Assembly: GCA_018970245.1 (NCBI GenBank)
Contig: JAGWWT010000007.1
Coordinates: forward strand, 1 to 53,579
Source of the DNA: Patescibacteria group bacterium
Lineage (GTDB): Bacteria; Patescibacteriota; Minisyncoccia; Phycocordibacterales; PALSA-1337
Direction of reading: 5' to 3'
Length of the DNA stretch: 53,579 nucleotides
The stretch's first letter is position 1; each line of letters begins with the position of its first letter. The position numbers were made by a program, and so were the translations under genes. Below, in pieces: positions 1-53,579 of this stretch. A model generated the notes under the pieces. The model worked only from the letters and a program-made list of their open reading frames with translations, made no database searches and had not been told where the DNA came from.

Positions 1-822
1 AGCTACCAAGCGGCACAAAGGCAGTTTAATGGATCGTTGGGCAACACGGCGATGAGTTCTGAGATCGACGAGATCCTGTCGTTCGACGCGCAAGCTTTGC
101 TCGAAAATGGGTCGGCCGTCCTATTCGACAACCGCATTTTGATGACGGTTAGCCCGGTGAACTCGCAATACGGCGTGTGGCATCGCGGGCTTGTTGTTAT
201 CGATTTAAACCTCGTTTCTGGACTTCGCGGAAAGGCTGCTCCGTGCTGGGAGGGGGTTTGGTCCGGACTTCGAATTCTGAAGATCCTCAAAGGCTGGGTG
301 AATGGTATTGAGCGGTGCTTCATCTACAGCCTCAACGACGATAATCAAATCGACCTTTGGGAGATAATTCCCGGTGAGAGATTTGATGAAGGGAACGCTC
401 CGATCAATTGGACGATTGACACGCGAAGCTACAATTGCGGTGACAACGACGGATTCAAGCGACTTGAGACCGCGAGGTTAATCCTTTCGAGCCTTTCAGG
501 GACTTTAAACGGCACGATTAAATTCCGAAGCGACGAAAGCTCCTGTTGGAACCTTTGGCAGACAATCGCTCCGTGCGCCAAGAATGCTGACTGCGGGCCG
601 TTCGCTTGCACTGGTCCAATAACGTACCGGGATCAAGTGCGAGTGCCGGTTAAGCTTAACATGCCTCCCGACACTTTCGATCCGATCCTTGGCCGAAAGA
701 TCCGTACAGGCTACGAGTTCCAATTGCGCCTGGAGCTTTCAGGCTATGCTAATCTTCGGCAGTTGAGAATTTACGCTTTGGACGAACCTGAATCTTTGAG
801 CCCCGAGAGGAACGCGCCATGA
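1..822 (+). CDS. Tail tube/nozzle-type structural protein, C-terminal fragment
   Basis: The frame is open from base 1, so only the last 273 residues are present and the N-terminus lies outside the window. The visible part is soluble, rich in Trp, Asn and beta-forming residues, with no membrane segment. It ends by overlapping the next gene at ATGA. I infer a large tail tube or nozzle protein because it heads a same-strand run of small tail proteins, a collar-like fibre protein, an adaptor-like protein and ejection proteins. Segments such as GVWHRGLVVIDLN and GTIKFRSDESSCWNLW fit propeller-like repeats. Internal TTG (37) and ATG (52) codons are not believable starts given the open upstream frame. 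The family is not proven. Confidence 0.5.
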   Translation, partial: SYQAAQRQFNGSLGNTAMSSEIDEILSFDAQALLENGSAVLFDNRILMTVSPVNSQYGVWHRGLVVIDLNLVSGLRGKAAPCWEGVWSGLRILKILKGWVNGIERCFIYSLNDDNQIDLWEIIPGERFDEGNAPINWTIDTRSYNCGDNDGFKRLETARLILSSLSGTLNGTIKFRSDESSCWNLWQTIAPCAKNADCGPFACTGPITYRDQVRVPVKLNMPPDTFDPILGRKIRTGYEFQLRLELSGYANLRQLRIYALDEPESLSPERNAP

Positions 823-1100
823 GTTGCCCGTCTGTAACTTGTTGCCCGCCGAGCCCATTTACGACAGTGGGCAACGCTCCTGTTTCTTCGAATGCGTGCG
901 TTGGTGCCGCCTGTTGTCCAGACAACCCGTTTGTTTTGGTTCCAGACGCACCAATCCCGCCGCAATCAGTGACATGCAACTCCCTAAACGAGTTCTCTGT
1001 ATGGTTTGAGGGCGCTCCGGTCCTTTGTGAGTCCGGGGATGAAGACTTTTCGATTTGGTTTGAGGCTGCGCCGTTCGTTGAAAAATCAGATACTTATTAA
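819..1100 (+). CDS. Small cysteine-rich protein, unknown
   Basis: 93 residues, starting inside the stop of the upstream gene (ATGA), so it is probably translationally coupled to it. Nine cysteines are spread through the protein, including CC pairs near the N-terminus, with many prolines. Two similar tail segments, EFSVWFEGAPVLCESG and DFSIWFEAAPF, form an internal repeat of about 20 residues. No family recognised. Its place between tail genes suggests a minor virion or assembly protein (inference). Confidence 0.6.
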   Translation: MSCPSVTCCPPSPFTTVGNAPVSSNACVGAACCPDNPFVLVPDAPIPPQSVTCNSLNEFSVWFEGAPVLCESGDEDFSIWFEAAPFVEKSDTY

Positions 1101-1105
1101 ACGCT

Positions 1106-2035
1106 ATGGGAAATCAATATACGCAATACTTTAGCACCGACGCATCAGCCCCGTCGTTAACGCAAGCCGATGGCAGTTTGTTGACGGTTTTGGACGCAAT
1201 ACTAGTTAACGGGTATGGCACAAAACCATCGGCGGGATGGACTAAAGCCTTTACCAACGGCACCGACATTTCCGTTTACCAGGCACCGTCCGGGGTGCGG
1301 CACTACATGCAGGTAGTTGATAACCAAATTGCTTCTACATACCAGTATGCGGATTGCATTGGATTCACATCAATGAGTGCATACAACGCCGGTACGGGTC
1401 AATTCGGAGCAACTGGATCTGGTTTTCCAAAGGGCGCTTACGGCCCGGTAAGTTGGATTGCGTTTGCTGATTCAAGGACTTTGATTTTCTTTTGTCAGGG
1501 TAACGGTAGCATTTCTAATTCCTGGTGCGGTTGTTATTTTGGGGAAATTTACTCTGTACAAACAAATGACAGTTTTAGAAGTCTAGTGAAGGCATATACC
1601 CGAACAGGCGGTGTGGAAAATCTTGGGGCTATTAGCGCGAGCATAGCGACACCAACACCTTCCGCTTCAATGCCTGCTGGATATACCGGCGTGGGAAGCC
1701 AGGTAAATGTTTCGGCTACCGGAGATAACGCTAAAAGCGGTGGAGCGACTGTATTGAAAGGTATCGTTCCTTTTCCTAACCCAGAAGAAGGTGGACTCTA
1801 TCTTTCTCCCGTTTGGATTGCAGATCCCACGACCTCGCCCACCAACAACATTCGCGGAAGAATGCGTGGGTTTTGGCACACACTGCACCCCAATACCAGC
1901 ATTAACCACCTTCAGACTTTTACTGGAATAGGGGATCTAGCTGGACGGTCTTTTATCGCTATAAAGCCCACAGGCGATGTCTCCGCATCTGGTACTTTTA
2001 TGATTGAGATTTCCGCGACTTTGGAGACGAATTAA
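1106..2035 (+). CDS. Putative tail structural protein
   Basis: 309 residues, Gly/Ser/Thr/Asn-rich and probably mostly beta. The stretch GYGTKPSAGWTKAFTNGT, followed by a Y-x-A-P-S-G-V-R-H-Y segment, resembles a protein I associate with phage tail regions. There is no obvious Shine-Dalgarno and only a 5-bp gap to the preceding gene, so coupled translation is likely. The C-terminus (ASGTFMIEISATLETN) looks like a structural beta strand rather than an enzyme. The gene is followed directly by an antisense HNH endonuclease, which separates it from the next tail gene. Function beyond virion structure is unknown. Confidence 0.55.
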   Translation: MGNQYTQYFSTDASAPSLTQADGSLLTVLDAILVNGYGTKPSAGWTKAFTNGTDISVYQAPSGVRHYMQVVDNQIASTYQYADCIGFTSMSAYNAGTGQFGATGSGFPKGAYGPVSWIAFADSRTLIFFCQGNGSISNSWCGCYFGEIYSVQTNDSFRSLVKAYTRTGGVENLGAISASIATPTPSASMPAGYTGVGSQVNVSATGDNAKSGGATVLKGIVPFPNPEEGGLYLSPVWIADPTTSPTNNIRGRMRGFWHTLHPNTSINHLQTFTGIGDLAGRSFIAIKPTGDVSASGTFMIEISATLETN

Positions 2036-2596
2036 CTAAAACCAAGTAACGTGTTTAATAACCCTCAAAATAGTTGGCTGGCTTACACCGTATTTAGCAG
2101 CCATCTTTCGGCTACTAAAAACATGCGGTGCTGCCCGTATTTCATGCACTTGCTCCAGAGTAAGTTTGCTGTTTCCATTTTTGACACCTCGCATAGGCGG
2201 ACCAAGAACAACCCGGCCTTTAGTGATTTTGTCGTGAGCATTATCCGCGTGTGTTCCGAGAAACAAATGAGACGGCCTTACACACGCTGGATTATCACAA
2301 CTGTGGCACACACATGGCGTAGCTTCTGGAATTGCGCCATTATGGATGTGCCAGGAAACTCTCGGCGCAAGCTCCAGCCCGTCACCTCTACCCCCGCGAC
2401 CGATCTGGCCGTACCCAAGCATCTTGTATCCAGTCCAAACCCAGCACACCCCAAGTTCTGGTCTATGCGCTGGAATGGAACCCAAAAAATCAACCTTTGC
2501 CCAAAATCTTTTCTCAATCGTGTCAGAGTATCCAAGCTGCGCGAGAATGAGTTTGGGGTTGGGTTTGGAATCCGGTCTTCCTGGTCTGTTTTTCAT
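2036..2596 (-). CDS. HNH homing endonuclease
   Basis: 186 residues from the ATG at 2596; an in-frame TTG at 2623 is the longer alternative. GGAAAG lies just upstream of the ATG. The core contains CHSCDNPACVRPSHLFLGTH followed by DNAHDKITKGR, the zinc-binding HNH layout of group-I-intron-type and free-standing phage homing endonucleases. The C-terminal segment with EIRAAPHVFSSRKMAAKYGVS is a helix-turn-helix that would give target specificity. It lies antisense between two plus-strand tail genes, with its stop abutting the stop of the upstream gene, which is typical of a mobile endonuclease insertion. It nicks or cuts DNA and promotes its own spread. The family is secure; the target is unknown. 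Confidence 0.88.
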   Translation of the reverse strand: MKNRPGRPDSKPNPKLILAQLGYSDTIEKRFWAKVDFLGSIPAHRPELGVCWVWTGYKMLGYGQIGRGGRGDGLELAPRVSWHIHNGAIPEATPCVCHSCDNPACVRPSHLFLGTHADNAHDKITKGRVVLGPPMRGVKNGNSKLTLEQVHEIRAAPHVFSSRKMAAKYGVSQPTILRVIKHVTWF

Positions 2597-2646
2597 AATC
2601 TTTCCATTACCATTTTGAAACAAACTATTTCAGGAGTCAATACTTA

Positions 2647-3171
2647 ATGGCTAATGCCGTAAGAGGTCTAACCACAGGAATGCTCATCGTGGCCCAGGCC
2701 GCCTCGCGGGGAAGCGGTTTGGCGTACAATGGAATTTTGACCAAGGCGTCTCCAGGTATCGGCAGGCCTTCAGCCCGGCTTGAAAGTATTGTGTGTGGCC
2801 GAGAGTATGAAGTGTTTGGATCTGAAGATTTCACGCAAGGAAATCCAGCAACCCCGTGCTTGAGGCTGGATTCATTCGGCAAGTGGCGCTTCCGTTGGGC
2901 GATGGGGATAGGTCAGCACATCATTTCCGTGAACGTTCTCCACGCGATTAACCAGAACCCTCGCCCTTCCATGGTGATTAAGGCGAACCCGGCTATCGGT
3001 ATCAATGCCGACATCGAGACGTTCGCACCATCTGGAACCGGATGGGTTACAATTAATTCTCCGACTTTCACAACAACGGCAGTTGGCGTCACGTGGGTTG
3101 AACTAAGGAATAATCTCGTGACGAATGTCGGTTTCTCGCCGTGCTACTTCGATCACATCGTAAAATCTTAA
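2647..3171 (+). CDS. Putative minor virion protein, unknown
   Basis: 174 residues starting MANAVRGLTTGMLIV, with an AGGAG about 11 nt upstream of the ATG. Mixed alpha/beta composition with a few cysteines, and a Thr-rich C-terminal part. The stop is followed one base later by the next tail gene. It does not match a family I recognise. Context, between a tail protein and a collar-like fibre protein, suggests a virion component. Confidence 0.55.
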   Translation: MANAVRGLTTGMLIVAQAASRGSGLAYNGILTKASPGIGRPSARLESIVCGREYEVFGSEDFTQGNPATPCLRLDSFGKWRFRWAMGIGQHIISVNVLHAINQNPRPSMVIKANPAIGINADIETFAPSGTGWVTINSPTFTTTAVGVTWVELRNNLVTNVGFSPCYFDHIVKS

Positions 3172-3172
3172 A

Positions 3173-3928
3173 ATGAGCGCAACAGTCCAATTCACACTTG
3201 CACCCTTCCAAATCGGATACTGTTTTACTTCACCTCAACAGTATGCCAACGACATCATCTCGCTACTGACCGGCACTGTCAACACGACCGGAAAAGTCAT
3301 CGTTTCACCCAACGCGCCAGGGCCAGCGGATCAGGATGCTGTTTGGGTGAGGACGGTTGGCGGATACTTGGAGGGAATCTACATCTATCTTGGAGGCTGG
3401 TTTCGGCCGCATCCCATCCCCGCGTCCAGCAATGTGCGTCAAATCTACACCGGAACCGAAGCCTCTGTTTGGGCCTTTGATGGAGGCGACGGTACAGATC
3501 CTTCCGTGACACCTCCGACTTCAACGACCGGAGCAATGTGGCAGGTTGATCACAACTTCGATTTCAAGATGCCCATCGGTGCTGGAACAAATTCAGTCGC
3601 GTACGACGGCAATCCCGCCAACAGCATTACTCAAGGCGGAAGCACTACGAGCGGTGGGCAGTCTGGTGAGGAGCGCCACATTTTGACTGTTCCGGAAATC
3701 CCTCCACACACTCACCTTGTCCACCAAGGCTTGGTTCAGCACGGAACGGCGGATCACGGTGTTTTTCAGAACACGACGAGCGATGGTCAGGCCGATGTTG
3801 TAACCGGATATGGTGGCGGACCAAGCCCCGGAACGAACACGATAAACACAAGCCACCAAAACCTTCCTCCGTTCTTGGGCGTGTTCTTTATTAAAAGGAC
3901 CCTTCGCGGGTTTTACCAAGCAAGCTAA
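3173..3928 (+). CDS. Tail collar/short-fibre-like protein
   Basis: 251 residues. The C-terminal third carries a His-rich, Gly-rich pattern: VPEIPPHTHLVHQGL, then HGTADHGVF, ending in SHQNLPPFLGVFFIKRT. This resembles the C-termini of phage tail-collar and microcystin-dependent-protein families, where a His-x-His-type segment and a terminal H-x-N-x-x-P-x-L motif form a metal-bound trimer knob. The N-terminal part contains TGKVIVSPNAPGPADQDAVW, like the repeated shaft of fibre proteins. It probably binds the cell surface from the tail tip. It is shorter than typical fibres, so it may be an accessory tip protein. Confidence 0.65.
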   Translation: MSATVQFTLAPFQIGYCFTSPQQYANDIISLLTGTVNTTGKVIVSPNAPGPADQDAVWVRTVGGYLEGIYIYLGGWFRPHPIPASSNVRQIYTGTEASVWAFDGGDGTDPSVTPPTSTTGAMWQVDHNFDFKMPIGAGTNSVAYDGNPANSITQGGSTTSGGQSGEERHILTVPEIPPHTHLVHQGLVQHGTADHGVFQNTTSDGQADVVTGYGGGPSPGTNTINTSHQNLPPFLGVFFIKRTLRGFYQAS

Positions 3929-3932
3929 TCTC

Positions 3933-4979
3933 ATGGGCTCGCCTCGCACAAACGTAGCAATGATTCAGAACGACAGTCGCTTTTGCGAACTGATCAACAT
4001 TCCGCCGACCGACTCTCGGTTTTACTCGTTCCTGAATGAATCAACTTACCGGCTTTTGAAACGAGGCAGGTATTGGGGAACGACGGGTAGGTTTACAATC
4101 GCTGCGAATTCTCAGATTGTCGCTCTTCCGCCACAGGTTGACACTCCTGAAAAGGTTGCGATCTCACGCCAAGTGACGCCGTTGCACGATGCGATATACG
4201 AGTTCCTTGAGTATGGTTGGGCTACACGCGATTCGACACTCCCGAATGGTTCCGGCGTGTGGGAAGTGTTGGCTCAAGGCAATTCACCAATCATGGTCGA
4301 TATTCCTTCGCCGGGAGGCGTTTTAACCTTGAAGTGCGACCAGAGCACTGACGTTGGTAAAAATGTGCTCGTTCTTGGCTGGGACACCGCAACCCCTCCA
4401 AACTGGATTCGAACGACGCAGGGGGGTGTTGTGGCTGATGGTGAAGTTGTGGCCCTCTCTCAGGGAGCCGGTACAAATACGGTAAACTCCTTCAGTAAAG
4501 TCACGGCTGTTCAACCCCCAACAAATGCGGATATGTCCTCCGCGCTCGACGGCCAGTGGTGGATTTATTTTGGTGGAATTACCGGGACGCTTCTCAGCAA
4601 TTATCAATATTGGGAGACTTCTCCTTCGTATCAGCGTTACCTAATCCCGTTCATAAACAGTACGATTACGACAGTTGAGCTTATCGGAAAGCTGGCATTC
4701 ATCCCGTGCCGAAAGATCACGGATTACCCAGTCATTCAAAATATCGCCGCACTAAAGCTTGGTGCGAGGGCGATTAAAGCAGAAGAGGAATCCGATTGGG
4801 TAACTGCTTCAATCCTTTGGGATGGTGGGGTTGACCCAAAGACCAAGATTCGTATTCGCGGTGCGGTCGGTGAGTTGGATTACGAACTTGATCATTATCT
4901 CGGCGCCGGTCGTGAGATTGGAATGAATTTCACCGGCAGCGGTTACTCAACAGATTTAGCGGTTGAACCAATGGTTTAA
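3933..4979 (+). CDS. Head-tail adaptor-like / tail tubular A-like protein
   Basis: 348 residues from ATG 3933; an in-frame ATG at 3960 would give a shorter start. The N-terminal helical segment FYSFLNESTYRLLKRGRYWG resembles the start of T7 gp11-like tail tubular A and other podoviral adaptors, which read as a helix bundle with L-N-x-A and G-x-W-x-G elements. The C-terminus returns to helices (NIAALKLGARAIKAEEESDW), and the middle is a beta-rich insertion. In such phages the adaptor joins portal to tail nozzle. The assignment rests on pattern and position only. Confidence 0.5.
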   Translation: MGSPRTNVAMIQNDSRFCELINIPPTDSRFYSFLNESTYRLLKRGRYWGTTGRFTIAANSQIVALPPQVDTPEKVAISRQVTPLHDAIYEFLEYGWATRDSTLPNGSGVWEVLAQGNSPIMVDIPSPGGVLTLKCDQSTDVGKNVLVLGWDTATPPNWIRTTQGGVVADGEVVALSQGAGTNTVNSFSKVTAVQPPTNADMSSALDGQWWIYFGGITGTLLSNYQYWETSPSYQRYLIPFINSTITTVELIGKLAFIPCRKITDYPVIQNIAALKLGARAIKAEEESDWVTASILWDGGVDPKTKIRIRGAVGELDYELDHYLGAGREIGMNFTGSGYSTDLAVEPMV

Positions 4980-4984
4980 AACTT

Positions 4985-5821
4985 ATGCCTTCGTTCTTGG
5001 ATTCGTTGCTGGGGAGTAAGCCTGTTGTACCAAACCTGCCCGTCCTAAACCTTGGAACGGAGCAGCAGACGGCGATAAAAAACAACCAAGCCGCCCTCCC
5101 CGCGGCTGAGAATCTGGTTGGTTCGGCAAACCAATTCAGCATTGACCAGATTAACCAGATGCTTCAGCAGGCGATCCCGGGATATAGCTCAATGGTTCAG
5201 ACCGCAACCGGAAACATTGCCTCTGAATTGAAAGGGCAAATCCCGACTGATGTTGCTCAGCAAGTACAGAATTCCGATGCGGCGAGGGCTCTCGGCGGAG
5301 GCTACGGCGGGAGTGGCGCTCACGGCGATCTCGTTGCGCGAGACCTCGGGCTGACCAGCCTTAACCTCACGCAGCAAGGTTTAAGCTCTTTCGAAAACTG
5401 GACGCGCAATTCTGCCGCTCTTTACGAGCCCTCGATGATCAACGTTTCGAGCATGTTCATTACTCCAATGCAGCAGTACCAGACCGACAACGAGCAGAAC
5501 GTGCAGCAGTTTCAACGGCAGTGGATGCAGAATCAGATCAACGCCCAACCGGCAATGTGGGCTCAGGCGTTTAAGGAGGCTGTGCAGACGGCGATTTCCA
5601 TGTATAGCGGTGACTCTTCCGGAATTCAGCACGCCGGGACTTACCCGGTTCAAGGCTCTGGCGTGCAAGATGTGGCGGGTGTTGACTCTGGTGGATTTGG
5701 AGCCAGTAACAGTGGCGGATTCAGTGACTACGCGGGCGGAGGCGGCATGGATATGGGAGACTCTGGCATGGGCGCCGGAAGCGGTTCGACTGACATGAGT
5801 GGATTTGGTGGATTTGCTTAA
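4985..5821 (+). CDS. Putative ejection/internal virion protein
   Basis: 278 residues. The first about 200 are helical and Gln/Asn/Ala-rich (DQINQMLQQAIPGYSSMVQT). The last about 70 are a low-complexity Gly/Ser/Asp/Met tail with repeated GGF and GMD-type units. This composition, and the position just before two long helical proteins, fits the small member of a podoviral ejection set (P22 gp7/T7 gp14-like). No enzymatic motif. The role is inferred from gene order. Confidence 0.45.
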   Translation: MPSFLDSLLGSKPVVPNLPVLNLGTEQQTAIKNNQAALPAAENLVGSANQFSIDQINQMLQQAIPGYSSMVQTATGNIASELKGQIPTDVAQQVQNSDAARALGGGYGGSGAHGDLVARDLGLTSLNLTQQGLSSFENWTRNSAALYEPSMINVSSMFITPMQQYQTDNEQNVQQFQRQWMQNQINAQPAMWAQAFKEAVQTAISMYSGDSSGIQHAGTYPVQGSGVQDVAGVDSGGFGASNSGGFSDYAGGGGMDMGDSGMGAGSGSTDMSGFGGFA

Positions 5822-5832
5822 GAGGTAACAAA

Positions 5833-7287
5833 ATGGCGAACATCTTTGCTGGCACAGAACTCCCGCAGTGGATGCAGTCCGTGCGGAACGAAAACGCGAT
5901 CCTTGGAGAAAGCATCGGCACCGTCTTGGCTGGCGGTCTTCTCGGGCTTCAAAAGAACGAGGATGGCGACGGCATGAAAGGCTTTCAACAAGGCTTGGCT
6001 GAAGCCCGAATGAATCAAGCCGACCCAATGTGGCGCGTGAAGGAGAAGAACCTTGAAGCGCAAGCCGTCTCTCGTTGGGCGATGGCTGCCAGTCAGTGGC
6101 AACAATTGGACGCGACAAATAAAGACATGGCCGCTTGGACGAGCCAAGATCTGCCTGCGATCTCAAAGTTTCAGGAAGAGTTGAAGACCAACCCCGACGC
6201 TGTTCCTCCTGTAGTTGAATCCAGTAAAGGAATTCAGGTCATTGGTCAGCTTGAGAAGCAACAGATGATGCTACAGGCCCAGCGATTGCGACAGGACAAC
6301 GCGAAGATAAACCTTGAGAATCAGAAAACGTCAACAGCGTTTGATCAAGCTGTGGCTGCTGCTCCTGTCGGTGTTGGATCCGCGATTGACGAGCTTCCCA
6401 ACCAAGGCTGGAATATTGATCGTCAAGGGCGACGAACAACCCCCAGCACTGCGGCACTCAAGATTTACAATGACGCGATGACCGAAGGCGGGAAGTATCC
6501 CGAGAGGGCTTTTGGTTACAAGCCTAACGCGGCAGAAGTCGCCAGGATTCGCGGTGAAGAGCAGCGCAAGGTTGAAGAGAAGCGCGGTGAAGTGCGTGGA
6601 CAGGTGGAGGCTCAACGCCAGGAGAATCGTAAGGAACTTGAGCGCATGAAACAGGAAGGCAGGATCGATGTCGAAAAGCTCAAGCAGCTTGGCAGGACTG
6701 ACGGCAAGGGTGCGCCCCTTGGCGAAAAGGAGTTCATCAACCGGCATTTCAATACCGTGTGGACAACGCTCCGCAAGAATGCTCCAGATGACGAGACTCC
6801 AGCGATGACGGCCGCAAAGGCTGAAAGGCTTTTGTCGGGAGTTTATCACCGCGTTGACCAGAGGAATGCTGCGGCTGGTATTCCATCCAAGACGATGCCG
6901 TTCACCCCTCCTGCGTCAGTTTCCACGAACGAGGCTAAACAGACCGTTCCAGGCGCTACAAACGACATCAGTTTCGATGATTTCCAGAAGTGGAAATCCA
7001 ATACTTCCAACAACTCGGTTGCCGATCCCGGTTCTTCCGATAACAGAGATCGGAAGTCTATTCCGGAAACCCGATCCGTACCCCGTCCGTCCATTTCAAA
7101 CCCGGATCCAAGACAATCGAGGGAATCTTACATAAACCAACACTTCAACCAACTTTACAAGTGGATGTCTCGTGGAGTTTCTGATTCTGATAAAGATGCT
7201 GCAGCGAAAGCTACAAGGGAAGATTTGGGCAAGTTGTACGATGAAATACAGAATCCAACCGGAGACCCTTTTGGTCTTTTGAGATAA
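5833..7287 (+). CDS. Coiled-coil internal virion protein
   Basis: 484 residues, with AGAGGT upstream of the ATG. Highly charged and helical, with a strong coiled-coil run around residues 235-295 (repeated EEQRKVEEKRGEVRGQVEAQ-type heptads). A second helical pair repeats: KEFINRHFNTVWTTL and ESYINQHFNQLYKWM, about 140 residues apart, pointing to an internal duplication of a four-helix unit. It lies between the Gly-tailed protein and the giant 2206-residue protein. It is most likely packaged in the virion and ejected with DNA, as for T7 gp15-like proteins (inference). Confidence 0.5.
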   Translation: MANIFAGTELPQWMQSVRNENAILGESIGTVLAGGLLGLQKNEDGDGMKGFQQGLAEARMNQADPMWRVKEKNLEAQAVSRWAMAASQWQQLDATNKDMAAWTSQDLPAISKFQEELKTNPDAVPPVVESSKGIQVIGQLEKQQMMLQAQRLRQDNAKINLENQKTSTAFDQAVAAAPVGVGSAIDELPNQGWNIDRQGRRTTPSTAALKIYNDAMTEGGKYPERAFGYKPNAAEVARIRGEEQRKVEEKRGEVRGQVEAQRQENRKELERMKQEGRIDVEKLKQLGRTDGKGAPLGEKEFINRHFNTVWTTLRKNAPDDETPAMTAAKAERLLSGVYHRVDQRNAAAGIPSKTMPFTPPASVSTNEAKQTVPGATNDISFDDFQKWKSNTSNNSVADPGSSDNRDRKSIPETRSVPRPSISNPDPRQSRESYINQHFNQLYKWMSRGVSDSDKDAAAKATREDLGKLYDEIQNPTGDPFGLLR

Positions 7288-7290
7288 TCA

Positions 7291-10200
7291 ATGAGCGCCG
7301 TTCTTGATTATGTCCGTTCCAAAGATCCCCGCCTCAAAGACGTTGGGGATGATGAATTAACACTGTACCTCGCCGACAAGAAGCCTGACTTTCTTAAGGA
7401 CTCAGATTTCAAAAGCGAGTTCGAGAGAGTTGTCGCGAAGAAAAGTGTTGATTTGGCGCAACGTGGGATCGGTGGGTTCTTGAAAGTTTTGACGAATCCT
7501 GCGGCTGGGGAAGCTGCTCAGGCTGGTCGAGAGCAAATCGAGGCGGAAAGAGCCGAGCCGAAGTTCATTACTCCTCGCCAACCGGCAACGGGAGAAATGT
7601 CCACCACATACGGTGGACCTCCGAAGCACGTTGCGGGTTTTCGAGAAACAATCGCGCCTGTTGAGGAGGAATTATCCAATCCGAGAATAACGGCGCCAAG
7701 GTTCACCATCTCTCCGAAAGACAACCCTGCGTTGGCTATTGGAAAAGAGGCTGTAAATATTGCACTTGGGGTGCCTGAATTTTTCACATCAACGGCAGGA
7801 ATAGCCAGTGCGGTCACGGGTGCAGTCGCTCCGGTTGCGACCGCTGGGGCATTCACCGCCGACATGCTCAATTCTCTCGGGCAACAGATTCAAGAGACTC
7901 ACAAGAATTGGACCCAACTTGACCGGAATCAAAAGCTCAAGGCCATCACGGATATTGCTGGAACGGGCGTGTTTGCTGCCTTGTTGGGCCACGGAACATA
8001 CAGGGGGATTAGGCCGAAGGCCGGAACCGTGGCTCCAGGCCAAGAGCCGACGATCCACACTCCGCCACAGGATCCGCAACAGCAACTCAAGAATGCGGCA
8101 AAAAATGCCGAGCCAGTTGCCCCGATGACGGCAGCGGCGGTTGAGGAGCAGGCCAAGGGTGAGCCTCGTTTTCTACAGGAAGGCACCGAAGACCTTTCAA
8201 CGCGTCCTTTTATAACCCAGGGAACTCCTAAAACGCCCCAGGAATCGCCGGAAGCGAAATCCGGGGTGTTGACCCAATCGGAACCGGAAAAGCCGCAAGC
8301 CACCCCTAAAGCGCAAGAAGGCACCCCGTCAGAATCGGCAGTCACATCCGACCGAATCACGGCAGCCTCCTACACAAATCCCGAAACTGGGAAAACAACG
8401 ACCGGCGAAAACCACATTGAAGCGGCAAATGCGCAAGGCGTTAAGGCTCCAAAGATCCCGACCGAAAGACACGGAGACGAATACGGTTTTGAGGTTATCA
8501 ACACGGAAACCGGCGAAAAGCGGTATGTGTCGCGGGATGAGGCGGAATTAATCGCCAGGGCCAACGGACAGCTTTTGAATGAGCCTCAGAGAGGGGCTTT
8601 ACACTCCGACGAAGTTGAGTTCTATAAACCTAAACCAAAGGAAGAAAATGCCAGCGAAGTCAGCCCGACAGCAGCGGTTCATGGCGATGTGCAGCCACAA
8701 CCCGGAGAAGGCTCACGGGAAGTGCCCAAGCCACAAAGTAGCGGAGGAGTTCAGCCACAAGCCGAAGGGGGGCTATCCGAAGCACAAAAATCCGAAGCAT
8801 CCGAGAAACCGGATGTAGCTTTTCCAAAGCGACCGGAATCCATTCTCACAAAAACTAAAGGTTTAAAAGGCAAAGCGTTGAAAGACGCGTTCGCTGAAGA
8901 GCGTGAGAAGTGGAAGAAATATGATGAGGATTTGAAGGCTTGGGAAGCAGCACAGCCTCAGAATAAGGGGATTGTTTTCAGGAGCGACACGGGGACGCAT
9001 TACGCCGTGACTCGCGACCCGGGAGGCGGGTGGAGAGTTACCACCTTCTCTAAGCTTTTTAAAGACGATCAACGCCTCGCACCTTGGGGACATGAGTTGT
9101 TCCCAAGCCGCTACGAAGCCCTGAAGTCGGTTGCAAGGTTCGGAAACGAACTGACCGACAAGCTTCCGGAGATAATGACGGAGGAGGACATTTCCCAAAG
9201 AAACAAACATAATGAACGCGACAGGATAAAAGAGCAGTTCCAGAAGGCTTTATCCACCGAGAGCATGAAGGGGGACAAGACCGCTGGCGTTAATGTTTAC
9301 AGCGATGATCGGGGAATTCATTCCATTGGAAATCCGCAGGACATTTTTTCTGGAGGGAAGGCCCCCGAAGGCCTGAAGGTGTCAACCGTTGGCGTGAATG
9401 GGATGACCGGTGAGCTTCGACTGGACCAATCCACCTGGGGGGAAGGCGTTGATAAGGCTAAAATAATCGACCAGCTTAAAGACGCGGGATTAAAAGAAGA
9501 AAGCCCCGCACAGTCGAGCGATGCCCCACCGGAGCAGAGCGCCCTGGCTGGCGGGACCGGAGGGACTGTCGCGCCTCCTGAGAAAAAAGGCAAGACGCGA
9601 GTTTCGATAGCTTCCGGGAGCCGTCGCCGGTTCGCTGCCGAAACACAGCTTAACGGACCCGACATCCTTTCGTGGATGGAGGAGAACATGAAAATGCTCT
9701 CCAAGTCGGCCGCAAAACGCCTTTGGGGGAAGGACAAGTTCCAGGCCAACAAATCTCTTTGGGACGACTCGGCGCCACTCGAAAGACCGCACCACAACAT
9801 TGTTTTTGATGATAGCGGCGAACCCCCAGATCGTGTGGCGCAAGCAGCTTACGAAGCTGGTTATCTCAAAGAGCCTTCCGTTAATGAGCTTCATGCCGCG
9901 ATGCAGGCCGCGAGCAAGGCGAGATCGAACGCCTTCGCGACAGCTAAACGCGAAGAAGCCTTCATGGCCGAGGAAGCCAAGCAGCATGAAGACTGGCTGA
10001 AGGCCACAGCCGAAGGCGAAGAACGCGTTTCAGCCGACCAACTCAAAGTCGGCGACATGATGGAAGTCGATGGTGAGCGCGTGGAAGTCACTGGCGTTGA
10101 CGCTGACACTGGAGACGTAACGCTTAAAGACGGCAGGAAGTTTGGAACGCAGAAGATTTCAGAGGGGCAGTCGATTCACGTTGAAAAATACGAACCCACG

Positions 10201-13200
10201 AAGGAAGAGGATATTGGGTTTGGAACTGAACCCGAGCCGGAGCCTCAACCCGAACCAAAACCAGAGCCTGATAAGGCACCCGAGACTCCTCCTTCAGAGC
10301 CCACAAAGCCTGCCGTTGAACCCAAGCCAAAAGTTCAAGAACGCGCCTTAACTAAGGCCGAGCAAGATGAGTTTCAAGATTTGAGCATTAAAGCCCGTCG
10401 CGCCAGGGAAGAGGGTGGAGAGCCTTTGACCACGGAAGAAACCAAGCGTTATGACGAGTTGACCTCTGCGGCGGGACAATTTGAGTTGCTTGGTGAAGAT
10501 TCTCCCAGCGGAATCAAATCCAGAATTTCTCAGTTAAAAGAGAAGGTTGATCAACTAGAGCGTTTGCGTGTTAGGACGCAGGAACGAGCTTTTGAATCCC
10601 GCCATCGAAGGGATGAGCTTTTCAAAGAGGCTGTAACCTATGACAACGAAGCCAAGAAAATCCGTGAGGAAATTCGGGAGCTGGAAAAACAGTTGCCGAA
10701 AGAAGAGCCGAAGGTGGAGGCCAAGGGTGAGCAACCGAAGTCGGAACATTATCAAGGCCCGGGGGATTTAAATCCTCCGAAGTTCGCGACCGGAACAATG
10801 GTTGTTGCTGGAGAAGGAGCGACGGCAAGAGAGGGTGAGATTGCTGGCACGGGACCAAAGAAGCCCGGTGAAGAGCAGACGTACTTTGTTAAAACCAATC
10901 TCGGAGAGGTGCTTTACCCGGAGAGCAAACTGAAGGAGAAGCCTCCCAAACCCGTCACCCCGCAGACCTCCGCGACCGCGATCACTGAGCCGTCACAAAA
11001 GTACCGCATCAAAAACGCCGGACCTCAGTTGCACACTCTGGTTGAGCGCCTTCCAGCATCAGAGGTTGAAATCGCGAATGGCGAACAGCCAGTTCGTATT
11101 AAGAATGAAAAGACTGGAGAAGAATCCGTCGTTCTTGAAGCTCAACTTCAGCCGGTTAAAGAACGTAGCGCCGAAGAAAGGGCGGCGTCCAAAGGCCCAA
11201 CCAAGAAAGAATTGGATGACGAGCTTCGCCGTTTGGGGATGGATCCTTCGTCGTTTAAGAGCATGGGCGAAAAGAAGGAAGCGATTCGACGGGCGAAGTT
11301 GAAAGGCCCCGGATCGCCATCTGTCTATCAAGGACCGGATCCAAAAGCGCAGATTGAACAACTTGAAGAATCGTTCCGGAACATCGAAGGCAAGAAGGTT
11401 CCGCTGGGGCAAAAGATAAAGGAGGCTTTCGACGTTGGTGAAAAACTCGCAGCCGGTAAAGACGCGGTTTCAAGAGCCGTTGCGGGCTTAAAGTCAACTG
11501 GAGATTACATTATCCGGCAGTGGAAAGGATACGACACTCTGGATGATTTGAAGCGGGCCAAGGGGGAGCTTTCGGCCGAAGTTGAAATGCGAGGGTGGAG
11601 AGTGCGTAAGTTCGCCAAGCAGGTTTTGAAGGCCATACCAGATCGCGGCCAACGGGCCGCAATAGCCAAGTGGGTTGATGCTGGTGGAGATCAAAACGAA
11701 CTCCATTGGGGCTTCATGCAGACCACTCCTGAGTATCAGCAGGCTTACGCTGATGCCATGCACCTCTCGGGAGACGCGCTGACCGCCGCCCAAAACATTC
11801 GAAACTTTTTCGAGTCACGTCTTCAGGAGGCAATCGATGCCGGTGTTTTGGAGTCCGGAGTTGATGATTATATCCACCGCATTTACGAGAAGGATCCAAA
11901 GATGGCGCAGCAGATGGCGGCTTATGCACAATCTGGAATCCTTAGCCGAAATCCTTCGCTGGCCAAGAAACGCATCTTCCAACTTGATTGGGAGGCTGAG
12001 CGCCTCGGGTTTCGTCCGGTTCAAGACTTCCTGCCGCGAATCACTGCGTATGAGACCAGCCTTTCACGCGCCATTGCCGCTCGTAACTTCGTCAAGAGGG
12101 TCATCGGATTTACCGACGAAAATGGCAACAAGATTTCAGGGCTTCGCGCTCAAGACGGGAGGCCGATTATCGATGTCGCTGGCCTTGGCGTACCGATTGA
12201 AAACGAGGAAGGTGTTCGCGAGGCGACGTTGATAAACCCATCGTTCAAACCGCGTGAGACGAATAACCCGCTAAACGAAAGGAGCGACTACAAGGAACGC
12301 CCCGAATACTCCGCGCTCCGAAAGTGGAAGTGGGCAACAACGGACGCGGAAGGAAAACCAATTTATGTTCAAGGTAACGTTGTCATTCACCCGCAATACG
12401 TGGAAAGAATCGACGCGCTACTTAAGCCATCGTCGCTAAGGTTCACTGAAAACAAAGTTAAACGTGGCTTGTTCCGAACCGCGATCGGGGTTTCGAGCAC
12501 GGTAAAACAAACCATGCTGGACTTTTCTGGTTTTCATCAGGTTCAAATCGCCGTTCATGCTTTGGAGCACAGGGTAAATCCGTTGAATCTTGAGAAGGAT
12601 ATTGATTTCACAAATCCCGACGTTGATGGATTGATGAAGGGTGGGGTCACGCTTGGGGGAGAATATCGCGAGGCTCACGCAGGAGAAGGTTTGGTTGGAC
12701 GGTCTGTGTCGCGGTTGATCCCGGGCCTGTCGGACGTGATGCAGAGCTACCACGATTACCTTTTCCAGGATTTCATCCCCAGGATCAAGATGACGATGGC
12801 GCTTCACGCGCTGGAGAGAAACAAGGTCCGGTTTAAAGATGAACTCGCCTCCGGTAAGCTCAAGACGGACGAGGTTTACCACATGACAGCGAATCAGGCC
12901 AACGCCGCTTTCGGCGAGTTGAATTACACGATGTTGGAGCGCAGCAAAACAGCGCAAGACCTGTCCCGCATAATCGCTTTGGCACCCGACTTCCTTGAAG
13001 CTCGCGGAAGATTTGTCGCCCAGGCTTTTACAAAGCACGGCAATGAGCAACGGACGGCTTTGATTCTTGGGGCGTTGACGATGTATGCGATCGCCAGGGT
13101 TGGAAACCAACTTTTGGACGGGCAGCCACACCTTGAGCCTGAGAACCTTTTCAGCATGGTTTACAAAGGCAAGTCATACAGCCTTCGAACGGTCCAAGGG

Positions 13201-13911
13201 GATATTCTCCATTTGATTGACAAGCCTGTTCAATTCTGGATGTCTCGCCTAAATCCGGTTTATGGCAGAACGATGCTCGAAATGGCCACCGGGCGTGATT
13301 ACTTCGGCCGAAAACGATCGGCGCTCGAACAGATTTGGGACGGCGTTTCCACAATGATGCCCGTGTCTCTTCGCTCCAGCCGAGAGAGAAGCATCTGGGA
13401 GTCTATCGCAAATGGAATGGGGATAAACGCTCGTCGCTACTCCGACACTGATGAGGCTTTCAAGCTCGCCCAGAAATGGAAGGACCAACACGGTGTTGGA
13501 ATGAAAAGCGAGTTTATTTACGACTCAAACAAGGATCCGCTTCGACCGTTAAAGCTGGCCATCTCGAATGCCGACGACGCCGGGGCAACACGCGAGATAA
13601 AGAATCTCGTCGATTCAAAGAAATACACGGTTTCAAAGCTCAACGATTATTTCTCCCGGTACGCGGCAATGCCATTCACTGGCTCGCAGGAGAACGATCG
13701 CAAGTTTGTGCAGACTCTTGACTCGGACCAGAAGAAGACGGTTGAGGCGGCGAGGGAGCACAAGAAGACGATTCGATCGTTGTACCAGAAGGCTCGGGAG
13801 AAATACTTTGCGGCTTTGCACTCAAAACCCGAACGAGCCCAGACCGCTCCGCCTGAAGACGCGGATCAGCCGGAGACGAACCCCGAGCCCGCTTTGGCGC
13901 CTTCGCCTTAA
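7291..13911 (+). CDS. Giant internal virion/ejection protein (2206 aa)
   Basis: A single intact frame of 2206 residues. Residues 1-70 look like a short globular head (MSAVLDYVRSKDPRL). A hydrophobic Ala/Gly-rich stretch at about 155-195 could insert into membrane. Long Pro/Glu/Lys/Gln low-complexity linkers run through about 250-520 and 970-1025. A coiled coil lies at about 1070-1135. From about 1380 to the end the protein is helical with many Trp and Arg. Size, position at the end of the tail operon and linker architecture match the large polyvalent ejection proteins of podoviruses, but I see no clear peptidase, transglycosylase or polymerase motif. Part of a linker is also read in another frame by a small gene (8648-8818). 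The 3' end overlaps an antisense gene. Confidence 0.6.
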   Translation: MSAVLDYVRSKDPRLKDVGDDELTLYLADKKPDFLKDSDFKSEFERVVAKKSVDLAQRGIGGFLKVLTNPAAGEAAQAGREQIEAERAEPKFITPRQPATGEMSTTYGGPPKHVAGFRETIAPVEEELSNPRITAPRFTISPKDNPALAIGKEAVNIALGVPEFFTSTAGIASAVTGAVAPVATAGAFTADMLNSLGQQIQETHKNWTQLDRNQKLKAITDIAGTGVFAALLGHGTYRGIRPKAGTVAPGQEPTIHTPPQDPQQQLKNAAKNAEPVAPMTAAAVEEQAKGEPRFLQEGTEDLSTRPFITQGTPKTPQESPEAKSGVLTQSEPEKPQATPKAQEGTPSESAVTSDRITAASYTNPETGKTTTGENHIEAANAQGVKAPKIPTERHGDEYGFEVINTETGEKRYVSRDEAELIARANGQLLNEPQRGALHSDEVEFYKPKPKEENASEVSPTAAVHGDVQPQPGEGSREVPKPQSSGGVQPQAEGGLSEAQKSEASEKPDVAFPKRPESILTKTKGLKGKALKDAFAEEREKWKKYDEDLKAWEAAQPQNKGIVFRSDTGTHYAVTRDPGGGWRVTTFSKLFKDDQRLAPWGHELFPSRYEALKSVARFGNELTDKLPEIMTEEDISQRNKHNERDRIKEQFQKALSTESMKGDKTAGVNVYSDDRGIHSIGNPQDIFSGGKAPEGLKVSTVGVNGMTGELRLDQSTWGEGVDKAKIIDQLKDAGLKEESPAQSSDAPPEQSALAGGTGGTVAPPEKKGKTRVSIASGSRRRFAAETQLNGPDILSWMEENMKMLSKSAAKRLWGKDKFQANKSLWDDSAPLERPHHNIVFDDSGEPPDRVAQAAYEAGYLKEPSVNELHAAMQAASKARSNAFATAKREEAFMAEEAKQHEDWLKATAEGEERVSADQLKVGDMMEVDGERVEVTGVDADTGDVTLKDGRKFGTQKISEGQSIHVEKYEPTKEEDIGFGTEPEPEPQPEPKPEPDKAPETPPSEPTKPAVEPKPKVQERALTKAEQDEFQDLSIKARRAREEGGEPLTTEETKRYDELTSAAGQFELLGEDSPSGIKSRISQLKEKVDQLERLRVRTQERAFESRHRRDELFKEAVTYDNEAKKIREEIRELEKQLPKEEPKVEAKGEQPKSEHYQGPGDLNPPKFATGTMVVAGEGATAREGEIAGTGPKKPGEEQTYFVKTNLGEVLYPESKLKEKPPKPVTPQTSATAITEPSQKYRIKNAGPQLHTLVERLPASEVEIANGEQPVRIKNEKTGEESVVLEAQLQPVKERSAEERAASKGPTKKELDDELRRLGMDPSSFKSMGEKKEAIRRAKLKGPGSPSVYQGPDPKAQIEQLEESFRNIEGKKVPLGQKIKEAFDVGEKLAAGKDAVSRAVAGLKSTGDYIIRQWKGYDTLDDLKRAKGELSAEVEMRGWRVRKFAKQVLKAIPDRGQRAAIAKWVDAGGDQNELHWGFMQTTPEYQQAYADAMHLSGDALTAAQNIRNFFESRLQEAIDAGVLESGVDDYIHRIYEKDPKMAQQMAAYAQSGILSRNPSLAKKRIFQLDWEAERLGFRPVQDFLPRITAYETSLSRAIAARNFVKRVIGFTDENGNKISGLRAQDGRPIIDVAGLGVPIENEEGVREATLINPSFKPRETNNPLNERSDYKERPEYSALRKWKWATTDAEGKPIYVQGNVVIHPQYVERIDALLKPSSLRFTENKVKRGLFRTAIGVSSTVKQTMLDFSGFHQVQIAVHALEHRVNPLNLEKDIDFTNPDVDGLMKGGVTLGGEYREAHAGEGLVGRSVSRLIPGLSDVMQSYHDYLFQDFIPRIKMTMALHALERNKVRFKDELASGKLKTDEVYHMTANQANAAFGELNYTMLERSKTAQDLSRIIALAPDFLEARGRFVAQAFTKHGNEQRTALILGALTMYAIARVGNQLLDGQPHLEPENLFSMVYKGKSYSLRTVQGDILHLIDKPVQFWMSRLNPVYGRTMLEMATGRDYFGRKRSALEQIWDGVSTMMPVSLRSSRERSIWESIANGMGINARRYSDTDEAFKLAQKWKDQHGVGMKSEFIYDSNKDPLRPLKLAISNADDAGATREIKNLVDSKKYTVSKLNDYFSRYAAMPFTGSQENDRKFVQTLDSDQKKTVEAAREHKKTIRSLYQKAREKYFAALHSKPERAQTAPPEDADQPETNPEPALAPSP
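8648..8818 (+). CDS. Small DUF3008-like protein overprinted inside the giant gene
   Basis: 56 residues in the +2 frame relative to window start, fully inside the 2206-residue gene. It starts MPAKSARQQRFMAM, the hallmark opening of the DUF3008 type of small phage proteins (MPAKS-x-x-Q-x-x-F/L-M), and goes on with HNPEKAHGKCPS and KVAEEFSHKPKGGYPK, also in keeping. AAAGGAAG lies about 4-5 nt before the ATG, a better ribosome site than several neighbouring structural genes have. The overlapping stretch of the giant protein is a low-complexity Pro/Gln/Glu linker that could tolerate dual coding. The protein is basic and probably binds nucleic acid or packs in the head; its function is unknown. Confidence 0.6.
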   Translation: MPAKSARQQRFMAMCSHNPEKAHGKCPSHKVAEEFSHKPKGGYPKHKNPKHPRNRM

Positions 13912-14068
13912 CGATTCTGAATTCGAAGAACGCAGAGCGCCAAGCTTTGTGCTCCATGAATTCTTTAGCTTCAGATTCGGATGCCTCGGAATAATGATGC
14001 CAGCCCTTGACGCACTCGGGAGGGGGATCGGAACTTGGTTTGTTTCGCCATTGAATGAGCGTTTTCAT
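13676..14068 (-). CDS. Unknown protein overlapping the giant gene antisense
   Basis: 130 residues starting MKTLIQWRNKPSSDPPP. Its ATG overlaps the methyltransferase stop (ATGA), and a perfect GAGGAGG lies 7 nt upstream, so initiation here is well supported. The first about 55 residues, including GWHHYSEASESEAKEFMEHK, look like a real folded unit. The last about 75 residues are read antisense to the end of the giant virion gene and are low-complexity Ser/Pro. Possibly the original stop near 13912 was lost and the frame runs on. No family recognised. Confidence 0.55.
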   Translation of the reverse strand: MKTLIQWRNKPSSDPPPECVKGWHHYSEASESEAKEFMEHKAWRSAFFEFRIVKAKAPKRARGSSPADPRLQAERSGLVRVLSAKPQSISPEPSGTTIESSSCAPSPPQPSSSGPSQESAQTCDRSPASQ

Positions 14069-15027
14069 TCCATGGCCTCCTCTTCGAAATCGTTTTCCGA
14101 TTCACATAATTCCAGCATTTCATTCTGTGATTCCTCGGCTGATTTAAGGTAATGGCACGCTTCGCGATAATAGGAATATTTAAGCTCCACTCCCAAAAAC
14201 CGCCTTCCCATTTTTACCGCCTGATACCCCTCGCTACCAATGCCGCAGAATGGAGAAAGAATCACATCTCCAGGATTGCTCCATAGCGTCAGCCCCCGTG
14301 CAATGACGTCTAATTGAAGCGGACAAATGTGTTTCTCGTCGCGCTCATCGCGTGCCTTATTCTTGTTTAGCGTGTGAGATTGTCTGATGTCCATCCAAAC
14401 GGGGGATGCGTACCTTCTCCAAATGTTATGGGATAACACGCCGTCTTTAACGTGAGGCGGGTCATCGCCATGGAACCAAGAAAGCCCGCATTCGTGCGCA
14501 ACTGGTTCTGGGTTTTCACCGGGCTTGCGCATCGCAACCAAGTAATCCGGTATCCCGGCCCTGCACATCGCTGAGTCTTTGCACAGTTGTTTATGCATCA
14601 GCCCGAGCGCCTTTGTCCGCGTCGCCTCGATTAGTGGATCTTTCCAAATGCAATGTTCGCTATGAAAAATAAAGCCTCGCATTTGGAATGCTCGAATCAA
14701 ATCCCCTCGAAAGTCTTTCAGCCCAATGAATCCGTCACGCTCTTTCATTGCTGGAATGTTCATGCAATGAAATGCGACCTCTCGACCAGGCTTTGTAACG
14801 CGGTAGAGCTGCTCAACAATGAATCCAAAGTGGGCGTGGAATTCGCCGTCGTTCTTGGTATTTCCCATGTCCCGATCTGAGTTGGAGTAAGTATAGAGCG
14901 ACGCAAATGCTGGCGAGAAAATTGTGAACCCAATCGAGTTGTCTGGGAGTCCTTGAACGACTTCAACGGCATCTCCGTGGTAAAGCTTCCAATTTTTACC
15001 TTCTTTTTGATCGATTACTTTTGTCAT
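14065..15027 (-). CDS. DNA methyltransferase, beta-type order
   Basis: 320 residues from ATG 15027, which overlaps the helicase stop as ATGA; a TTG at 15033 is less likely. LYHGDAVEVVQGLPDNSI precedes the catalytic motif IV, here FSPAF (residues about 38-41), followed by SLYTYSNSDRDMGN. The SAM-binding region lies near the C-terminus (NPGDVILSPFCGIGSEG, then GRRFLGVEL), an order typical of beta-class amino-methyltransferases (N6-A or N4-C). Known members have S/D/N-P-P-Y/F at motif IV, so the second Pro to Ala change is odd and may weaken catalysis. It is paired with an SNF2-type helicase. Likely modifies phage DNA against host restriction. Confidence 0.85.
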   Translation of the reverse strand: MTKVIDQKEGKNWKLYHGDAVEVVQGLPDNSIGFTIFSPAFASLYTYSNSDRDMGNTKNDGEFHAHFGFIVEQLYRVTKPGREVAFHCMNIPAMKERDGFIGLKDFRGDLIRAFQMRGFIFHSEHCIWKDPLIEATRTKALGLMHKQLCKDSAMCRAGIPDYLVAMRKPGENPEPVAHECGLSWFHGDDPPHVKDGVLSHNIWRRYASPVWMDIRQSHTLNKNKARDERDEKHICPLQLDVIARGLTLWSNPGDVILSPFCGIGSEGYQAVKMGRRFLGVELKYSYYREACHYLKSAEESQNEMLELCESENDFEEEAME

Positions 15028-16382
15028 ATCCAATTTGGTAGAATCATTTCTTGTTGTGGGTTATACGTTTCGATTTCACGCGATGCGCCTTTGATTTGTT
15101 CAGAACTGATATTAGCCATGTGGGCGATCATCTCGTCACCCATGCGTCGGGCGTCTTCTTCCTTTCGCTTAATGTTTGAAAGGACAGCGCCCTCCAATTC
15201 ACTAATGATGACGTGGGCATCCACTTCTCTTTCCTGACCAAATCTCCAAAACCTCCTTAGAACTTGGTAAAATTCTTCATAGCTGTCGCTTATGCCGACA
15301 AGCGCCGTATTATGGCAACATTGAAGATTTAGTCCAAATCCCCAGATTGATGGTTTGGATACAACTCGGCGTATCGAGCCGTCAAGAAAACCAAGAATTA
15401 TTCTTTCACGTTCTTCTTCCGAAGTCGATCCCCTGATTTCCTCAGCATCGAGAGCCTTGGTGAGCGCCTCCGATTCCTGATTCAAATTACACCAAAACAC
15501 CCACTGTTCGTTGTTGCAGAGATCGGCGGCCATTCTTACTCGTTCGTTAAGCGAAGCGCGACGTGCATTTCTCCTTTCTTGCAATGTCGATGCGGGTAGC
15601 GCAAAGAGGTGTCCTTCAAGATGCTGTTTTGAGCTAACAATGTGCTCGTGAAGATTAAGTTTAGGGAGTTTGAATTTTCCATCCTCATATCCCAAGTCGG
15701 AAGGCTTGCGGATATTGACTGACCAACTGCAAAGCCATTTCCAAAAATCCGATTCGGCGTGGCCCTTGAGTCTCCATTTGCTCGTTTCGCCCCCGTCGTG
15801 GATAAAGAATGTGGCGAGCATTTCCACGCGGCTCATTACCCCTAAGAATTCGGAATGGTTCCCAAGTTCCATATAATCGTTCGGGGCAGGTGTGGCCGTG
15901 CATGCCAGTTTATATCTGACGCGAGACGACTTATCTATTATTTCGTTTCGGGTTGCTCCGCTGTAGCTCTTTAGAATACTACTCTCATCCAAAACAACGC
16001 CCTCGAATTTAGACAGGTCGAACTTGTGAAGTTTCTCGTAATTCGTGATCGAAATGCCTCTTTTCACTTCATCCATTGACGCAACTAAGTTCACATCGAT
16101 TCCAAACTTCTTTCCCTCCCTTACATGTTGCCTGCTGACTCCAAGTGGGGCGATGATGATTTGGTTTTTACCTGTGTGTTCAAGAACCTGATTTGCCCAT
16201 GCTAACTGCTGCGGTGTTTTACCAAGACCACAATCCTCAAACAGCGCAGCCCGACCACGACGGCATGCCCACGATACAATGTCCTTTTGAAAATCGAAAA
16301 GTTTTCCGTGTAGCTCTGGCGGCTCGAATCCCGTTGGCACATTGCATCGGCGCTTGTTTTCCAAAAATGTTTTGTAGCTCAT
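15024..16382 (-). CDS. SNF2/DEAD-type helicase
   Basis: 452 residues. Motif I is EDCGLGKTPQQLAWA, motif II is the variant VVLDESSILKSYSGATR, motif III is LACTATPAPNDYMELGNHSE, and the C-terminal lobe ends with QVLRRFWRFGQEREVDAHVI (motif VI with two Arg). This is a compact SNF2-family double-stranded DNA translocase of the phage type. It ends with ATGA overlap into the methyltransferase and begins with ATGA overlap to the DUF1937 gene, so the three are one transcription unit. It probably remodels DNA during replication or works with the methyltransferase. Confidence 0.85.
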   Translation of the reverse strand: MSYKTFLENKRRCNVPTGFEPPELHGKLFDFQKDIVSWACRRGRAALFEDCGLGKTPQQLAWANQVLEHTGKNQIIIAPLGVSRQHVREGKKFGIDVNLVASMDEVKRGISITNYEKLHKFDLSKFEGVVLDESSILKSYSGATRNEIIDKSSRVRYKLACTATPAPNDYMELGNHSEFLGVMSRVEMLATFFIHDGGETSKWRLKGHAESDFWKWLCSWSVNIRKPSDLGYEDGKFKLPKLNLHEHIVSSKQHLEGHLFALPASTLQERRNARRASLNERVRMAADLCNNEQWVFWCNLNQESEALTKALDAEEIRGSTSEEERERIILGFLDGSIRRVVSKPSIWGFGLNLQCCHNTALVGISDSYEEFYQVLRRFWRFGQEREVDAHVIISELEGAVLSNIKRKEEDARRMGDEMIAHMANISSEQIKGASREIETYNPQQEMILPNWI

Positions 16383-16858
16383 AGATTGAAATCAAAGACG
16401 CTTTCTTGGCCAACGTAGTGAATTGGAATTGGGATGCTCTTAGCGATACCAATCTCCGAACAAACCCCTTTTGATTCTTGCCATCCGGGAAGCGTCAACA
16501 CGATCATGCAACAGCAATAGGATAGAACCGTCTCATCGTATCTTTTCCAGAAATCCCATCCAGTCGGAAGCGATCCAGCCATTGCAATCGGGTGCGTGTG
16601 GCTTATGGGGCTGAATATCAAAAATCCTCTTCGCATCAAAACGCTAGCGGCTTTATTAATTGACTGAAAACGCGCGTCTCTAACATGCGTGCTGTGGTGT
16701 GTGTATGGCGCGGCGAGATAAATCAATCCGTCATAGTCCTGTTTGCTCTTACCTCGGTGGAAAGAGGCGCCCGAACCAAGATCGCGTGTTGGTTTTTGAG
16801 TCGGACCTTCAATCGCCTCCGTCGCGATTATACCCATCATGTCTTTGTGAGAAATCAT
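16379..16858 (-). CDS. DUF1937 family protein (deoxyribosyltransferase-like fold)
   Basis: 159 residues. After a variable N-terminal tail of about 40 residues, the core reads GLIYLAAPYTHHSTHVRDAR, then RGFLIFSPISHTHPIA and GWDFWKRYDETVLS, then VLTLPGWQESKGVCSEIGIA. These are the conserved blocks I associate with DUF1937, distantly like nucleoside 2-deoxyribosyltransferases. AAAGGA stands 6-8 nt before the ATG. A nucleotide-related role is possible, which would suit the replication block, but the substrate is unknown. Confidence 0.8.
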   Translation of the reverse strand: MISHKDMMGIIATEAIEGPTQKPTRDLGSGASFHRGKSKQDYDGLIYLAAPYTHHSTHVRDARFQSINKAASVLMRRGFLIFSPISHTHPIAMAGSLPTGWDFWKRYDETVLSYCCCMIVLTLPGWQESKGVCSEIGIAKSIPIPIHYVGQESVFDFNL

Positions 16859-16861
16859 AAT

Positions 16862-17044
16862 TTAATCCTTTTCAAGAACGACCAGTATCGCCCCTTTGTG
16901 GTTTGGAACAATCTCACGAATCAACCAACCGTTTTCTAAGTGTTCGTTCATCTGCCTGATGTCGGAATCATTTAGTCCAGCTACGCCGCCTTCTATTCCG
17001 GTTATTGGAATTTCGGGTTTAATTGTGACGATTAGCAATTTCAT
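16862..17044 (-). CDS. Small protein, unknown
   Basis: 60 residues from the ATG at 17044, which overlaps the stop of the upstream gene (ATGA) and has GGAGGATCGC before it; the longer frame from 17065 is unnecessary. Mixed alpha/beta: an initial strand MKLLIVTIKPEI, a helix DIRQMNEHLENGW, then strands ending IVPNHKGAILVVLEKD. It looks like a small structured domain rather than noise. Family not recognised. Confidence 0.65.
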   Translation of the reverse strand: MKLLIVTIKPEIPITGIEGGVAGLNDSDIRQMNEHLENGWLIREIVPNHKGAILVVLEKD

Positions 17045-17313
17045 GCGATCCTCCAGATCCTCCACCCGCTCCCGTCAAGCAGTCTCCTGCTCGTAACCCT
17101 CGCCGTGGAATGCTTATCCGCCGCGTTGATGCGCAGAATCCTGTCGCGTTTGTGCTGCGTATCAACCTTGAACGATTGTCCCACTTCCATAGATTCAATG
17201 AGCCTTCGATATTCACCCCAAAGCGCGTTGCCTAGGCGTGGGATTGGTATGCCGCTTTCGATGACGGCGGCGGTTTCGTACTCTGGTTCTTTTGGTTTAG
17301 TCGTTGTCTGCAT
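17041..17313 (-). CDS. Small DUF7303-like protein
   Basis: 90 residues. ESGIPIPRLGNALWGEYRRL is followed by MEVGQSFKVD, then RDRILRINAADK, ending SGWRIWRIA. This layout (short N-tail, a MEVGDSF-type strand, a helix-rich middle, and a final W-R-I-W-R strand) resembles small phage proteins usually listed as DUF7303 or hypothetical. Its start lies inside the end of dnaB (17-nt overlap), so it is in the same operon. Function unknown. Confidence 0.6.
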   Translation of the reverse strand: MQTTTKPKEPEYETAAVIESGIPIPRLGNALWGEYRRLIESMEVGQSFKVDTQHKRDRILRINAADKHSTARVTSRRLLDGSGWRIWRIA

Positions 17314-18766
17314 ACTGTGGTTCGTGGTTGTTGTTGAGATTGATCTCGGGTTGCTGGTGTGGCGGAACGTCGTCGTCTGAAACTTTAGCCGCGCTTTCGA
17401 ATCGCGTATAGGACTTTAGGAATGTCAAAGGTATGTCCCCAGTTGGACCCGACCTTTGCTTTGCGACAAGAAGGTTAACAGGATAAGCGAAGTCTTCGTT
17501 GTCGTCTTCAAACTCCTGTGGTTTGTAAAGGAAGCAAACGATGTCTGCGTCCTGTTCAAGCGATCCGCTCTCGCGCAGATCGCTCAGTCTCGGCTTCCGA
17601 TTCTTCTCCCTCTCAAAGTCTCGGTTCATCTGGGACAAGGCGATGATCGGTATTCCTAGCTCCTTCGCGAGGTTCTTAACACCAACAGAAATGTCAGAAA
17701 CCTCCTGTTGCCTGCTTTCAAACTTGCGCTTGCTGCCCAGCGCGTTTGCAAGTTGCAGATAATCGATTATTCCAAGCTTGATCTCGTGCGCCTGCCACCA
17801 ACGCCTCATCTTTGCGCGTATGGCCAGGATGCTTTGGCCCGACGTGTCGTCGATGTAAATCGGGGCGTGGGAAATTAACCCGGCCGCGTTTGTTATTCTG
17901 GGATAGTCGGCCTCGCACAAAAACCCCGTCCTCATGTTGCGGAGATTAACCCTGGACCTTGATGCCACCATGCGTTGTGTCAACTCTTTTGCCGTCATCT
18001 CAAGACTGCAAACACCCACGCCAAGGTGTAGATTTAACGCCACGTGCTCAGCAATGTTCATCGCGAGCGAAGACTTTCCCATCGACGGGCGAGCCGCTAT
18101 AAGCATCATCTGGCCAGCCGTTAGTCCTCCCGTCATCTTGTCGAAATCAACAAACCCCGTGGTTAATCCTGAAGGCTGACCGTTGTTGTGCTGTGCCGAC
18201 TCAATGTCGTCCAAAACCTGATGAACCAGAACTGGCATTGAAAGGCTGACTGTCTCTGCTCTGGATTCGCTTATGCGGAGAACATCCCTCTCCGCCGTGT
18301 CCATAAGCTCATCGATCTCGCCTTCGTGATCATAAATTCTTCCCACAACTTCCGTGCACGTTTGGATCATCCGGCGAAGAACGTATTTGTCCTTTACGAT
18401 TTGAATGTACTCGGAAAGGTTTTCAATCGAAGGAACGGAGTCAGGCAAAGATGAAATGTAGACGATCCCTCCGACCTGCTCCAATAGTTCCCAGATTTTC
18501 AACCGCTCCGAAAGGGTTACAACGTCGATTTCAATCTGATCTTCGTAAAGCTCAAGACAGATGCGGTAGATGGTTTGGTGTCGGAGATCGTAAAAAACAA
18601 GCTCACCGTCCTTGAAGGCTTCGATGCACGTCGCTAGGGATGCGACCGCTGTTGATGGTGAGAAAAGGATGCATCCAAGAACGGCTTGTTCGGCTTCGGA
18701 AGAGTGAGGAGGAAGCCTGTCAACCGAAGCTGGCGCCTGACGTTTCGCGTGTTTTAAATCAGGCAC
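17297..18766 (-). CDS. dnaB: Replicative DNA helicase, DnaB family
   Basis: 489 residues from the GTG at 18766, preferred because GGAGGGAAGA lies just upstream; the TTG at 18784 is an alternative. The N-terminal primase-binding domain is recognisable (SSEAEQAVLGCILF). The RecA-like core has Walker A LIAARPSMGKSSLA, Walker B region LGIIDYLQLANALG, and the DnaB signature SQMNRDFEREKNRKPRLSDL with ESGSLEQDAD (arginine-finger region). It unwinds DNA at the phage fork as a hexamer. It overlaps the organizer-like gene upstream by 8 nt. No phage primase or polymerase is visible here, so host enzymes are probably used. Confidence 0.95.
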   Translation of the reverse strand: MPDLKHAKRQAPASVDRLPPHSSEAEQAVLGCILFSPSTAVASLATCIEAFKDGELVFYDLRHQTIYRICLELYEDQIEIDVVTLSERLKIWELLEQVGGIVYISSLPDSVPSIENLSEYIQIVKDKYVLRRMIQTCTEVVGRIYDHEGEIDELMDTAERDVLRISESRAETVSLSMPVLVHQVLDDIESAQHNNGQPSGLTTGFVDFDKMTGGLTAGQMMLIAARPSMGKSSLAMNIAEHVALNLHLGVGVCSLEMTAKELTQRMVASRSRVNLRNMRTGFLCEADYPRITNAAGLISHAPIYIDDTSGQSILAIRAKMRRWWQAHEIKLGIIDYLQLANALGSKRKFESRQQEVSDISVGVKNLAKELGIPIIALSQMNRDFEREKNRKPRLSDLRESGSLEQDADIVCFLYKPQEFEDDNEDFAYPVNLLVAKQRSGPTGDIPLTFLKSYTRFESAAKVSDDDVPPHQQPEINLNNNHEPQYADND

Positions 18767-19661
18767 TCTTCCCTCCGTTTGCAATCCGATTGTTCAATTC
18801 CACGATGTCCTTCCTGAGTTGTCGGAGAGACGCCTTTTCAAGGTCCGTGCAGTTTTTTCGGTAGGTAATCGATTGTGGGTTCGCTATGTGAGAATCAATT
18901 TGACGCTGCTTCGCGTCCATTTGAGCTTTAAGCTCGTTTATAAACGGAGCCCTGGAGTGTCCATTGGTGCCGTTAATCTTCTCTTTGTTCCTTCTCTCTT
19001 GCTCGTAAGTCCATTGGGTTTGGAGGTAGTTGCGCCATCGTCTAACCGGAACGTCCCGGCTGTCTCTCCCCCCTCTCCCAGCCGCAAGGTTCCAGACGGT
19101 CGTAGCAAAAACAGGATCGCATCCAACGAATGCGGCGTGAGACACAGCGTCATCGACAGACGGCGGGAACCCTGGTGGAAATTCAACCGGAGTTCCCCCC
19201 GCACCCCCTTCAGGTACAGATCCAGGCACAGATCCAGATCCAGAGGGTAACGTTTCCGTAACGTTACGTAACGCTGCTTTCTCACCCTTCCTCTTCCTGT
19301 ATTCTTCCACCCTGATTCTTGTAAGCTCCTTTGTTCTATCGTCTTGGCCTCCTAAAAATCTGTATTTTCTAGCATTAACCACCCTCCAACCCCAATCCCT
19401 GTGATCATCCAGCCTGACTATCCTACGTCCTTCTTCGTCCGGGGTGCGCGAGTCTGGATCGGGCTGTTCGAGTAATGAGCAGGCGGATTTAACCCGGTCG
19501 ATCGGAACTCCAGTCTCATCCGAAATCTTCTTGAAGTGGATGTCGGCGATTCCGTTCCTGGCGTGGGTGAGGATGTTCACAAATACCAAAATCGGGTCCG
19601 ACATTCCCCGAAGCGATCCATCAAACAGCGACTCAAAAATCTTAGCGTAGGCCGTGCTCAC
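18759..19661 (-). CDS. Replication organizer / helicase-loader-like protein
   Basis: 300 residues starting at GTG 19661. The N-terminal 110 residues look like a winged-helix replication organizer domain: KIFESLFDGSLRGMSDPILV, then SDETGVPIDRVKSACSLL and PDEEGRRIVRLDDHRDWGW. A Gly/Pro/Ser linker follows, then a C-terminal charged helix that may bind DnaB. It is the first gene of the minus-strand replication operon, and a promoter lies about 170 bp upstream. The N-domain is similar in pattern to the 159-residue protein at 21610-22089. Likely recruits helicase to the origin, as lambda O/P-type or DnaD-like proteins do. Confidence 0.65.
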   Translation of the reverse strand: MSTAYAKIFESLFDGSLRGMSDPILVFVNILTHARNGIADIHFKKISDETGVPIDRVKSACSLLEQPDPDSRTPDEEGRRIVRLDDHRDWGWRVVNARKYRFLGGQDDRTKELTRIRVEEYRKRKGEKAALRNVTETLPSGSGSVPGSVPEGGAGGTPVEFPPGFPPSVDDAVSHAAFVGCDPVFATTVWNLAAGRGGRDSRDVPVRRWRNYLQTQWTYEQERRNKEKINGTNGHSRAPFINELKAQMDAKQRQIDSHIANPQSITYRKNCTDLEKASLRQLRKDIVELNNRIANGGKSA

Positions 19662-19834
19662 ATTTTGAAATCTCTGTGCATACCCCTGACGGTGGAAAAG
19701 GATTGGCGCTTCTGCCGGGAGGCAGAGACGAGACCTCTTTCGCCAAGGGCACGCACGGAAGTTTCAAACTTTGATTTCACAGACTTAGCGCCAAATCACG
19801 GCGTTTCCACACACCGGCTCAATCGAGCATTGGG

Positions 19835-19864
19835 TTTATACCCCACCCACCCCAAAACCGTCAA
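19835..19864 (-). promoter_or_regulatory. Minus-strand promoter for replication operon
   Basis: Read on the minus strand: TTGACG, an 18-nt G-rich spacer, then TATAAA followed by CCC. The same GGGGTATAAACC core appears in the minus-strand promoter at 22592. It lies about 170 bp upstream of the organizer gene at 19661 and back-to-back with a plus-strand promoter at 19885. Confidence 0.55.
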
Positions 19865-19884
19865 CGATTATTTTTAGAAATCTG

Positions 19885-19912
19885 TTGACACCCCTTTGAC
19901 AGTCTGCAAGAG
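19885..19912 (+). promoter_or_regulatory. Plus-strand promoter candidate upstream of tRNA region
   Basis: TTGACA at 19885 followed at 16-17 nt by CAAGAG/AAGAGT. The start TTGACACCCC and the later TGCAAGA are shared with the candidate at 33582. The -10 is weak, so an activator or a phage-specific requirement is possible. It would transcribe the tRNAs and the short genes to 21609. Confidence 0.4.
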
Positions 19913-20060
19913 TGGCGGCGTGACGACGATTCAACGTAATCCACCAGAGCGGGGAAGAGTCGCATTCAGTGCTGGTTGTTTGCTCATTATATCGGTCGTA
20001 GAGGTCTCCTTTCAATCCATGCCGCGCACCATGGCGATCGGTGGAAGTGCGCACATCAAG

Positions 20061-20132
20061 ACCTGGGAGAATGAGATTCAAGCGAGGCTCATAACCTTGC
20101 CCCCGCAGGCGCGACTCCTGCCCCAGGCACCA
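20061..20132 (+). tRNA. Degenerate tRNA-Met(CAT)-like gene
   Basis: 72 nt ending in CCA. Acceptor arm ACCTGGG/CCCAGGC (six pairs plus an A-C mismatch at 1-72), anticodon arm CGAGG-CTCATAA-CCTTG with anticodon CAT, variable loop CCCCC, T-arm GCAGG-CGCGACT-CCTGC, then ACCA. The D-arm is reduced to about four weak pairs with a three-base loop, and the T-loop has CG in place of the usual TT. It is therefore a diverged or pseudo tRNA rather than a standard one. It lies 82 bp before the intact tRNA-Pro. Confidence 0.45.
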
Positions 20133-20137
20133 AATTT

Positions 20138-20203
20138 CCGGAACGGCAGGGCGCCCTCAATCGGCGGTGGGATGCAACGCTATCGTGCAACTGCCCGTTC
20201 CGG
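20138..20203 (+). repeat. Inverted repeat / stable stem between the two tRNAs
   Basis: CCGGAACGGCAG (20138-20149) pairs with CTGCCCGTTCCGG (20191-20203) with one bulge. Inside are two further hairpins: CGCC-CTCAATC-GGCG and TGC(A)ACG-CTAT-CGTGCA. The whole would fold as a cloverleaf-like or three-way RNA but lacks a terminal CCA and T-arm. It may be a processing signal or a decayed tRNA. Confidence 0.4.
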
Positions 20204-20214
20204 TTTAGTTTAAC

Positions 20215-20291
20215 ACGGGCGTAGCGCAGTCTGGCAGCGCGTCTGGCCTGGGACCAGAAGGTCGTCGGTTCAAATCCGACCGTCCGTACCA
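20215..20291 (+). tRNA. tRNA-Pro(TGG)
   Basis: 77 nt with encoded CCA. Acceptor ACGGGCG/CGTCCGT (one G-T pair), D-stem GCGC/GCGC, anticodon arm TCTGG-CCTGGGA-CCAGA with anticodon TGG, T-arm GTCGG-TTCAAAT-CCGAC, discriminator A. All arms are intact. It reads CCA and other CCN proline codons. The next ATG is only six bases after the CCA, so tRNA 3' processing would yield a nearly leaderless mRNA. Confidence 0.95.
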
Positions 20292-20297
20292 AATTTT

Positions 20298-20489
20298 ATG
20301 ACAATCGACATCCCATACAAGCACTTCAAGTTCCGAGACAAGAATTACGGCGAAGTCGCGTTCATCCAGGAAGGCGAATGGACAGGCTGGATTTTCACAC
20401 GGCACCCAGATCGTCACTGGGTTTCTCTACGGCTCGCGAATGCTGACGACCTGAAGAAGATCGAGCGAACCATGGCGGTGATGAATTGA
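20298..20489 (+). CDS. Small protein, unknown, starting next to tRNA-Pro
   Basis: 63 residues (MTIDIPYKHFKFRDKNYGEV start). There is no Shine-Dalgarno because the tRNA occupies the upstream sequence; only AATTTT separates CCA and ATG. Residues include several aromatic and charged positions typical of small soluble phage proteins. Stop TGA is followed in the same frame by an open stretch coding a zinc-ribbon-like sequence. Function unknown. Confidence 0.6.
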   Translation: MTIDIPYKHFKFRDKNYGEVAFIQEGEWTGWIFTRHPDRHWVSLRLANADDLKKIERTMAVMN

Positions 20490-20534
20490 AAAAAACTCAA
20501 ACAACTCTTTTGTCGGCATAATTGGCAGTGGGTT

Positions 20535-20723
20535 GTGGTTGGTCACGACAGACGCCAGAGGCGTTATCTCATTCACGGATTGTGCGCCAAATGTTCTAAA
20601 CGCGAACGGTTTTATGCGCTGAACAATGGTCTCCAGGTTTGGGACGAGCTGCACCCGGCAGATTACAAAGGCACATGGAAATTTGAGGAAGGAGTGTCAG
20701 CACTAAACTCCAACGAACTATGA
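20535..20723 (+). CDS. Small zinc-ribbon-like protein, start uncertain
   Basis: At least 62 residues from GTG 20535, ending with ATGA overlap into the next gene. The open frame runs back to the stop of the previous gene at 20487. That upstream part (CRHNWQWVVV) contains the first Cys/His pair of a likely metal site completed by LCAKCSKRERF, so the true product may begin earlier. No ATG, GTG or TTG exists in that frame upstream, but a TTG plus seven A's at 20486-20495 would bring it into frame if one A is skipped. The product is otherwise unrecognised. Confidence 0.5.
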   Translation: MVGHDRRQRRYLIHGLCAKCSKRERFYALNNGLQVWDELHPADYKGTWKFEEGVSALNSNEL

Positions 20724-21079
20724 ACGTAAAATGCGCCGACTGCTACTACTGGGAGAAAAACGTCGCTGACAACTTTGGCTGGTGCCACAAAAATCCGCCC
20801 GTTGTTTTGGGATGGACTGAAATGAATGCACGAGAGGGCTGGTCTGAGTTCAAGACCGGCACGTTTGTTCCGGAGCCCCACGGCGATTTCTGGTGCGATT
20901 CTTACCTGAACAAGGAGAGAGCCATCGAATCAGAGAGGGTGCTCGACGATGTTGAGCGCAGCTTACAAAAAAAGTATGTGATCAAAACTCCAGAAGCGGT
21001 AGTTTGTTGCACATGCGGATCGGAGTGGCCATACTCTCAGCTTGGAAAGCCTTGCCCAAATGGATGCGGTGACAAATGA
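20720..21079 (+). CDS. Two-zinc-ribbon protein, unknown
   Basis: 119 residues. The N-terminal domain has CADCYYWEK, then GWCHKNPP, and closes with GDFWCDSYLNK, a Cys-based metal site common in small phage proteins. The C-terminal domain has VCCTCGSEWPYSQLGKPCPN and a final CGDK, a second ribbon. Coupled to both neighbours by 4-nt overlaps. It probably binds zinc; the partner is unknown. Confidence 0.7.
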   Translation: MNVKCADCYYWEKNVADNFGWCHKNPPVVLGWTEMNAREGWSEFKTGTFVPEPHGDFWCDSYLNKERAIESERVLDDVERSLQKKYVIKTPEAVVCCTCGSEWPYSQLGKPCPNGCGDK

Positions 21080-21291
21080 TCGATTGGGATGGAGAGTTCA
21101 AAAACGCAGGCAGGACGATCCTGATATCCAACTTCAAGCCAAACGGATTTGGGGCTAGGAATATTTTTCAAGAGGACGAACCCAAAATAATGAAGGCGTC
21201 AGAGGCAAACGGGTTCCGAATCCTGACCAAAACCAAACACAGCGTTTGCTTCATCAGAGATGAGCACGAACGAGCTAAAGACAGGACCTGA
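21076..21291 (+). CDS. Small protein, unknown
   Basis: 71 residues, ATGA overlap with the previous gene. Sequence begins MIDWDGEFKNAGRTILISNF; no motif recognised. It overlaps the next gene by 32 nt in another frame, a longer overlap than elsewhere in this run, so one of the two starts may lie further downstream. Confidence 0.5.
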   Translation: MIDWDGEFKNAGRTILISNFKPNGFGARNIFQEDEPKIMKASEANGFRILTKTKHSVCFIRDEHERAKDRT

Positions 21292-21493
21292 GTGGGTCCG
21301 AGACGAGCCGCGTGTTCGTGAGTTCGACGGCAAGCGTCTAAAAATTCACGGCAAAGGGATTTTCACCATGCACGTCAAAGAGGAGGACTCCAGCGGCAAC
21401 AAGAACCCAGGATTTGTTATCGTTGAGATTGAGCCTTGGGATTTAGACGCGGCTATGCTTTCCGAAAGTCCGAAGGAAGGAGGTGATGTGTAA
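21260..21493 (+). CDS. Small protein, unknown
   Basis: 77 residues starting MSTNELKTGPEWVRDEPRVR. Beta-rich middle (KRLKIHGKGIFTMHVKEEDS), acidic tail. It overlaps the preceding gene by 32 nt. Its 3' end carries AAGGAGGTGA, which is the ribosome site for the next small gene. Function unknown. Confidence 0.55.
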   Translation: MSTNELKTGPEWVRDEPRVREFDGKRLKIHGKGIFTMHVKEEDSSGNKNPGFVIVEIEPWDLDAAMLSESPKEGGDV

Positions 21494-21495
21494 AT

Positions 21496-21609
21496 GTGCC
21501 TTACCGCATTGATCCGGGGATTAGCAAAGATCCCATGCCGATGCTTGGTTATTCTAACGGCGTTTGGAACTTAATGCCGGGGGTCGCATCCGGTGAAAAA
21601 CACGCTTAA
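21496..21609 (+). CDS. Very small protein (37 aa)
   Basis: GTG start with a full AAGGAGGTGA nine nt upstream. Encodes a Pro/Gly/Met-rich peptide beginning MPYRIDPGISKDPMPM and ending SGEKHA. A competing ATG two bases earlier (21494) gives a 26-residue frame with less natural composition. The stop abuts the stop of the convergent gene on the other strand. No family recognised. Confidence 0.45.
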   Translation: MPYRIDPGISKDPMPMLGYSNGVWNLMPGVASGEKHA

Positions 21610-22089
21610 TTACAACCCCTCCGCAGCAATCCTATCCGCCTTTGAAACCTCCCCATTCCCGTCCGCCCGAACAAACCGCGCCTCCCTTTCGTCGTTCTCC
21701 GACCTGACTCGCCTTATCTCTTTCTGCCTTTCCCGGTATTCACGCTGCTTGGCCGCTTTGTAAGCCCGGCGGTTCAACCCACGCATCATGTCCTCGTAAA
21801 ACTGTCCGTTGAGAAGTTTCCAGCCATCTTCGACTCGCTCAATCCTCCTGCCTTCGAACGGCTGCGGTTCAAGCCTCTTATCATCTGGAGAGCTTAAAAT
21901 ATTCAGAGCATCCAAAACCTCCTTCTCCGTCTTGTGCGCTCTCTGAGCCAGGGCGAACGCGTTGTATCGAACAACCTGATCCGAGTCCTTTAAGGCGAGC
22001 ATTGTTATGAAAATCTTTACCACGTAATCCGGCTCAGCCCAGATGGATGAGTCCACAATCTTCGAGAAAAGCGGAGTCCAAGTGTTCAT
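21610..22089 (-). CDS. Second replication-organizer-like protein
   Basis: 159 residues. LFSKIVDSSIWAEPDYVVKI, ITMLALKDSDQVV, KTEKEVLDALNILSSPDD and EGRRIERVEDGWKLLNG form a winged-helix domain with the same block order as the N-terminus of the 300-residue organizer at 18759-19661. Ends in a basic helix (KQREYRERQKEIRR). Its start overlaps the upstream gene. It could be a DNA-binding regulator of replication. It is paralogous to, or from the same family as, the main organizer (inference). Confidence 0.6.
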   Translation of the reverse strand: MNTWTPLFSKIVDSSIWAEPDYVVKIFITMLALKDSDQVVRYNAFALAQRAHKTEKEVLDALNILSSPDDKRLEPQPFEGRRIERVEDGWKLLNGQFYEDMMRGLNRRAYKAAKQREYRERQKEIRRVRSENDEREARFVRADGNGEVSKADRIAAEGL

Positions 22090-22580
22090 ATCAGCAATAA
22101 GCTTTGTTCAAAGTGGTTCGATGGTGGTTGAGGTATCGGAAAGTCCTTTGGCTCAAGCATCAGAGTCACCAAACCACCCTTGGTGCTTCCCACGTTCTTG
22201 AACCCGGCTTTTAGGTAACACCTACCCCAGTCTCGCTTTTTTCGAACCTTCTCAGTGTTCACGAAAGTCACCATCCCAATTTCTGGCGGGTCACCCCATT
22301 TCCACCTCGTCACAGCGCAAGCTTCGCGTATTAGTTTAGAACTCAAAATGTCGCTCTCATTCCTAAAGCAAGAGCATACCCACGCGCCCGCCCAATTGTG
22401 TTTAACGTATTCAGCAAACGGCCAAGACGAAACCCACAACGCGTCAGCGATATGGGTCAGCAATACGAGACACCTGCCCGGGGGAACGAACTGTGGAGCA
22501 CCAATCTTCTGTCGGTTATAATGTCGGTCCGCAATGGGTAAGGCCCGCCGATCCGCCCTGTGACTAAGTTCCCAATTCAT
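22086..22580 (-). CDS. Conserved phage protein, GNAT/Mom-like possibility
   Basis: 164 residues. Blocks DRHYNRQKIGAPQFVPPGRC, ADALWVSSWPFAEY, WVCSCFRNESDILSSKLIRE and EIGMVTFVNTEKVRKKRDWG, then CYLKAGFKNVGSTKGGL, look like a recurrent phage family. The fold pattern (internal C-F-R-N-E, then T-F-V, then a G-x-C-Y-x-K-A-G-F segment) suggests an acetyltransferase-like or Mom-like DNA-modifying protein, but I cannot confirm it. A minus-strand promoter sits 12-38 bp upstream; there is no clear Shine-Dalgarno. Confidence 0.6.
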   Translation of the reverse strand: MNWELSHRADRRALPIADRHYNRQKIGAPQFVPPGRCLVLLTHIADALWVSSWPFAEYVKHNWAGAWVCSCFRNESDILSSKLIREACAVTRWKWGDPPEIGMVTFVNTEKVRKKRDWGRCYLKAGFKNVGSTKGGLVTLMLEPKDFPIPQPPSNHFEQSLLLI

Positions 22581-22591
22581 TGGAGAGCAGG

Positions 22592-22618
22592 TTTATACCC
22601 CATATCCAGAATTGTCAA
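22592..22618 (-). promoter_or_regulatory. Minus-strand promoter for 22580-21610
   Basis: Minus strand reads TTGACA, 15-nt spacer, TATAAA followed by CC. The core GGGGTATAAACC matches the promoter at 19835. The spacer is short for sigma-70, but the -35 is perfect and the -10 nearly so. The -10 is 12 bp before the gene start, giving a very short leader. Confidence 0.5.
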
Positions 22619-22620
22619 CA

Positions 22621-22709
22621 GTGGATATGCGTGGACACCTAGTGGACAAGTCGTTCACATATACAGATACAGAGGAAGATCTTCCGCGTGGATTGGAAAT
22701 GCTGTCCAC
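22621..22709. repeat. GTGGACA repeat cluster (origin or operator candidate)
   Basis: GTGGATA at 22621 and GTGGACA at 22631 and 22642 lie as direct repeats about 10-11 bp apart, one helical turn. The inverted copy TGTCCAC is at 22703. They lie just upstream of the -35 at 22613-22618. Helical phasing suggests a protein-binding iteron array for replication initiation or repression. Confidence 0.35.
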
Positions 22710-23060
22710 GTTTCCGGGATTTCCGGATAACTGAGCCTGACGCCGCGGACAACTCGAATCAAAAATCCAGCCCCTCGATTCTTTGATAAGGGTAGAAAAT
22801 AGAAAAATTAGCGAGGGGAGGGGGTGAATTTCAGGCGGGGGCCAAAAGGGGCTGTGGGGGTACCTCGGCTGGGGCTGGTCTAGAAAAGAATTCTTGCCCG
22901 GGTGGGGTGGGGTGCAACTCACTACCAGCGCACCGGACCAGCTAACGCATTGCTGGGCGCCTGGAGCTTTCGGGGTATTGGGAGGGTGAAGACAGCGGAT
23001 CCGACTTCCGACCGTTTATAGGGCAATCCAGACCGGCAGATCGCACAATATCTGTTGTGC
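22710..23060. other. Non-coding stretch with G-rich tracts
   Basis: No gene found. Holds CCCCTCG (about 22767) pairing with CGAGGGG about 40 nt later across an A/T-rich loop, then runs of G (GGGGCTGTGGGGG and GGTGGGGTGGGG), and GCACAA-TATCTG-TTGTGC near 23043. The latter could end the minus-strand gene at 23061 but has no U-run. Open frames here are shadows. Confidence 0.4.
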
Positions 23061-23762
23061 TTAGTTCGGTGGACTTGCTACAGGCTGCTGCACAGTGACT
23101 TGCGTATCTTGTGGTATCGGCGCCGAAACCGGCTGCGATTGTACGCTACCTGTAGCGGTGTCCGGACCACAAGAGACTTGCTGAACATCCGCAGAGATTG
23201 CTATGGATGATTGCGGCTCTTGCTCATGTCCCAGGACTTCGGACATCACAACTCCGCCAACCGATTCACTTCCCCAGCCGTGGACGATCTTTGCAGAGCG
23301 GACAAGCGGCTCAAGGGCTTTGCCATACTTCCGGAGATCCTTCAGTGTGGCCTTGGGGTCAAGCTCGGCAAGCTTCCCGGCCGCTTTCTGGACGGCTTTT
23401 GCCAGCGTCTGCCGGGCTTCATTGCTTCCCGGGGTCTCTGGGCTGGGCTGGATGGACAGCACCCTCCCTTGTATTTTCTCACGGGTTTGACGGGTAGCGG
23501 CAAGCAGACTGTTCCACTTGTAGCGGTGTATCCAAGTATTCAGGGTTCTTTGCTTCACCCCGGTTTCACTGACGATGGACCCAAGCCTAATGTTTTGCAG
23601 ATACAGGGCTTTGCACCGCTCTTTAAGCTCTGGGCCATGGTCCCTGATTTTCACCGGAGTTTCACCGGTTTCAGGATTTAACTCAGTTTGTGAGTCATTT
23701 TCTGGGTCAATGTGAAACACTGTTTCAACTGTGGTTTCAGCCGTGGGCGCAGCTTCCAACAT
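23061..23762 (-). CDS. HTH protein, terminase-small-subunit-like possibility
   Basis: 233 residues. A helix-turn-helix lies at about 50-80 (CKALYLQNIRLGSIVSETGV then QRTLNTWIHRYKW), followed by a helical charged middle and a long low-complexity C-tail rich in Gln, Ser, Pro and Val. The HTH with a terminal R-x-x-W is like the N-terminal domains of small terminases, but no large terminase is beside it. A transcription regulator is the alternative. It is isolated between two non-coding regions, on the minus strand. Weak ribosome site. Confidence 0.45.
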   Translation of the reverse strand: MLEAAPTAETTVETVFHIDPENDSQTELNPETGETPVKIRDHGPELKERCKALYLQNIRLGSIVSETGVKQRTLNTWIHRYKWNSLLAATRQTREKIQGRVLSIQPSPETPGSNEARQTLAKAVQKAAGKLAELDPKATLKDLRKYGKALEPLVRSAKIVHGWGSESVGGVVMSEVLGHEQEPQSSIAISADVQQVSCGPDTATGSVQSQPVSAPIPQDTQVTVQQPVASPPN

Positions 23763-24228
23763 GCTCTGCGATATGCGGCCGGGCGCCGGTCAAGGTCAAG
23801 CTCAGACTTGCGGACCTGCCCGAATATCTCACACGCAGATTTAATTACTACGGATGTTGTGTGCTCCCAGGCTACCTAACATCCTGATTGCTTCATTCTG
23901 TGTGTTGCATGGCTTTACCTGGCATCCCTTGTGCTTTGTGGCGTGAAAGCTCAAGGATGACTTATAGGGCATTCTGTCGCCTCACTTCAATAATCGTGCC
24001 AATCTCTATAAGACGTTGATACTCCTATTGATTGTCTACTTAGCTCCTAAAATCCGGTATGATGACAGCGGATCGGGGTGCTGACGCGTTAAAAGCCTGT
24101 TTCTGTGCGTTTAAACGGCATAGAGCTTAAATAATTGTAGTTGCTATGCTTTGCATCGCTCAGCGTTTACCGTGCCAGATTGACAGTCTGCTATCACTTT
24201 ATGCCTCACATTATTTTTGATTCTCTAG
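23763..24228. other. Non-coding stretch upstream of the structured RNA
   Basis: About 465 bp without a convincing gene. A/T-richer than the flanks from about 24000 on. Contains TTGTCT and TATGAT 20 bp apart (24043-24069), a weak promoter-like pair, and CAGACTGTCAATCTG-type inverted elements around 24178. It could hold regulatory sites for the divergent 23762 gene and the downstream module. Confidence 0.4.
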
Positions 24229-24256
24229 TTGACACTCCGTAGCGTTCTGCTAGTCT
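24229..24256 (+). promoter_or_regulatory. Plus-strand promoter for structured RNA and AAA+ module
   Basis: Perfect TTGACA at 24229-24234, 16-bp spacer, TAGTCT at 24251. The -35 region TTGACACTCC resembles TTGACACCCC of the candidates at 19885 and 33582. It is the only strong promoter-like site before the module. Confidence 0.5.
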
Positions 24257-24262
24257 CTTCTC

Positions 24263-24690
24263 GGAGGTTGGAATGTTGGTGACGGGCAGAAGCCCGGGAA
24301 AGTTCTCCCGGATAGGCGCCCAGTGCTCGCAGTAATGGCGGCACCCCTTGAGCGGGGAGAAAGCTTCGGATGGCTGCGGTTGACGCCTCATCCGTTAGGT
24401 AGACCCTGGAGTAAACGGCACCGGGCTAGACTTCCGGGGATCTCAGTAAGTGGACGGTGCGCAAGGCATCGGAAGCACTCCGGCAGCAACTCGCCTCTTT
24501 ATTAATGCGGGTTGCCATAAAGCGCACTGTGGGAGCGATCGTGAGTCTGCCCGACGGCGTAAAGAAACTAAACGCGGTGACCGTGGACAAGCCTAAGCCT
24601 ACCCTAAGCCCAAAAGTAAGCGTTGTCTGACGCTGAAACGGGCATTCTTAATGCAGCCCGCGCAGCGAATACTGTGCGGCCGGTCACAAG
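24263..24690 (+). ncRNA. Candidate large structured RNA (leader or free-standing)
   Basis: About 430 nt downstream of a promoter and with no credible gene. Local helices are dense: CGGGC-AGAA-GCCCG (24283-24296, alternative with CCGGGA/TCCCGG), CCCC/GGGG (24344-24357), CGGATG/CATCCG (24367-24394), GCACC/GGTGC enclosing CCGG/CCGG (24418-24460), CAACTCGC/GCGGGTTG (24487-24514), AGCGT/ACGCT (24619-24634), CGGG-CATT-CTT-AATG-CAG-CCCG (24639-24660), CGCGCAG/CTGTGCG (24659-24678). It may be a long 5' leader controlling the module or a separate ornate phage RNA. I recognise no Rfam class. Confidence 0.45.
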
Positions 24691-24716
24691 CCCGGGGCAA
24701 TGCAGAGTGAGAAACT

Positions 24717-24728
24717 GAAAGGATCAAA
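24717..24728 (+). promoter_or_regulatory. GAAAGGATCAAA translation leader, copy 1
   Basis: GAAAGGATCAAA directly before the ATG at 24731. Core AAGGA acts as Shine-Dalgarno; the whole 12-mer recurs before 24981, 25910 and 28508. Confidence 0.6.
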
Positions 24729-24730
24729 AA

Positions 24731-24964
24731 ATGACAAAATTAACAACCGAACAGACATGGAACCTTTGCCGCGGGATGTCGTGGCCTTGGGATTACTGCG
24801 CCAGTGGGACAGCGGTCGCAAACGCTCCCGGGCTAAAGGAATGGGTTGAGCGCAGCGGTGAATATACTGTATCGCTACGCGACTGCGCCCGGGTTGCCGC
24901 CCAGATCCGCCGCGGCGCACGGATGGAGATCGGAAACGGCTTAGGACAATGCACGCTGTCATAA
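24731..24964 (+). CDS. Small protein, unknown, first gene of AAA+ module
   Basis: 77 residues (MTKLTTEQTWNLCRGMSWPW start) behind leader copy 1. Trp-rich N-terminus, then a helical Arg-rich C-terminal part (LRDCARVAAQIRRGARMEIG). No domain recognised. First coding gene after the structured RNA candidate, so its translation may respond to it. Confidence 0.65.
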   Translation: MTKLTTEQTWNLCRGMSWPWDYCASGTAVANAPGLKEWVERSGEYTVSLRDCARVAAQIRRGARMEIGNGLGQCTLS

Positions 24965-24976
24965 GAAAGGATCAAA
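24965..24976 (+). promoter_or_regulatory. GAAAGGATCAAA translation leader, copy 2
   Basis: Identical 12-mer, 4 nt before the ATG at 24981 and immediately after the stop of the previous gene. Confidence 0.6.
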
Positions 24977-24980
24977 CAGA

Positions 24981-25289
24981 ATGAATGCAGCATGTAAGCA
25001 CAATTCAATGGTGCTCAATGACACCGATAAACCGCTGGGGCGTTTTGCTTGGCGTTGCGCTGATTGTGGCTACGTTTACGGCCGCGATTCTGAAAAACGT
25101 ATCACCCTACACCGTTCCGGCCGTTCCTGGTTTGCCAGGTTTACCGGACCTGAAGCGGAGCGCATTAAATCGCTTTTCAGCACCGATGATATTTGCACCG
25201 GGTTTATTGCGGCAGCGGACCCGGAAGAAGTGCACGCGAAGATCGCACAGCTTAACCCTGATTATTTGGTCGTCATTAACGATTTATGA
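24981..25289 (+). CDS. Small zinc-ribbon protein, unknown
   Basis: 102 residues behind leader copy 2. N-terminal CKHNSMVLND and WRCADCGYVYGRDS make a Cys/His metal site, then a strand and helix region KRITLHRSGRSWFARFTGPE and a C-terminal EVHAKIAQLNPDYLVV. ATGA overlap with the next gene. A competing +1 frame (24985-25446) was rejected. Role unknown. Confidence 0.7.
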   Translation: MNAACKHNSMVLNDTDKPLGRFAWRCADCGYVYGRDSEKRITLHRSGRSWFARFTGPEAERIKSLFSTDDICTGFIAAADPEEVHAKIAQLNPDYLVVINDL

Positions 25290-25525
25290 GCCTGCTTCTC
25301 TGGTCTCTCTGCTGGGTTTCTTTTTCGATCCTGGTTGCTATGTTGATCGCATTGGAAACGAAACGAAACGATTTGCACGTCTGCCTTGTTTGCGGCCGCG
25401 TCATCGACGGCCCGGGCATTTGCTCAAGGTGTGCGGAAGAGATTGAGAGCGTGCCTTGTGTCGTTTTTGTGTGGCAGGTGGCGCCGGAATACACCGTAAT
25501 TAACCCGGAAGATTTGAGGGATTGA
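25286..25525 (+). CDS. Membrane-anchored zinc-ribbon protein
   Basis: 79 residues. Residues 2-24 form one hydrophobic segment (LLLWSLCWVSFSILVAMLIA), followed by a four-Cys ribbon CLVCGRVIDGPGICSRC and a beta tail. It should sit in the inner membrane with the zinc site on one face. Coupled by ATGA to the gene before. No family recognised. Confidence 0.65.
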   Translation: MSLLLWSLCWVSFSILVAMLIALETKRNDLHVCLVCGRVIDGPGICSRCAEEIESVPCVVFVWQVAPEYTVINPEDLRD

Positions 25526-25527
25526 AT

Positions 25528-25782
25528 ATGGATCGCAAATTTAGAGACGGTCAGAGAGTGCGGATTAAGCCGTGCAAGAATTACCCTCCAACAAAAACAG
25601 CTGGCGGAATTCGCTACGGCATAGTGCAAAATGCAAACAACGTCGGCGGGATGCACTTTGTTAATGAGGAAAGAATCAGCACCCCTGGAGAGTGGGCTTA
25701 CATTGTCGCTTCTTATCATTCGCCACGCGCTGGCGCAATGTGGTTTAGTGAATCAGGGATCGAGCCAATGAGGCGTGGATAA
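25528..25782 (+). CDS. Small SH3/KOW-like basic protein
   Basis: 84 residues from ATG 25528, chosen because GAGGG lies 7 nt upstream; TTG 25522 is an alternative. MDRKFRDGQRVRIKPCKNYP resembles the first strand-loop of SH3-like nucleic-acid-binding barrels, then GIRYGIVQNANNVGGMHFV continues as strands. Ends in the short leader before the AAA+ gene. Function not known. Confidence 0.6.
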   Translation: MDRKFRDGQRVRIKPCKNYPPTKTAGGIRYGIVQNANNVGGMHFVNEERISTPGEWAYIVASYHSPRAGAMWFSESGIEPMRRG

Positions 25783-25907
25783 ACTTAGTTCCCCGTTTTC
25801 CTGCCGCGTGCGGTCAAACTCTTCTAGTGTCGGGCACCTCCGATGGGGTTTAGATGCGAGCGGCAGCAAACCGGGCAATTCAGCCCAGCAGTAAAGAAAG
25901 GATCAAA
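25783..25907 (+). promoter_or_regulatory. Structured leader before the AAA+ gene, with leader copy 3
   Basis: CTGCCGC (25801) can pair with GCGGCAG (25860) around a 50-nt loop, followed by GGGC-AATTCA-GCCC, and ends with GAAAGGATCAAA at 25896-25907, two bases before the ATG. Suggests translational control of the ATPase. No known riboswitch consensus seen. Confidence 0.4.
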
Positions 25908-25909
25908 CC

Positions 25910-27493
25910 ATGGCACCAAAAACAGTCAAAAAGCATACGCCATTCCGGCAAGCCCGTAATGCTGGCGTGCCTATTGTCGCGATTGAATCGGCGGACCCGG
26001 CCGCGACAATGGACAAGTGCGCACAAGCCTTAAACGGCTCTCACGATATTACACCGCAATTGCGCTGGGATATCGTCAGGGGATTAACCCCGATCAATAA
26101 GCCGGGCGCCGTTGTGTTCTCCCGCATTGCCGGGCAATCTGAGGGAAGCGATCCAGTATTCCCGGATCCCGTTCTTTGCATGGCCAAGCTCGTGGAACAA
26201 CATGACAAGCTGTCCGTAACTCCGGAGGAGGATTGCGGTAAGCCCGATGAAGAGCAGCGGCATATTGGGTGCATCGTATACATGCTACATGCAAATCGAT
26301 GGCTTGATGAGTTGGCGCCGATGCAAGCCGTATGGAATATCCGGGACACTTGGAAAACGATCGGCTGTACGCTCGTTTTGATCGGTCCCACGATCAAACT
26401 GCCCTCTGAGCTTAAAAACGACGTTATCCTAATCTCTGAGCCGTTGCCGGGGCATGATGAACTTGATCGCATTGTCGGCCGTATCACCGGGGAAGAGGGC
26501 GCAAACCTGAAAGAGGAACAAATCGGAGATCGTGAGCTTGTGGTTGACACGATGTCCGGAACTTCGGCTTTTGGGGCGGAGCAAATTCTGTCTATGTCCC
26601 TGACTAAAGACGGGATTGACAATGATCAACTATGGGAGAGAAAGCGCAAGATGATCGAACAAACGCCGGGTCTGAAAGTGCGCAAGGTTGAAGGCACATT
26701 TGATGATCTTGGCGGAATGGAAAATCTAAAGCAGTATTTACGCGACATCTTGACTAGTGGGGTTTCGCCTATTCGCCTAATTGTCTTTCAGGACGAAATA
26801 GAAAAAGCGATCCAAGGCGCCACGGGCGGAGCGTTGGACGGCGGCACTTCAGCCGATCAATTAAAAGTTGTTTTAACGCTGATGGCCGATCGCAAAATGC
26901 CCGGCATAATCTTAGTTGGGCATGGCGGTTGCGGGAAAAGTGAGATTGCAACAGCAGCAGGAGCGATCGCTAAATGTCCCGTCATCGATTGGGACTTTGG
27001 CGCTATGAAAGAGGGAGTTGTCGGATCTTCAGAACACCGGATCCGGGAAGCCGTTGAGGTGGTAAAAGCTGTCAGCGATTGCAAGTGTCTTTTTATCGCG
27101 ACTTGTAACAAGATTGACAGCCTGCCACCAGAACTAAGGCGCCGGTACAAACTCGGCACTTTCTTTTGCGATCTTCCAACTCCGGAAGAGCAGGATAAGA
27201 TTTGGCGGATCTGGATGAAGAAGTTTTCGATCGAAAAGCAACCATTGCCCGAGTGCAACGGATGGACGGGCGCGGAGATTGCAGCGTGCTGTGAGGGCGC
27301 TTGGCGAACCGGAAAGACTTTGCGTCAAGCCTCAACTAAAGTTGTACCAGTCATTTTGAGCAACCCGGGCGCCGTCGAATCACTTCGGAAACTCGCGCAC
27401 AACTCATTTATTGATGCGAGCAAGGATCAGTATTACCAGTACTCTCCTAAGACTGTTGAACCGCAGAAAACCGGCCGCAAAATGGAGCTTTGA
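25910..27493 (+). CDS. AAA+ ATPase, Ycf46-like, with unusual motif order
   Basis: 527 residues. After an N-terminal alpha/beta domain resembling the degenerate N-part of Ycf46, the linker has FDDLGGMENLKQYLRD. Then comes a Walker-B-like block IVFQDEIEKAIQG (about 291-303) with DGGTSADQLKVVLTLMADR, and only after it Walker A GHGGCGKSEIA (337-347). Next are VVGSSEHRIREAVEVVKAV, sensor 1 FIATCN (395-400), and PPELRRRYKLGTFFCDLP (arginine finger region). Ordinary AAA+ proteins have Walker A before Walker B, so the beta3/alpha3 segment is transposed. Followed immediately by DUF1257 and DUF2997 genes, a pairing known for Ycf46/Ycf35-type sets. Substrate unknown. Confidence 0.85.
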   Translation: MAPKTVKKHTPFRQARNAGVPIVAIESADPAATMDKCAQALNGSHDITPQLRWDIVRGLTPINKPGAVVFSRIAGQSEGSDPVFPDPVLCMAKLVEQHDKLSVTPEEDCGKPDEEQRHIGCIVYMLHANRWLDELAPMQAVWNIRDTWKTIGCTLVLIGPTIKLPSELKNDVILISEPLPGHDELDRIVGRITGEEGANLKEEQIGDRELVVDTMSGTSAFGAEQILSMSLTKDGIDNDQLWERKRKMIEQTPGLKVRKVEGTFDDLGGMENLKQYLRDILTSGVSPIRLIVFQDEIEKAIQGATGGALDGGTSADQLKVVLTLMADRKMPGIILVGHGGCGKSEIATAAGAIAKCPVIDWDFGAMKEGVVGSSEHRIREAVEVVKAVSDCKCLFIATCNKIDSLPPELRRRYKLGTFFCDLPTPEEQDKIWRIWMKKFSIEKQPLPECNGWTGAEIAACCEGAWRTGKTLRQASTKVVPVILSNPGAVESLRKLAHNSFIDASKDQYYQYSPKTVEPQKTGRKMEL

Positions 27494-27496
27494 GCT

Positions 27497-27976
27497 ATGA
27501 GTCACCTAGTAGACATCAAATTAAACATTGGAACGGACGCGGACTCAATCGCGGCCGTCAAGCAAGCCTGTAAGGAAATGGGCTTGATCTTTAAAGAGGG
27601 TCAAAAGACCTATCGCTGGTACGGGCGATCGGTTGGCGATTATCCGTTGCCTCAAGGTTTTACTGAGGAGGATTTAGGCAAGTGCGATCACGCGATCGAG
27701 GTCCCGGGCGCCGGTTATGATATTGGCTTGGCGCGCCGGAAAGATGGCAAGGGTTATGCGCTCCTGTTCGACTTCTGGGGGCAAGGTAGGCCGATCCTGG
27801 AAAAACTAGGGGTTGCCCTTTCGGCTGATGGTAAGTCGGTCAAGAGCACTCGTTTTTCGCAGCTATACGGAGTTGCAAAGGCCGAGATCACGGCTCGCAA
27901 GCTGGGGCATTCGACGCAACGGCAGCACCTTAAAAACGGAACCATTAACGTTTTAATCACCGGATCAAGGCTATGA
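27497..27976 (+). CDS. DUF1257 (Ycf35-like) protein
   Basis: 159 residues. Opens MSHLVDIKLNIGTDADSIAA, the usual start of DUF1257/Ycf35, with KQACKEMGLIF and a Tyr/Gly-rich middle (YDIGLARRKDGKGYALLFDF). C-terminal part has LYGVAKAEITARKLG. Three bases after the ATPase stop, ATGA overlap to the DUF2997 gene. In plastids, cyanobacteria and some phages this family sits beside Ycf46 AAA+ genes; its activity is unknown. Confidence 0.85.
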   Translation: MSHLVDIKLNIGTDADSIAAVKQACKEMGLIFKEGQKTYRWYGRSVGDYPLPQGFTEEDLGKCDHAIEVPGAGYDIGLARRKDGKGYALLFDFWGQGRPILEKLGVALSADGKSVKSTRFSQLYGVAKAEITARKLGHSTQRQHLKNGTINVLITGSRL

Positions 27977-28167
27977 GCTTATCACGATCAATTGTCGTTT
28001 CCGTTTCTCCGGATGGAGAAGTCAAAGTTGAGGCTGTAGGCTTTAAGGGCGGTTCGTGCGAGAAAGCAACCCAAGCGATTGAGAAAGCTTTAGGCACTTC
28101 CGGACCAAGAACCAAGAAACCGGAGTATTTCCAGCAGAACACAAACCAGCAAAAAGCCGGGTTATGA
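27973..28167 (+). CDS. DUF2997 protein
   Basis: 64 residues: SRSIVVSVSPDGEVKVEAVG, then FKGGSCEKATQAIEKALG and KKPEYFQQN. This matches DUF2997 (I-x-V-x-x-x-P-D-G-x-V, G-x-S-C, K-P-E-Y-F). It completes the AAA+/DUF1257/DUF2997 trio. Coupled on both sides by overlapping start/stop codons, so the four proteins are probably made in fixed ratio. Confidence 0.85.
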   Translation: MSLSRSIVVSVSPDGEVKVEAVGFKGGSCEKATQAIEKALGTSGPRTKKPEYFQQNTNQQKAGL

Positions 28168-28412
28168 TCTGTCTTCAATTCGCCACCGATGGCACCGGAC
28201 GTGCTGTTTACACTGAAGAGTTACCCCTTGCTGAGCTTGGCTCGCTTAGCATGACGCGTGCTTCATCGGTGGAATACAACGAAACAACGCAACAATGGGA
28301 GGTAAGGCTAAGCAGCAACCCGGATCAAGTCGCATACTCTGATAAAAGCCGTAATGAGTGCATTAAATGGGAGGTAAACAAGTTAAACCAGAATCTAATC
28401 ATGGGCAATTAA
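28164..28412 (+). CDS. Conserved small phage protein, unknown
   Basis: 82 residues: MICLQFATDGTGRAVYTEEL, LAELGSLSMTRASSVEYNET, TQQWEVRLSSNPDQVAYSDK, ECIKWEVNKLN. This A-x-S-x-E-(F/Y)-N-x-x-T-x-x-W-E-V layout is one I associate with small phage proteins. ATGA overlap to DUF2997. Likely part of the cassette. Confidence 0.65.
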   Translation: MICLQFATDGTGRAVYTEELPLAELGSLSMTRASSVEYNETTQQWEVRLSSNPDQVAYSDKSRNECIKWEVNKLNQNLIMGN

Positions 28413-28423
28413 TCAAAAGAAAT

Positions 28424-28508
28424 CACGGCCGAACCTTGCCAAGTTGCGGCCGTGCATTCTGGGGATTAACTCCAGGGAACAACAAACCAAAAACAAGAAA
28501 GGATCAAA
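28424..28508 (+). promoter_or_regulatory. Hairpin leader with GAAAGGATCAAA copy 4
   Basis: CACGGCCG (28424-28431) pairs perfectly with CGGCCGTG (28447-28454), extended by AAC/GTT, then CTGG-CCAG-type stem, then GAAAGGATCAAA at 28497-28508 whose last A is the A of the ATG. Positioned to regulate the 347-residue gene separately from the upstream cassette. No U-run follows the stem, so it is unlikely to be a terminator. Confidence 0.45.
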
Positions 28509-29551
28509 TGAGCAGCACAATAAACACGATCGATGTCGGGCAATTTCAGAATTGCGTTTTCTTCTCTCTCACAGTCCGCAAGCCCGGGGTGCGTTGCAAG
28601 GTCAAGGACTTCGCCGCGCTGGAGACTTACCTCGAACAGTTGCACGCCGAAAACGGCAACGATGAAACCAGCGAACCGGCCGTAGAGTTGCCCAAAGGTT
28701 TCAAAGGCAATGGAGGCGGAGCGGTCAAGGTGACTAAACGGATCTTGCTTCCTAGGAAACCGACCAAAGAAGATCCGCGCCCCGATCCGTACGAGGCAGC
28801 CTGTACTTTCCTGAACGAAACAAAAGAGAAGCTTACCGGGCGTTTTGGCCGGGCACTTCCGAGCAAGATAAAAGAGGGGCTTTTTGTCGTTCGGAAAGAG
28901 TTAGTACAGGAGTTCGAAGATGAATTGCGGGCCAGTCTGGAGAAGCTTTCCGCAGAGTACTTGCCTGCCGTCAAGGGAGATTATGTCTTTTCCAAGGAAC
29001 GGGCACGCGGCACGCCGGTCAAGCAAGGCGGACTTGGCCCGCTTTACCGGGAAGCCGACTACCCTACGGCCGATGACTTTTGTGGATGCTTCGGGTTAGA
29101 GTGGCAATGGCTGGCACTTGGCGTGCCTGAAGATCTCCCGGCCGCATTGCGGGCGGAAGCGGCAGAGAAGTTAGAGCGACAATTCACGGAAGCGGCGGAA
29201 GAGGTCAAGCTTGCCCTCCGGGAAGCTTTTGCAGACCTGATTGATCACGCCACCGAAAAGCTTAAACCCGCCGCACCTGGGGAAAAGCAAGCAGTATTCA
29301 GAGACAGCATGATCGGGAACATTGCGCAATTCTGTCAGGTTTTCGAGTCTCGGAACCTGATGAACGACACCGATCTTGCTTCCCTGGTCGGGCAGGCTAA
29401 GCAATTGCTCACCGGGCTAAACCCGGATAGGTTGCGCAAGTACGCGAACGTCAGGCAGGAGACGCAAGAAAAGTTCGAGGCGATTAAGGCACAACTTGAC
29501 GCCATGATCACGGTCAAGAAAGGTCGCAAGTTCAATTTGTCAGAGGATTGA
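28508..29551 (+). CDS. DUF3150-like coiled-coil protein
   Basis: 347 residues from the ATG at 28508 behind leader copy 4; the longer upstream frame from 28367 overlaps the previous gene and was rejected. QFQNCVFFSLTVRKPGVRC begins a strand region. Next comes a helical charged body (FGRALPSKIKEGLFVVRKEL, LEKLSAEYLPAVKGDYVFSK), then FCGCFGLEWQWLALGVPEDL and a long helix pair ending in EEVKLALREAFADLIDHATE. It resembles DUF3150 proteins that accompany phage AAA+ ATPases. It ends 20 bp before a strong terminator and so is the last gene of the module. Confidence 0.55.
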   Translation: MSSTINTIDVGQFQNCVFFSLTVRKPGVRCKVKDFAALETYLEQLHAENGNDETSEPAVELPKGFKGNGGGAVKVTKRILLPRKPTKEDPRPDPYEAACTFLNETKEKLTGRFGRALPSKIKEGLFVVRKELVQEFEDELRASLEKLSAEYLPAVKGDYVFSKERARGTPVKQGGLGPLYREADYPTADDFCGCFGLEWQWLALGVPEDLPAALRAEAAEKLERQFTEAAEEVKLALREAFADLIDHATEKLKPAAPGEKQAVFRDSMIGNIAQFCQVFESRNLMNDTDLASLVGQAKQLLTGLNPDRLRKYANVRQETQEKFEAIKAQLDAMITVKKGRKFNLSED

Positions 29552-29571
29552 TTGATCCTTTCACTCTGACA

Positions 29572-29605
29572 CCCCGGGCGAAGTGACTAAGCCCGGGGAC
29601 TTTTT
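29572..29605 (+). terminator. Rho-independent terminator of AAA+ module
   Basis: CCCCGGGC (29572-29579) and GCCCGGGG (29591-29598) form a perfect 8-bp stem with an 11-nt loop, followed by ACTTTTT. It ends the module that began at 24229. Confidence 0.85.
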
Positions 29606-29636
29606 AACCCGCTTTCCCTTTCCCCATTTCCTTTTT

Positions 29637-30329
29637 ATGAGAATTCAAACCACAGAATCCGTACGCCGATTTAACGCGCAAACAGAATTGGTTGACATCG
29701 CCCTGGAGTACGCCGCCGATGAAATCACAGACCCCGGGCGCCTCTTTGCCCTGCTTTGCTTGGCTGGACACGCCGAGCTTAAGCGGACATTTGAAGAGTC
29801 CATGCGGCAAGTTTGCATGATGGGAACCGGCTGGCCAGATGCCCGGCCGACGGCGCCAGATCCCAGCCATTCACCCCACATAGTTTCGGAAGGCAGCACG
29901 AAGAGCCCGAATCTTCGTGAGGAACTAATCCAAGCTTGGGACACATGCCGAAGCGTTGCTGATCGCCTTCAGGACGTGATGAACGACATTGAAACCGCAC
30001 AGCAAAGCCTGGGCAATCGCGAGCTTTGTTTGCGTGATGCCATTAAGTCAATGCCGGAAGAGCCCATACCGCATTGGAAATCCTTTCAAGAGATGGCGCG
30101 GCAACGTGACGAAATGCGAACGACTCTAAAGCAATGCCGACAAGCTTTATCCGTGGCGCTTTGCGGCACTCCTTCAGAGCATTACTTCGCGCACGTCAAA
30201 GAGATTTTTAAAACCACCGATCGCAAAACGATCGAGGATAATCTTGCGGCGAACACAAAGGATATCAAGCGCCTTGCCCAAGCCGCGTTGCACCGCATTA
30301 ATTCAATCATCCCAGCGAGCGAGGTATGA
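29637..30329 (+). CDS. Helical protein, unknown
   Basis: 230 residues from ATG 29637; the GTG at 29583 lies inside the terminator and was rejected. No Shine-Dalgarno (CCATTTCCTTTTT precedes). RIQTTESVRRFNAQTELVDI, then a Pro/Ser loop, then two long helices with many charged residues (LREELIQAWDTCRSVADRLQ and DEMRTTLKQCRQAL). No family recognised. It is the first gene after the terminator and couples to the next by ATGA. Confidence 0.6.
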   Translation: MRIQTTESVRRFNAQTELVDIALEYAADEITDPGRLFALLCLAGHAELKRTFEESMRQVCMMGTGWPDARPTAPDPSHSPHIVSEGSTKSPNLREELIQAWDTCRSVADRLQDVMNDIETAQQSLGNRELCLRDAIKSMPEEPIPHWKSFQEMARQRDEMRTTLKQCRQALSVALCGTPSEHYFAHVKEIFKTTDRKTIEDNLAANTKDIKRLAQAALHRINSIIPASEV

Positions 30330-30721
30330 TCGCCGAACTTCAAACCCGCCGCGTCCAAATCTACCGCTGGTACGGCCACAAAGACGGGCGCGAGCGTCTT
30401 TACTTCGTGGATCGTGCCCTGGAATTAATCGAGCAATCCGGAGATCCGCCCAACGCGTCAATCAGCCTTGAATGCGCCCGCGACGGTCTGAGCAAAAACG
30501 CCGAAGCGTTCACCCTGGATAAACGCAATATCGCGAAGGCGGATTTAAATCAGCCAGTGATCTTCATTACCGTCTGGAACGAGGACAACCAGAGGGAAGA
30601 GCACATCATGATCGATGGGTGGTATCGGTTTTGCAAGATGGTGATGCTTGGCAGGGAAGAGCCGTTGAGCGCGTACGTGTTTGGGTTAGAGGAGTCAAAA
30701 CTTTTGGAGATTGAAATATGA
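30326..30721 (+). CDS. ParB-like small protein (ligand-binding fold candidate)
   Basis: 131 residues. KRNIAKADLNQPVIFITVWN, then HIMIDGWYRFCKMVMLGREE and PLSAYVFGLEESKLLEIEI: an I-D-G-x-x-R-x-x-x-x-x-x-G pattern of the type found in ParB/Srx-like nuclease or CTP-binding folds. The N-terminal half is unrelated. Function uncertain; may bind DNA or nucleotides. Confidence 0.45.
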   Translation: MIAELQTRRVQIYRWYGHKDGRERLYFVDRALELIEQSGDPPNASISLECARDGLSKNAEAFTLDKRNIAKADLNQPVIFITVWNEDNQREEHIMIDGWYRFCKMVMLGREEPLSAYVFGLEESKLLEIEI

Positions 30722-31056
30722 ACACTTCCCTAATCCAGATCTGCGAAGATGATTCAGAAATAAAAGCATTGCTCGTAAAGAACGGGAAGCAAACGCATTT
30801 GGAGGACAAGCGCGGATTCTCCGGACCCTTTCGGAGTCACGTCACGTGGGCCGACGGCGAAAACCTTTATTGCGTAACGCACTATCATGGTTATTTGCTT
30901 CCCAGCGATAACGGGTACGTCGCGATCAAGGTCCCGCTTAATTGCGGCACTCACGCGGAAATCTCAGCAGTGGTTCGTATGTTCGTTGAGAACGGTATGG
31001 ACGAAAGCGGGACTTACTACGCGGAAATGGTGGAAGACGTTACGGATGGCAATTAA
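30718..31056 (+). CDS. Small protein, unknown
   Basis: 112 residues starting MNTSLIQICEDDSEIKALLV. Beta-rich middle with VTHYHGYLLPSDNGYVAIKV and a C-terminal helix. ATGA overlap with the previous gene. No recognised family. Confidence 0.6.
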   Translation: MNTSLIQICEDDSEIKALLVKNGKQTHLEDKRGFSGPFRSHVTWADGENLYCVTHYHGYLLPSDNGYVAIKVPLNCGTHAEISAVVRMFVENGMDESGTYYAEMVEDVTDGN

Positions 31057-31058
31057 AA

Positions 31059-31223
31059 ATGAGAATTCCACAATTCGAATTACCCGGACAAGAAAACGCC
31101 TTTAACCTCTGGAGCGAAACCGCAATCGACGGAGAAAAGGCAACCCGCGATCGCGAAGAGCGCGAGCGGGCTAAGGGAGAAGCCGCAGAAAAACAAGACA
31201 AGGAGCAATTGAGCTTAATCTAA
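31059..31223 (+). CDS. Small charged protein (54 aa)
   Basis: ATG at 31059, two bases after the preceding stop. MRIPQFELPGQENAFNLWSE, then a helix of alternating acidic and basic residues (DREERERAKGEAAEKQDKEQ) ending LSLI. Its short length and coupling explain why it is easy to miss. The N-terminal Q-F-x-L-P motif suggests a peptide ligand. Function unknown. Confidence 0.55.
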   Translation: MRIPQFELPGQENAFNLWSETAIDGEKATRDREERERAKGEAAEKQDKEQLSLI

Positions 31224-31228
31224 AACCT

Positions 31229-31939
31229 ATGACATTCGAGGAACTACAAAACAAAATCGGCGCACAAAATAAAGCTGATTGGCGACAATCTAAAGGCGGC
31301 GGCTGGCTTCACAAGTCGGCCAGAGTCGATGACGAAACCAGGATAACAGAGAACGCGATCGTTTTGGGTATCGTCTCCGGCAATGCGCAGGTCTCCGGCA
31401 ATGCGCAGGTCTCCGGCAATGCGTGGGTCTACGGCAATGCGTGGGTCTACGGCAATGCGCGGGTCTACGGCGATGCGCGGGTCTACGGCAATGCGCGGGT
31501 CTACGGCAATGCGCGGGTCTACGGCAATGCGCAGGTCTCCGGCAATGCGTGGGTCTCCGGCAATGCGCAGGTCTACGGCAATGCGCAGGTCTACGGCAAT
31601 GCGCAGGTCTACGGCAATGCGCGGGTCTCCGGCAATGCGCAGGTCTCCGGCAATGCGCGAGTCTCCGGCGATGCGCGGGTCTCCGGCGATGCGCTGGTCT
31701 ACGGCAATGCGCAGGTCTCCGGCGGTGCGTGGGAAAAATCCCCACTATTCATCATTGGATCCCGGTTCAGCCTGACAAACTGCAAGAAGGGGCACATTCA
31801 AATCGGTTGCGAATGCCATCCGTTCGCATGGTGGGAAGGCAAAGGCGGCAAGGAGTTGGCTAAAATGCACAGCTTTACTCCCGCAGAAATCAAGGAGTAT
31901 CGAGCCTACATCAAGCTGTTTAAGGCGATTGGAAAATGA
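31229..31939 (+). CDS. Hexapeptide-repeat beta-helix protein
   Basis: 236 residues. The N-terminal 45 are a small cap (TFEELQNKIGAQNKADWRQS), then 20 near-identical hexapeptides of form V-S/Y-G-N/D-A-Q/R/W between about residues 49 and 168, then SPLFIIGSRFSLTNCKKGHI and a C-terminal HPFAWWEGKGGKELAKMHSF. The repeats fit a left-handed beta-helix with one turn per three hexapeptides, as in YdcK- and transferase-like proteins. The C-terminal HPFAWWEG segment is an extra domain. Role unknown. The DNA repeat unit makes copy number easily variable. Confidence 0.75.
   Translation: MTFEELQNKIGAQNKADWRQSKGGGWLHKSARVDDETRITENAIVLGIVSGNAQVSGNAQVSGNAWVYGNAWVYGNARVYGDARVYGNARVYGNARVYGNAQVSGNAWVSGNAQVYGNAQVYGNAQVYGNARVSGNAQVSGNARVSGDARVSGDALVYGNAQVSGGAWEKSPLFIIGSRFSLTNCKKGHIQIGCECHPFAWWEGKGGKELAKMHSFTPAEIKEYRAYIKLFKAIGK
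31373..31732 (+). repeat. 20 tandem 18-bp repeats inside the hexapeptide gene
   Basis: Twenty copies of GTCTNCGGCRATGCGNNG-type units, in frame. Copies differ by the S/Y codon (TCC or TAC) and the third residue (CAG, CGG, TGG). Not CRISPR: there are no spacers and the unit encodes protein. High identity suggests recent expansion by slippage or recombination. Confidence 0.95.
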
Positions 31940-31954
31940 GCAGATGGTTTTGTT

Positions 31955-32326
31955 ATGACCACTAAAACCGTTGAAGAAATGCACGAGGCATTCAAGGCGC
32001 AGGGTGTGCCACGCGAACACTTGGCCTTCGTCTGTCCGATGTGCGGCACCGTGCAAAGCTGTCAGAGCCTAATCAAAGCTGGAGCCGGGGCTACTGTGGA
32101 GGAGGTCGAGAAATTTATCGGCTTCTCTTGCGTTGGTCGGTGGACTAAAGCAGGTCCGCCACCCGGAAGGCCAAAGGAAAATAACACGAAGGGTTGTAAT
32201 TGGACCCTGGGAGGATTGTTCCAATGTCACAAGCTGGAGGTGATTACACCAGACGGAAAGAGGCAACCATCGTTCGAAGTGGCGACACCAGATCAGGCGC
32301 GAGAGTTGCGAGAGAGAAATAAATGA
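31955..32326 (+). CDS. Conserved phage zinc protein, unknown
   Basis: 123 residues. FVCPMCGTVQSCQSLIKAGA, IGFSCVGRWTKAG, then NTKGCNWTLGGLFQCHKLEV and VITPDGKRQPSFEVATPDQA. This block order is familiar from several phages as an uncharacterised family with a CPMCGT-type zinc knuckle. Overlaps the next gene by 4 nt. Confidence 0.65.
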   Translation: MTTKTVEEMHEAFKAQGVPREHLAFVCPMCGTVQSCQSLIKAGAGATVEEVEKFIGFSCVGRWTKAGPPPGRPKENNTKGCNWTLGGLFQCHKLEVITPDGKRQPSFEVATPDQARELRERNK

Positions 32327-32952
32327 AACCCCCGCGTTACCTTTACCTGGATGAATGGGAAACCCCAGCGCATTCCTACCCGCGTCAAAAGCTGGGTTGC
32401 GCCGAGATTAAAGCGTATCGAATCACGAAAGGTGTCTATCCAATGTATGGCGTGAGCGGTTTTGATTACTTCAAAGCCGAAGCGCCGTTGACCGACATCC
32501 AGCTTAAAATACGCGGCAAGACTTGGATGGTCTCAGATCCTCTGCACTGGAAATCAATGCTCGAACACGCGGACAAGTACCACGGCCACGTTCTTTGTGC
32601 CGGTCTTGGCTTGGGGCTCATTATTCACGCGTTGTGCGACAATCGACGCGTTAAGCAAATCACGGTCATTGAACGAGAGCGGGACGTGATTAATCTTGTC
32701 GGGCCGCAGCTTCCGAGGGATAACCGGATTAAAATACTGCATGGAGACTTTTGGGATCTGGATCCTTGGGTCATGGATAAGGTGGACGGAGTTTTCTACG
32801 ATCTTTTCGTGGGAGATGGTCCCAAGCTTTACCCGCAGGCTTTACGCGTGTGGTTTCAACTTCACGAGAAATGGCCAGATGCGGTTCGGAGGATTCACGG
32901 GTTTAACAATGAACAACTGGAAAGCCTGGATGGGCTATTGGAGAGAACATGA
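32323..32952 (+). CDS. Rossmann-fold methyltransferase-like protein
   Basis: 209 residues. HVLCAGLGLGLIIHALCDNR is a SAM-binding G-x-G-x-G turn, then VKQITVIERERDVINLV (acidic end of beta2) and IKILHGDFWDLDPW. Resembles spermidine-synthase/methyltransferase folds. Neither a polyamine nor a DNA substrate motif is clear. Stop overlaps the start of the ASCH gene. Confidence 0.65.
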   Translation: MKPPRYLYLDEWETPAHSYPRQKLGCAEIKAYRITKGVYPMYGVSGFDYFKAEAPLTDIQLKIRGKTWMVSDPLHWKSMLEHADKYHGHVLCAGLGLGLIIHALCDNRRVKQITVIERERDVINLVGPQLPRDNRIKILHGDFWDLDPWVMDKVDGVFYDLFVGDGPKLYPQALRVWFQLHEKWPDAVRRIHGFNNEQLESLDGLLERT

Positions 32953-33578
32953 AAGAACACCCCACCCTCTTTCGCGGAGAGATGGTCCGCGCTTTGCTCA
33001 ACACCAAGGTCGGATCCTGGCCAGCGGAGCCGATCAATCCCGATTTGCCTTTCAAGTGGCAGACCCGCAGGCCGGTCAAAGATCAGATCGTCCACCGCCT
33101 TATTAACGGCAACGACGGCCTGTATTACGACGCGGATTGCATTCACCCCGGCCGAGAGATTCCTTGTAAATGGCGCAAGGGCGACGTGCTTTGGGTTAAG
33201 GAAACGTTTGGCGTTCACAAAGGATGCCCCGCCAGGAAGATCTCAAACATCGGCCCTGGTTGGATTTGCTATCAGGCCGACGGCGGCGGAATGTGTCCAC
33301 CAAGCTTAATTAAACGATGGAGGCCATCCATCTTCATGCCGCGACGGTTCCACAGGATCGCACTTGAGCTTATGGAAGATCCAGAACCACAGAGGGTGAA
33401 TGAAATCAGCGAGCAGGACGCAAAGGCTGAAGGTGTGCTTTATCCAACGCAACCGTTTTCTGGAGACCCCTACCGACTTTCGTTTCGCCTGTTGTGGGAT
33501 TCAATTCACGGAAAGTATCCATCATCGTTCCTCTCCGCTCCTTGGGTGTGGAAACTTTCTTTCAAAAGGATCAAGTAA
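32949..33578 (+). CDS. ASCH-domain phage protein
   Basis: 209 residues. FKWQTRRPVKDQIVHRL, CKWRKGDVLWVKETFGV, KRWRPSIFMPRRFHRIALEL, VNEISEQDAKAEGVLY and FRLLWDSIHGKYPSS, ending APWVWKLSFKRIK. These are the standard blocks of phage ASCH/PUA-like proteins, often labelled morphogenetic by mistake. Likely binds RNA or modified nucleotides. Confidence 0.8.
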   Translation: MKEHPTLFRGEMVRALLNTKVGSWPAEPINPDLPFKWQTRRPVKDQIVHRLINGNDGLYYDADCIHPGREIPCKWRKGDVLWVKETFGVHKGCPARKISNIGPGWICYQADGGGMCPPSLIKRWRPSIFMPRRFHRIALELMEDPEPQRVNEISEQDAKAEGVLYPTQPFSGDPYRLSFRLLWDSIHGKYPSSFLSAPWVWKLSFKRIK

Positions 33579-33581
33579 TCC

Positions 33582-33610
33582 TTGACACCCCACCCGACAC
33601 CTTGCAAGAT
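33582..33610 (+). promoter_or_regulatory. Plus-strand promoter candidate
   Basis: TTGACACCCC at 33582, 17 nt, CAAGAT at 33605. Same TTGACACCCC...TGCAAGA pattern as at 19885. It lies between the ASCH gene and the next gene, so it could add transcription for the middle genes. Confidence 0.45.
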
Positions 33611-33631
33611 ACACGCACGACAGATTAAACC

Positions 33632-33856
33632 ATGAGCGAAAACATTCCAGACAATCTCCGCGAGCAACTTTCCCACGCCGGTAAGAAGGGCATCAAAAAG
33701 ATGTCCAACGAAGAACGCGCCAAGGGCGGGCGAAGATCCCAGCGGAAGATCCCACATGAGGAAAGAGTGCGCCGTGGAAAGCTGGCGTGGCAAGCGAGGT
33801 TGCAGAAGGCTCGTGAACTGGCGGAGAAGATGACGCAGGAGGTTAAAGCGGTATGA
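33632..33856 (+). CDS. Basic small protein, unknown
   Basis: 74 residues: MSENIPDNLREQLSHAGKKG, KGGRRSQRKIPHEERVRRGK, ending in helix ARELAEKMTQEVKAV. Very basic, Gly/Arg/Lys-rich, so probable nucleic-acid binding. First gene behind the candidate promoter, ATGA overlap to RNA ligase. Confidence 0.6.
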   Translation: MSENIPDNLREQLSHAGKKGIKKMSNEERAKGGRRSQRKIPHEERVRRGKLAWQARLQKARELAEKMTQEVKAV

Positions 33857-34773
33857 TTCATTCCTATCCTTCGATTTACAATCTCGGACACGCGGCCATC
33901 GTCGATCTTCTCAAAGGCCCAGTTATCGTCGAGGAAAAAATTGACGGAAGCCAATTTAGTTTCTGGAAGCGGGCAGACGGCGAAGTTGAATGCCGATCCA
34001 AGGGGGCGCCTATCAACATGCTGGCCCCGGAGGGAATGTTCAAGGCCGCAGTAAAGACAGTCCTAGAAATTGCCACACGAATGAGGCCGGACGTTGTTTA
34101 TCGCGGGGAATATCTCGCCGGTCCACATCACAACGCTCTGACCTATAGCCGTGTTCCAAGCGGAAACATTATCATATTTGATGTGAACCCAGGTCTTGAA
34201 ACGTACTTGGATGCAGAATCAAAGAGAAGTATGGCGGCAGAGCTTGGGCTTGAGTGCGTTCCCGTTCTGTTCATCGGAGTTGTTTCCGGAATCGAACAAT
34301 TCAGAAAACTTCTTGATACCGAATCCGTTCTTGGTGGGCAGAAAATCGAAGGCGTAGTCATTAAGCCTGCTGCTTACAATTTGTTCGGCAGGGACAAAAA
34401 GGTTTTGATGGGGAAGTTTGTATCTGAATCGTTCCGAGAGGTTCAAGCAAAGGCATGGGATTCAGAACACAGGACAAAAGGACCGCAAGAAATACTGTCG
34501 GCGCTACAGTCACGCTATGGCACATCGGCCCGTTGGAATAAAGCCCTAATCCATCTGAGAGAGCGCGGGGAAATTGAGAACGATCCTCGCGACATCGGAA
34601 AATTAATGAAAGAGGTCCCCGAAGATGTTCTCAAGGAGTGCGCTGAAGACATCAGAAAGGATTTGTTTGAGTGGGCGTGGCCGCAACTCCGGCGAATGCT
34701 AGCAAGGGGGCTTCCTGAATGGTATAAGGAAGAGCTTTTGAAGAAGCAATTCGAAAACACTACAGCGGTATGA
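33853..34773 (+). CDS. RNA ligase (T4 Rnl2-type)
   Basis: 306 residues. Motif I is VEEKIDGSQFSFW with catalytic Lys (residue about 33), followed by ECRSKGAPINM, VYRGEYLAGPHHNA (motif III), GQKIEGVVIKPA (motif IV, E-G-V-V-I-K) and a VLMGKFVSESF block (motif V). The C-terminal part is helical. It seals RNA ends, likely tRNAs or mRNAs cut by host anticodon nucleases. Starts with ATGA overlap to the previous gene. Confidence 0.9.
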   Translation: MIHSYPSIYNLGHAAIVDLLKGPVIVEEKIDGSQFSFWKRADGEVECRSKGAPINMLAPEGMFKAAVKTVLEIATRMRPDVVYRGEYLAGPHHNALTYSRVPSGNIIIFDVNPGLETYLDAESKRSMAAELGLECVPVLFIGVVSGIEQFRKLLDTESVLGGQKIEGVVIKPAAYNLFGRDKKVLMGKFVSESFREVQAKAWDSEHRTKGPQEILSALQSRYGTSARWNKALIHLRERGEIENDPRDIGKLMKEVPEDVLKECAEDIRKDLFEWAWPQLRRMLARGLPEWYKEELLKKQFENTTAV

Positions 34774-34922
34774 TGCTCCTCGAATACTCCCGCGTGATGA
34801 TGATCGAGTCCATCATGGCCGTTTACGGCAGGTCACAGGCGAACCCGAGAGCATTCCGCGCGTGGCTGGAGAGCTTGACGATTGAGCAACTTGCGACGGA
34901 ATTCGAAAAACTTTTTGAGTGA
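34770..34922 (+). CDS. Small helical protein (50 aa)
   Basis: ATG at 34770 overlapping the ligase stop. MMLLEYSRVMMIESIMAVYG, then NPRAFRAWLESLTIEQLATE, ending EKLFE. Met-rich, all helical. The stop TGA overlaps the GTG start of the HNH-AP2 gene (GTGA). No family recognised. Confidence 0.55.
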   Translation: MMLLEYSRVMMIESIMAVYGRSQANPRAFRAWLESLTIEQLATEFEKLFE

Positions 34923-35395
34923 AAGTTATCCACCTAACAAGAGGATTGGAAACAATCGTTGACGATGAGGATTTTGCGCTTCTTTCACAACATTCATGGA
35001 GAGCACAGGGGAGCAAAGGCCGCATCTACGCCGCGACGGCTATCAAACGCCGAACCGTTCTGCTTCACCGCATGTTAATGCCTGACGTGAAGGAGATTGA
35101 CCACAAAAATGGAAATAAATTAGACAATCGACGCTGTAATTTAAGATCCGCTACTCCGTCTCAAAATTCTGCTAATAGGGCCAACGACAAGATCCGATCT
35201 GCTAGCGGTTTTAGAGGTGTTAGGAAACATTTCAATAAATGGGTAGCTTACGTGCAGCCGGGGCGATACATCTTTCTTGGTTTATTTAAAACGCCACAAG
35301 AAGCCGCAAAAGCCAGGGATGAGGCTGCGATAAAATATTACGGAGAATTTGCGACACTCAATTTTCCTCAAACCACACAACAACCACACGAATAG
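34919..35395 (+). CDS. HNH-AP2 homing endonuclease
   Basis: 158 residues, GTG start within a GTGA overlap. LTRGLETIVDDEDFALLSQH, then LLHRMLMPDVKEIDHKNGNK with LDNRRCNLR (HNH core: H, IDHxNGxxxDNR), then GFRGVRKHFNKWVAYV and FLGLFKTPQEAAKARDEAAI (AP2/ERF DNA-binding domain). A classical free-standing homing endonuclease of phages. Inserted between a ligase cluster and the annealing-type gene. Confidence 0.9.
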   Translation: MKVIHLTRGLETIVDDEDFALLSQHSWRAQGSKGRIYAATAIKRRTVLLHRMLMPDVKEIDHKNGNKLDNRRCNLRSATPSQNSANRANDKIRSASGFRGVRKHFNKWVAYVQPGRYIFLGLFKTPQEAAKARDEAAIKYYGEFATLNFPQTTQQPHE

Positions 35396-35398
35396 TTT

Positions 35399-36754
35399 AT
35401 GGATAATCACGACACAGAACCGATGGAAGTTTTACCCCCGTCCGCAATCATGGCGATGGAACGAGCGCAAATCGATACCCAGGTAGCGACGGCGCATCAA
35501 TACCCGCGCTCACTGGAGCAGTTCAAGAAACGGGCCTTGTCAATGGCAACCCTGGATGAGGAGAGCGCCGAGTCTTGCATTTACTGCCGTCCCGTCGGCC
35601 GGGAACAGAACGAAAAAGGTGAGTGGGTCGAAAAATACGCTGAAGGAGCATCAATCCGACTCGCGGAGATCGTCGCGGCCTCTTACGGCAACATCCGGGT
35701 CGCTGCCAGGATTGTTGAGCAAACCGAGCGATTCGTCCGTTGCGAGGGTGTAGCTCACGACTTGGAGAGCAATTACGCGGGTAAGTCTGAGTGCATGGAA
35801 TCCACCGTGACGAAACAGGGAAAACCGTATTCCGAGCGTCAACGGTCCCTGGTCGCAAAGGTCTGCCTCGCCAAGGCTTATCGCGATGCCTGCTTTAAGG
35901 TTGTCCCCCGGGCGCTGTGCAAGCCGGTCTTCGAAGCGGCTAAGAAGGTCGCTGCCGGTCAAGGCAAGCCCCTTGAAGAGCGAAGAAAGAAGGCAAAAGC
36001 TTGGGTATCTGGCATAAAGATGGACAACGCCGAGGGCCGCGTGTTCGCTGCTCTTGGAGTGAAAGGCTGGAATGACGTTACAGACGATCACCTGCTTCGC
36101 CTCACTGGATTGAAGACCGCCATCCAAGACGGGGACGAAACCTACGAATCTGCGTTCCCAGCGCCAGAGCAACAGGGACAAGGACAACAACCGCAGGACA
36201 AGAACAAACCGGCTCCGACCGCGCATCAGCAGGCCACGCAGGGTGCTACAACCACCCCAGAACCTCCAAAAACCGACGGTAAAGCTCGCGAAGAGGCAAA
36301 TCTTGCCGAGCATAACGCTCCGAAGTTCAAAACCGGGGAGGATAACGTCAGTTTTGAAGGCGCGACACCGCTTAAAACGGCTCAGGACGCGCCGAAACAG
36401 GAATCCACCCCTTCCACACCTCCCGGGGGCCAAACGACGCAGGCACCCCAGAATGCGCCACAGGGCGACGGCAAGGAATCAGCGACGACATCAACGCAGA
36501 CCGCAGAGGCGCTAAAACCTTCCGAAGACCCAAAATGGGCCTTTGTCGAGGGAGACTCTGACGCTGTTAAGAGCATCAAGACGATTTGCAAAGCGGCTGG
36601 GGTATCGTTTGAAAATCTAGCCAAATACCTTAAGGAAAAGCACCTAATGAGAGACAACCAGTCAGACCTTCGGGAGCTTGCAGCGGGTAAGCTTGAAGGA
36701 ATTTGCCGAAACGTGGGCAAGTGGATGCCGGAGATCGCGAAGAAGGAGAAATAA
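35399..36754 (+). CDS. Putative recombination protein (annealing-type)
   Basis: 451 residues. AQIDTQVATAHQYPRSLEQF, KKRALSMATLDEESAESCIY, GASIRLAEIVAASYGNIRV, RQRSLVAKVCLAKAYRDACF and FKVVPRALCKPVFEAAKKVA make a conserved N-terminal half found in many phages. GRVFAALGVKGWNDVTDDHL follows. A long low-complexity Gln/Pro/Thr linker (about 255-370) leads to a C-terminal helical domain (KSIKTICKAAGVSFENLAKY). Its neighbours are nucleases of the recombination type, so a single-strand annealing role is plausible but unproven. Confidence 0.6.
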   Translation: MDNHDTEPMEVLPPSAIMAMERAQIDTQVATAHQYPRSLEQFKKRALSMATLDEESAESCIYCRPVGREQNEKGEWVEKYAEGASIRLAEIVAASYGNIRVAARIVEQTERFVRCEGVAHDLESNYAGKSECMESTVTKQGKPYSERQRSLVAKVCLAKAYRDACFKVVPRALCKPVFEAAKKVAAGQGKPLEERRKKAKAWVSGIKMDNAEGRVFAALGVKGWNDVTDDHLLRLTGLKTAIQDGDETYESAFPAPEQQGQGQQPQDKNKPAPTAHQQATQGATTTPEPPKTDGKAREEANLAEHNAPKFKTGEDNVSFEGATPLKTAQDAPKQESTPSTPPGGQTTQAPQNAPQGDGKESATTSTQTAEALKPSEDPKWAFVEGDSDAVKSIKTICKAAGVSFENLAKYLKEKHLMRDNQSDLRELAAGKLEGICRNVGKWMPEIAKKEK

Positions 36755-36758
36755 TAAA

Positions 36759-37220
36759 ATGTTTCCACACGAAATAAACACGGTAGATGAGTTGCTGAAG
36801 CAATGGGATGCCGGTGAGACCATTTGGACGATAAACCTTGGAGGGCTTGGACCGGGATACGACCAAGCGATTCAGGTTTCCGCCATTGAGTTTGCCCGAG
36901 CCAACCAGAAAGACCCAATGCCTCGCACAGATGATCCGAAAGTCGATTACGAAGCTTGGGACAAGCGATGCACCGAAACACTCCACGCTTTCGATGAAAA
37001 GCTTGGGGGGCTTTCCGGCGCGATGTTTGGTGCCGCAAAATGGCTTTCATGGCAATGGTGCCACAATGGAGGCCCCAAACACCTAATCGACCGGGCCAAG
37101 GAGCAGGGCAAGGATGATCAGATCATGCAGTGCTCAAACATTTGGCCGAAGGTTCCTTCACCGCAAGAGGCGCTTGATGCGGGTGTCGCGGCCGGGAAGG
37201 CATCGCTCGCGAAAGAATAA
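36759..37220 (+). CDS. Protein of unknown function
   Basis: 153 residues from ATG 36759, with AAGGAG 11-16 nt upstream. FPHEINTVDELLKQWDAGET, IWTINLGGLGPGYDQAIQVS, and HAFDEKLGGLSGAMFGAAKW, LSWQWCHNGGPKHLIDRAKE. Trp- and Gly-rich, soluble, like several small phage proteins with a G-G-L-S-G-A-x-x-G-A-A core. Function unknown. Confidence 0.65.
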   Translation: MFPHEINTVDELLKQWDAGETIWTINLGGLGPGYDQAIQVSAIEFARANQKDPMPRTDDPKVDYEAWDKRCTETLHAFDEKLGGLSGAMFGAAKWLSWQWCHNGGPKHLIDRAKEQGKDDQIMQCSNIWPKVPSPQEALDAGVAAGKASLAKE

Positions 37221-37224
37221 CCTT

Positions 37225-37509
37225 TTGGGGCTGTGCGTTGCAAACGCGACGTTCGAGAAACAACCGCTCCCAGGTCCAGGACAAGCTTGGAGTTGGCACA
37301 CGTGCTATTTCAACGTGGGCGACGACATCCGATGGTCCCCAACGTGTCCGAGGCTCAAAGGAGATCGCCCCGTTCAACGCGGAGAGATTTACACCGACAA
37401 GGTTGCAAAAGTGAAGATGAACCCATACGGCCGAATCTCGTACTACAACCAATACGACGACCTGATTTTAATGGAGGAGGTTCAACGTGCCCATTCGTCA
37501 AGTCTCTGA
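37225..37509 (+). CDS. Unknown protein, TTG start likely
   Basis: About 94 residues. A TTG at 37225 with GAAAG upstream is preferred; CTG 37231 is possible, and the long upstream frame is shadow. TFEKQPLPGPGQAWSWHTCY, NVGDDIRWSPTCPRLKGDRP and GRISYYNQYDDLILMEEVQR. Mixed beta with two Cys. Overlaps the following gene, whose GGAGG lies within its end. Confidence 0.5.
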   Translation: MGLCVANATFEKQPLPGPGQAWSWHTCYFNVGDDIRWSPTCPRLKGDRPVQRGEIYTDKVAKVKMNPYGRISYYNQYDDLILMEEVQRAHSSSL

Positions 37510-37828
37510 ATTTTTCGAGTTCCCGAAGGATCCAAACCTTCCGATTTTCAAAGAGCTTCCGGAGGGATTTGAAGACAAGGGATCGTTCATGGGGCCTAAA
37601 ACGGCGCGGACTAGAATTGCCCGCCATCCGGACGGAAGTTTTATACGCCCACAACCGAAGCTCAGAACGCTCACCTACTGCCCACATTGTGTTGGATGGG
37701 TTGAAGGCGAAGCACACGAGAATCAAGTGAACGATTTGGACGGATCGCGGCTTTGCGGGAGAAAAGGTGTCGAATATTGGTGTGCGAGGTGCGGTAAAAT
37801 GATTTGTTTCTCGGGGATGATGAGTTGA
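37487..37828 (+). CDS. Zinc-ribbon protein, unknown
   Basis: 113 residues from GTG 37487 with GGAGGAGG just upstream. PIRQVSEFFEFPKDPNLPIF start, then TYCPHCVGWVEGEAHENQVN and EYWCARCGKMICFSG: two CxxC pairs 40-45 residues apart, a treble-clef or ribbon type zinc site. The stop TGA overlaps the next ATG (TGATG). Confidence 0.6.
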   Translation: MPIRQVSEFFEFPKDPNLPIFKELPEGFEDKGSFMGPKTARTRIARHPDGSFIRPQPKLRTLTYCPHCVGWVEGEAHENQVNDLDGSRLCGRKGVEYWCARCGKMICFSGMMS

Positions 37829-38196
37829 TGAACCTGGACGACTACGATTTCACTTGGTACGCCGAGACAAAGCGCGACGGCGAGATCACGTTCTGCGCGT
37901 CCAAGAAAGACTTGTTTAAGACGGGTATCCTTTACGCGCCCTTGGCCATCCGGGAAAGATTGATGCATTTGAAAGGTGCTCAACGCGTCTGCGCTAGTTT
38001 AGAGCTTTCACTTGGACCTGTTGGAATAATCAACCCGGAGCTTTACAAGGAATTCTCCAAGCCGGTCGAACCACCATTCAAAATCAGATTGATTTGCATG
38101 TGCTGGCCGGATGGGGATGACCTGCCCGATTCGTGGCATAAAAAGGCCAAAGAGCTTCAGGATTGGATGATTGAACAGTGGGAGAAAACAGAATGA
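37828..38196 (+). CDS. Small protein, unknown
   Basis: 122 residues from ATG 37828 in a TGATG overlap; the frame from 37804 begins inside the preceding gene and was not used. Contains DFTWYAETKRDGEITFCASK and the C-terminal CMCWPDGDDLPDSWHKKAKE. Beta then helix. No recognised family. Confidence 0.6.
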   Translation: MNLDDYDFTWYAETKRDGEITFCASKKDLFKTGILYAPLAIRERLMHLKGAQRVCASLELSLGPVGIINPELYKEFSKPVEPPFKIRLICMCWPDGDDLPDSWHKKAKELQDWMIEQWEKTE

Positions 38197-38402
38197 AAAA
38201 ACGCATCGTAGCTGAAATCACCCGAAACTGGATGCGGTGTAAGCCTGACCCGACTGAAAAGCCATTAATCTCACAGGAGTTCGAGCGTGTAATCAGCGTT
38301 AATGCCGAGCGAGGCTACGTTCTGGAAAGCTGGCAGCTTATCCAGTTCGTTTACGATTATTCACTGACGGAGACCATCGTTGCGGTGTTTGTCGAGGCAT
38401 GA
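38193..38402 (+). CDS. Small protein, unknown
   Basis: 69 residues starting at ATG 38193 (ATGA overlap). MKKRIVAEITRNWMRCKPDP, then a Glu-rich helix and C-terminal strands SWQLIQFVYDYSLTETIVAV. No family recognised. Sits in a tight run of small genes. Confidence 0.6.
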   Translation: MKKRIVAEITRNWMRCKPDPTEKPLISQEFERVISVNAERGYVLESWQLIQFVYDYSLTETIVAVFVEA

Positions 38403-38602
38403 AAAAGGACCGCAAGGCCAAAATAGAGTGGACTTTGAGGGAGGCTCGAAAGGTTGCTGGTGACAACGGCTATATGCCAGCAGCCCAAGCGTGGGAACGG
38501 CTGTGTGAGCAGCTTGAGGTGATGATTAAACCGGAAGCCCGGCCCCCACGCTTCAAGGGATTGCTGGATGCGATTTGGAAGGCCGCAACTAATGAATCGT
38601 GA
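38399..38602 (+). CDS. Small helical protein, unknown
   Basis: 67 residues. KDRKAKIEWTLREARKVAGD, PAAQAWERLCEQLEVMIKPE, RFKGLLDAIWKAATNES. Entirely helical, with a Trp-rich amphipathic pattern. ATGA overlaps on both sides. Function unknown. Confidence 0.6.
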   Translation: MKKDRKAKIEWTLREARKVAGDNGYMPAAQAWERLCEQLEVMIKPEARPPRFKGLLDAIWKAATNES

Positions 38603-38994
38603 GCCAACCCGAATTTGAATTCTCAACCTGGGAAGCAATCGCGGAGATTAAACCGATGAGCAAGACAGAGAAACGACCAATTACCGACGACGAGTATTAC
38701 GCCCTGCAACTCTTGGACGGCGTAGGGATGCCTTCCGCGTGCTGGGACAAACGCTTCCGTCGCGACGTGCTCTCGCCCGCAAGAAACACAAAGCTGCTTT
38801 CCGAAAAGGCCATCGCGCAGATGTGGCGCCTGTTCATCCGGTATCGACGGCAGATAAACACGACCGACAAACCGCACTTGATGAAGATCGCGGAGGAAAA
38901 GGCCGCACCGGATTTTAGGAAACAACAAGCAGCGTTAAACGAGCAGGCGAGAATCAATGAGATGAAGGAGAGATATGCCGAAACGTTCAAGTAG
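38599..38994 (+). CDS. Helical protein, unknown
   Basis: 131 residues from GTG 38599 in a GTGA overlap. SKTEKRPITDDEYYALQLLD, then ACWDKRFRRDVLSPARNTKL and MWRLFIRYRRQINTTDKPHL. Basic middle suggests DNA or RNA contact. Overlaps the next gene by 20 nt. No family recognised. Confidence 0.6.
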   Translation: MSQPEFEFSTWEAIAEIKPMSKTEKRPITDDEYYALQLLDGVGMPSACWDKRFRRDVLSPARNTKLLSEKAIAQMWRLFIRYRRQINTTDKPHLMKIAEEKAAPDFRKQQAALNEQARINEMKERYAETFK

Positions 38995-39211
38995 CTGGAA
39001 GACTATTCCTGCCAGTATTTACCGGGTTAAGTCGGCGAACGGATTGCCGATCATGGAGTGCATTGCTGTAGCGCGTTTTTTTAACCACATGGACGATGCG
39101 ATTTCGATTTGCCGAGAGGAGGCTTTTGCGTCCACCTGCCTCATTTGTTACAGTGATTCAAACAGGTTTTTAACCGTGGTGCATGGCAAAGTCGTTGCCG
39201 ATTCGTTATGA
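38975..39211 (+). CDS. Small protein, unknown
   Basis: 78 residues, ATG 38975 with GGAGAG upstream. KRSSSWKTIPASIYRVKSAN, then ECIAVARFFNHMDDAISICR with two Cys and a helical end. Positioned just before the nuclease gene with a 4-nt overlap. Confidence 0.55.
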   Translation: MPKRSSSWKTIPASIYRVKSANGLPIMECIAVARFFNHMDDAISICREEAFASTCLICYSDSNRFLTVVHGKVVADSL

Positions 39212-40350
39212 GCGACGACATTCGAGGAGGTTTGCCATCTGCGAGCGCATTCGAAATCCTTGCCGAATGCTATGGTCAGCAGCAGCTTGTAAAGCGATTG
39301 CCGCCAGAGGCTTTGGCATTGCACAAGGAAGAGCCTGATCCCCTCCGAGATTCCGGCAGCAGAATTCATAAAAGTCGCGAAACGGGTAACACGCTCGAAC
39401 TCGACCCGCAAGAATTCGCGCTCTACCAATCTGGCCTGAATTACGAGCAGCGAATCGTTGAGAAGTGGAAAAGCGTTTTCTCACTCACCGATGTTAAAGA
39501 GGGTCCGAGAGAGTTGCGCCTGTGGATTCACGACTCCGCATTAAACCCGCTTTGCTCTGGACAGCTTGACGTGCACTACATCAGTGGTAAGAGGGCTTTG
39601 ATCTGCGATTGGAAAACGGCTTTCTGCTCAAACCTTGTCGGCGCAAAAGGAAACTGGCAACTTCGGCTACAGGCTGTGCTTTTAAAAATCGAGCATCCCG
39701 AGCTTGAAGAGATTCGCGTTGCCTTCGCCAAGCCGATGTATGAGGACTCGGAGCTTGATTACTGCGATTACAACGAGACGGATCTGAAGTATTCCCTTGA
39801 TTCCATTCTCTACGTTCTTTGGTGGTCAACTCAACCGGATGCACCAAGAAGGGCAGGGAAACATTGCCTACATTGTCCTGCGAAGGCTCGCTGCATTGAA
39901 GCCTTGTCGTTTTTTATGCTGCCGTCCGCTATGGCTATCGGTGTTACTCGCGGAGAGAAACCAGAGCAAGCAGCCGAAGCTGTAAGCGATGATGACCTTT
40001 ACCGGGTTTGGGAGGTGCGCAACACGATTAAGGAGATTGGGGACGCCTGCGTTGCCCGCCTAAAGTCCAAGACTGATGAAGAACTTGCCGCAATGGGTCT
40101 GCGCAAAGGCAAAGGCAGAGACATCCTCGATTGGGATATTGAAGCTGCGTTCAAGTTCCTTCGCGACGAAAAGCTTTGGCCAGAAGCGGAGTTGTTTAAA
40201 ACTATGGAATTTGGCATCGGTAAGCTTGGGGCTCTCGCGACGAAACAGATCGGAGTGGATGAGAAGTATGCGTCGAAAGAGGTTAAGAGCCTCTTGGAGA
40301 AGTTCTATACCGTGAAAGAGGGCGAAAAGATCATACGTCGTTTGCGATGA
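39208..40350 (+). CDS. PD-(D/E)XK nuclease (RecB/Cas4-like)
   Basis: 380 residues. DSGSRIHKSRETGNTL near the N-terminus takes the place of the usual G-x-x-x-H motif, then CSGQLDVHYISGKRALICDW with KTAF gives the D-x(n)-D-x-K core, WQLRLQAVLL is the Q-x-x-x-Y-like motif, and KHCLHCPAKARCIE is a Cys-rich end like the Fe-S site of Cas4/AddB-type enzymes. A second helical domain follows. Likely the exonuclease partner of the annealing-type recombination protein at 35399. Confidence 0.75.
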   Translation: MSDDIRGGLPSASAFEILAECYGQQQLVKRLPPEALALHKEEPDPLRDSGSRIHKSRETGNTLELDPQEFALYQSGLNYEQRIVEKWKSVFSLTDVKEGPRELRLWIHDSALNPLCSGQLDVHYISGKRALICDWKTAFCSNLVGAKGNWQLRLQAVLLKIEHPELEEIRVAFAKPMYEDSELDYCDYNETDLKYSLDSILYVLWWSTQPDAPRRAGKHCLHCPAKARCIEALSFFMLPSAMAIGVTRGEKPEQAAEAVSDDDLYRVWEVRNTIKEIGDACVARLKSKTDEELAAMGLRKGKGRDILDWDIEAAFKFLRDEKLWPEAELFKTMEFGIGKLGALATKQIGVDEKYASKEVKSLLEKFYTVKEGEKIIRRLR

Positions 40351-40820
40351 AACAACCCATGTTCCCCATAACCTACCGCAAAGCAAACGACAACTCGTGG
40401 ATTCAATGCTTCCTGTGCGGAAACATCAGCCGAAACTTCTCCGACGCCGTAGAACTTCATTGCCAGCGGTGTGAGGTGTATCACACAAACGGCATCGTCG
40501 AGGAATCCTCCCGCCTTTCCCCAACCCCGGGAGATGCGAACCGAGAGCAAAAGCTCATCGTTGCGCTATTCCTGTCTCTGGGTAAGGCGTTTGAACACGT
40601 GCCGAAGAACGTTAACATAGAAGTCTCTGAGGCTGAGATTCAAGCGGCGTGGAAAGCGAAACAGTCTCCGGTAAGCATCGTTTCACGTGACGAGATTTGG
40701 GGCAGCGGGAACGTTTTCAAAGTCGTTCCAGGGAACATGAAGATTAAAAACGTAGCGCCGGATTTGAAGGGCAACCTTGTTCAGGCGCCGAAGAAGGTAA
40801 GGGTCTTTGATTTCTCTTGA
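40347..40820 (+). CDS. Zinc-ribbon protein, paralog A
   Basis: 157 residues. ITYRKANDNSWIQCFLCGNI, then ELHCQRCEVYHTNG (two CxxC pairs), REQKLIVALFLSLGKAFEHV, SEAEIQAAWKAKQSPVSIVS and a terminal APKKVRVFDFS. The same blocks recur in the next gene, so these are tandem paralogs. The zinc site and basic C-terminus suggest nucleic-acid or protein docking. Function unknown. Confidence 0.7.
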   Translation: MKQPMFPITYRKANDNSWIQCFLCGNISRNFSDAVELHCQRCEVYHTNGIVEESSRLSPTPGDANREQKLIVALFLSLGKAFEHVPKNVNIEVSEAEIQAAWKAKQSPVSIVSRDEIWGSGNVFKVVPGNMKIKNVAPDLKGNLVQAPKKVRVFDFS

Positions 40821-41326
40821 ACGCGAAGTTTCAGAATCCCGAGTCTCGGCCTGCGGTTTCGTACCGCAAATCGGAGGACAATTCTTTCATCCAGTGCTTC
40901 CTGTGCGGTCGAACGAGCCACAACCGACAGGACGCGATACGACTCTTTTGCGGGCATTGCGGTATTTTCCACACGCACGGTATTGTTGAGCCAGCGATCA
41001 AAGAAGCCGATCGGCAGACGAAGATCATCGTGGCGTTGTTCCTCGTCCTTGGAAAAGCGGTAGAGCAATTGAACGCAGGTCAACGCAACAAAATATCTGT
41101 AAGGGAGTCCGAGATCAGGGATGCATGGAACAGCCAGAAGAGTCCAGTTCGAATCGTGAGCGAAATGAGTGATGCGCTGGGATACTATCAGGTTGGACGC
41201 GAGCGCGTTTTTAACGTCGTGCTTGGCGATTTGGACATGAAGAAAACCGGACTTAATTTCAGCAAACCGATGCCGGAAGAACCGAAAGACAGACCGAAAA
41301 AGGTTAGAGTGTTTGATTTGGAGTGA
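40817..41326 (+). CDS. Zinc-ribbon protein, paralog B
   Basis: 169 residues; TTG start in a TTGA overlap. VSYRKSEDNSFIQCFLCGRT, RLFCGHCGIFHTHGIVE, RQTKIIVALFLVLGKAVEQL, RESEIRDAWNSQKSPVRIVS and KKVRVFDLE parallel the preceding protein block for block. Divergence is high, so the duplication is not recent. The terminal K-K-V-R-V-F-D motif is conserved and may bind a partner. Confidence 0.7.
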   Translation: MNAKFQNPESRPAVSYRKSEDNSFIQCFLCGRTSHNRQDAIRLFCGHCGIFHTHGIVEPAIKEADRQTKIIVALFLVLGKAVEQLNAGQRNKISVRESEIRDAWNSQKSPVRIVSEMSDALGYYQVGRERVFNVVLGDLDMKKTGLNFSKPMPEEPKDRPKKVRVFDLE

Positions 41327-41327
41327 T

Positions 41328-41876
41328 ATGAGGCGTTTTACCAACGATTACAATCCCGACGGCAAGGAGAAACGATCCGAAGCGCGGCAAGCTGCCGGTA
41401 ATCGGTGCTTGAGGTGCGGTCACCCCTACGAATGCGGCTCGCATGGCAAAGGCGAATGGTCGCATTGCGATAACGGCTGTACCCACGCCGGGGAACTGAG
41501 AATCACCAAGGCCAACGGCGAGCAGTCACTTATCAACGCAAGCCACATGGTCAAATTCATGCTGTCCCCATCTTATCGCGCAGGACGCTACATCATTAGA
41601 ATTGAAGCCCACTGGCGCATTCTGACCGTTCACCACATGGACGGAGACAAGTCCAACGATGCTTGGTGGAATACGCTGGCGCTCTGTCAACGATGTCATC
41701 TTGAGATCCAAGGCAAGCTTGACCCGGAGACGCCGTTTTTCCTTCCGCACTCGGAATGGATTAAACCATATATCGCCGGTTTCTACGCCAAGAAATACGA
41801 AGGCCGAAACATCACAAGGCAAGAGGCCGAAGAAAGAATGACCGAGCTTTTGGCATACGAACTGAAATGCCCATAA
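41328..41876 (+). CDS. HNH nuclease-like protein
   Basis: 182 residues from ATG 41328, with GGAGTGAT upstream. NRCLRCGHPYECGSHGKGEW, CDNGCTHAG and ALCQRCHLEIQGKLDPETPF form structural zinc sites around the core WRILTVHHMDGDKSNDAWWN (H-H-x-D-G-D-x-x-N). This is the HNH layout used by phage nicking enzymes and by HNH proteins in restriction systems. Likely cleaves or nicks DNA. Confidence 0.75.
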   Translation: MRRFTNDYNPDGKEKRSEARQAAGNRCLRCGHPYECGSHGKGEWSHCDNGCTHAGELRITKANGEQSLINASHMVKFMLSPSYRAGRYIIRIEAHWRILTVHHMDGDKSNDAWWNTLALCQRCHLEIQGKLDPETPFFLPHSEWIKPYIAGFYAKKYEGRNITRQEAEERMTELLAYELKCP

Positions 41877-42235
41877 CCCCCGAACAATTCGCGGCGATGC
41901 AACAGCGTCTTGCGCCAAAGACGCGTCAGCCAATCCCGCAAGACGCCGTTGAAGAGGAGGTTGGTTTACACGGCGAAATCATGCAGTGGCTCAAGGCGAA
42001 CAACGTGCCATACATTCACGCCAGGACCGACAAGAAATCGAGAATCAACCCAGGGGCGCCGGATTTTTGCTTCCCGTTTAAAGGGAAAGCATTTTTTATC
42101 GAGTGCAAAACCAAAACGTCAAAGCGAAGACCAGATCAACTCGCGTGGGCTTTGCTGGCGGAGATGCAGGGATTCGCTGTGAAGGAGTGCCGAAGCTTTA
42201 CGGAGTTCCTTGAGATTGTGAGCAGGTCTGATTAA
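41867..42235 (+). CDS. VRR-NUC domain nuclease
   Basis: 122 residues. VGLHGEIMQWLKANNVPYIH, ARTDKKSRINPGAPDFCFPF, KGKAFFIECKTKTSKRRPDQ and LAWALLAEMQGFAVKECRSF: the PGxPD, E-C-K and R-P-x-Q motifs of VRR-NUC. Such proteins resolve or cleave branched DNA. Its stop shares TTAA with the stop of the convergent gene on the other strand. Confidence 0.85.
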   Translation: MPITPEQFAAMQQRLAPKTRQPIPQDAVEEEVGLHGEIMQWLKANNVPYIHARTDKKSRINPGAPDFCFPFKGKAFFIECKTKTSKRRPDQLAWALLAEMQGFAVKECRSFTEFLEIVSRSD

Positions 42236-42720
42236 ACACCCGCGTCATCGTTCCAGGCTTTATTCCCAAATTCTTGCAGTGCTTCGAACATCACAGTCGC
42301 CTTAGCGTTGTCGGTACCAAGTCCGAACATTAGGGCTCTGAAGATTCGGTTGGCTCGGTCCATGTCCATTTGCCCGATCGCTGGATTTGCCCCGGACACG
42401 ACGTAGGTTGGCTTCTGCCACTGACCGTTAAGCCACTGGAGAATCTTCCTTCGGAATATGAAGTCGTGAACGACCGCGCCGGGATAGTAGTCACCGTACG
42501 GGTCGATATTGAGGCCGATAAGGTGGCTGATTACCTGGGCGAGCCAGGGGTTGCTTGCGCCGTCGGTATCTGATGCGCCTCCGTCAACGGGCATCAGGTA
42601 GCGATAGATCGTTCCGTTGTCATCCTCAACTTCGATTTCTTTCTCCTCGATCAAACCGGAGTTTATGCCGTCCCTGGTGATTAGTTTCAGGTACGGGCCG
42701 TGGCGAAAGAGAGCGTTCAT
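42232..42720 (-). CDS. DUF1353 protein
   Basis: 162 residues. IYRYLMPVDGGASDTDGASN, then YGDYYPGAVVHDFIFRRK and AIGQMDMDRANRIFRALMF, NKAWND. Pattern of DUF1353: D-x-A-S at the start, A-V-x-H-D and D-x-x-x-x-x-A-L. These phage proteins lie near lysis genes and may act on the cell wall. Ends the minus-strand lysis region, convergent with the nuclease run. Confidence 0.8.
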   Translation of the reverse strand: MNALFRHGPYLKLITRDGINSGLIEEKEIEVEDDNGTIYRYLMPVDGGASDTDGASNPWLAQVISHLIGLNIDPYGDYYPGAVVHDFIFRRKILQWLNGQWQKPTYVVSGANPAIGQMDMDRANRIFRALMFGLGTDNAKATVMFEALQEFGNKAWNDDAGV

Positions 42721-43067
42721 GGTACTCCTGCCGCTTTCTTAACCGCTGCCCCGACGATGTTGCCCACCGCCGTTCCAGCCGCGCTGATAATCGCGCCGGT
42801 TTGTGGATCCACAGTTACGGAGCCATCGCCGATGACCAGCGATCCCCCAGTTTGCAGCAGCGAATTGGTGTGGTTGAGGACCGCGCTCTGGGCTCTGGGA
42901 TCCATGAGGAAGAGTGCTCCGCCGCCGGCGCTACGGTCCGTGATGACCTCGTAACGCACAAGGCCGTCCCGGCGGCCTTCGTAGGTCCAAATGCGGTGCG
43001 TGGCGTGGCTGCCGTGTGGCGCAATAGTGCAGCCGCAAAGGCAGAGCAATGCCGGGAACCACTTCAC
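42717..43067 (-). CDS. Lipoprotein, small
   Basis: 116 residues. MKWFPALLCLCGCTIAPHGS is a lipoprotein signal with a lipobox (L-C-G-C). Then a beta region RIWTYEGRRDGLVRYEVITD and a Gly/Ala-rich C-terminal helix AIISAAGTAVGNIVGAAVKK that could be amphipathic or membrane-associated. Outer-membrane lipoprotein candidate, spanin-like or lysis-related. Confidence 0.6.
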   Translation of the reverse strand: MKWFPALLCLCGCTIAPHGSHATHRIWTYEGRRDGLVRYEVITDRSAGGGALFLMDPRAQSAVLNHTNSLLQTGGSLVIGDGSVTVDPQTGAIISAAGTAVGNIVGAAVKKAAGVP

Positions 43068-43549
43068 AAAGGCACAACCTGAGTCAGCCCGGCGAGAACG
43101 CTCTTAACGATTGCCAGCGTGACTTGCCCGGCAACCGTGACGCCGTATTTCTGGATCAAGGCTTGTTCGGCGTTGCTCACGTATTGCACAAGCTGTGTGA
43201 TTTGGCTCTGCGTTACCGGGCTGGCATTGCTCGCGCCGACTAAGCCGATTATCGTGCTAGCGTCTGCGTGGTTCGCCCCGCTCAACGTGGAGCTAAGGGC
43301 CCTCTCAATGTCGTGAATTACGGCCGTTGAGTTTGGGTCATGCTGCACGACCTGCTGTGCCCCGAGGCTTACAACCGCTTGCACGGCAAGGCAATCAAAG
43401 CTGAGTGCCGTCTGGTTGACGCTGACAACGACGTTGGTGGTAAAGCCGCCATTGGGATTGGCGGTGACGGTTGGCGTGCGCGTGATGGCGCATCCGGCGA
43501 GAAACACCACGACGGAGCTTAAGGAGACGAGAGTGAATAATCTTTTCAT
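43064..43549 (-). CDS. Lipoprotein, lysis-region
   Basis: 161 residues. MKRLFTLVSLSSVVVFLAGC ends with a lipobox cysteine at residue 20. The rest is Ala/Val/Ser-rich, with helices such as ASTIIGLVGASNASPVTQSQ and QYVSNAEQALIQKYGVTVAG. ATGA overlap to the previous gene. Candidate o-spanin-like protein; no known motif. Confidence 0.6.
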   Translation of the reverse strand: MKRLFTLVSLSSVVVFLAGCAITRTPTVTANPNGGFTTNVVVSVNQTALSFDCLAVQAVVSLGAQQVVQHDPNSTAVIHDIERALSSTLSGANHADASTIIGLVGASNASPVTQSQITQLVQYVSNAEQALIQKYGVTVAGQVTLAIVKSVLAGLTQVVPL

Positions 43550-43555
43550 GCAATT

Positions 43556-43852
43556 TTAGGTTACTGGGGTCTTTACCGACTGTCCAGAGGAATCAGGTTT
43601 GGTGAGCTGCTGCGTGTCACCCGTGCTCATCGGTGGCAACGGGCTCTTGGCCAGGAACATCATCGCGTGTGACACGACCCCGGACAGGAAGATGACGCCA
43701 ACGGTATGCAAGTTGATCTTTGGGATGTCGGTCACGCCCATACTGTTCGCCCCAACAAGCCCTAAGCTGATTAGCACGGCACCCGCACCGCCTCCGATCA
43801 TGCCCCCAACAAACGTGTAGGCCCACTCGCTTATTCGTCTTGGGATTCTCAT
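43556..43852 (-). CDS. Two-TM membrane protein, holin-like
   Basis: 98 residues. First TM at about 10-34 (YTFVGGMIGGGAGAVLISLG), second at about 48-67 (VGVIFLSGVVSHAMMFLAK), then a polar tail with Ser/Thr/Pro. Size and topology suit a class-II-like holin or an antiholin. ATGA overlap with the next gene. Confidence 0.5.
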   Translation of the reverse strand: MRIPRRISEWAYTFVGGMIGGGAGAVLISLGLVGANSMGVTDIPKINLHTVGVIFLSGVVSHAMMFLAKSPLPPMSTGDTQQLTKPDSSGQSVKTPVT

Positions 43853-44199
43853 TTTTTATCAAACTGTTGCTGCAGTTTGAAAAGGCCGATGACCTCTGAA
43901 TTTTGCTTCATCAATCCCTCCATGAGCGTCACCACGTATTCCATGCGCTTTTCAGTTTGCGCCCGGGTAGAATAGATTTGTTCACGGATCTCTCGGTCTT
44001 CGCTGACGCGGGTATCCTGCTCCCGGGACACGTCCTGAGCCACCGCTCGAATCTCTCTGTCATTGGACATCACCCGGTCGTGCAGGCTTTGAACGGCCAT
44101 CATTTCGGAACTGCCAAACCCGATACAGAACGTCGCCAGCGGCAACGCGAATCGCTGGAGCAGCGCATTCCACAGTTTTCCCTGTTCATGGTCGGCCAT
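43849..44199 (-). CDS. Membrane-coiled-coil protein, inner-spanin-like
   Basis: 116 residues. One weak hydrophobic segment near the N-terminus (ALPLATFCIGFGSSEMMAV), then a long heptad-type coiled coil (NDREIRAVAQDVSREQDTRV, SEDREIREQIYSTRAQTEKR). Resembles an inner-membrane spanin partner of the two lipoproteins, but the fold is also common in other phage proteins. Confidence 0.5.
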   Translation of the reverse strand: MADHEQGKLWNALLQRFALPLATFCIGFGSSEMMAVQSLHDRVMSNDREIRAVAQDVSREQDTRVSEDREIREQIYSTRAQTEKRMEYVVTLMEGLMKQNSEVIGLFKLQQQFDKK

Positions 44200-44206
44200 A
44201 AAGTAT

Positions 44207-44365
44207 TCATTGTCCCGGCCCTAGCGTCATCGTGCCGCCGCTGATGTTGACGGAGCCGGGGCCGCTGACGGTTGAGATTGTAATAAAGTTCGTAATTGTA
44301 GCGGCTTCCGCCGTCGGATTAAGAAACTTAATCGCACAGAAGAGAACAAGTAAAAATCGTTTCAT
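44207..44365 (-). CDS. Small secreted protein (52 aa)
   Basis: A signal peptide KRFLLVLFCAIKFLNPTAEA ends with an A-x-A cleavage site, then a short Thr/Ser/Gly-rich segment FITISTVSGPGSVNISGGTM ends GPGQ. It is the last small gene before the membrane genes. The preceding gene's product also ends in a Ser/Gly-rich GQ tail, so the two may be related. Function unknown. Confidence 0.5.
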   Translation of the reverse strand: MKRFLLVLFCAIKFLNPTAEAATITNFITISTVSGPGSVNISGGTMTLGPGQ

Positions 44366-44368
44366 ATT

Positions 44369-44512
44369 TTATTGTCCAACCCTCATAAATCCCGAGACGT
44401 TCATCTGTCCGCTGACGGTGAGGGATGGGGAGATCTCGCCTGAGCCGAGGGAAGACTGTGCCGGTGGGTCTGTTCCATTCACATATCTATACCCTGTGGG
44501 TCTCGATTTCAC
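44369..44512 (-). CDS. Small protein (47 aa), GQ-ending
   Basis: GTG start in a GTGA overlap with the esterase stop. MKSRPTGYRYVNGTDPPAQS, then GSGEISPSLTVSGQMNVSGF ends RVGQ. It shares the L-T-V-S-G/S-T-V-S-G and terminal GQ with the 52-residue secreted gene downstream. No function recognised. Confidence 0.45.
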   Translation of the reverse strand: MKSRPTGYRYVNGTDPPAQSSLGSGEISPSLTVSGQMNVSGFMRVGQ

Positions 44513-45789
44513 GGTGCAATAAGTTTCACGGCGGCGGCAACGTTAGTGGCGATTATTTGCCAACCATTGGGTCCTGGATGGATGTTCAACGAAACATCGT
44601 TGGTAAATGTGTCATACTGAAGATCTGCGCGATCGAGCTCGACGAACGCATCTGCGAAGTTGGTCCAGAAAGCTTTTACCGTTTGGCCAGCAGCTTCGGT
44701 GATAAAGTTTGTATGCCAGTCGTCCGAAATAATTACTCGAAATCCAGCCGCCCTCCGAGCCAAGCAATAGTTAGATATGGTATTTGCCAACAGCGGGTTG
44801 CCGTCAGTTCTTGAGTTTACATATTCAAGCAAAAACACGATGTTTGTCTTTTTCCCATTGAATGGGTCTACTTGGTAAGGCCCCAAGTTAGTTTCCGTTT
44901 CCAACGTTTGACTAGATACCCCAAGATTTATGGTTTCGTACGAAGACCCTAGCGATGTTTGCATTCTCTGCGGCCAACTGTCGGTAGGCGCATTCCCAGC
45001 CGTTATCGAGTCTCCAACGCAATAAACTCTAAGAGGCTCTGACGTTTGGTCATTAAAACTTAGCCCGTAGTAATAGCATAGATTTGAGCTTACAGCATCC
45101 ATGTAGGCTCGGTTTAAGTTAGTATAGAGAAGCACTTGCCCGAACCATGCCCCAGGAGAAGGATACGTGAACGATGCTAAATGGGCAAACAGTGTGAAGT
45201 GACCCACCGTTGGATTCCTGACGCTAACCAGATTACCAACCCAAGGAACTCCATCTACATACATTATTTCTATCTGATTGCTGTACGAGAATGACACTAT
45301 GTGTGTCCCAGCAAATAAACCCTTTTGGCCTAGGTCTGGGAAGTCGTATAGATTAGCATTGTTCAAATCTAAGTTCCAGATGTTCGAACTGGACCAAATT
45401 GTTACTGGGTTGCTAACGCAAGCAAAGGCGGATACCGCACTCGGTATCGGAACGCTCCAGTTTTCTAATATGGAAAACGACCCCGGAGCCAACATCGTCT
45501 TGTGATTTACGGCATTCGTCAACAGCGTCGCTGAAAGCGTAAGATTATTGGTCTGTAATAGCGTATAGGAATGTCCGCTGAGGTCTGATAGATTGCTCAC
45601 AAGTGTTCCGTTTACTTGCGGGCTAAAAACGTCCGGATTCCACCACGCAATCATCCCAGGGGCATTCGTCAGGTAGAAAGAAGACGCAGTAGACGATTGG
45701 AAATTATTAAACTCCGCCGCCGATGGTCCGTCCAAACTCTGACCAATCACCGAAAAGCAGCACAACAATAAAATCGCAATGGTCCTCAT
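44509..45789 (-). CDS. Exported SGNH/GDSL hydrolase
   Basis: 426 residues. Signal peptide RTIAILLLCCFSVIGQSL. A lectin-like (LamG/ConA-type) N-domain of about 200 residues has IAWWNPDVFSPQVNGTLVSN. The SGNH core reads PLRVYCVGDSITAGNAPTDS (block I G-D-S), INLGVSSQTLETETN (block II G), LLEYVNSRTD (block III-like N) and LNIHPGPNGWQIIATNVA (block V D/N-x-H). This is a carbohydrate esterase, probably deacetylating polysaccharide. ATGA overlap with the fibre gene, so it may act with it. Confidence 0.8.
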   Translation of the reverse strand: MRTIAILLLCCFSVIGQSLDGPSAAEFNNFQSSTASSFYLTNAPGMIAWWNPDVFSPQVNGTLVSNLSDLSGHSYTLLQTNNLTLSATLLTNAVNHKTMLAPGSFSILENWSVPIPSAVSAFACVSNPVTIWSSSNIWNLDLNNANLYDFPDLGQKGLFAGTHIVSFSYSNQIEIMYVDGVPWVGNLVSVRNPTVGHFTLFAHLASFTYPSPGAWFGQVLLYTNLNRAYMDAVSSNLCYYYGLSFNDQTSEPLRVYCVGDSITAGNAPTDSWPQRMQTSLGSSYETINLGVSSQTLETETNLGPYQVDPFNGKKTNIVFLLEYVNSRTDGNPLLANTISNYCLARRAAGFRVIISDDWHTNFITEAAGQTVKAFWTNFADAFVELDRADLQYDTFTNDVSLNIHPGPNGWQIIATNVAAAVKLIAP

Positions 45790-48299
45790 TTGTGCGAGTA
45801 AGTTCCAGCGTCCGAAATAAGAATATTCGTACCGCTGGTGTCGAGGTTGTAAAGGTTGATGATCTTCAAGGTGCCGTTGGTGATGAAACTGACGAAGTTG
45901 AGATTGGTAACAGCGCCGAGAACGTTAAAATCAATTCGAGACACCACGGAGTTGCTCACGCCGTCCAGGCAAACAGTGCGTTGCCAGTCTTGATTGTTGG
46001 TGCCGCTGAGGGTCGCCCACACATTGGTGTTCGCAAGATAGATTCGGAGCGTGTTTCCGCTGGGGCCGTTGTAAAGCGGTATCGTGTAATTGGTCTGCTG
46101 GCTGGACGCGGCGAGGACGCCGGATGAGATAAGGACGTTCGTTGAGGCGACTTGGTTCATCGAGAACCCGCCGTTGGTGACAACAGTGGATACGACATTA
46201 GTTAAACCTGAGCCGTTTCCGTAATATGAACCACCAGTCAACGTTAGGTTCGTACCGCCATAGTGCATCCACGTCTGAGCAGCTATCGCAGCTTGTGATC
46301 TGGCTGTAGGGCTACAATAGCCAGGATGCACGTAGGTTCCGTAACAAGTGCTGTCAAAGTTCCACCCCGGAGTTGGGTCGTAAAACGTAGTCCCGAAAAT
46401 TGACGGATTGGCGCAGTTAACAAACACGAAGTTAGTGGAAGAGCTACCCGCTCCGGTAATGGTGTTTCCTCCTATAATGTTTAGGCTGTTGGCGTAATTG
46501 GCAACCAAGCAATTCGTTAATGACTCAAAATAGGTGTTCAGAAGCATAAAGGAGTTCACTGTATGGCTTGAGTCTCCTGTAATGACCACACCATTTGTCA
46601 TCCCTTCTATCGTGGTGCTGACCGTCCAGTCGAAGCAGTTTCCACCGCGAGCGTCCACATAAATTCCGATTTGGTTTGCGGCCAGTGCTGTGGAGTGTCC
46701 GCCTATGATGTGGAACGCGTTACAGGCATTGGACGCGTAAATGCCGATGTTGCATCCTGTGTCGTACCAATTCAGGAATGTCCATCCCCAGGTGTAACTA
46801 CCGGCCCATCCTGTAGCGAAGTTCTTCACAGTAACGTTGTCAATCCAGCAATTCTGGACAGCAGAAGGAGAAGCATTCGTTTCAACAGCAATTCCTATAG
46901 CTCCGTTTGCTGGGGAATTTGCAAACAAGAACAAGTCCTTAACTGCTCCCCCTTTTGACCGCATAAATATGAGAGGAACGGAAGCCGTGCTATGCCATAG
47001 CATCGTTCCCTGTCCAGCAGCACCTGCTGATGGTGCGGTTTCTCCCATTAACACGGCCCCGTTGGTCAATAGAATTGTGCCCGAGACTGTCCACTGACCG
47101 GCGGGGATGAACACAACGGGGGTATTATTTTGACTTCCCTGTAGTGTGGCTGCCGCGATAGCATTATTAATTGGAGTTGTATTATCTCCGCTGGTAGTTA
47201 ATCCGAAATCAGCAGCGTTGATCAACGTTCGGACTCCGTTCGTCCCATTCAGGTTGGGCATGGCGCGAGTAAATGCTCCGGCCGTAAGAGCGTTCGTCAG
47301 AAGCGGCCCTGTGAGCAGGTTGTTAGTTCCGGTGCCATTATTGGTTTGAATACCAGTCCCGGACCCACCAGCAGTCGAAGTGAGCGTTGTTCCATCGTAG
47401 GTGAGCCCGCTTAGCAACACGGACTTTAGGTTTTTACTTCCGTCCGTGCCGATTATCGAGGTTGCTGTCAGTCCGGACAACAGAGCACCTGTTGCGGTCA
47501 AAGCCCCTTTCAAAGTGAGATTGCCCGACGTGTCGAGGAACAATTGCTGATTTGTGCCAGCGTAAAACTGGCCATTGGTTGTGGACTGCAAAACAATCTG
47601 GTTGAGTGCGTTCTGGACATTGAATCCGTTCGTCGAAGCCGCCCCACCGACGGTGATAAAGTTCGTGAGGTAAGCCCCGGAGGAGTTCGTGTAGAAGAAC
47701 TCAACCATCAAGTTCGTTCCGGTCGGCAACAGAACGATGCCGCTCGATGCGTTGGTAACAATTGCACTGCTGGGTAGCACTTGGTTGTTTGTTACGCCTC
47801 CTCCTCCGCCTCCGCCAACAACAGACAACTTACCACCAACGATGCTCAATGTCGCGTCCCATCCAAAAGCTTGTGCGGCCGCAGATGCTCCGGTTGGATT
47901 TCCGACAAGCGTATTGGCTGGTTCGTTCGTGATGCTGGCGAGGTTTAGCTTAGTCAGCCCTCCCCCGTCCCCGGTTGAAAACAAGGCTGGTCCACCTCCG
48001 TTTTCGTCCGTAAGCGCCGTAGCCAGAGTGGCGGAAGAGAAGGTGCCAAACCCAGGATTGGGGTACGTCCCGCTCAATACCCCTCCAGCCGCGCCTGAAG
48101 CCGTTGCCGTCACATTCGATAGGTGAGATCCGTCTCCCCACGGTGCGCCAACAAAGTTAAGTGCGTTTGTGATGCTCTTCTGGTTCGCATCCAAATCGGT
48201 CTGAAGCACCCCGTCAAAGATCGGGAACCTTGGGAATCCGGCAGCAATGAATAGGAACGCAATCGCGGCAAGCGACGCGCCAAGAACTAGTTTTTTCAT
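45786..48299 (-). CDS. Exported beta-helix tailspike/fibre protein
   Basis: 837 residues. N-terminal segment KKLVLGASLAAIAFLFIAAG looks like a signal peptide. A repeated region with GGGLTKLNLASITNEPANTL is followed by a Gly/Thr/Asn-rich shaft. A pectate-lyase-type beta-helix follows: TPINNAIAAATLQGSQNNTP, VFIPAGQWTVSGTILLTNGA. C-terminal GNGSGLTNV and WQRTVCLDGVSNSVVSRID. Likely a depolymerase or receptor-binding spike. A signal peptide on a tail protein is unusual and needs checking. Confidence 0.7.
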   Translation of the reverse strand: MKKLVLGASLAAIAFLFIAAGFPRFPIFDGVLQTDLDANQKSITNALNFVGAPWGDGSHLSNVTATASGAAGGVLSGTYPNPGFGTFSSATLATALTDENGGGPALFSTGDGGGLTKLNLASITNEPANTLVGNPTGASAAAQAFGWDATLSIVGGKLSVVGGGGGGGVTNNQVLPSSAIVTNASSGIVLLPTGTNLMVEFFYTNSSGAYLTNFITVGGAASTNGFNVQNALNQIVLQSTTNGQFYAGTNQQLFLDTSGNLTLKGALTATGALLSGLTATSIIGTDGSKNLKSVLLSGLTYDGTTLTSTAGGSGTGIQTNNGTGTNNLLTGPLLTNALTAGAFTRAMPNLNGTNGVRTLINAADFGLTTSGDNTTPINNAIAAATLQGSQNNTPVVFIPAGQWTVSGTILLTNGAVLMGETAPSAGAAGQGTMLWHSTASVPLIFMRSKGGAVKDLFLFANSPANGAIGIAVETNASPSAVQNCWIDNVTVKNFATGWAGSYTWGWTFLNWYDTGCNIGIYASNACNAFHIIGGHSTALAANQIGIYVDARGGNCFDWTVSTTIEGMTNGVVITGDSSHTVNSFMLLNTYFESLTNCLVANYANSLNIIGGNTITGAGSSSTNFVFVNCANPSIFGTTFYDPTPGWNFDSTCYGTYVHPGYCSPTARSQAAIAAQTWMHYGGTNLTLTGGSYYGNGSGLTNVVSTVVTNGGFSMNQVASTNVLISSGVLAASSQQTNYTIPLYNGPSGNTLRIYLANTNVWATLSGTNNQDWQRTVCLDGVSNSVVSRIDFNVLGAVTNLNFVSFITNGTLKIINLYNLDTSGTNILISDAGTYSHK

Positions 48300-48302
48300 C
48301 GG

Positions 48303-48680
48303 TTAAAAGGCCGCAGTCCACGCAAGCTTGTAGCTCGCACTGTCCGTTTGGCCGTTAAGGGAATAGCTGAATCCGTCTGAGGTTTCTGTGCCTGATACCG
48401 TGCTGGCGACAAGGACAAGGCCGTTGGAAGGCTGCTTCACGGTCAAGAGGAATGATGCCGGGGTCCCCGGTAATGCGAGGCCCGTAACAGTCCCGGCAGA
48501 AACGCCGCTTCCAAGATTGGTGACGCCTGCCTTAAAGCTTCCAGGGTTTCCAATGGGGATGCCGCCTCCACCGCCACCGCCTCCGCCAGCGTTGGTCGCC
48601 TGAAGCTCCTTGACCATCAAGATCCGCTTCGTGTCTGACGTTTTCGGAACGGTCCCGCTACCATAAAATTCCGTGGGCAC
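48303..48680 (-). CDS. Small virion-associated protein, paralog A
   Basis: 125 residues. N-terminal MPTEFYGSGTVPKTSDTKRI, which matches the segment FGSGTVGKTSDTKRILLVKR of the next gene. Then a polyglycine linker of nine and a beta-rich C-domain (GLVLVASTVSGTETSDGFSY). The conserved head may dock to the capsid or fibre. Confidence 0.55.
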   Translation of the reverse strand: MPTEFYGSGTVPKTSDTKRILMVKELQATNAGGGGGGGGGIPIGNPGSFKAGVTNLGSGVSAGTVTGLALPGTPASFLLTVKQPSNGLVLVASTVSGTETSDGFSYSLNGQTDSASYKLAWTAAF

Positions 48681-48693
48681 TTATTTTACCCTT

Positions 48694-48906
48694 TCAAATG
48701 CCGTCCAAAACGGCGTCGATTTTCAGTTTTAGGACGCGCTTCGTGTCGCCAATTTTACCGTAGCGATCGGCACTCACCGCACCTTTCGATGCGATGAGCG
48801 CCCGAAGCCGCTTAACCAAAAGGATTCTTTTGGTATCAGAGGTCTTCCCGACCGTGCCGCTACCAAAAAACTCCTGCTTCCCACCTGACCAGATCTCGGT
48901 CGGCAT
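48694..48906 (-). CDS. Small virion-associated protein, paralog B
   Basis: 70 residues. GSGTVGKTSDTKRILLVKRL, then RYGKIGDTKRVLKLKIDAVL: the GxxGDTKR-V/I-L unit occurs twice within the protein and once in the upstream protein. Suggests an ancient duplication of a docking module. Function unknown. Confidence 0.55.
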   Translation of the reverse strand: MPTEIWSGGKQEFFGSGTVGKTSDTKRILLVKRLRALIASKGAVSADRYGKIGDTKRVLKLKIDAVLDGI

Positions 48907-48909
48907 GGA

Positions 48910-49158
48910 TTAACTCAGGGTGCGATTCTGCCCCAGGAAGTTGCCTGGGACTCGAACCACGGCAACGCTCGTATCCGAAGCTGTCGAAACAGCCGCAGAG
49001 CCATCAGGCGAAGCGTTCCACCCATTGATGTACTGCGTTCGGTTTAGCTTGATGCTTGGCGCCGTCGCGAGGTTGGTGGAGAACCAGAACGCCTCTCCAA
49101 AGGCGAGCCTTCGGAACTGCGTCCGGTAGTGCCGCTGAACGTGTCTAACTCGTGCCAT
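48910..49158 (-). CDS. Small virion protein, unknown
   Basis: 82 residues. ARVRHVQRHYRTQFRRLAFG is very basic, then beta-rich FWFSTNLATAPSIKLNRTQY and ending RVPGNFLGQNRTLS. Positioned between fibre-associated and capsid genes. No family recognised. Confidence 0.5.
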   Translation of the reverse strand: MARVRHVQRHYRTQFRRLAFGEAFWFSTNLATAPSIKLNRTQYINGWNASPDGSAAVSTASDTSVAVVRVPGNFLGQNRTLS

Positions 49159-49164
49159 AATCGT

Positions 49165-49461
49165 TTAGTATTGTGGACTCTGCATTCCCCCTTCGGCCAT
49201 GCCGCCCATGATGCCGCTGGAGAGTTCGCCGTAGTCCGGTTTTTCAGTGTGTTCTTTCTCTTCGTCGCGGTCCTTGCCCTCTTTGGATCCGTACCCGGGC
49301 ATGTCCGTATCGCCAAGCTTCGTCATGCAAACTTTTCCGTCGGGTTTGGTGCGGAAACTGCAAACCATGTCCCAATCCTTGTCCGGGGACGAATTCTCAG
49401 GAGGTTTGAAGTCGGATGGCGGCGTGAATTCGACGCGTGAGGTTTTAGTGCTCTCTTGCAT
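49165..49461 (-). CDS. Small protein between capsid and tail genes
   Basis: 98 residues from ATG 49461 (the longer frame begins at 49521). QESTKTSRVEFTPPSDFKPP, WDMVCSFRTKPDGKVCMTKL, then a charged linker KEGKDRDEEKEHTEKPDYGE and Gly/Met C-terminus SSGIMGGMAEGGMQSPQY. Two Cys, acidic. Possibly a capsid decoration or assembly protein. Confidence 0.5.
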   Translation of the reverse strand: MQESTKTSRVEFTPPSDFKPPENSSPDKDWDMVCSFRTKPDGKVCMTKLGDTDMPGYGSKEGKDRDEEKEHTEKPDYGELSSGIMGGMAEGGMQSPQY

Positions 49462-49542
49462 AATTTTGACTGGTCTGTAAAAGGGTGGCCGGTTTACCAG
49501 ACCGACCACCCGCAACAACAACTAACCACTCACCTCATCCGA

Positions 49543-50880
49543 TCAGGAACAAGTTACGGTATCGAACGCATTCGCACAGCGTTTGAAGAGCAGCATCCGG
49601 CCGAACAGCGGGAATTGCGGCTTCAGAGCGTGCCGGTACTCGGCGAAGTGCCGCCCCTGCTTGTGCAACGGATCCTGGATGCCAGCGCAGCTTGAAATGC
49701 CGAGCAGGGCGTCATTGCCCGTCACAAAAACCCATTCCCCGAAGTAGTTTTGGGCCTTGAGCTTCATCCCCGGCGCCGAGTTCATCGGCATGAGGACTTC
49801 CTCAGTCATCACCCAAGGATTGAGCACTTCGCAGGATTCGTACACCGCCAGCGACGGATTGCGCCAGGACGGGTTGACGATGGCAACCTGCCCCTTGGTG
49901 GCGTACGTGCTGGACGTAGACATCTGCCACGTCGGCACTCGCTTCAAAACGCCGTCGTCAGCGCCGTACACGTAGCCGATGCCCTGACCCTGTGCGCCGG
50001 TCGTATCGACCTGCTGCGTAGTCCAGCGAGCCGGGAATCGGTTAATGACGTGCCGGAAGTTCTTGATGATGCGCGAAGCCCCCAGGCGTTTAATCACCGG
50101 ATTCGCATCGCCCCATCCCTGGAACGAATTGTTGAAGTCGGAACGCAACTCGCTGTTGTTAAGCAGTAAGCGATGACTCATTTGCTGGCCGATGTACAGC
50201 GGGAAGATCGGGCCATCGGCGCCCTGCGTAATCCACCCATTGCTGTTCGGCTCGTCCGCGCCTTCCTCGGAAAGCTCAATCGACGTCGAATCGAGCATTT
50301 CCTGAGTAAGCTCAGAAGTCGGGATGTTGCCACCCTGGAGGCCGGTGACGTTTACGGTCGCAGGAGCTGGTTGCGTGGCGTAATCACCGTTGATAAACGC
50401 GAAGTTCGCGTTCGCCGAAGCCTTCGGGACGTATTGCCGATAGATGTTGCCAAGCCGGTTAATGACCGACTTGCGATTGCGCTTCTCCAAGGCCTGGAAA
50501 TACTTTTCCCAGAATTCCTTTGAATTCCAGTACATGACCAAATCGTCTTGACAGACCAAAGGCCCCATAAGGCCGAAGTTTTCGGGTTTGTATTGGTCTT
50601 CCTTGAGACCCACGTACGTTTGGTTGTACGTGATGTTACAGGCCCCCTGCGGGTTAGTGTTGGCGTCGATCGCCGCGATTGCCGCCCAGGTCTCTTCATC
50701 GGTAGCGGGTTCGGACCGGCCGACTGTGAATGAGGAACGAACGTAACCAGCGCCTTGAGGGTAGTCGGCGCGAGGCACGAGGTTCAACCAAGGGTCTTTC
50801 CAACTGGCCCGCACAAGCAAGTGCGGGCCAAGATCTTCCGTCTTTGCGCGAAGAACATCAAACGGATTTGTGCAAGCCAT
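49543..50880 (-). CDS. Probable major capsid protein
   Basis: 445 residues. ACTNPFDVLRAKTEDLGPHL start, then a beta-rich and helical fold with NPWVMTEEVLMPMNSAPGMK, FGEWVFVTGNDALLGISSCA and C-terminal RHFAEYRHALKPQFPLFGRM. Size, lack of enzyme motifs and the scaffold-like gene upstream on the same transcript suggest the HK97-fold major capsid protein. A structured 5' leader and strong promoter support high expression. Assignment is by context, not by homology. Confidence 0.6.
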   Translation of the reverse strand: MACTNPFDVLRAKTEDLGPHLLVRASWKDPWLNLVPRADYPQGAGYVRSSFTVGRSEPATDEETWAAIAAIDANTNPQGACNITYNQTYVGLKEDQYKPENFGLMGPLVCQDDLVMYWNSKEFWEKYFQALEKRNRKSVINRLGNIYRQYVPKASANANFAFINGDYATQPAPATVNVTGLQGGNIPTSELTQEMLDSTSIELSEEGADEPNSNGWITQGADGPIFPLYIGQQMSHRLLLNNSELRSDFNNSFQGWGDANPVIKRLGASRIIKNFRHVINRFPARWTTQQVDTTGAQGQGIGYVYGADDGVLKRVPTWQMSTSSTYATKGQVAIVNPSWRNPSLAVYESCEVLNPWVMTEEVLMPMNSAPGMKLKAQNYFGEWVFVTGNDALLGISSCAGIQDPLHKQGRHFAEYRHALKPQFPLFGRMLLFKRCANAFDTVTCS

Positions 50881-51138
50881 AAAATTGTTTCAAAGTGTTA
50901 CGGATTAGCCGATGCCCACACGGGCACACGAGCATACCGCTACTGTTTTGGGGAAAACTCCCGCCTTGAATGGCGGAATTACGGCTTGCGCCCTGTCAAA
51001 GGCACTAGCGTTTTGTGGAACCGCTTCGGTTGGGCGATAGCCACGCCCGGCCTTTCAACCTTCCAACGGCTACAAACACGCTGATCTACTTCCGCATTCG
51101 GTCCCCTGACCTCTTGCGGGATTCGATCACCGAATCTT
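50881..51138 (-). promoter_or_regulatory. Structured 5' leader of capsid gene
   Basis: About 260 nt of transcribed but non-coding sequence before the capsid ATG. Stems on the minus strand: GATTCG-GTGAT-CGAATC, GGGCG-TGGCTAT-CGCCC, CCGCC-ATTCAA-GGCGG, TGCCC-GTGT-GGGCA. No Shine-Dalgarno precedes the ATG (AAACAATTTT). It may stabilise the transcript or control translation. Confidence 0.5.
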
Positions 51139-51144
51139 GAAGTG

Positions 51145-51173
51145 GGTATAAACCTACCCTAAATGGATGTCAA
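51145..51173 (-). promoter_or_regulatory. Minus-strand promoter for capsid gene
   Basis: Minus strand: TTGACA at 51173-51168, 17-nt spacer, TATACC at 51150-51145. Lies between the scaffold gene and the capsid leader; good sigma-70 spacing. Related to the promoters at 19835 and 22592 by the TTGAC and TATA cores. Confidence 0.55.
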
Positions 51174-51184
51174 CACTAAAAAGT

Positions 51185-52651
51185 TTACTCGTTTCCGCTG
51201 CTCCACAAACCCTTTGTCCACGACTCCATCGCCTGATCCGGCGTGGTAGCCCCAGCTTGAAGCCTGTTCGTCGCTCCCGGCTGTGCGGATCCGTTCCCAG
51301 AAGTTCCGCCTCCGTTGCTGGCTTCGAGTCCTGGTTGTGCGGCCGTTAGCTTCGAAACCTGCTCCTTCAGCCCCTTTAACTCCTCGTTGAGCTTCGAAAT
51401 CTGTCCGTTCTTCTCCGTTATGTCCTGCTTGTAGGCTTCAAGCGTTGCTGGCAATGAGGCTGCGTCAAACGCGGCTTTGATGAGGTCTTGAGGCTTGAGG
51501 CCGTCCCCGGTCAAAATCTTCCTGGCGGTGGCAATGCGCTCGTTTACGGCGGTGTTCCAGTTTTCGTCATCTTTACGGGGTTGGTACGCCGGATTCCCGT
51601 CCTTTCCGTCCCTTTGGATGGTCTTCACGTAGTCCGTTATCGCGGCATCCCGGGCCTTGCTGGTAGCTTCCTTGCTCGCTTTTTGCTGGGCTGTGAGCGT
51701 TTCCTTGTGTTTTCCGGCTTTCTCTATCTCCTCTTTGCGCTCCGCTTCGATGGATTCCAGGTTGTTTAACACAGAACCTATCCTAACCTGCTGCAATGCT
51801 GGAAGATCGGTAACGAATTCCTCAAGCTTTTCGGATTTGTACTTCCCATCCGGCAGGGAGATAATCTCTTCGAACGCGGCTGTTTTCTCATCCCCGAGAA
51901 TGGCCTTTGCGAGCGTTTTCTGAGCGGTAATCTTGCTGGAGAAGTAAGCCTGGAACTTCGGATGCTGAGTCACATCGACGACCTGAAGGCGCCGGGACAT
52001 CTCCTCATTGTCCTTCGTCAGCGCATCGATCTTTGCCTGCACTTCCGGGGCAACCTGACTTGAATCGGCCGTTTTCTTCTGGAAATCAGCGATTTGCGCC
52101 TCAAGGGTGACGATCTTTTCCTGGCGGGTATCGATCTCCTTTTGGAGCTTCCCCTCTTTCTCCGCGTGAACGCGCTTGTATTTTTCCCAGTCTGACGACG
52201 ACCTGGGCCACTTCTCTTCTGGCGCCTTTTCGGCAGCAGCTTTGTCCTGTTTTTCCTTCTCCGCAGCAGCCAAAGCCGCTTCCTTCGCCTTAGCATCATC
52301 GGACTTGGCATTGCTGCTACCAGCATCCGGAGCCTTGTTGCCAGCATCGGCATTCTTTGCGGCTCCATTGGCATCGGCAGTTCCGACACCGGGTTTAGGG
52401 GCTGCGGCAGCATTGGCAGACACTCCAGCGCCCTCAGTTCCTCCATTATTCTGATTAGTCGCGCCATCGGGTTCCTTTTTTGTGGCTATTCCGGTATTGG
52501 GTTGGTCGAGAGAAGGCAAGTCCTTCATCCAGCTTGATATAGCGGAAGGATCGGACTCCAGCATTGGATCGGCAACGGCAGCGCCACCTCCACCGGAAGC
52601 GCCTTCGTTACCTGGGGCGAGAAGGATTAGAGAAGCGTGTTTTCGAAGCAT
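51185..52651 (-). CDS. Scaffold-like coiled-coil protein
   Basis: 488 residues. An N-terminal low-complexity Ala/Asn/Gly/Lys region, then a long coiled coil (AEKEGKLQKEIDTRQEKIVT, VTLEAQIADFQKKTADSSQ), helices and a second coil (KQDITEKNGQISKLNEELKG). Ends with a Gly/Asn/Ser-rich tail. Typical of a capsid scaffold: high charge, helical, low complexity, upstream of the capsid gene. No protease motif seen. Confidence 0.6.
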   Translation of the reverse strand: MLRKHASLILLAPGNEGASGGGGAAVADPMLESDPSAISSWMKDLPSLDQPNTGIATKKEPDGATNQNNGGTEGAGVSANAAAAPKPGVGTADANGAAKNADAGNKAPDAGSSNAKSDDAKAKEAALAAAEKEKQDKAAAEKAPEEKWPRSSSDWEKYKRVHAEKEGKLQKEIDTRQEKIVTLEAQIADFQKKTADSSQVAPEVQAKIDALTKDNEEMSRRLQVVDVTQHPKFQAYFSSKITAQKTLAKAILGDEKTAAFEEIISLPDGKYKSEKLEEFVTDLPALQQVRIGSVLNNLESIEAERKEEIEKAGKHKETLTAQQKASKEATSKARDAAITDYVKTIQRDGKDGNPAYQPRKDDENWNTAVNERIATARKILTGDGLKPQDLIKAAFDAASLPATLEAYKQDITEKNGQISKLNEELKGLKEQVSKLTAAQPGLEASNGGGTSGNGSAQPGATNRLQAGATTPDQAMESWTKGLWSSGNE

Positions 52652-52658
52652 AAGTTAT

Positions 52659-53267
52659 TTAAACGTCGTAGGTTAGGGTTGCGTTTTTAAGGCAGGTTTC
52701 ACAAAGCCGGTAGTATTGAATGTTGCCGTTTACCTCTATTGGTATGTTGTCCCAAACGTGGTGGATGTGTTCCCACATTGCTCCGCTTGGAAGCTGTTCG
52801 ATGCTTGATCGAAGTTTTGGAGTCCGTAAGTCTATCGGGCGGCGGCAGGATTCGCATTTCACATTAAACATGGATTCATCCAGCGCAGGCAACGATTGCG
52901 ACCACCGCTCAGCGGTTAGAGTGCCGTCCGGCTGGTCAGGAAGCATGTGCCCGATTGGTTGGCTTGACGCGATGACAACTTCTTTGCCTTTGCGTTTTGT
53001 AAGGGGACGCCATGCATTTTCCTCAAATCCAAACACGCTCCCACTGGTCGTGTTGTACCAATATTTCGCAGCCCGTGGATTCTGCGGTGGATCTTTTGGG
53101 TCAGCTGAAGACAGCCTTACCCTGGTTGGTGAAAATAAGGTCAAAACGGTGTCCTCCCCGCATTCTTGATTCGCCAATCCCTTCCGAAATGGAAAGCACA
53201 CGCCAACAACGCTGGCGACAATCGATTTAAGAAAAGACCTTCGCTGTTCCCACTTTGATCGATTCAT
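52659..53267 (-). CDS. Tat-signal zinc-ribbon protein
   Basis: 202 residues. N-terminus SKWEQRRSFLKSIVASVVGV has a twin-arginine motif (R-R-S-F-L-K), then a hydrophobic stretch and cleavage-like KGLAN. The body reads RAAKYWYNTTSGSVFGFEEN, and the C-terminal half has CESCRRPIDL and CETCLKNAT, forming a zinc-ribbon pair. An exported phage protein of unknown role; its placement beyond the scaffold suggests a virion or host-surface function. Confidence 0.6.
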   Translation of the reverse strand: MNRSKWEQRRSFLKSIVASVVGVCFPFRKGLANQECGEDTVLTLFSPTRVRLSSADPKDPPQNPRAAKYWYNTTSGSVFGFEENAWRPLTKRKGKEVVIASSQPIGHMLPDQPDGTLTAERWSQSLPALDESMFNVKCESCRRPIDLRTPKLRSSIEQLPSGAMWEHIHHVWDNIPIEVNGNIQYYRLCETCLKNATLTYDV

Positions 53268-53349
53268 AAGATTTGGTTTAGGTTAATTTTGTTAAGATTA
53301 CAAGTCAATTGTGCCACGTGGAACTTTCAGCAGTTCCTTTCTGTAGAAA

Positions 53350-53460
53350 TCACGAAGCCCAAGGTCTGGGCATGGCGCGGTGGATTGAAATCGCTTTAGA
53401 TCTAAGGGATGCATCTCCTGACGCAAACTTGAGAATGACGGCTTTTTCTGCGCTGTTCAC
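53350..53460 (-). CDS. Very small protein (36 aa)
   Basis: GTG start in a GTGA overlap with the stop of the preceding frame. Reads MNSAEKAVILKFASGDASLR, then ISIHRAMPRPWAS. Helical N-half. No family recognised; short enough to need independent support. Confidence 0.4.
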   Translation of the reverse strand: MNSAEKAVILKFASGDASLRSKAISIHRAMPRPWAS

Positions 53461-53579
53461 GCGATTTCCTCCTCCGGTTGCTCAAATGTCGCTTCCAGCG
53501 GTTGAACGGGTTCCTGATGCGTCCCCATCGCAAACAGGTTGTTTATCGCAAGCTGGTATCCCTCAATCCTTGCTTGCAT
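53457..53579 (-). CDS. Small protein, truncated at window edge or complete
   Basis: A frame running from the right edge: ATG falls at the very last bases, so it may start there or continue beyond. Encodes QARIEGYQLAINNLFAMGTH, then EPVQPLEATFEQPEEEIA. Helical N-part, acidic end. Overlaps the next small gene by GTGA. Confidence 0.45.
   Translation of the reverse strand: MQARIEGYQLAINNLFAMGTHQEPVQPLEATFEQPEEEIA

Follow-up and report, generated by a model that had tools for sequence, protein, structure and literature searches.

Organization of the locus

The window, that is, the whole stretch of 53,579 nt analysed here, reads as a phage contig (C76, in a genome bin of 1.4 Mb and 101 contigs) and encodes a DnaB-type helicase, a terminase-small-subunit-like protein and an AAA+ ATPase. 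A protein with about 20 tandem copies of the short repeat GNAxVYGNAxVSG is encoded at nt 31229–31939. The region under study, nt 24229–24730, is located between a minus-strand gene starting at nt 23762 and a plus-strand operon starting at nt 24731. As stated in an earlier sequence-only reading of this DNA, no credible ORF was found in it on either strand, the longest being a 60-codon GTG frame (plus strand) and a 61-codon frame (minus strand). The features assigned in this work, all on the plus strand, were as follows.

24229–24256: putative sigma-70 promoter (tentative), with TTGACA at 24229–24234, a 16-nt spacer and a weak -10 box, TAGTCT, at 24251–24256
24257–24649: candidate conserved structured non-coding RNA of about 390 nt; 5′ end approximate, 3′ end at the predicted twister cut
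24263–24281: 5′ strand of a predicted closing stem, GGAGGUUGG......GGUG, paired in the consensus fold with 24600–24611
24284–24295: conserved hairpin GGGC/GCCC, 2 compensated pairs
24342–24359: conserved hairpin CACCCC/GGGGAG, 1 pair varying on one side
24367–24394: conserved hairpin CGGAUGG..UCAUCCG, followed by invariant AGGUAG, 4 compensated pairs
24411–24494: segment of about 84 nt missing from the relative G119, as judged from the alignment
24541–24592: conserved long hairpin with an inner GGCGNAANGNAACUA..CGC arm, 4 compensated pairs
24600–24611: 3′ strand of the predicted closing stem, UACCCUAAGCCC, invariant
24622–24639: small hairpin just 5′ of the cleavage site, 1 compensated pair
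24645–24713: type-P1 twister self-cleaving ribozyme (RF03160), with cleavage predicted at U24649/A24650; T1 pairs CAC 24685–24687 with GUG 24707–24709
24718–24723: Shine-Dalgarno sequence AAAGGA of the first gene, which stays on the downstream cleavage product
24731–24964: first operon ORF, encoding 77 aa and assigned to no family
25910–27493: AAA+ ATPase (phrog_8638; Pfam AAA, PF00004), of the module led by the RNA

The promoter had been called perfect in the sequence-only reading. This was true of the -35 hexamer, whereas the best -10 hexamer, TAGTCT, matched the consensus at 3 of 6 positions and a consensus promoter scan listed no promoter. In the related phage G119, TTGACT is located 32 nt upstream of the same conserved TCTCGG as in the window. 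At its 3′ end the region runs, as had been noted, into the leader motif of the first gene: the ribosome-site motif aaaggatcaaa, which recurs before the ATGs at nt 24981 and 25910, closes it just 5′ of the ATG at nt 24731.

A type-P1 twister ribozyme upstream of the operon

In a permissive Rfam scan, nt 24645–24713 matched RF03160 over the full length of the model (positions 1–68) with 61.2 bits, at an E value of 3.8e-13 over 1.1 kb searched locally and 1.9e-11 over the whole 53.6-kb window. The element was absent from the default-threshold scan because this score lies under the curated gathering cut-off of 67.2 bits. That cut-off is a curation threshold and not a functional feature, and of 29 RF03160 matches obtained from 20 records, namely 19 virus records plus the genome to which the window belongs, 26 likewise fell under it. 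The window copy has P1, P2 and P4, with its termini in P1, and the conserved core UAA..GC.GCC, CGGUC-CAAGCCCG and GAG-G.

The T1 pseudoknot does not contribute to the Rfam score and so provided an independent test. In 116 of 117 distinct phage twisters, N of GGUC-N-CAAG was complementary to N′ of GAG-N′-G (81 A-U, 22 C-G, 8 U-A and 5 G-C pairs); T1 of the window twister was intact, its varying pair being A-U. Twisters are known to cleave at U-A, and P1 is dispensable (PMC5408937, PMC6154101); on this known chemistry, and from the U-A lying in conserved context, the cut was predicted at U24649/A24650. As judged from sequence and pairing, nt 24645–24713 is thus a type-P1 twister, a known ribozyme class, for which self-cleavage is predicted. 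The earlier statement that the region matches no known class does not hold for these last 70 or so nucleotides.

Apart from twister-P1, the only Rfam hit in the window was a tRNA gene elsewhere. No Rfam family was found for nt 24257–24649, whether at gathering thresholds or with the limit relaxed to E 10 in the local scan and E 1 in the scan of the whole window. The comparison with long non-coding RNAs and introns proposed in the sequence-only reading gave no covariance-model match to ROOL, GOLLD or OLE at gathering thresholds, at E of 10 or below locally or at E of 1 or below window-wide, and none to a group I or group II intron catalytic core in the Rfam scans.

Position of twisters in phage operons

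Two pattern scans of IMG/VR, yielding 32 and at least 120 stretches, were used to survey phage twisters. A same-strand gene was located upstream of 97 of 106 mapped twisters, which lay at a median of 29 nt past its stop codon, and a same-strand gene was located downstream of 97 of the 106. A ribosome site and start codon followed within 120 nt in 86 of 117 twisters (median 28 nt); of 585 random positions, 158 were followed in this way. The usual phage twister is therefore one that punctuates operon mRNA in a tight gap. Because most of the 106 are placed in this way, a long conserved non-coding stretch before a twister is unusual; at least 250 nt of non-coding DNA precedes only 16 of them, with the window and G119 among the longest. 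An enrichment of bacterial twisters near genes of Mu-like phages is already known (PMC10085705).

Where two twisters were separated by a few hundred bases, the DNA between them mostly contained one or two small protein genes. Paired twisters were considered as a sign of an excised non-coding RNA and dropped, the interval being mostly a small protein gene, with one exception (L166, see below). In another locus (L092), four twister-pattern matches were observed within 1.3 kb on the minus strand (3310, 3787, 4143 and 4567).

Conservation of the upstream RNA in phage G119

Folded alone, the window RNA was no more stable than its dinucleotide shuffles (z -0.32 for 473 nt, z -0.09 for 393 nt), the minus strand folded unremarkably too, and single-sequence folding was rejected as support. 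The G119 RNA alone was mildly stable (z -1.95). The evidence for structure comes instead from comparison. G119 (IMGVR_UViG_3300050821_002279; locus L160), a distant relative of the window phage, was found through a capsid-protein search, and its AAA+ homologue shares 53% identity with that of the window. A twister is located at the same place, so that the order RNA, twister, AAA+ gene is common to both phages. The window RNA matches G119 in three separate blocks, upstream of and across the twister, indicating homology over the length of the RNA. The alignment runs from TCTCGGAGGTTGGANTGTNGGTGA at the 5′ end through several hairpins to TGGGAGCGAT...GGCGNAANGNAACTA...TACCCTAAGCCC, the twister and the ribosome site.

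Folding the two sequences together gave a consensus of 17 helices, the twister's own among them, with 21 pairs compensated on both sides; these pairs were counted on a structure derived from the same alignment and from one comparison of two phages. None of 500 shuffles reached 21, and no more than 2 compensated pairs remained when the partners were slid by 1–3 columns. Because the fold had been derived from this very pair of sequences, folding energies were measured against column shuffles and against further aligned parts of the two phages. The alignment upstream of the twister gave z -4.4 to -5.3 against column shuffles, which do not keep dinucleotide content; coding blocks served as the empirical baseline, and two genes of these phages, on both strands, gave z +0.6 to -2.8. 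The adjacent upstream non-coding region gave -0.95 and +0.53. The sequence-only reading had counted at least eight helices from one sequence, which by itself folds like its shuffles; support for helices came from the comparison with G119, in line with the search for covariation that it had proposed. On these data the stretch before the twister appears to be a new conserved structured RNA, present in two phages and absent from the RNA catalogue searched.

The individual hairpins are well supported, above all those at nt 24367–24394 and 24541–24592, and the overall closure is not. Both strands of the predicted closing stem are invariant in the two phages and hence give no covariation, and its 3′ strand could instead pair with UUAGGUA at about nt 24395–24401 (UUAGGUA-UACCCUAA pairing). 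The consensus fold has an energy of -116 kcal/mol versus -145 kcal/mol for the minimum-energy fold of the window sequence, so that the conserved helices cost about 29 kcal/mol.

The same comparison bears on two other explanations. In one, the twister alone would matter, punctuating mRNA as elsewhere, and the DNA upstream would be an ordinary divergent promoter or control region with no function as RNA. The abundance of twister-P1 in phage operons, the unremarkable single-sequence fold, and a position between divergent genes with conserved DNA blocks further upstream would suit it; we nevertheless regard it as improbable, given the compensatory changes before the twister and the contrast between z -4.4 to -5.3 there and -0.95/+0.53 in the adjacent control region. 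In the other, a small protein would be encoded in a missed frame, the candidate being the 60-codon GTG frame at nt 24323–24505. Stop codons break all six frames in the window RNA, those of G119 are broken elsewhere, and the alignment shows the 84-nt insertion as well as conserved blocks that keep to no reading frame, which leaves this explanation with next to no probability. The protein in a corrected frame that the sequence-only reading had named as evidence against an RNA was thus not found.

Further relatives of the window RNA were sought in several ways. DNA similarity gave no match in annotated phages; a DNA pattern of the 5′ motif and a search with the 347-aa downstream protein each returned G119 as the only relative. 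Covariance models of the window RNA (R2 and R3) matched the window and G119 alone among 79 loci, and R3 matched only the window itself (G000) in 60 genomes.

Large RNAs in other phages of the AAA+ family

Searches for the AAA+ family with alignments yielded about 86 loci in viral contigs and nothing in genome contigs; searches with a single protein returned nothing in either. At the operon heads of five of these loci (L214, L202, L201, L221 and L209), a different structured RNA of about 770 nt was found with 36 compensated pairs (L214:2227–3002, L202:2400–3090, L201:2175–2910 and L221:2386–3125). Its covariance model (R1) detected nine loci at E 5e-22 or better, including L203, L204, L206 and L211, and gave no match on the window or G119; no Rfam match was obtained for the scanned members L214 and L211. 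In L168, a highly stable RNA of about 360 nt (2575–2935, z -5.84) is located behind a TATAAT box at the operon head with no twister, and the non-coding gaps of L192 and L178 folded with z -7.6 and -4.0, respectively. No convincing match to a non-ribozyme Rfam family was obtained for the scanned operon-head RNAs.

In a third AAA+ phage (L166, genome G126), two twisters at 2380–2884 bound about 394 nt of non-coding DNA upstream of the AAA+ operon; this interval is without relatives, and its fold is no more stable than expected by chance (z -0.32). Of 51 loci compared, 16 had a long non-coding gap before the AAA+ gene and 7 had one after it, a difference that is suggestive only. Taken together, these RNAs, which are unrelated in sequence to that of the window and not established as one family, are suggestive of large RNAs recurring at AAA+ operon heads. 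A broader proposal, that a large, fast-evolving RNA is common at the operon head of phages with phrog_8638, where a twister sometimes frees it, and that RNA and ATPase form one ribonucleoprotein system, seems doubtful to us.

In one AAA+ phage (L193), a long non-coding region opens with an rRNA-type boxA-like sequence (AGTTCTTTAACAACTGAATA) at L193:663. Leaders of this type serve antitermination of untranslated RNAs. The boxA-like leader was strong in L193, weak in L166 and absent from the window.

Proposed release of the RNA by the twister

The order of elements in the window, namely a promoter, a closed RNA domain, a short hairpin, a twister, a ribosome site and an operon, as predicted from sequence, fits a ribozyme-made separation of RNA and mRNA. 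In the mechanism proposed, transcription from near nt 24257 would yield the folded RNA of about 390 nt followed by the AAA+ operon mRNA, and the type-P1 twister would cut this transcript at U24649/A24650. The folded RNA would then be released as a separate non-coding RNA with a 2′,3′-cyclic phosphate at its 3′ end, while the operon mRNA would keep a 5′-hydroxyl end capped by the folded ribozyme body, with the ribosome site a few bases on. We assign a probability of roughly 0.55 to this reading, in which the twister frees a large phage non-coding RNA from the AAA+ operon mRNA; from sequence we infer cleavage in the cell, stability of the released RNA and its action as an RNA in its own right.

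This release is backed by the twister match, the T1 covariation, the conservation in G119 and the shared order of RNA, twister and AAA+ gene, by the non-coding interval of L166 that is also bounded by twisters, and by the precedent of theta ribozymes beside phage tRNAs (PMC10879173). It is weakened by the restriction of the RNA to two phages, the invariant closing stem and a consensus that is not the minimum-energy fold, as well as by the lack of relatives or excess stability for the L166 interval and a twister score below the Rfam cut-off. The single RNA of about 430 nt in the sequence-only reading was therefore correct in placing a conserved structured RNA before the AAA+ module, whereas its 3′ sixth is the twister, and the transcript is better described as an RNA of about 390 nt, a ribozyme and an mRNA. 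Overall, the earlier observation was partly confirmed and its interpretation partly supported.

The main rival, possible and clearly less probable, is that the folded RNA acts in cis as a riboswitch- or attenuator-like leader of the AAA+ operon, with the twister trimming or conditioning the mRNA 5′ end and the RNA playing no part apart from the operon. The RNA directly precedes the operon and shares its strand, no terminator was found between the two, and most phage twisters (86/117) have a ribosome site and start codon 20–40 nt downstream. Moreover, the consensus fold contains a conserved CUC/GAG pairing of the RNA 5′ end (24258–24262) with the twister (24705–24709), which could switch the ribozyme off. 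However, cleavage would part such a leader from the mRNA under its control, the predicted closed domain ends about 38 nt before the cut, and the large RNAs of other AAA+ phages are unrelated in sequence, unlike what would be expected of sensing one shared ligand.

Engineered circular RNAs are made with flanking twisters, a model for a different fate in which an RNA ligase would close the cleaved RNA into a circle or rejoin it. The interval in L166 does have a twister on each side, and the window phage encodes an RNA_ligase-family protein (nt 33853–34773; PF09414, E 1.5e-14). We consider this fate highly improbable, since only one twister is present in the window and in G119, the 5′ end appears to be made by a promoter, and searches of G119, G126 and G128 gave no ligase homologue. 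A coupling of the ligase with the ribozyme was rejected because the ligase is not conserved in G119.

Comparison with known systems

The nearest published precedent for release of the RNA by the twister is the theta ribozyme, an HDV-like element that cuts beside phage tRNAs and has been proposed to mature them, mainly on the basis of genomic position and in vitro cleavage (PMC10879173). In both cases a small self-cleaving phage ribozyme is proposed to make the 3′ end of an upstream structural RNA. The window, however, has a twister rather than an HDV-like ribozyme, the upstream RNA is large and unclassed rather than a tRNA, and with a type-P1 twister the ribozyme body stays on the mRNA 3′ of the cut. 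Compared with other type-P1 twisters (RF03160), the window copy is typical in its full-length match with P1, P2, P4, core and T1, and differs in following a long conserved structured RNA instead of lying in a tight gap between two genes.

ROOL and GOLLD are likewise long structured phage non-coding RNAs, of unknown function (PMC12286853). The window RNA matched neither of their Rfam models and is shorter (about 390 nt); a ribozyme comes after it, and it stands at the head of an AAA+ operon instead of a tRNA island. The glmS ribozyme-riboswitch, a self-cleaving regulator in a 5′ UTR (PMC6154101), is similar in that the leader before a coding sequence contains a self-cleaving ribozyme, whereas the window ribozyme is of an unrelated class with no known ligand or regulated cleavage. 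The roles of twisters in bacteria and phages being largely open, making the end of a phage non-coding RNA would be a role that can be tested here. Given a second, well-supported RNA that is unrelated to the first and located at its head in related phages, the AAA+ operon is also a place to seek new large RNAs and partner proteins.

Other conserved non-coding sequences

Upstream of the RNA, nt 22593–22710 are largely non-coding, share 82% identity with G119 and contain repeated GTGGAC/GTCCAC motifs; this sequence could be a replication origin or a control region. Two further non-coding blocks, nt 23961–24005 (TTATAGGGCATTCTGTCGCC...) and 24058–24103 (TATGATGACAGCGGATCGGGG...), are located upstream of the RNA promoter and are 89% identical to G119. 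Comparison with G119 revealed no conserved RNA fold in these two blocks on either strand, and they are possibly control sites for the divergent genes.

Follow-up and report, generated by a model that had tools for sequence, protein, structure and literature searches.

The window, which is the whole stretch of 53,579 nucleotides analysed here, encodes a Ycf46-like AAA+ ATPase in which Walker B comes before Walker A. As judged from the sequence, two β-α units of the second AAA+ domain are exchanged, so that β3-α3 is followed by β1-α1-β2-α2 and then by β4. Walker B (LIVFQDEIEK) is thus found at residues 290-299, Walker A (GHGGCGKS) at 337-344 and sensor 1 (IATCN) at 396-400, and the strand and helix behind Walker A lead straight into sensor 1. 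To our knowledge Walker A, Walker B and sensor 1 always occur in one fixed order in AAA+ ATPases. This classical linear order is seen neither in the window ATPase nor in its family. The classical motifs are nevertheless present in the protein, namely Walker A of the GxxxxGK[S/T] type, Walker B of the hhhhDE type, the sensor 1 asparagine and, later in the chain, an arginine finger. An earlier, sequence-only reading of the window had described the protein as a Ycf46-like ATPase; this is right when it comes to ancestry, but the position of its Walker B unit, in front of Walker A, sets it apart from ordinary AAA+ proteins of the Ycf46 type. The ATPase gene is part of a conserved phage module together with genes encoding a DUF1257 protein, a DUF2997 protein, an 82-residue protein and a DUF3150-family protein (Table 1).

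Table 1. Genes of the module and segments of the ATPase, with positions in the window
Feature	Coordinates	Strand	Basis and remarks
Permuted Ycf46-like AAA+ ATPase (P0001), 527 aa	25910..27493	+	ORF; family-wide motif order
N-terminal region, residues 12-277	25943..26740	+	Degenerate D1-like domain and linker to the second domain; without Walker motifs
Block B, residues 289-330	26774..26899	+	β3-α3 with Walker B; breakpoints, AlphaFold2 strand and helix, pairwise gaps
Block C, residues 331-391	26900..27082	+	β1-α1-β2-α2 with Walker A GHGGCGKS (DNA 26918-26941)
Block D, residues 392-506	27083..27427	+	β4 with sensor 1 (IATCN), arginine finger region (RR 411-412), β5 and helical lid
DUF1257 protein, 159 aa, long MSH type	27497..27976	+	Kinship with PF06868 members; AlphaFold2 model
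DUF2997 protein, 64 aa, Cys type	27973..28167	+	PF11211, E 2.8e-16
82-aa protein, conserved nameless family	28164..28412	+	Homologues adjoin DUF2997 in many loci
DUF3150-family protein	28508..29551	+	Start from alignment and a ribosome-site-like AAGGATCAA before the ATG

The permuted ATPase and its relatives

Standard domain models match the permuted ATPases only piecewise, and such cases are therefore easily overlooked. The Pfam AAA model matches the window ATPase with its first half only (positions 1-63 of 131), and the Ycf46-like PHROG 8638 gives four pieces that are out of order, with no colinear full-length match. The reverse comparison is equally clear. When canonical relatives are compared with a model of the permuted family, the pieces follow each other in the order 5-251, 299-358, 260-299 and 361-472 of the model, abutting and nearly seamless. 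The relatives compared were those of RHph_I4, HJ05, RcKickapoo, SM1, Catdawg, JP1, the satellite Javan368, plasmids and cellular genes. The N-terminal region (model positions 5-251) is homologous to that of the canonical Ycf46-like ATPases.

An AlphaFold2 model of the ATPase was made from an alignment of 23 sequences (mean pLDDT 83.8). It has strands at residues 290-294, 332-337 and 393-399 and a helix at 313-327, and the strands place the three cut points at the starts of β3, β1 and β4. The predicted second domain superimposes on p97 D2 (6g2v) with a Z-score of 16.7 and an rmsd of 2.6 Å over 200 residues, while the whole model matches p97 D1-D2 with a Z-score of 18.4 and an rmsd of 6.3 over 398 residues. 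The ATPase is thus predicted to be a p97-like D1-D2 protein with an AAA+ fold, and its N-terminal half looks like a degenerate D1 domain. In the parallel sheet of the general AAA+ fold the strands β3, β1 and β4 start on the opposite side from the nucleotide. The exchange of the units should for this reason rewire loops only and keep the ATP site, with block B in the putative place of β3.

The permuted order was found in 102 ORFs among the sequences fetched, leaving 81 after dereplication at 90% identity. Searching viral contigs with P0001 or P0006 as single sequences gave no match, and alignments were required. An order-blind scan of these contigs, using patterns outside the swapped region, detected 134 relatives of the ATPase, 80 of which were kept. 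Acidobacteriota genomes hold up to four strong copies each. The cultured Tunturiibacter phage Tunturi_3, whose genome is complete, encodes a permuted ATPase 32% identical to that of the window, followed by DUF1257 and DUF2997. As some contamination is present in the metagenome bin that supplied the window, the order could have been ascribed to an assembly error or a local rearrangement of this contig, the real gene being canonical or broken. The homologues refute this: at identities of 29-46%, the same order is seen with intact frames in the complete genome of a cultured phage and in more than 100 contigs of many different data sets, which brings the probability of such an error close to nil.

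The lysine of Walker A, the Asp-Glu pair of Walker B, the sensor 1 residue Asn400 and Arg412 are kept in all 81 dereplicated members. The residue before the Walker A lysine is more variable, being glycine in 46 of the 81 and alanine, serine or cysteine in the other 35, and the latter residues could alter ATP binding. Both MCM and RavA ATPases are active with an alanine in this position. The pore-loop residue of the permuted members is mostly leucine and not aromatic.

The closest unpermuted ATPases are encoded by a plasmid of Candidatus Manganitrophus and by 26 viral contigs. The plasmid contains the operon AAA-DUF1257-DUF2997-DUF3150 with canonical motif order, and most of the viral contigs have the same neighbour genes. 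A BLASTP alignment of the window ATPase and the plasmid ATPase (26% identity) displays a gap of 41 residues at 288-328 and another of 40 residues after 391, corresponding to the positions of block B in the permuted and the canonical protein, respectively. A tree of 63 ATPases was built from model columns and is independent of block order, the model itself having been fitted to the permuted family, which limits the analysis; support is 100/100 for the permuted clade, 98/97 for the canonical clade with the same operon and 94/84 for the branch joining the two. The permuted clade was also recovered in a separate tree (99/100). The simplest reading is that the permutation arose once, and that this happened inside an already existing module. 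A candidate for an intermediate with duplicated blocks, in L144, was rejected as an alignment artefact.

On the Manganitrophus plasmid the DUF1257 gene is divided between two ORFs that overlap (L117:6462-6892). One canonical ATPase relative (L143:4989-7312) is broken inside Walker B, where it ends with VVLFID, and about 930 bp follow before the frame resumes. This insert, perhaps an intron or a mobile element, has no Rfam match.

The module and its genomic context

The four ORFs for the ATPase, DUF1257, DUF2997 and the 82-residue protein are present and tightly coupled, as had been claimed from the sequence. The ATPase gene stops at 27493 and the ATG of the DUF1257 gene follows at 27497, so that the two nearly abut, while ATGA overlaps join DUF1257 to DUF2997 and DUF2997 to the 82-residue ORF. 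The DUF2997 protein scores 59.5 bits against PF11211, where the cut-off is 24.1. The DUF1257 protein has no Pfam match of its own, and is assigned through other members of its family, which match PF06868. A nearby DUF3150-like gene had also been proposed and is supported in the same way; the window protein has no direct match, but seven of 16 homologues match PF11348 (best 1e-8). The true start of this gene is probably at 28508 and not at 28367. Homologues of the 82-residue protein are found in the equivalent position in many loci, and also in canonical phages.

The neighbour counts come from 62 dereplicated loci in which the ATPase gene is flanked by 4 kb in each direction. Within 4 kb downstream, DUF1257 is found in 53, DUF2997 in 54, DUF3150 in 53 and the 82-residue protein in 35 of the loci. 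The corresponding upstream numbers are four, four, three and none. All three DUF genes occur together within 4 kb of the ATPase in 54 of the 62 loci when both flanks are considered, and no further gene family of comparable conservation was found in these neighbourhoods. Comparison of the downstream and upstream counts places the co-occurrence far above chance. The compact, conserved ATPase/DUF1257/DUF2997 cassette of the sequence-only reading, with its association beyond this genome, is thereby confirmed, and neither of the outcomes named as fatal to it, chance-level co-occurrence or homologues proving to be unrelated structural proteins, was observed. The four-gene core stands, while the boundary was drawn too short since DUF3150 is part of the module. 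The zinc-ribbon genes reported around the cassette amount, on the upstream side, to weak Pfam matches only.

The window contig is a phage, with PHROG matches to an exonuclease, a tail assembly protein and two DNA helicases, one of which is DnaB-like. It also encodes a β-solenoid repeat protein of the YdcK type (31229-31939; NAQVSGNAWVYG repeats, PF18836), an RNA ligase (33853-34773; PF09414, E 1.5e-14) and a 2206-residue ORF (7291-13911) without PHROG match. Five loci encode, some 4 kb downstream from the module, a protein that looks Ku-like on visual inspection of the sequence (for instance L011:14031-14864). The bin from which the contig (G000:C76, window 1-53579) was taken is 1.42 Mb with 4.4% contamination, genomes of the lineage are 0.4-1.1 Mb, and the ATPase gene is found in none of 59 relatives. 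Together these observations suggest that the phage contig may be mis-binned, and the host is uncertain.

Matched versions of DUF1257 and DUF2997

The DUF1257 and DUF2997 proteins are found in two versions. In version 1 a long DUF1257, mostly starting with MSH, is combined with a DUF2997 carrying GxxC (48 of 48 loci). In version 2 a short DUF1257 starting with MPC is combined with a DUF2997 that lacks cysteine and has a histidine in the same loop (26 of 26 loci); 25 of these 26 His-type proteins have at least four histidines near their end. The versions are thus matched in all 74 loci. Placed on the ATPase tree, they must have switched about 17 times. Six of six independent comparisons on well-supported branches agree (p 0.03). 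That the two proteins keep matching through this many switches indicates that they function as a pair.

The alignments show that in the loop of DUF2997 a cysteine has been lost and a histidine gained. An exact residue-for-residue exchange was considered and rejected, since the aligned histidine lies three positions before the cysteine. The matching of the versions hints at a metal or thiol site shared by DUF1257 and DUF2997. The main version has one cysteine and mostly one N-terminal histidine only. The AlphaFold2 model of DUF1257 (pLDDT 91.2) has no significant relative among PDB structures, the best match being KA1-like with a Z-score of 4.4, and roles for DUF1257 as an adaptor or in metal binding are guesses. 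In Synechocystis the genes encoding DUF2997, Ycf35 (DUF1257) and the ferredoxin Fed7 adjoin each other (PMC4284462), and in red algal plastids the presence of ycf35 and ycf46 tracks habitat, which the authors tie to iron (PMC5940233). One locus (L015:9530-9922) has a single ORF of 130 residues behind a permuted ATPase, apparently consisting of a short DUF1257-like stretch and a His-tailed DUF2997. Such a fusion would fit a joint action of the two.

Possible functions and known systems

Fold, motifs and operon together make it on balance probable that the module encodes an ATP-driven protein-remodelling machine of the p97/Ycf46 type, provided by the phage and working with a matched DUF1257-DUF2997 pair that possibly binds metal. 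The ATPase would form a hexamer, hydrolyse ATP and pull on or remodel a protein client. DUF1257 and DUF2997 would be an obligate matched pair acting as adaptor or client, their contact being probably at the Cys/His site, which could serve for metal binding or as a thiol, while DUF3150 and the 82-residue protein would be accessory subunits. A more far-reaching proposal is that the permuted proteins are a new lineage of active AAA+ ATPases, rebuilt once by the exchange of two units and maintained by selection in phages that infect Acidobacteriota and other hosts. They would drive a pair of DUF1257 and DUF2997 that forms a metal site with interchangeable cysteine and histidine ligands; this is possible, with the chances against it.

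The permuted domain might instead be a folded but inactive pseudo-ATPase serving as a scaffold for the DUF1257, DUF2997 and DUF3150 proteins. The lack of a glycine before the Walker A lysine in 43% of the members, the non-aromatic pore loop and an N-terminal domain already without motifs would all agree with this, but the invariance of the lysine, the Asp-Glu pair, the asparagine and the arginine, each in 81 of 81 divergent sequences, would be unexpected if hydrolysis were unimportant, and makes a pseudo-ATPase very unlikely. By analogy with the AAA subunits of the Mg- and Co-chelatases, the ATPase could load or remove metal, with DUF1257-DUF2997 carrying the metal and ATP hydrolysis driving its transfer. 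The Cys/His exchange and the His-rich ends of the DUF2997 variant point in this direction, as do the ferredoxin neighbour in cyanobacteria (PMC4284462) and a gene for a 4Fe-4S protein adjoining a related cassette in Paenarthrobacter. The small number of possible ligands in the main version does not, and no chelatase-like large subunit is conserved near the ATPase loci, leaving a metal machine of this kind unlikely.

In several genomes the module sits among phage genes for DNA metabolism, and there is a weak PHROG similarity to clamp loaders. An AAA+ protein acting on nucleic acids during phage DNA replication, as a helicase loader or in a clamp-loader-like manner, is still quite unlikely, as the best matches (p97, NVL/Rix7 and Vps4) act on proteins and replication genes are not consistently adjacent. 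The patchy distribution and several versions of what is an accessory phage module would suit a counter-defence or host-takeover system aimed at a host protein. Among the PADLOC defence systems, however, the ATPase matches only IetA and TRIP13, both weakly, and the partner proteins match none, so that nothing beyond generic AAA similarity connects the module to known defence or counter-defence. Plasmids carry it too, and cells have it in the form of canonical Ycf46-like genes; a counter-defence or host-takeover role is thus decidedly improbable. The protein-remodelling machine remains the preferred reading.

Searching 5.4 million open-access papers, a set with few subscription journals, brought up no account of AAA+, P-loop or Walker motifs in permuted order; DUF3150 is not mentioned there, while DUF1257 or DUF2997 turn up in three papers. 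The permuted family, with more than 100 members and intact catalytic residues, and its unpermuted sister in the same operon are a before-and-after pair that probes how far AAA+ mechanics depend on chain connectivity. The matched versions offer a lead on the joint role of DUF1257 and DUF2997, two widespread families with members in cyanobacteria and algal plastids as well.

The Manganitrophus plasmid and the 26 viral contigs are like the window in gene set and mostly in gene order, and have the nearest unpermuted ATPases, but differ in their canonical motif order. The Ycf46/phrog_8638 ATPases of RHph_I4, HJ05, RcKickapoo, SM1 and the satellite Javan368 share the N-terminal region and all AAA+ motifs with the window protein, and in the four first mentioned DUF1257 and DUF2997 follow downstream as in the window. 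These ATPases are canonical in order and give a single full-length PHROG match, compared to the four pieces of the window ATPase. No DUF3150 gene was detected adjoining the Ycf46/phrog_8638 phage ATPases. A gene for about 210 residues after the ATPase in RHph_I4, HJ05, SM1, RcKickapoo and JP1 was considered as its counterpart, and was rejected as a separate family without DUF3150 match. Like p97/Cdc48 with its D1 and D2, the window ATPase is predicted to have two AAA-type domains per chain, but both domains of p97/Cdc48 contain Walker motifs in standard order, while the first domain of the window ATPase has none. Reordered motifs in a preserved fold are known from other P-loop NTPases, the circularly permuted GTPases YlqF and YjeQ. 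These belong to another branch of the P-loop NTPases and display a circular permutation, while in the window ATPase two internal β-α units are exchanged.
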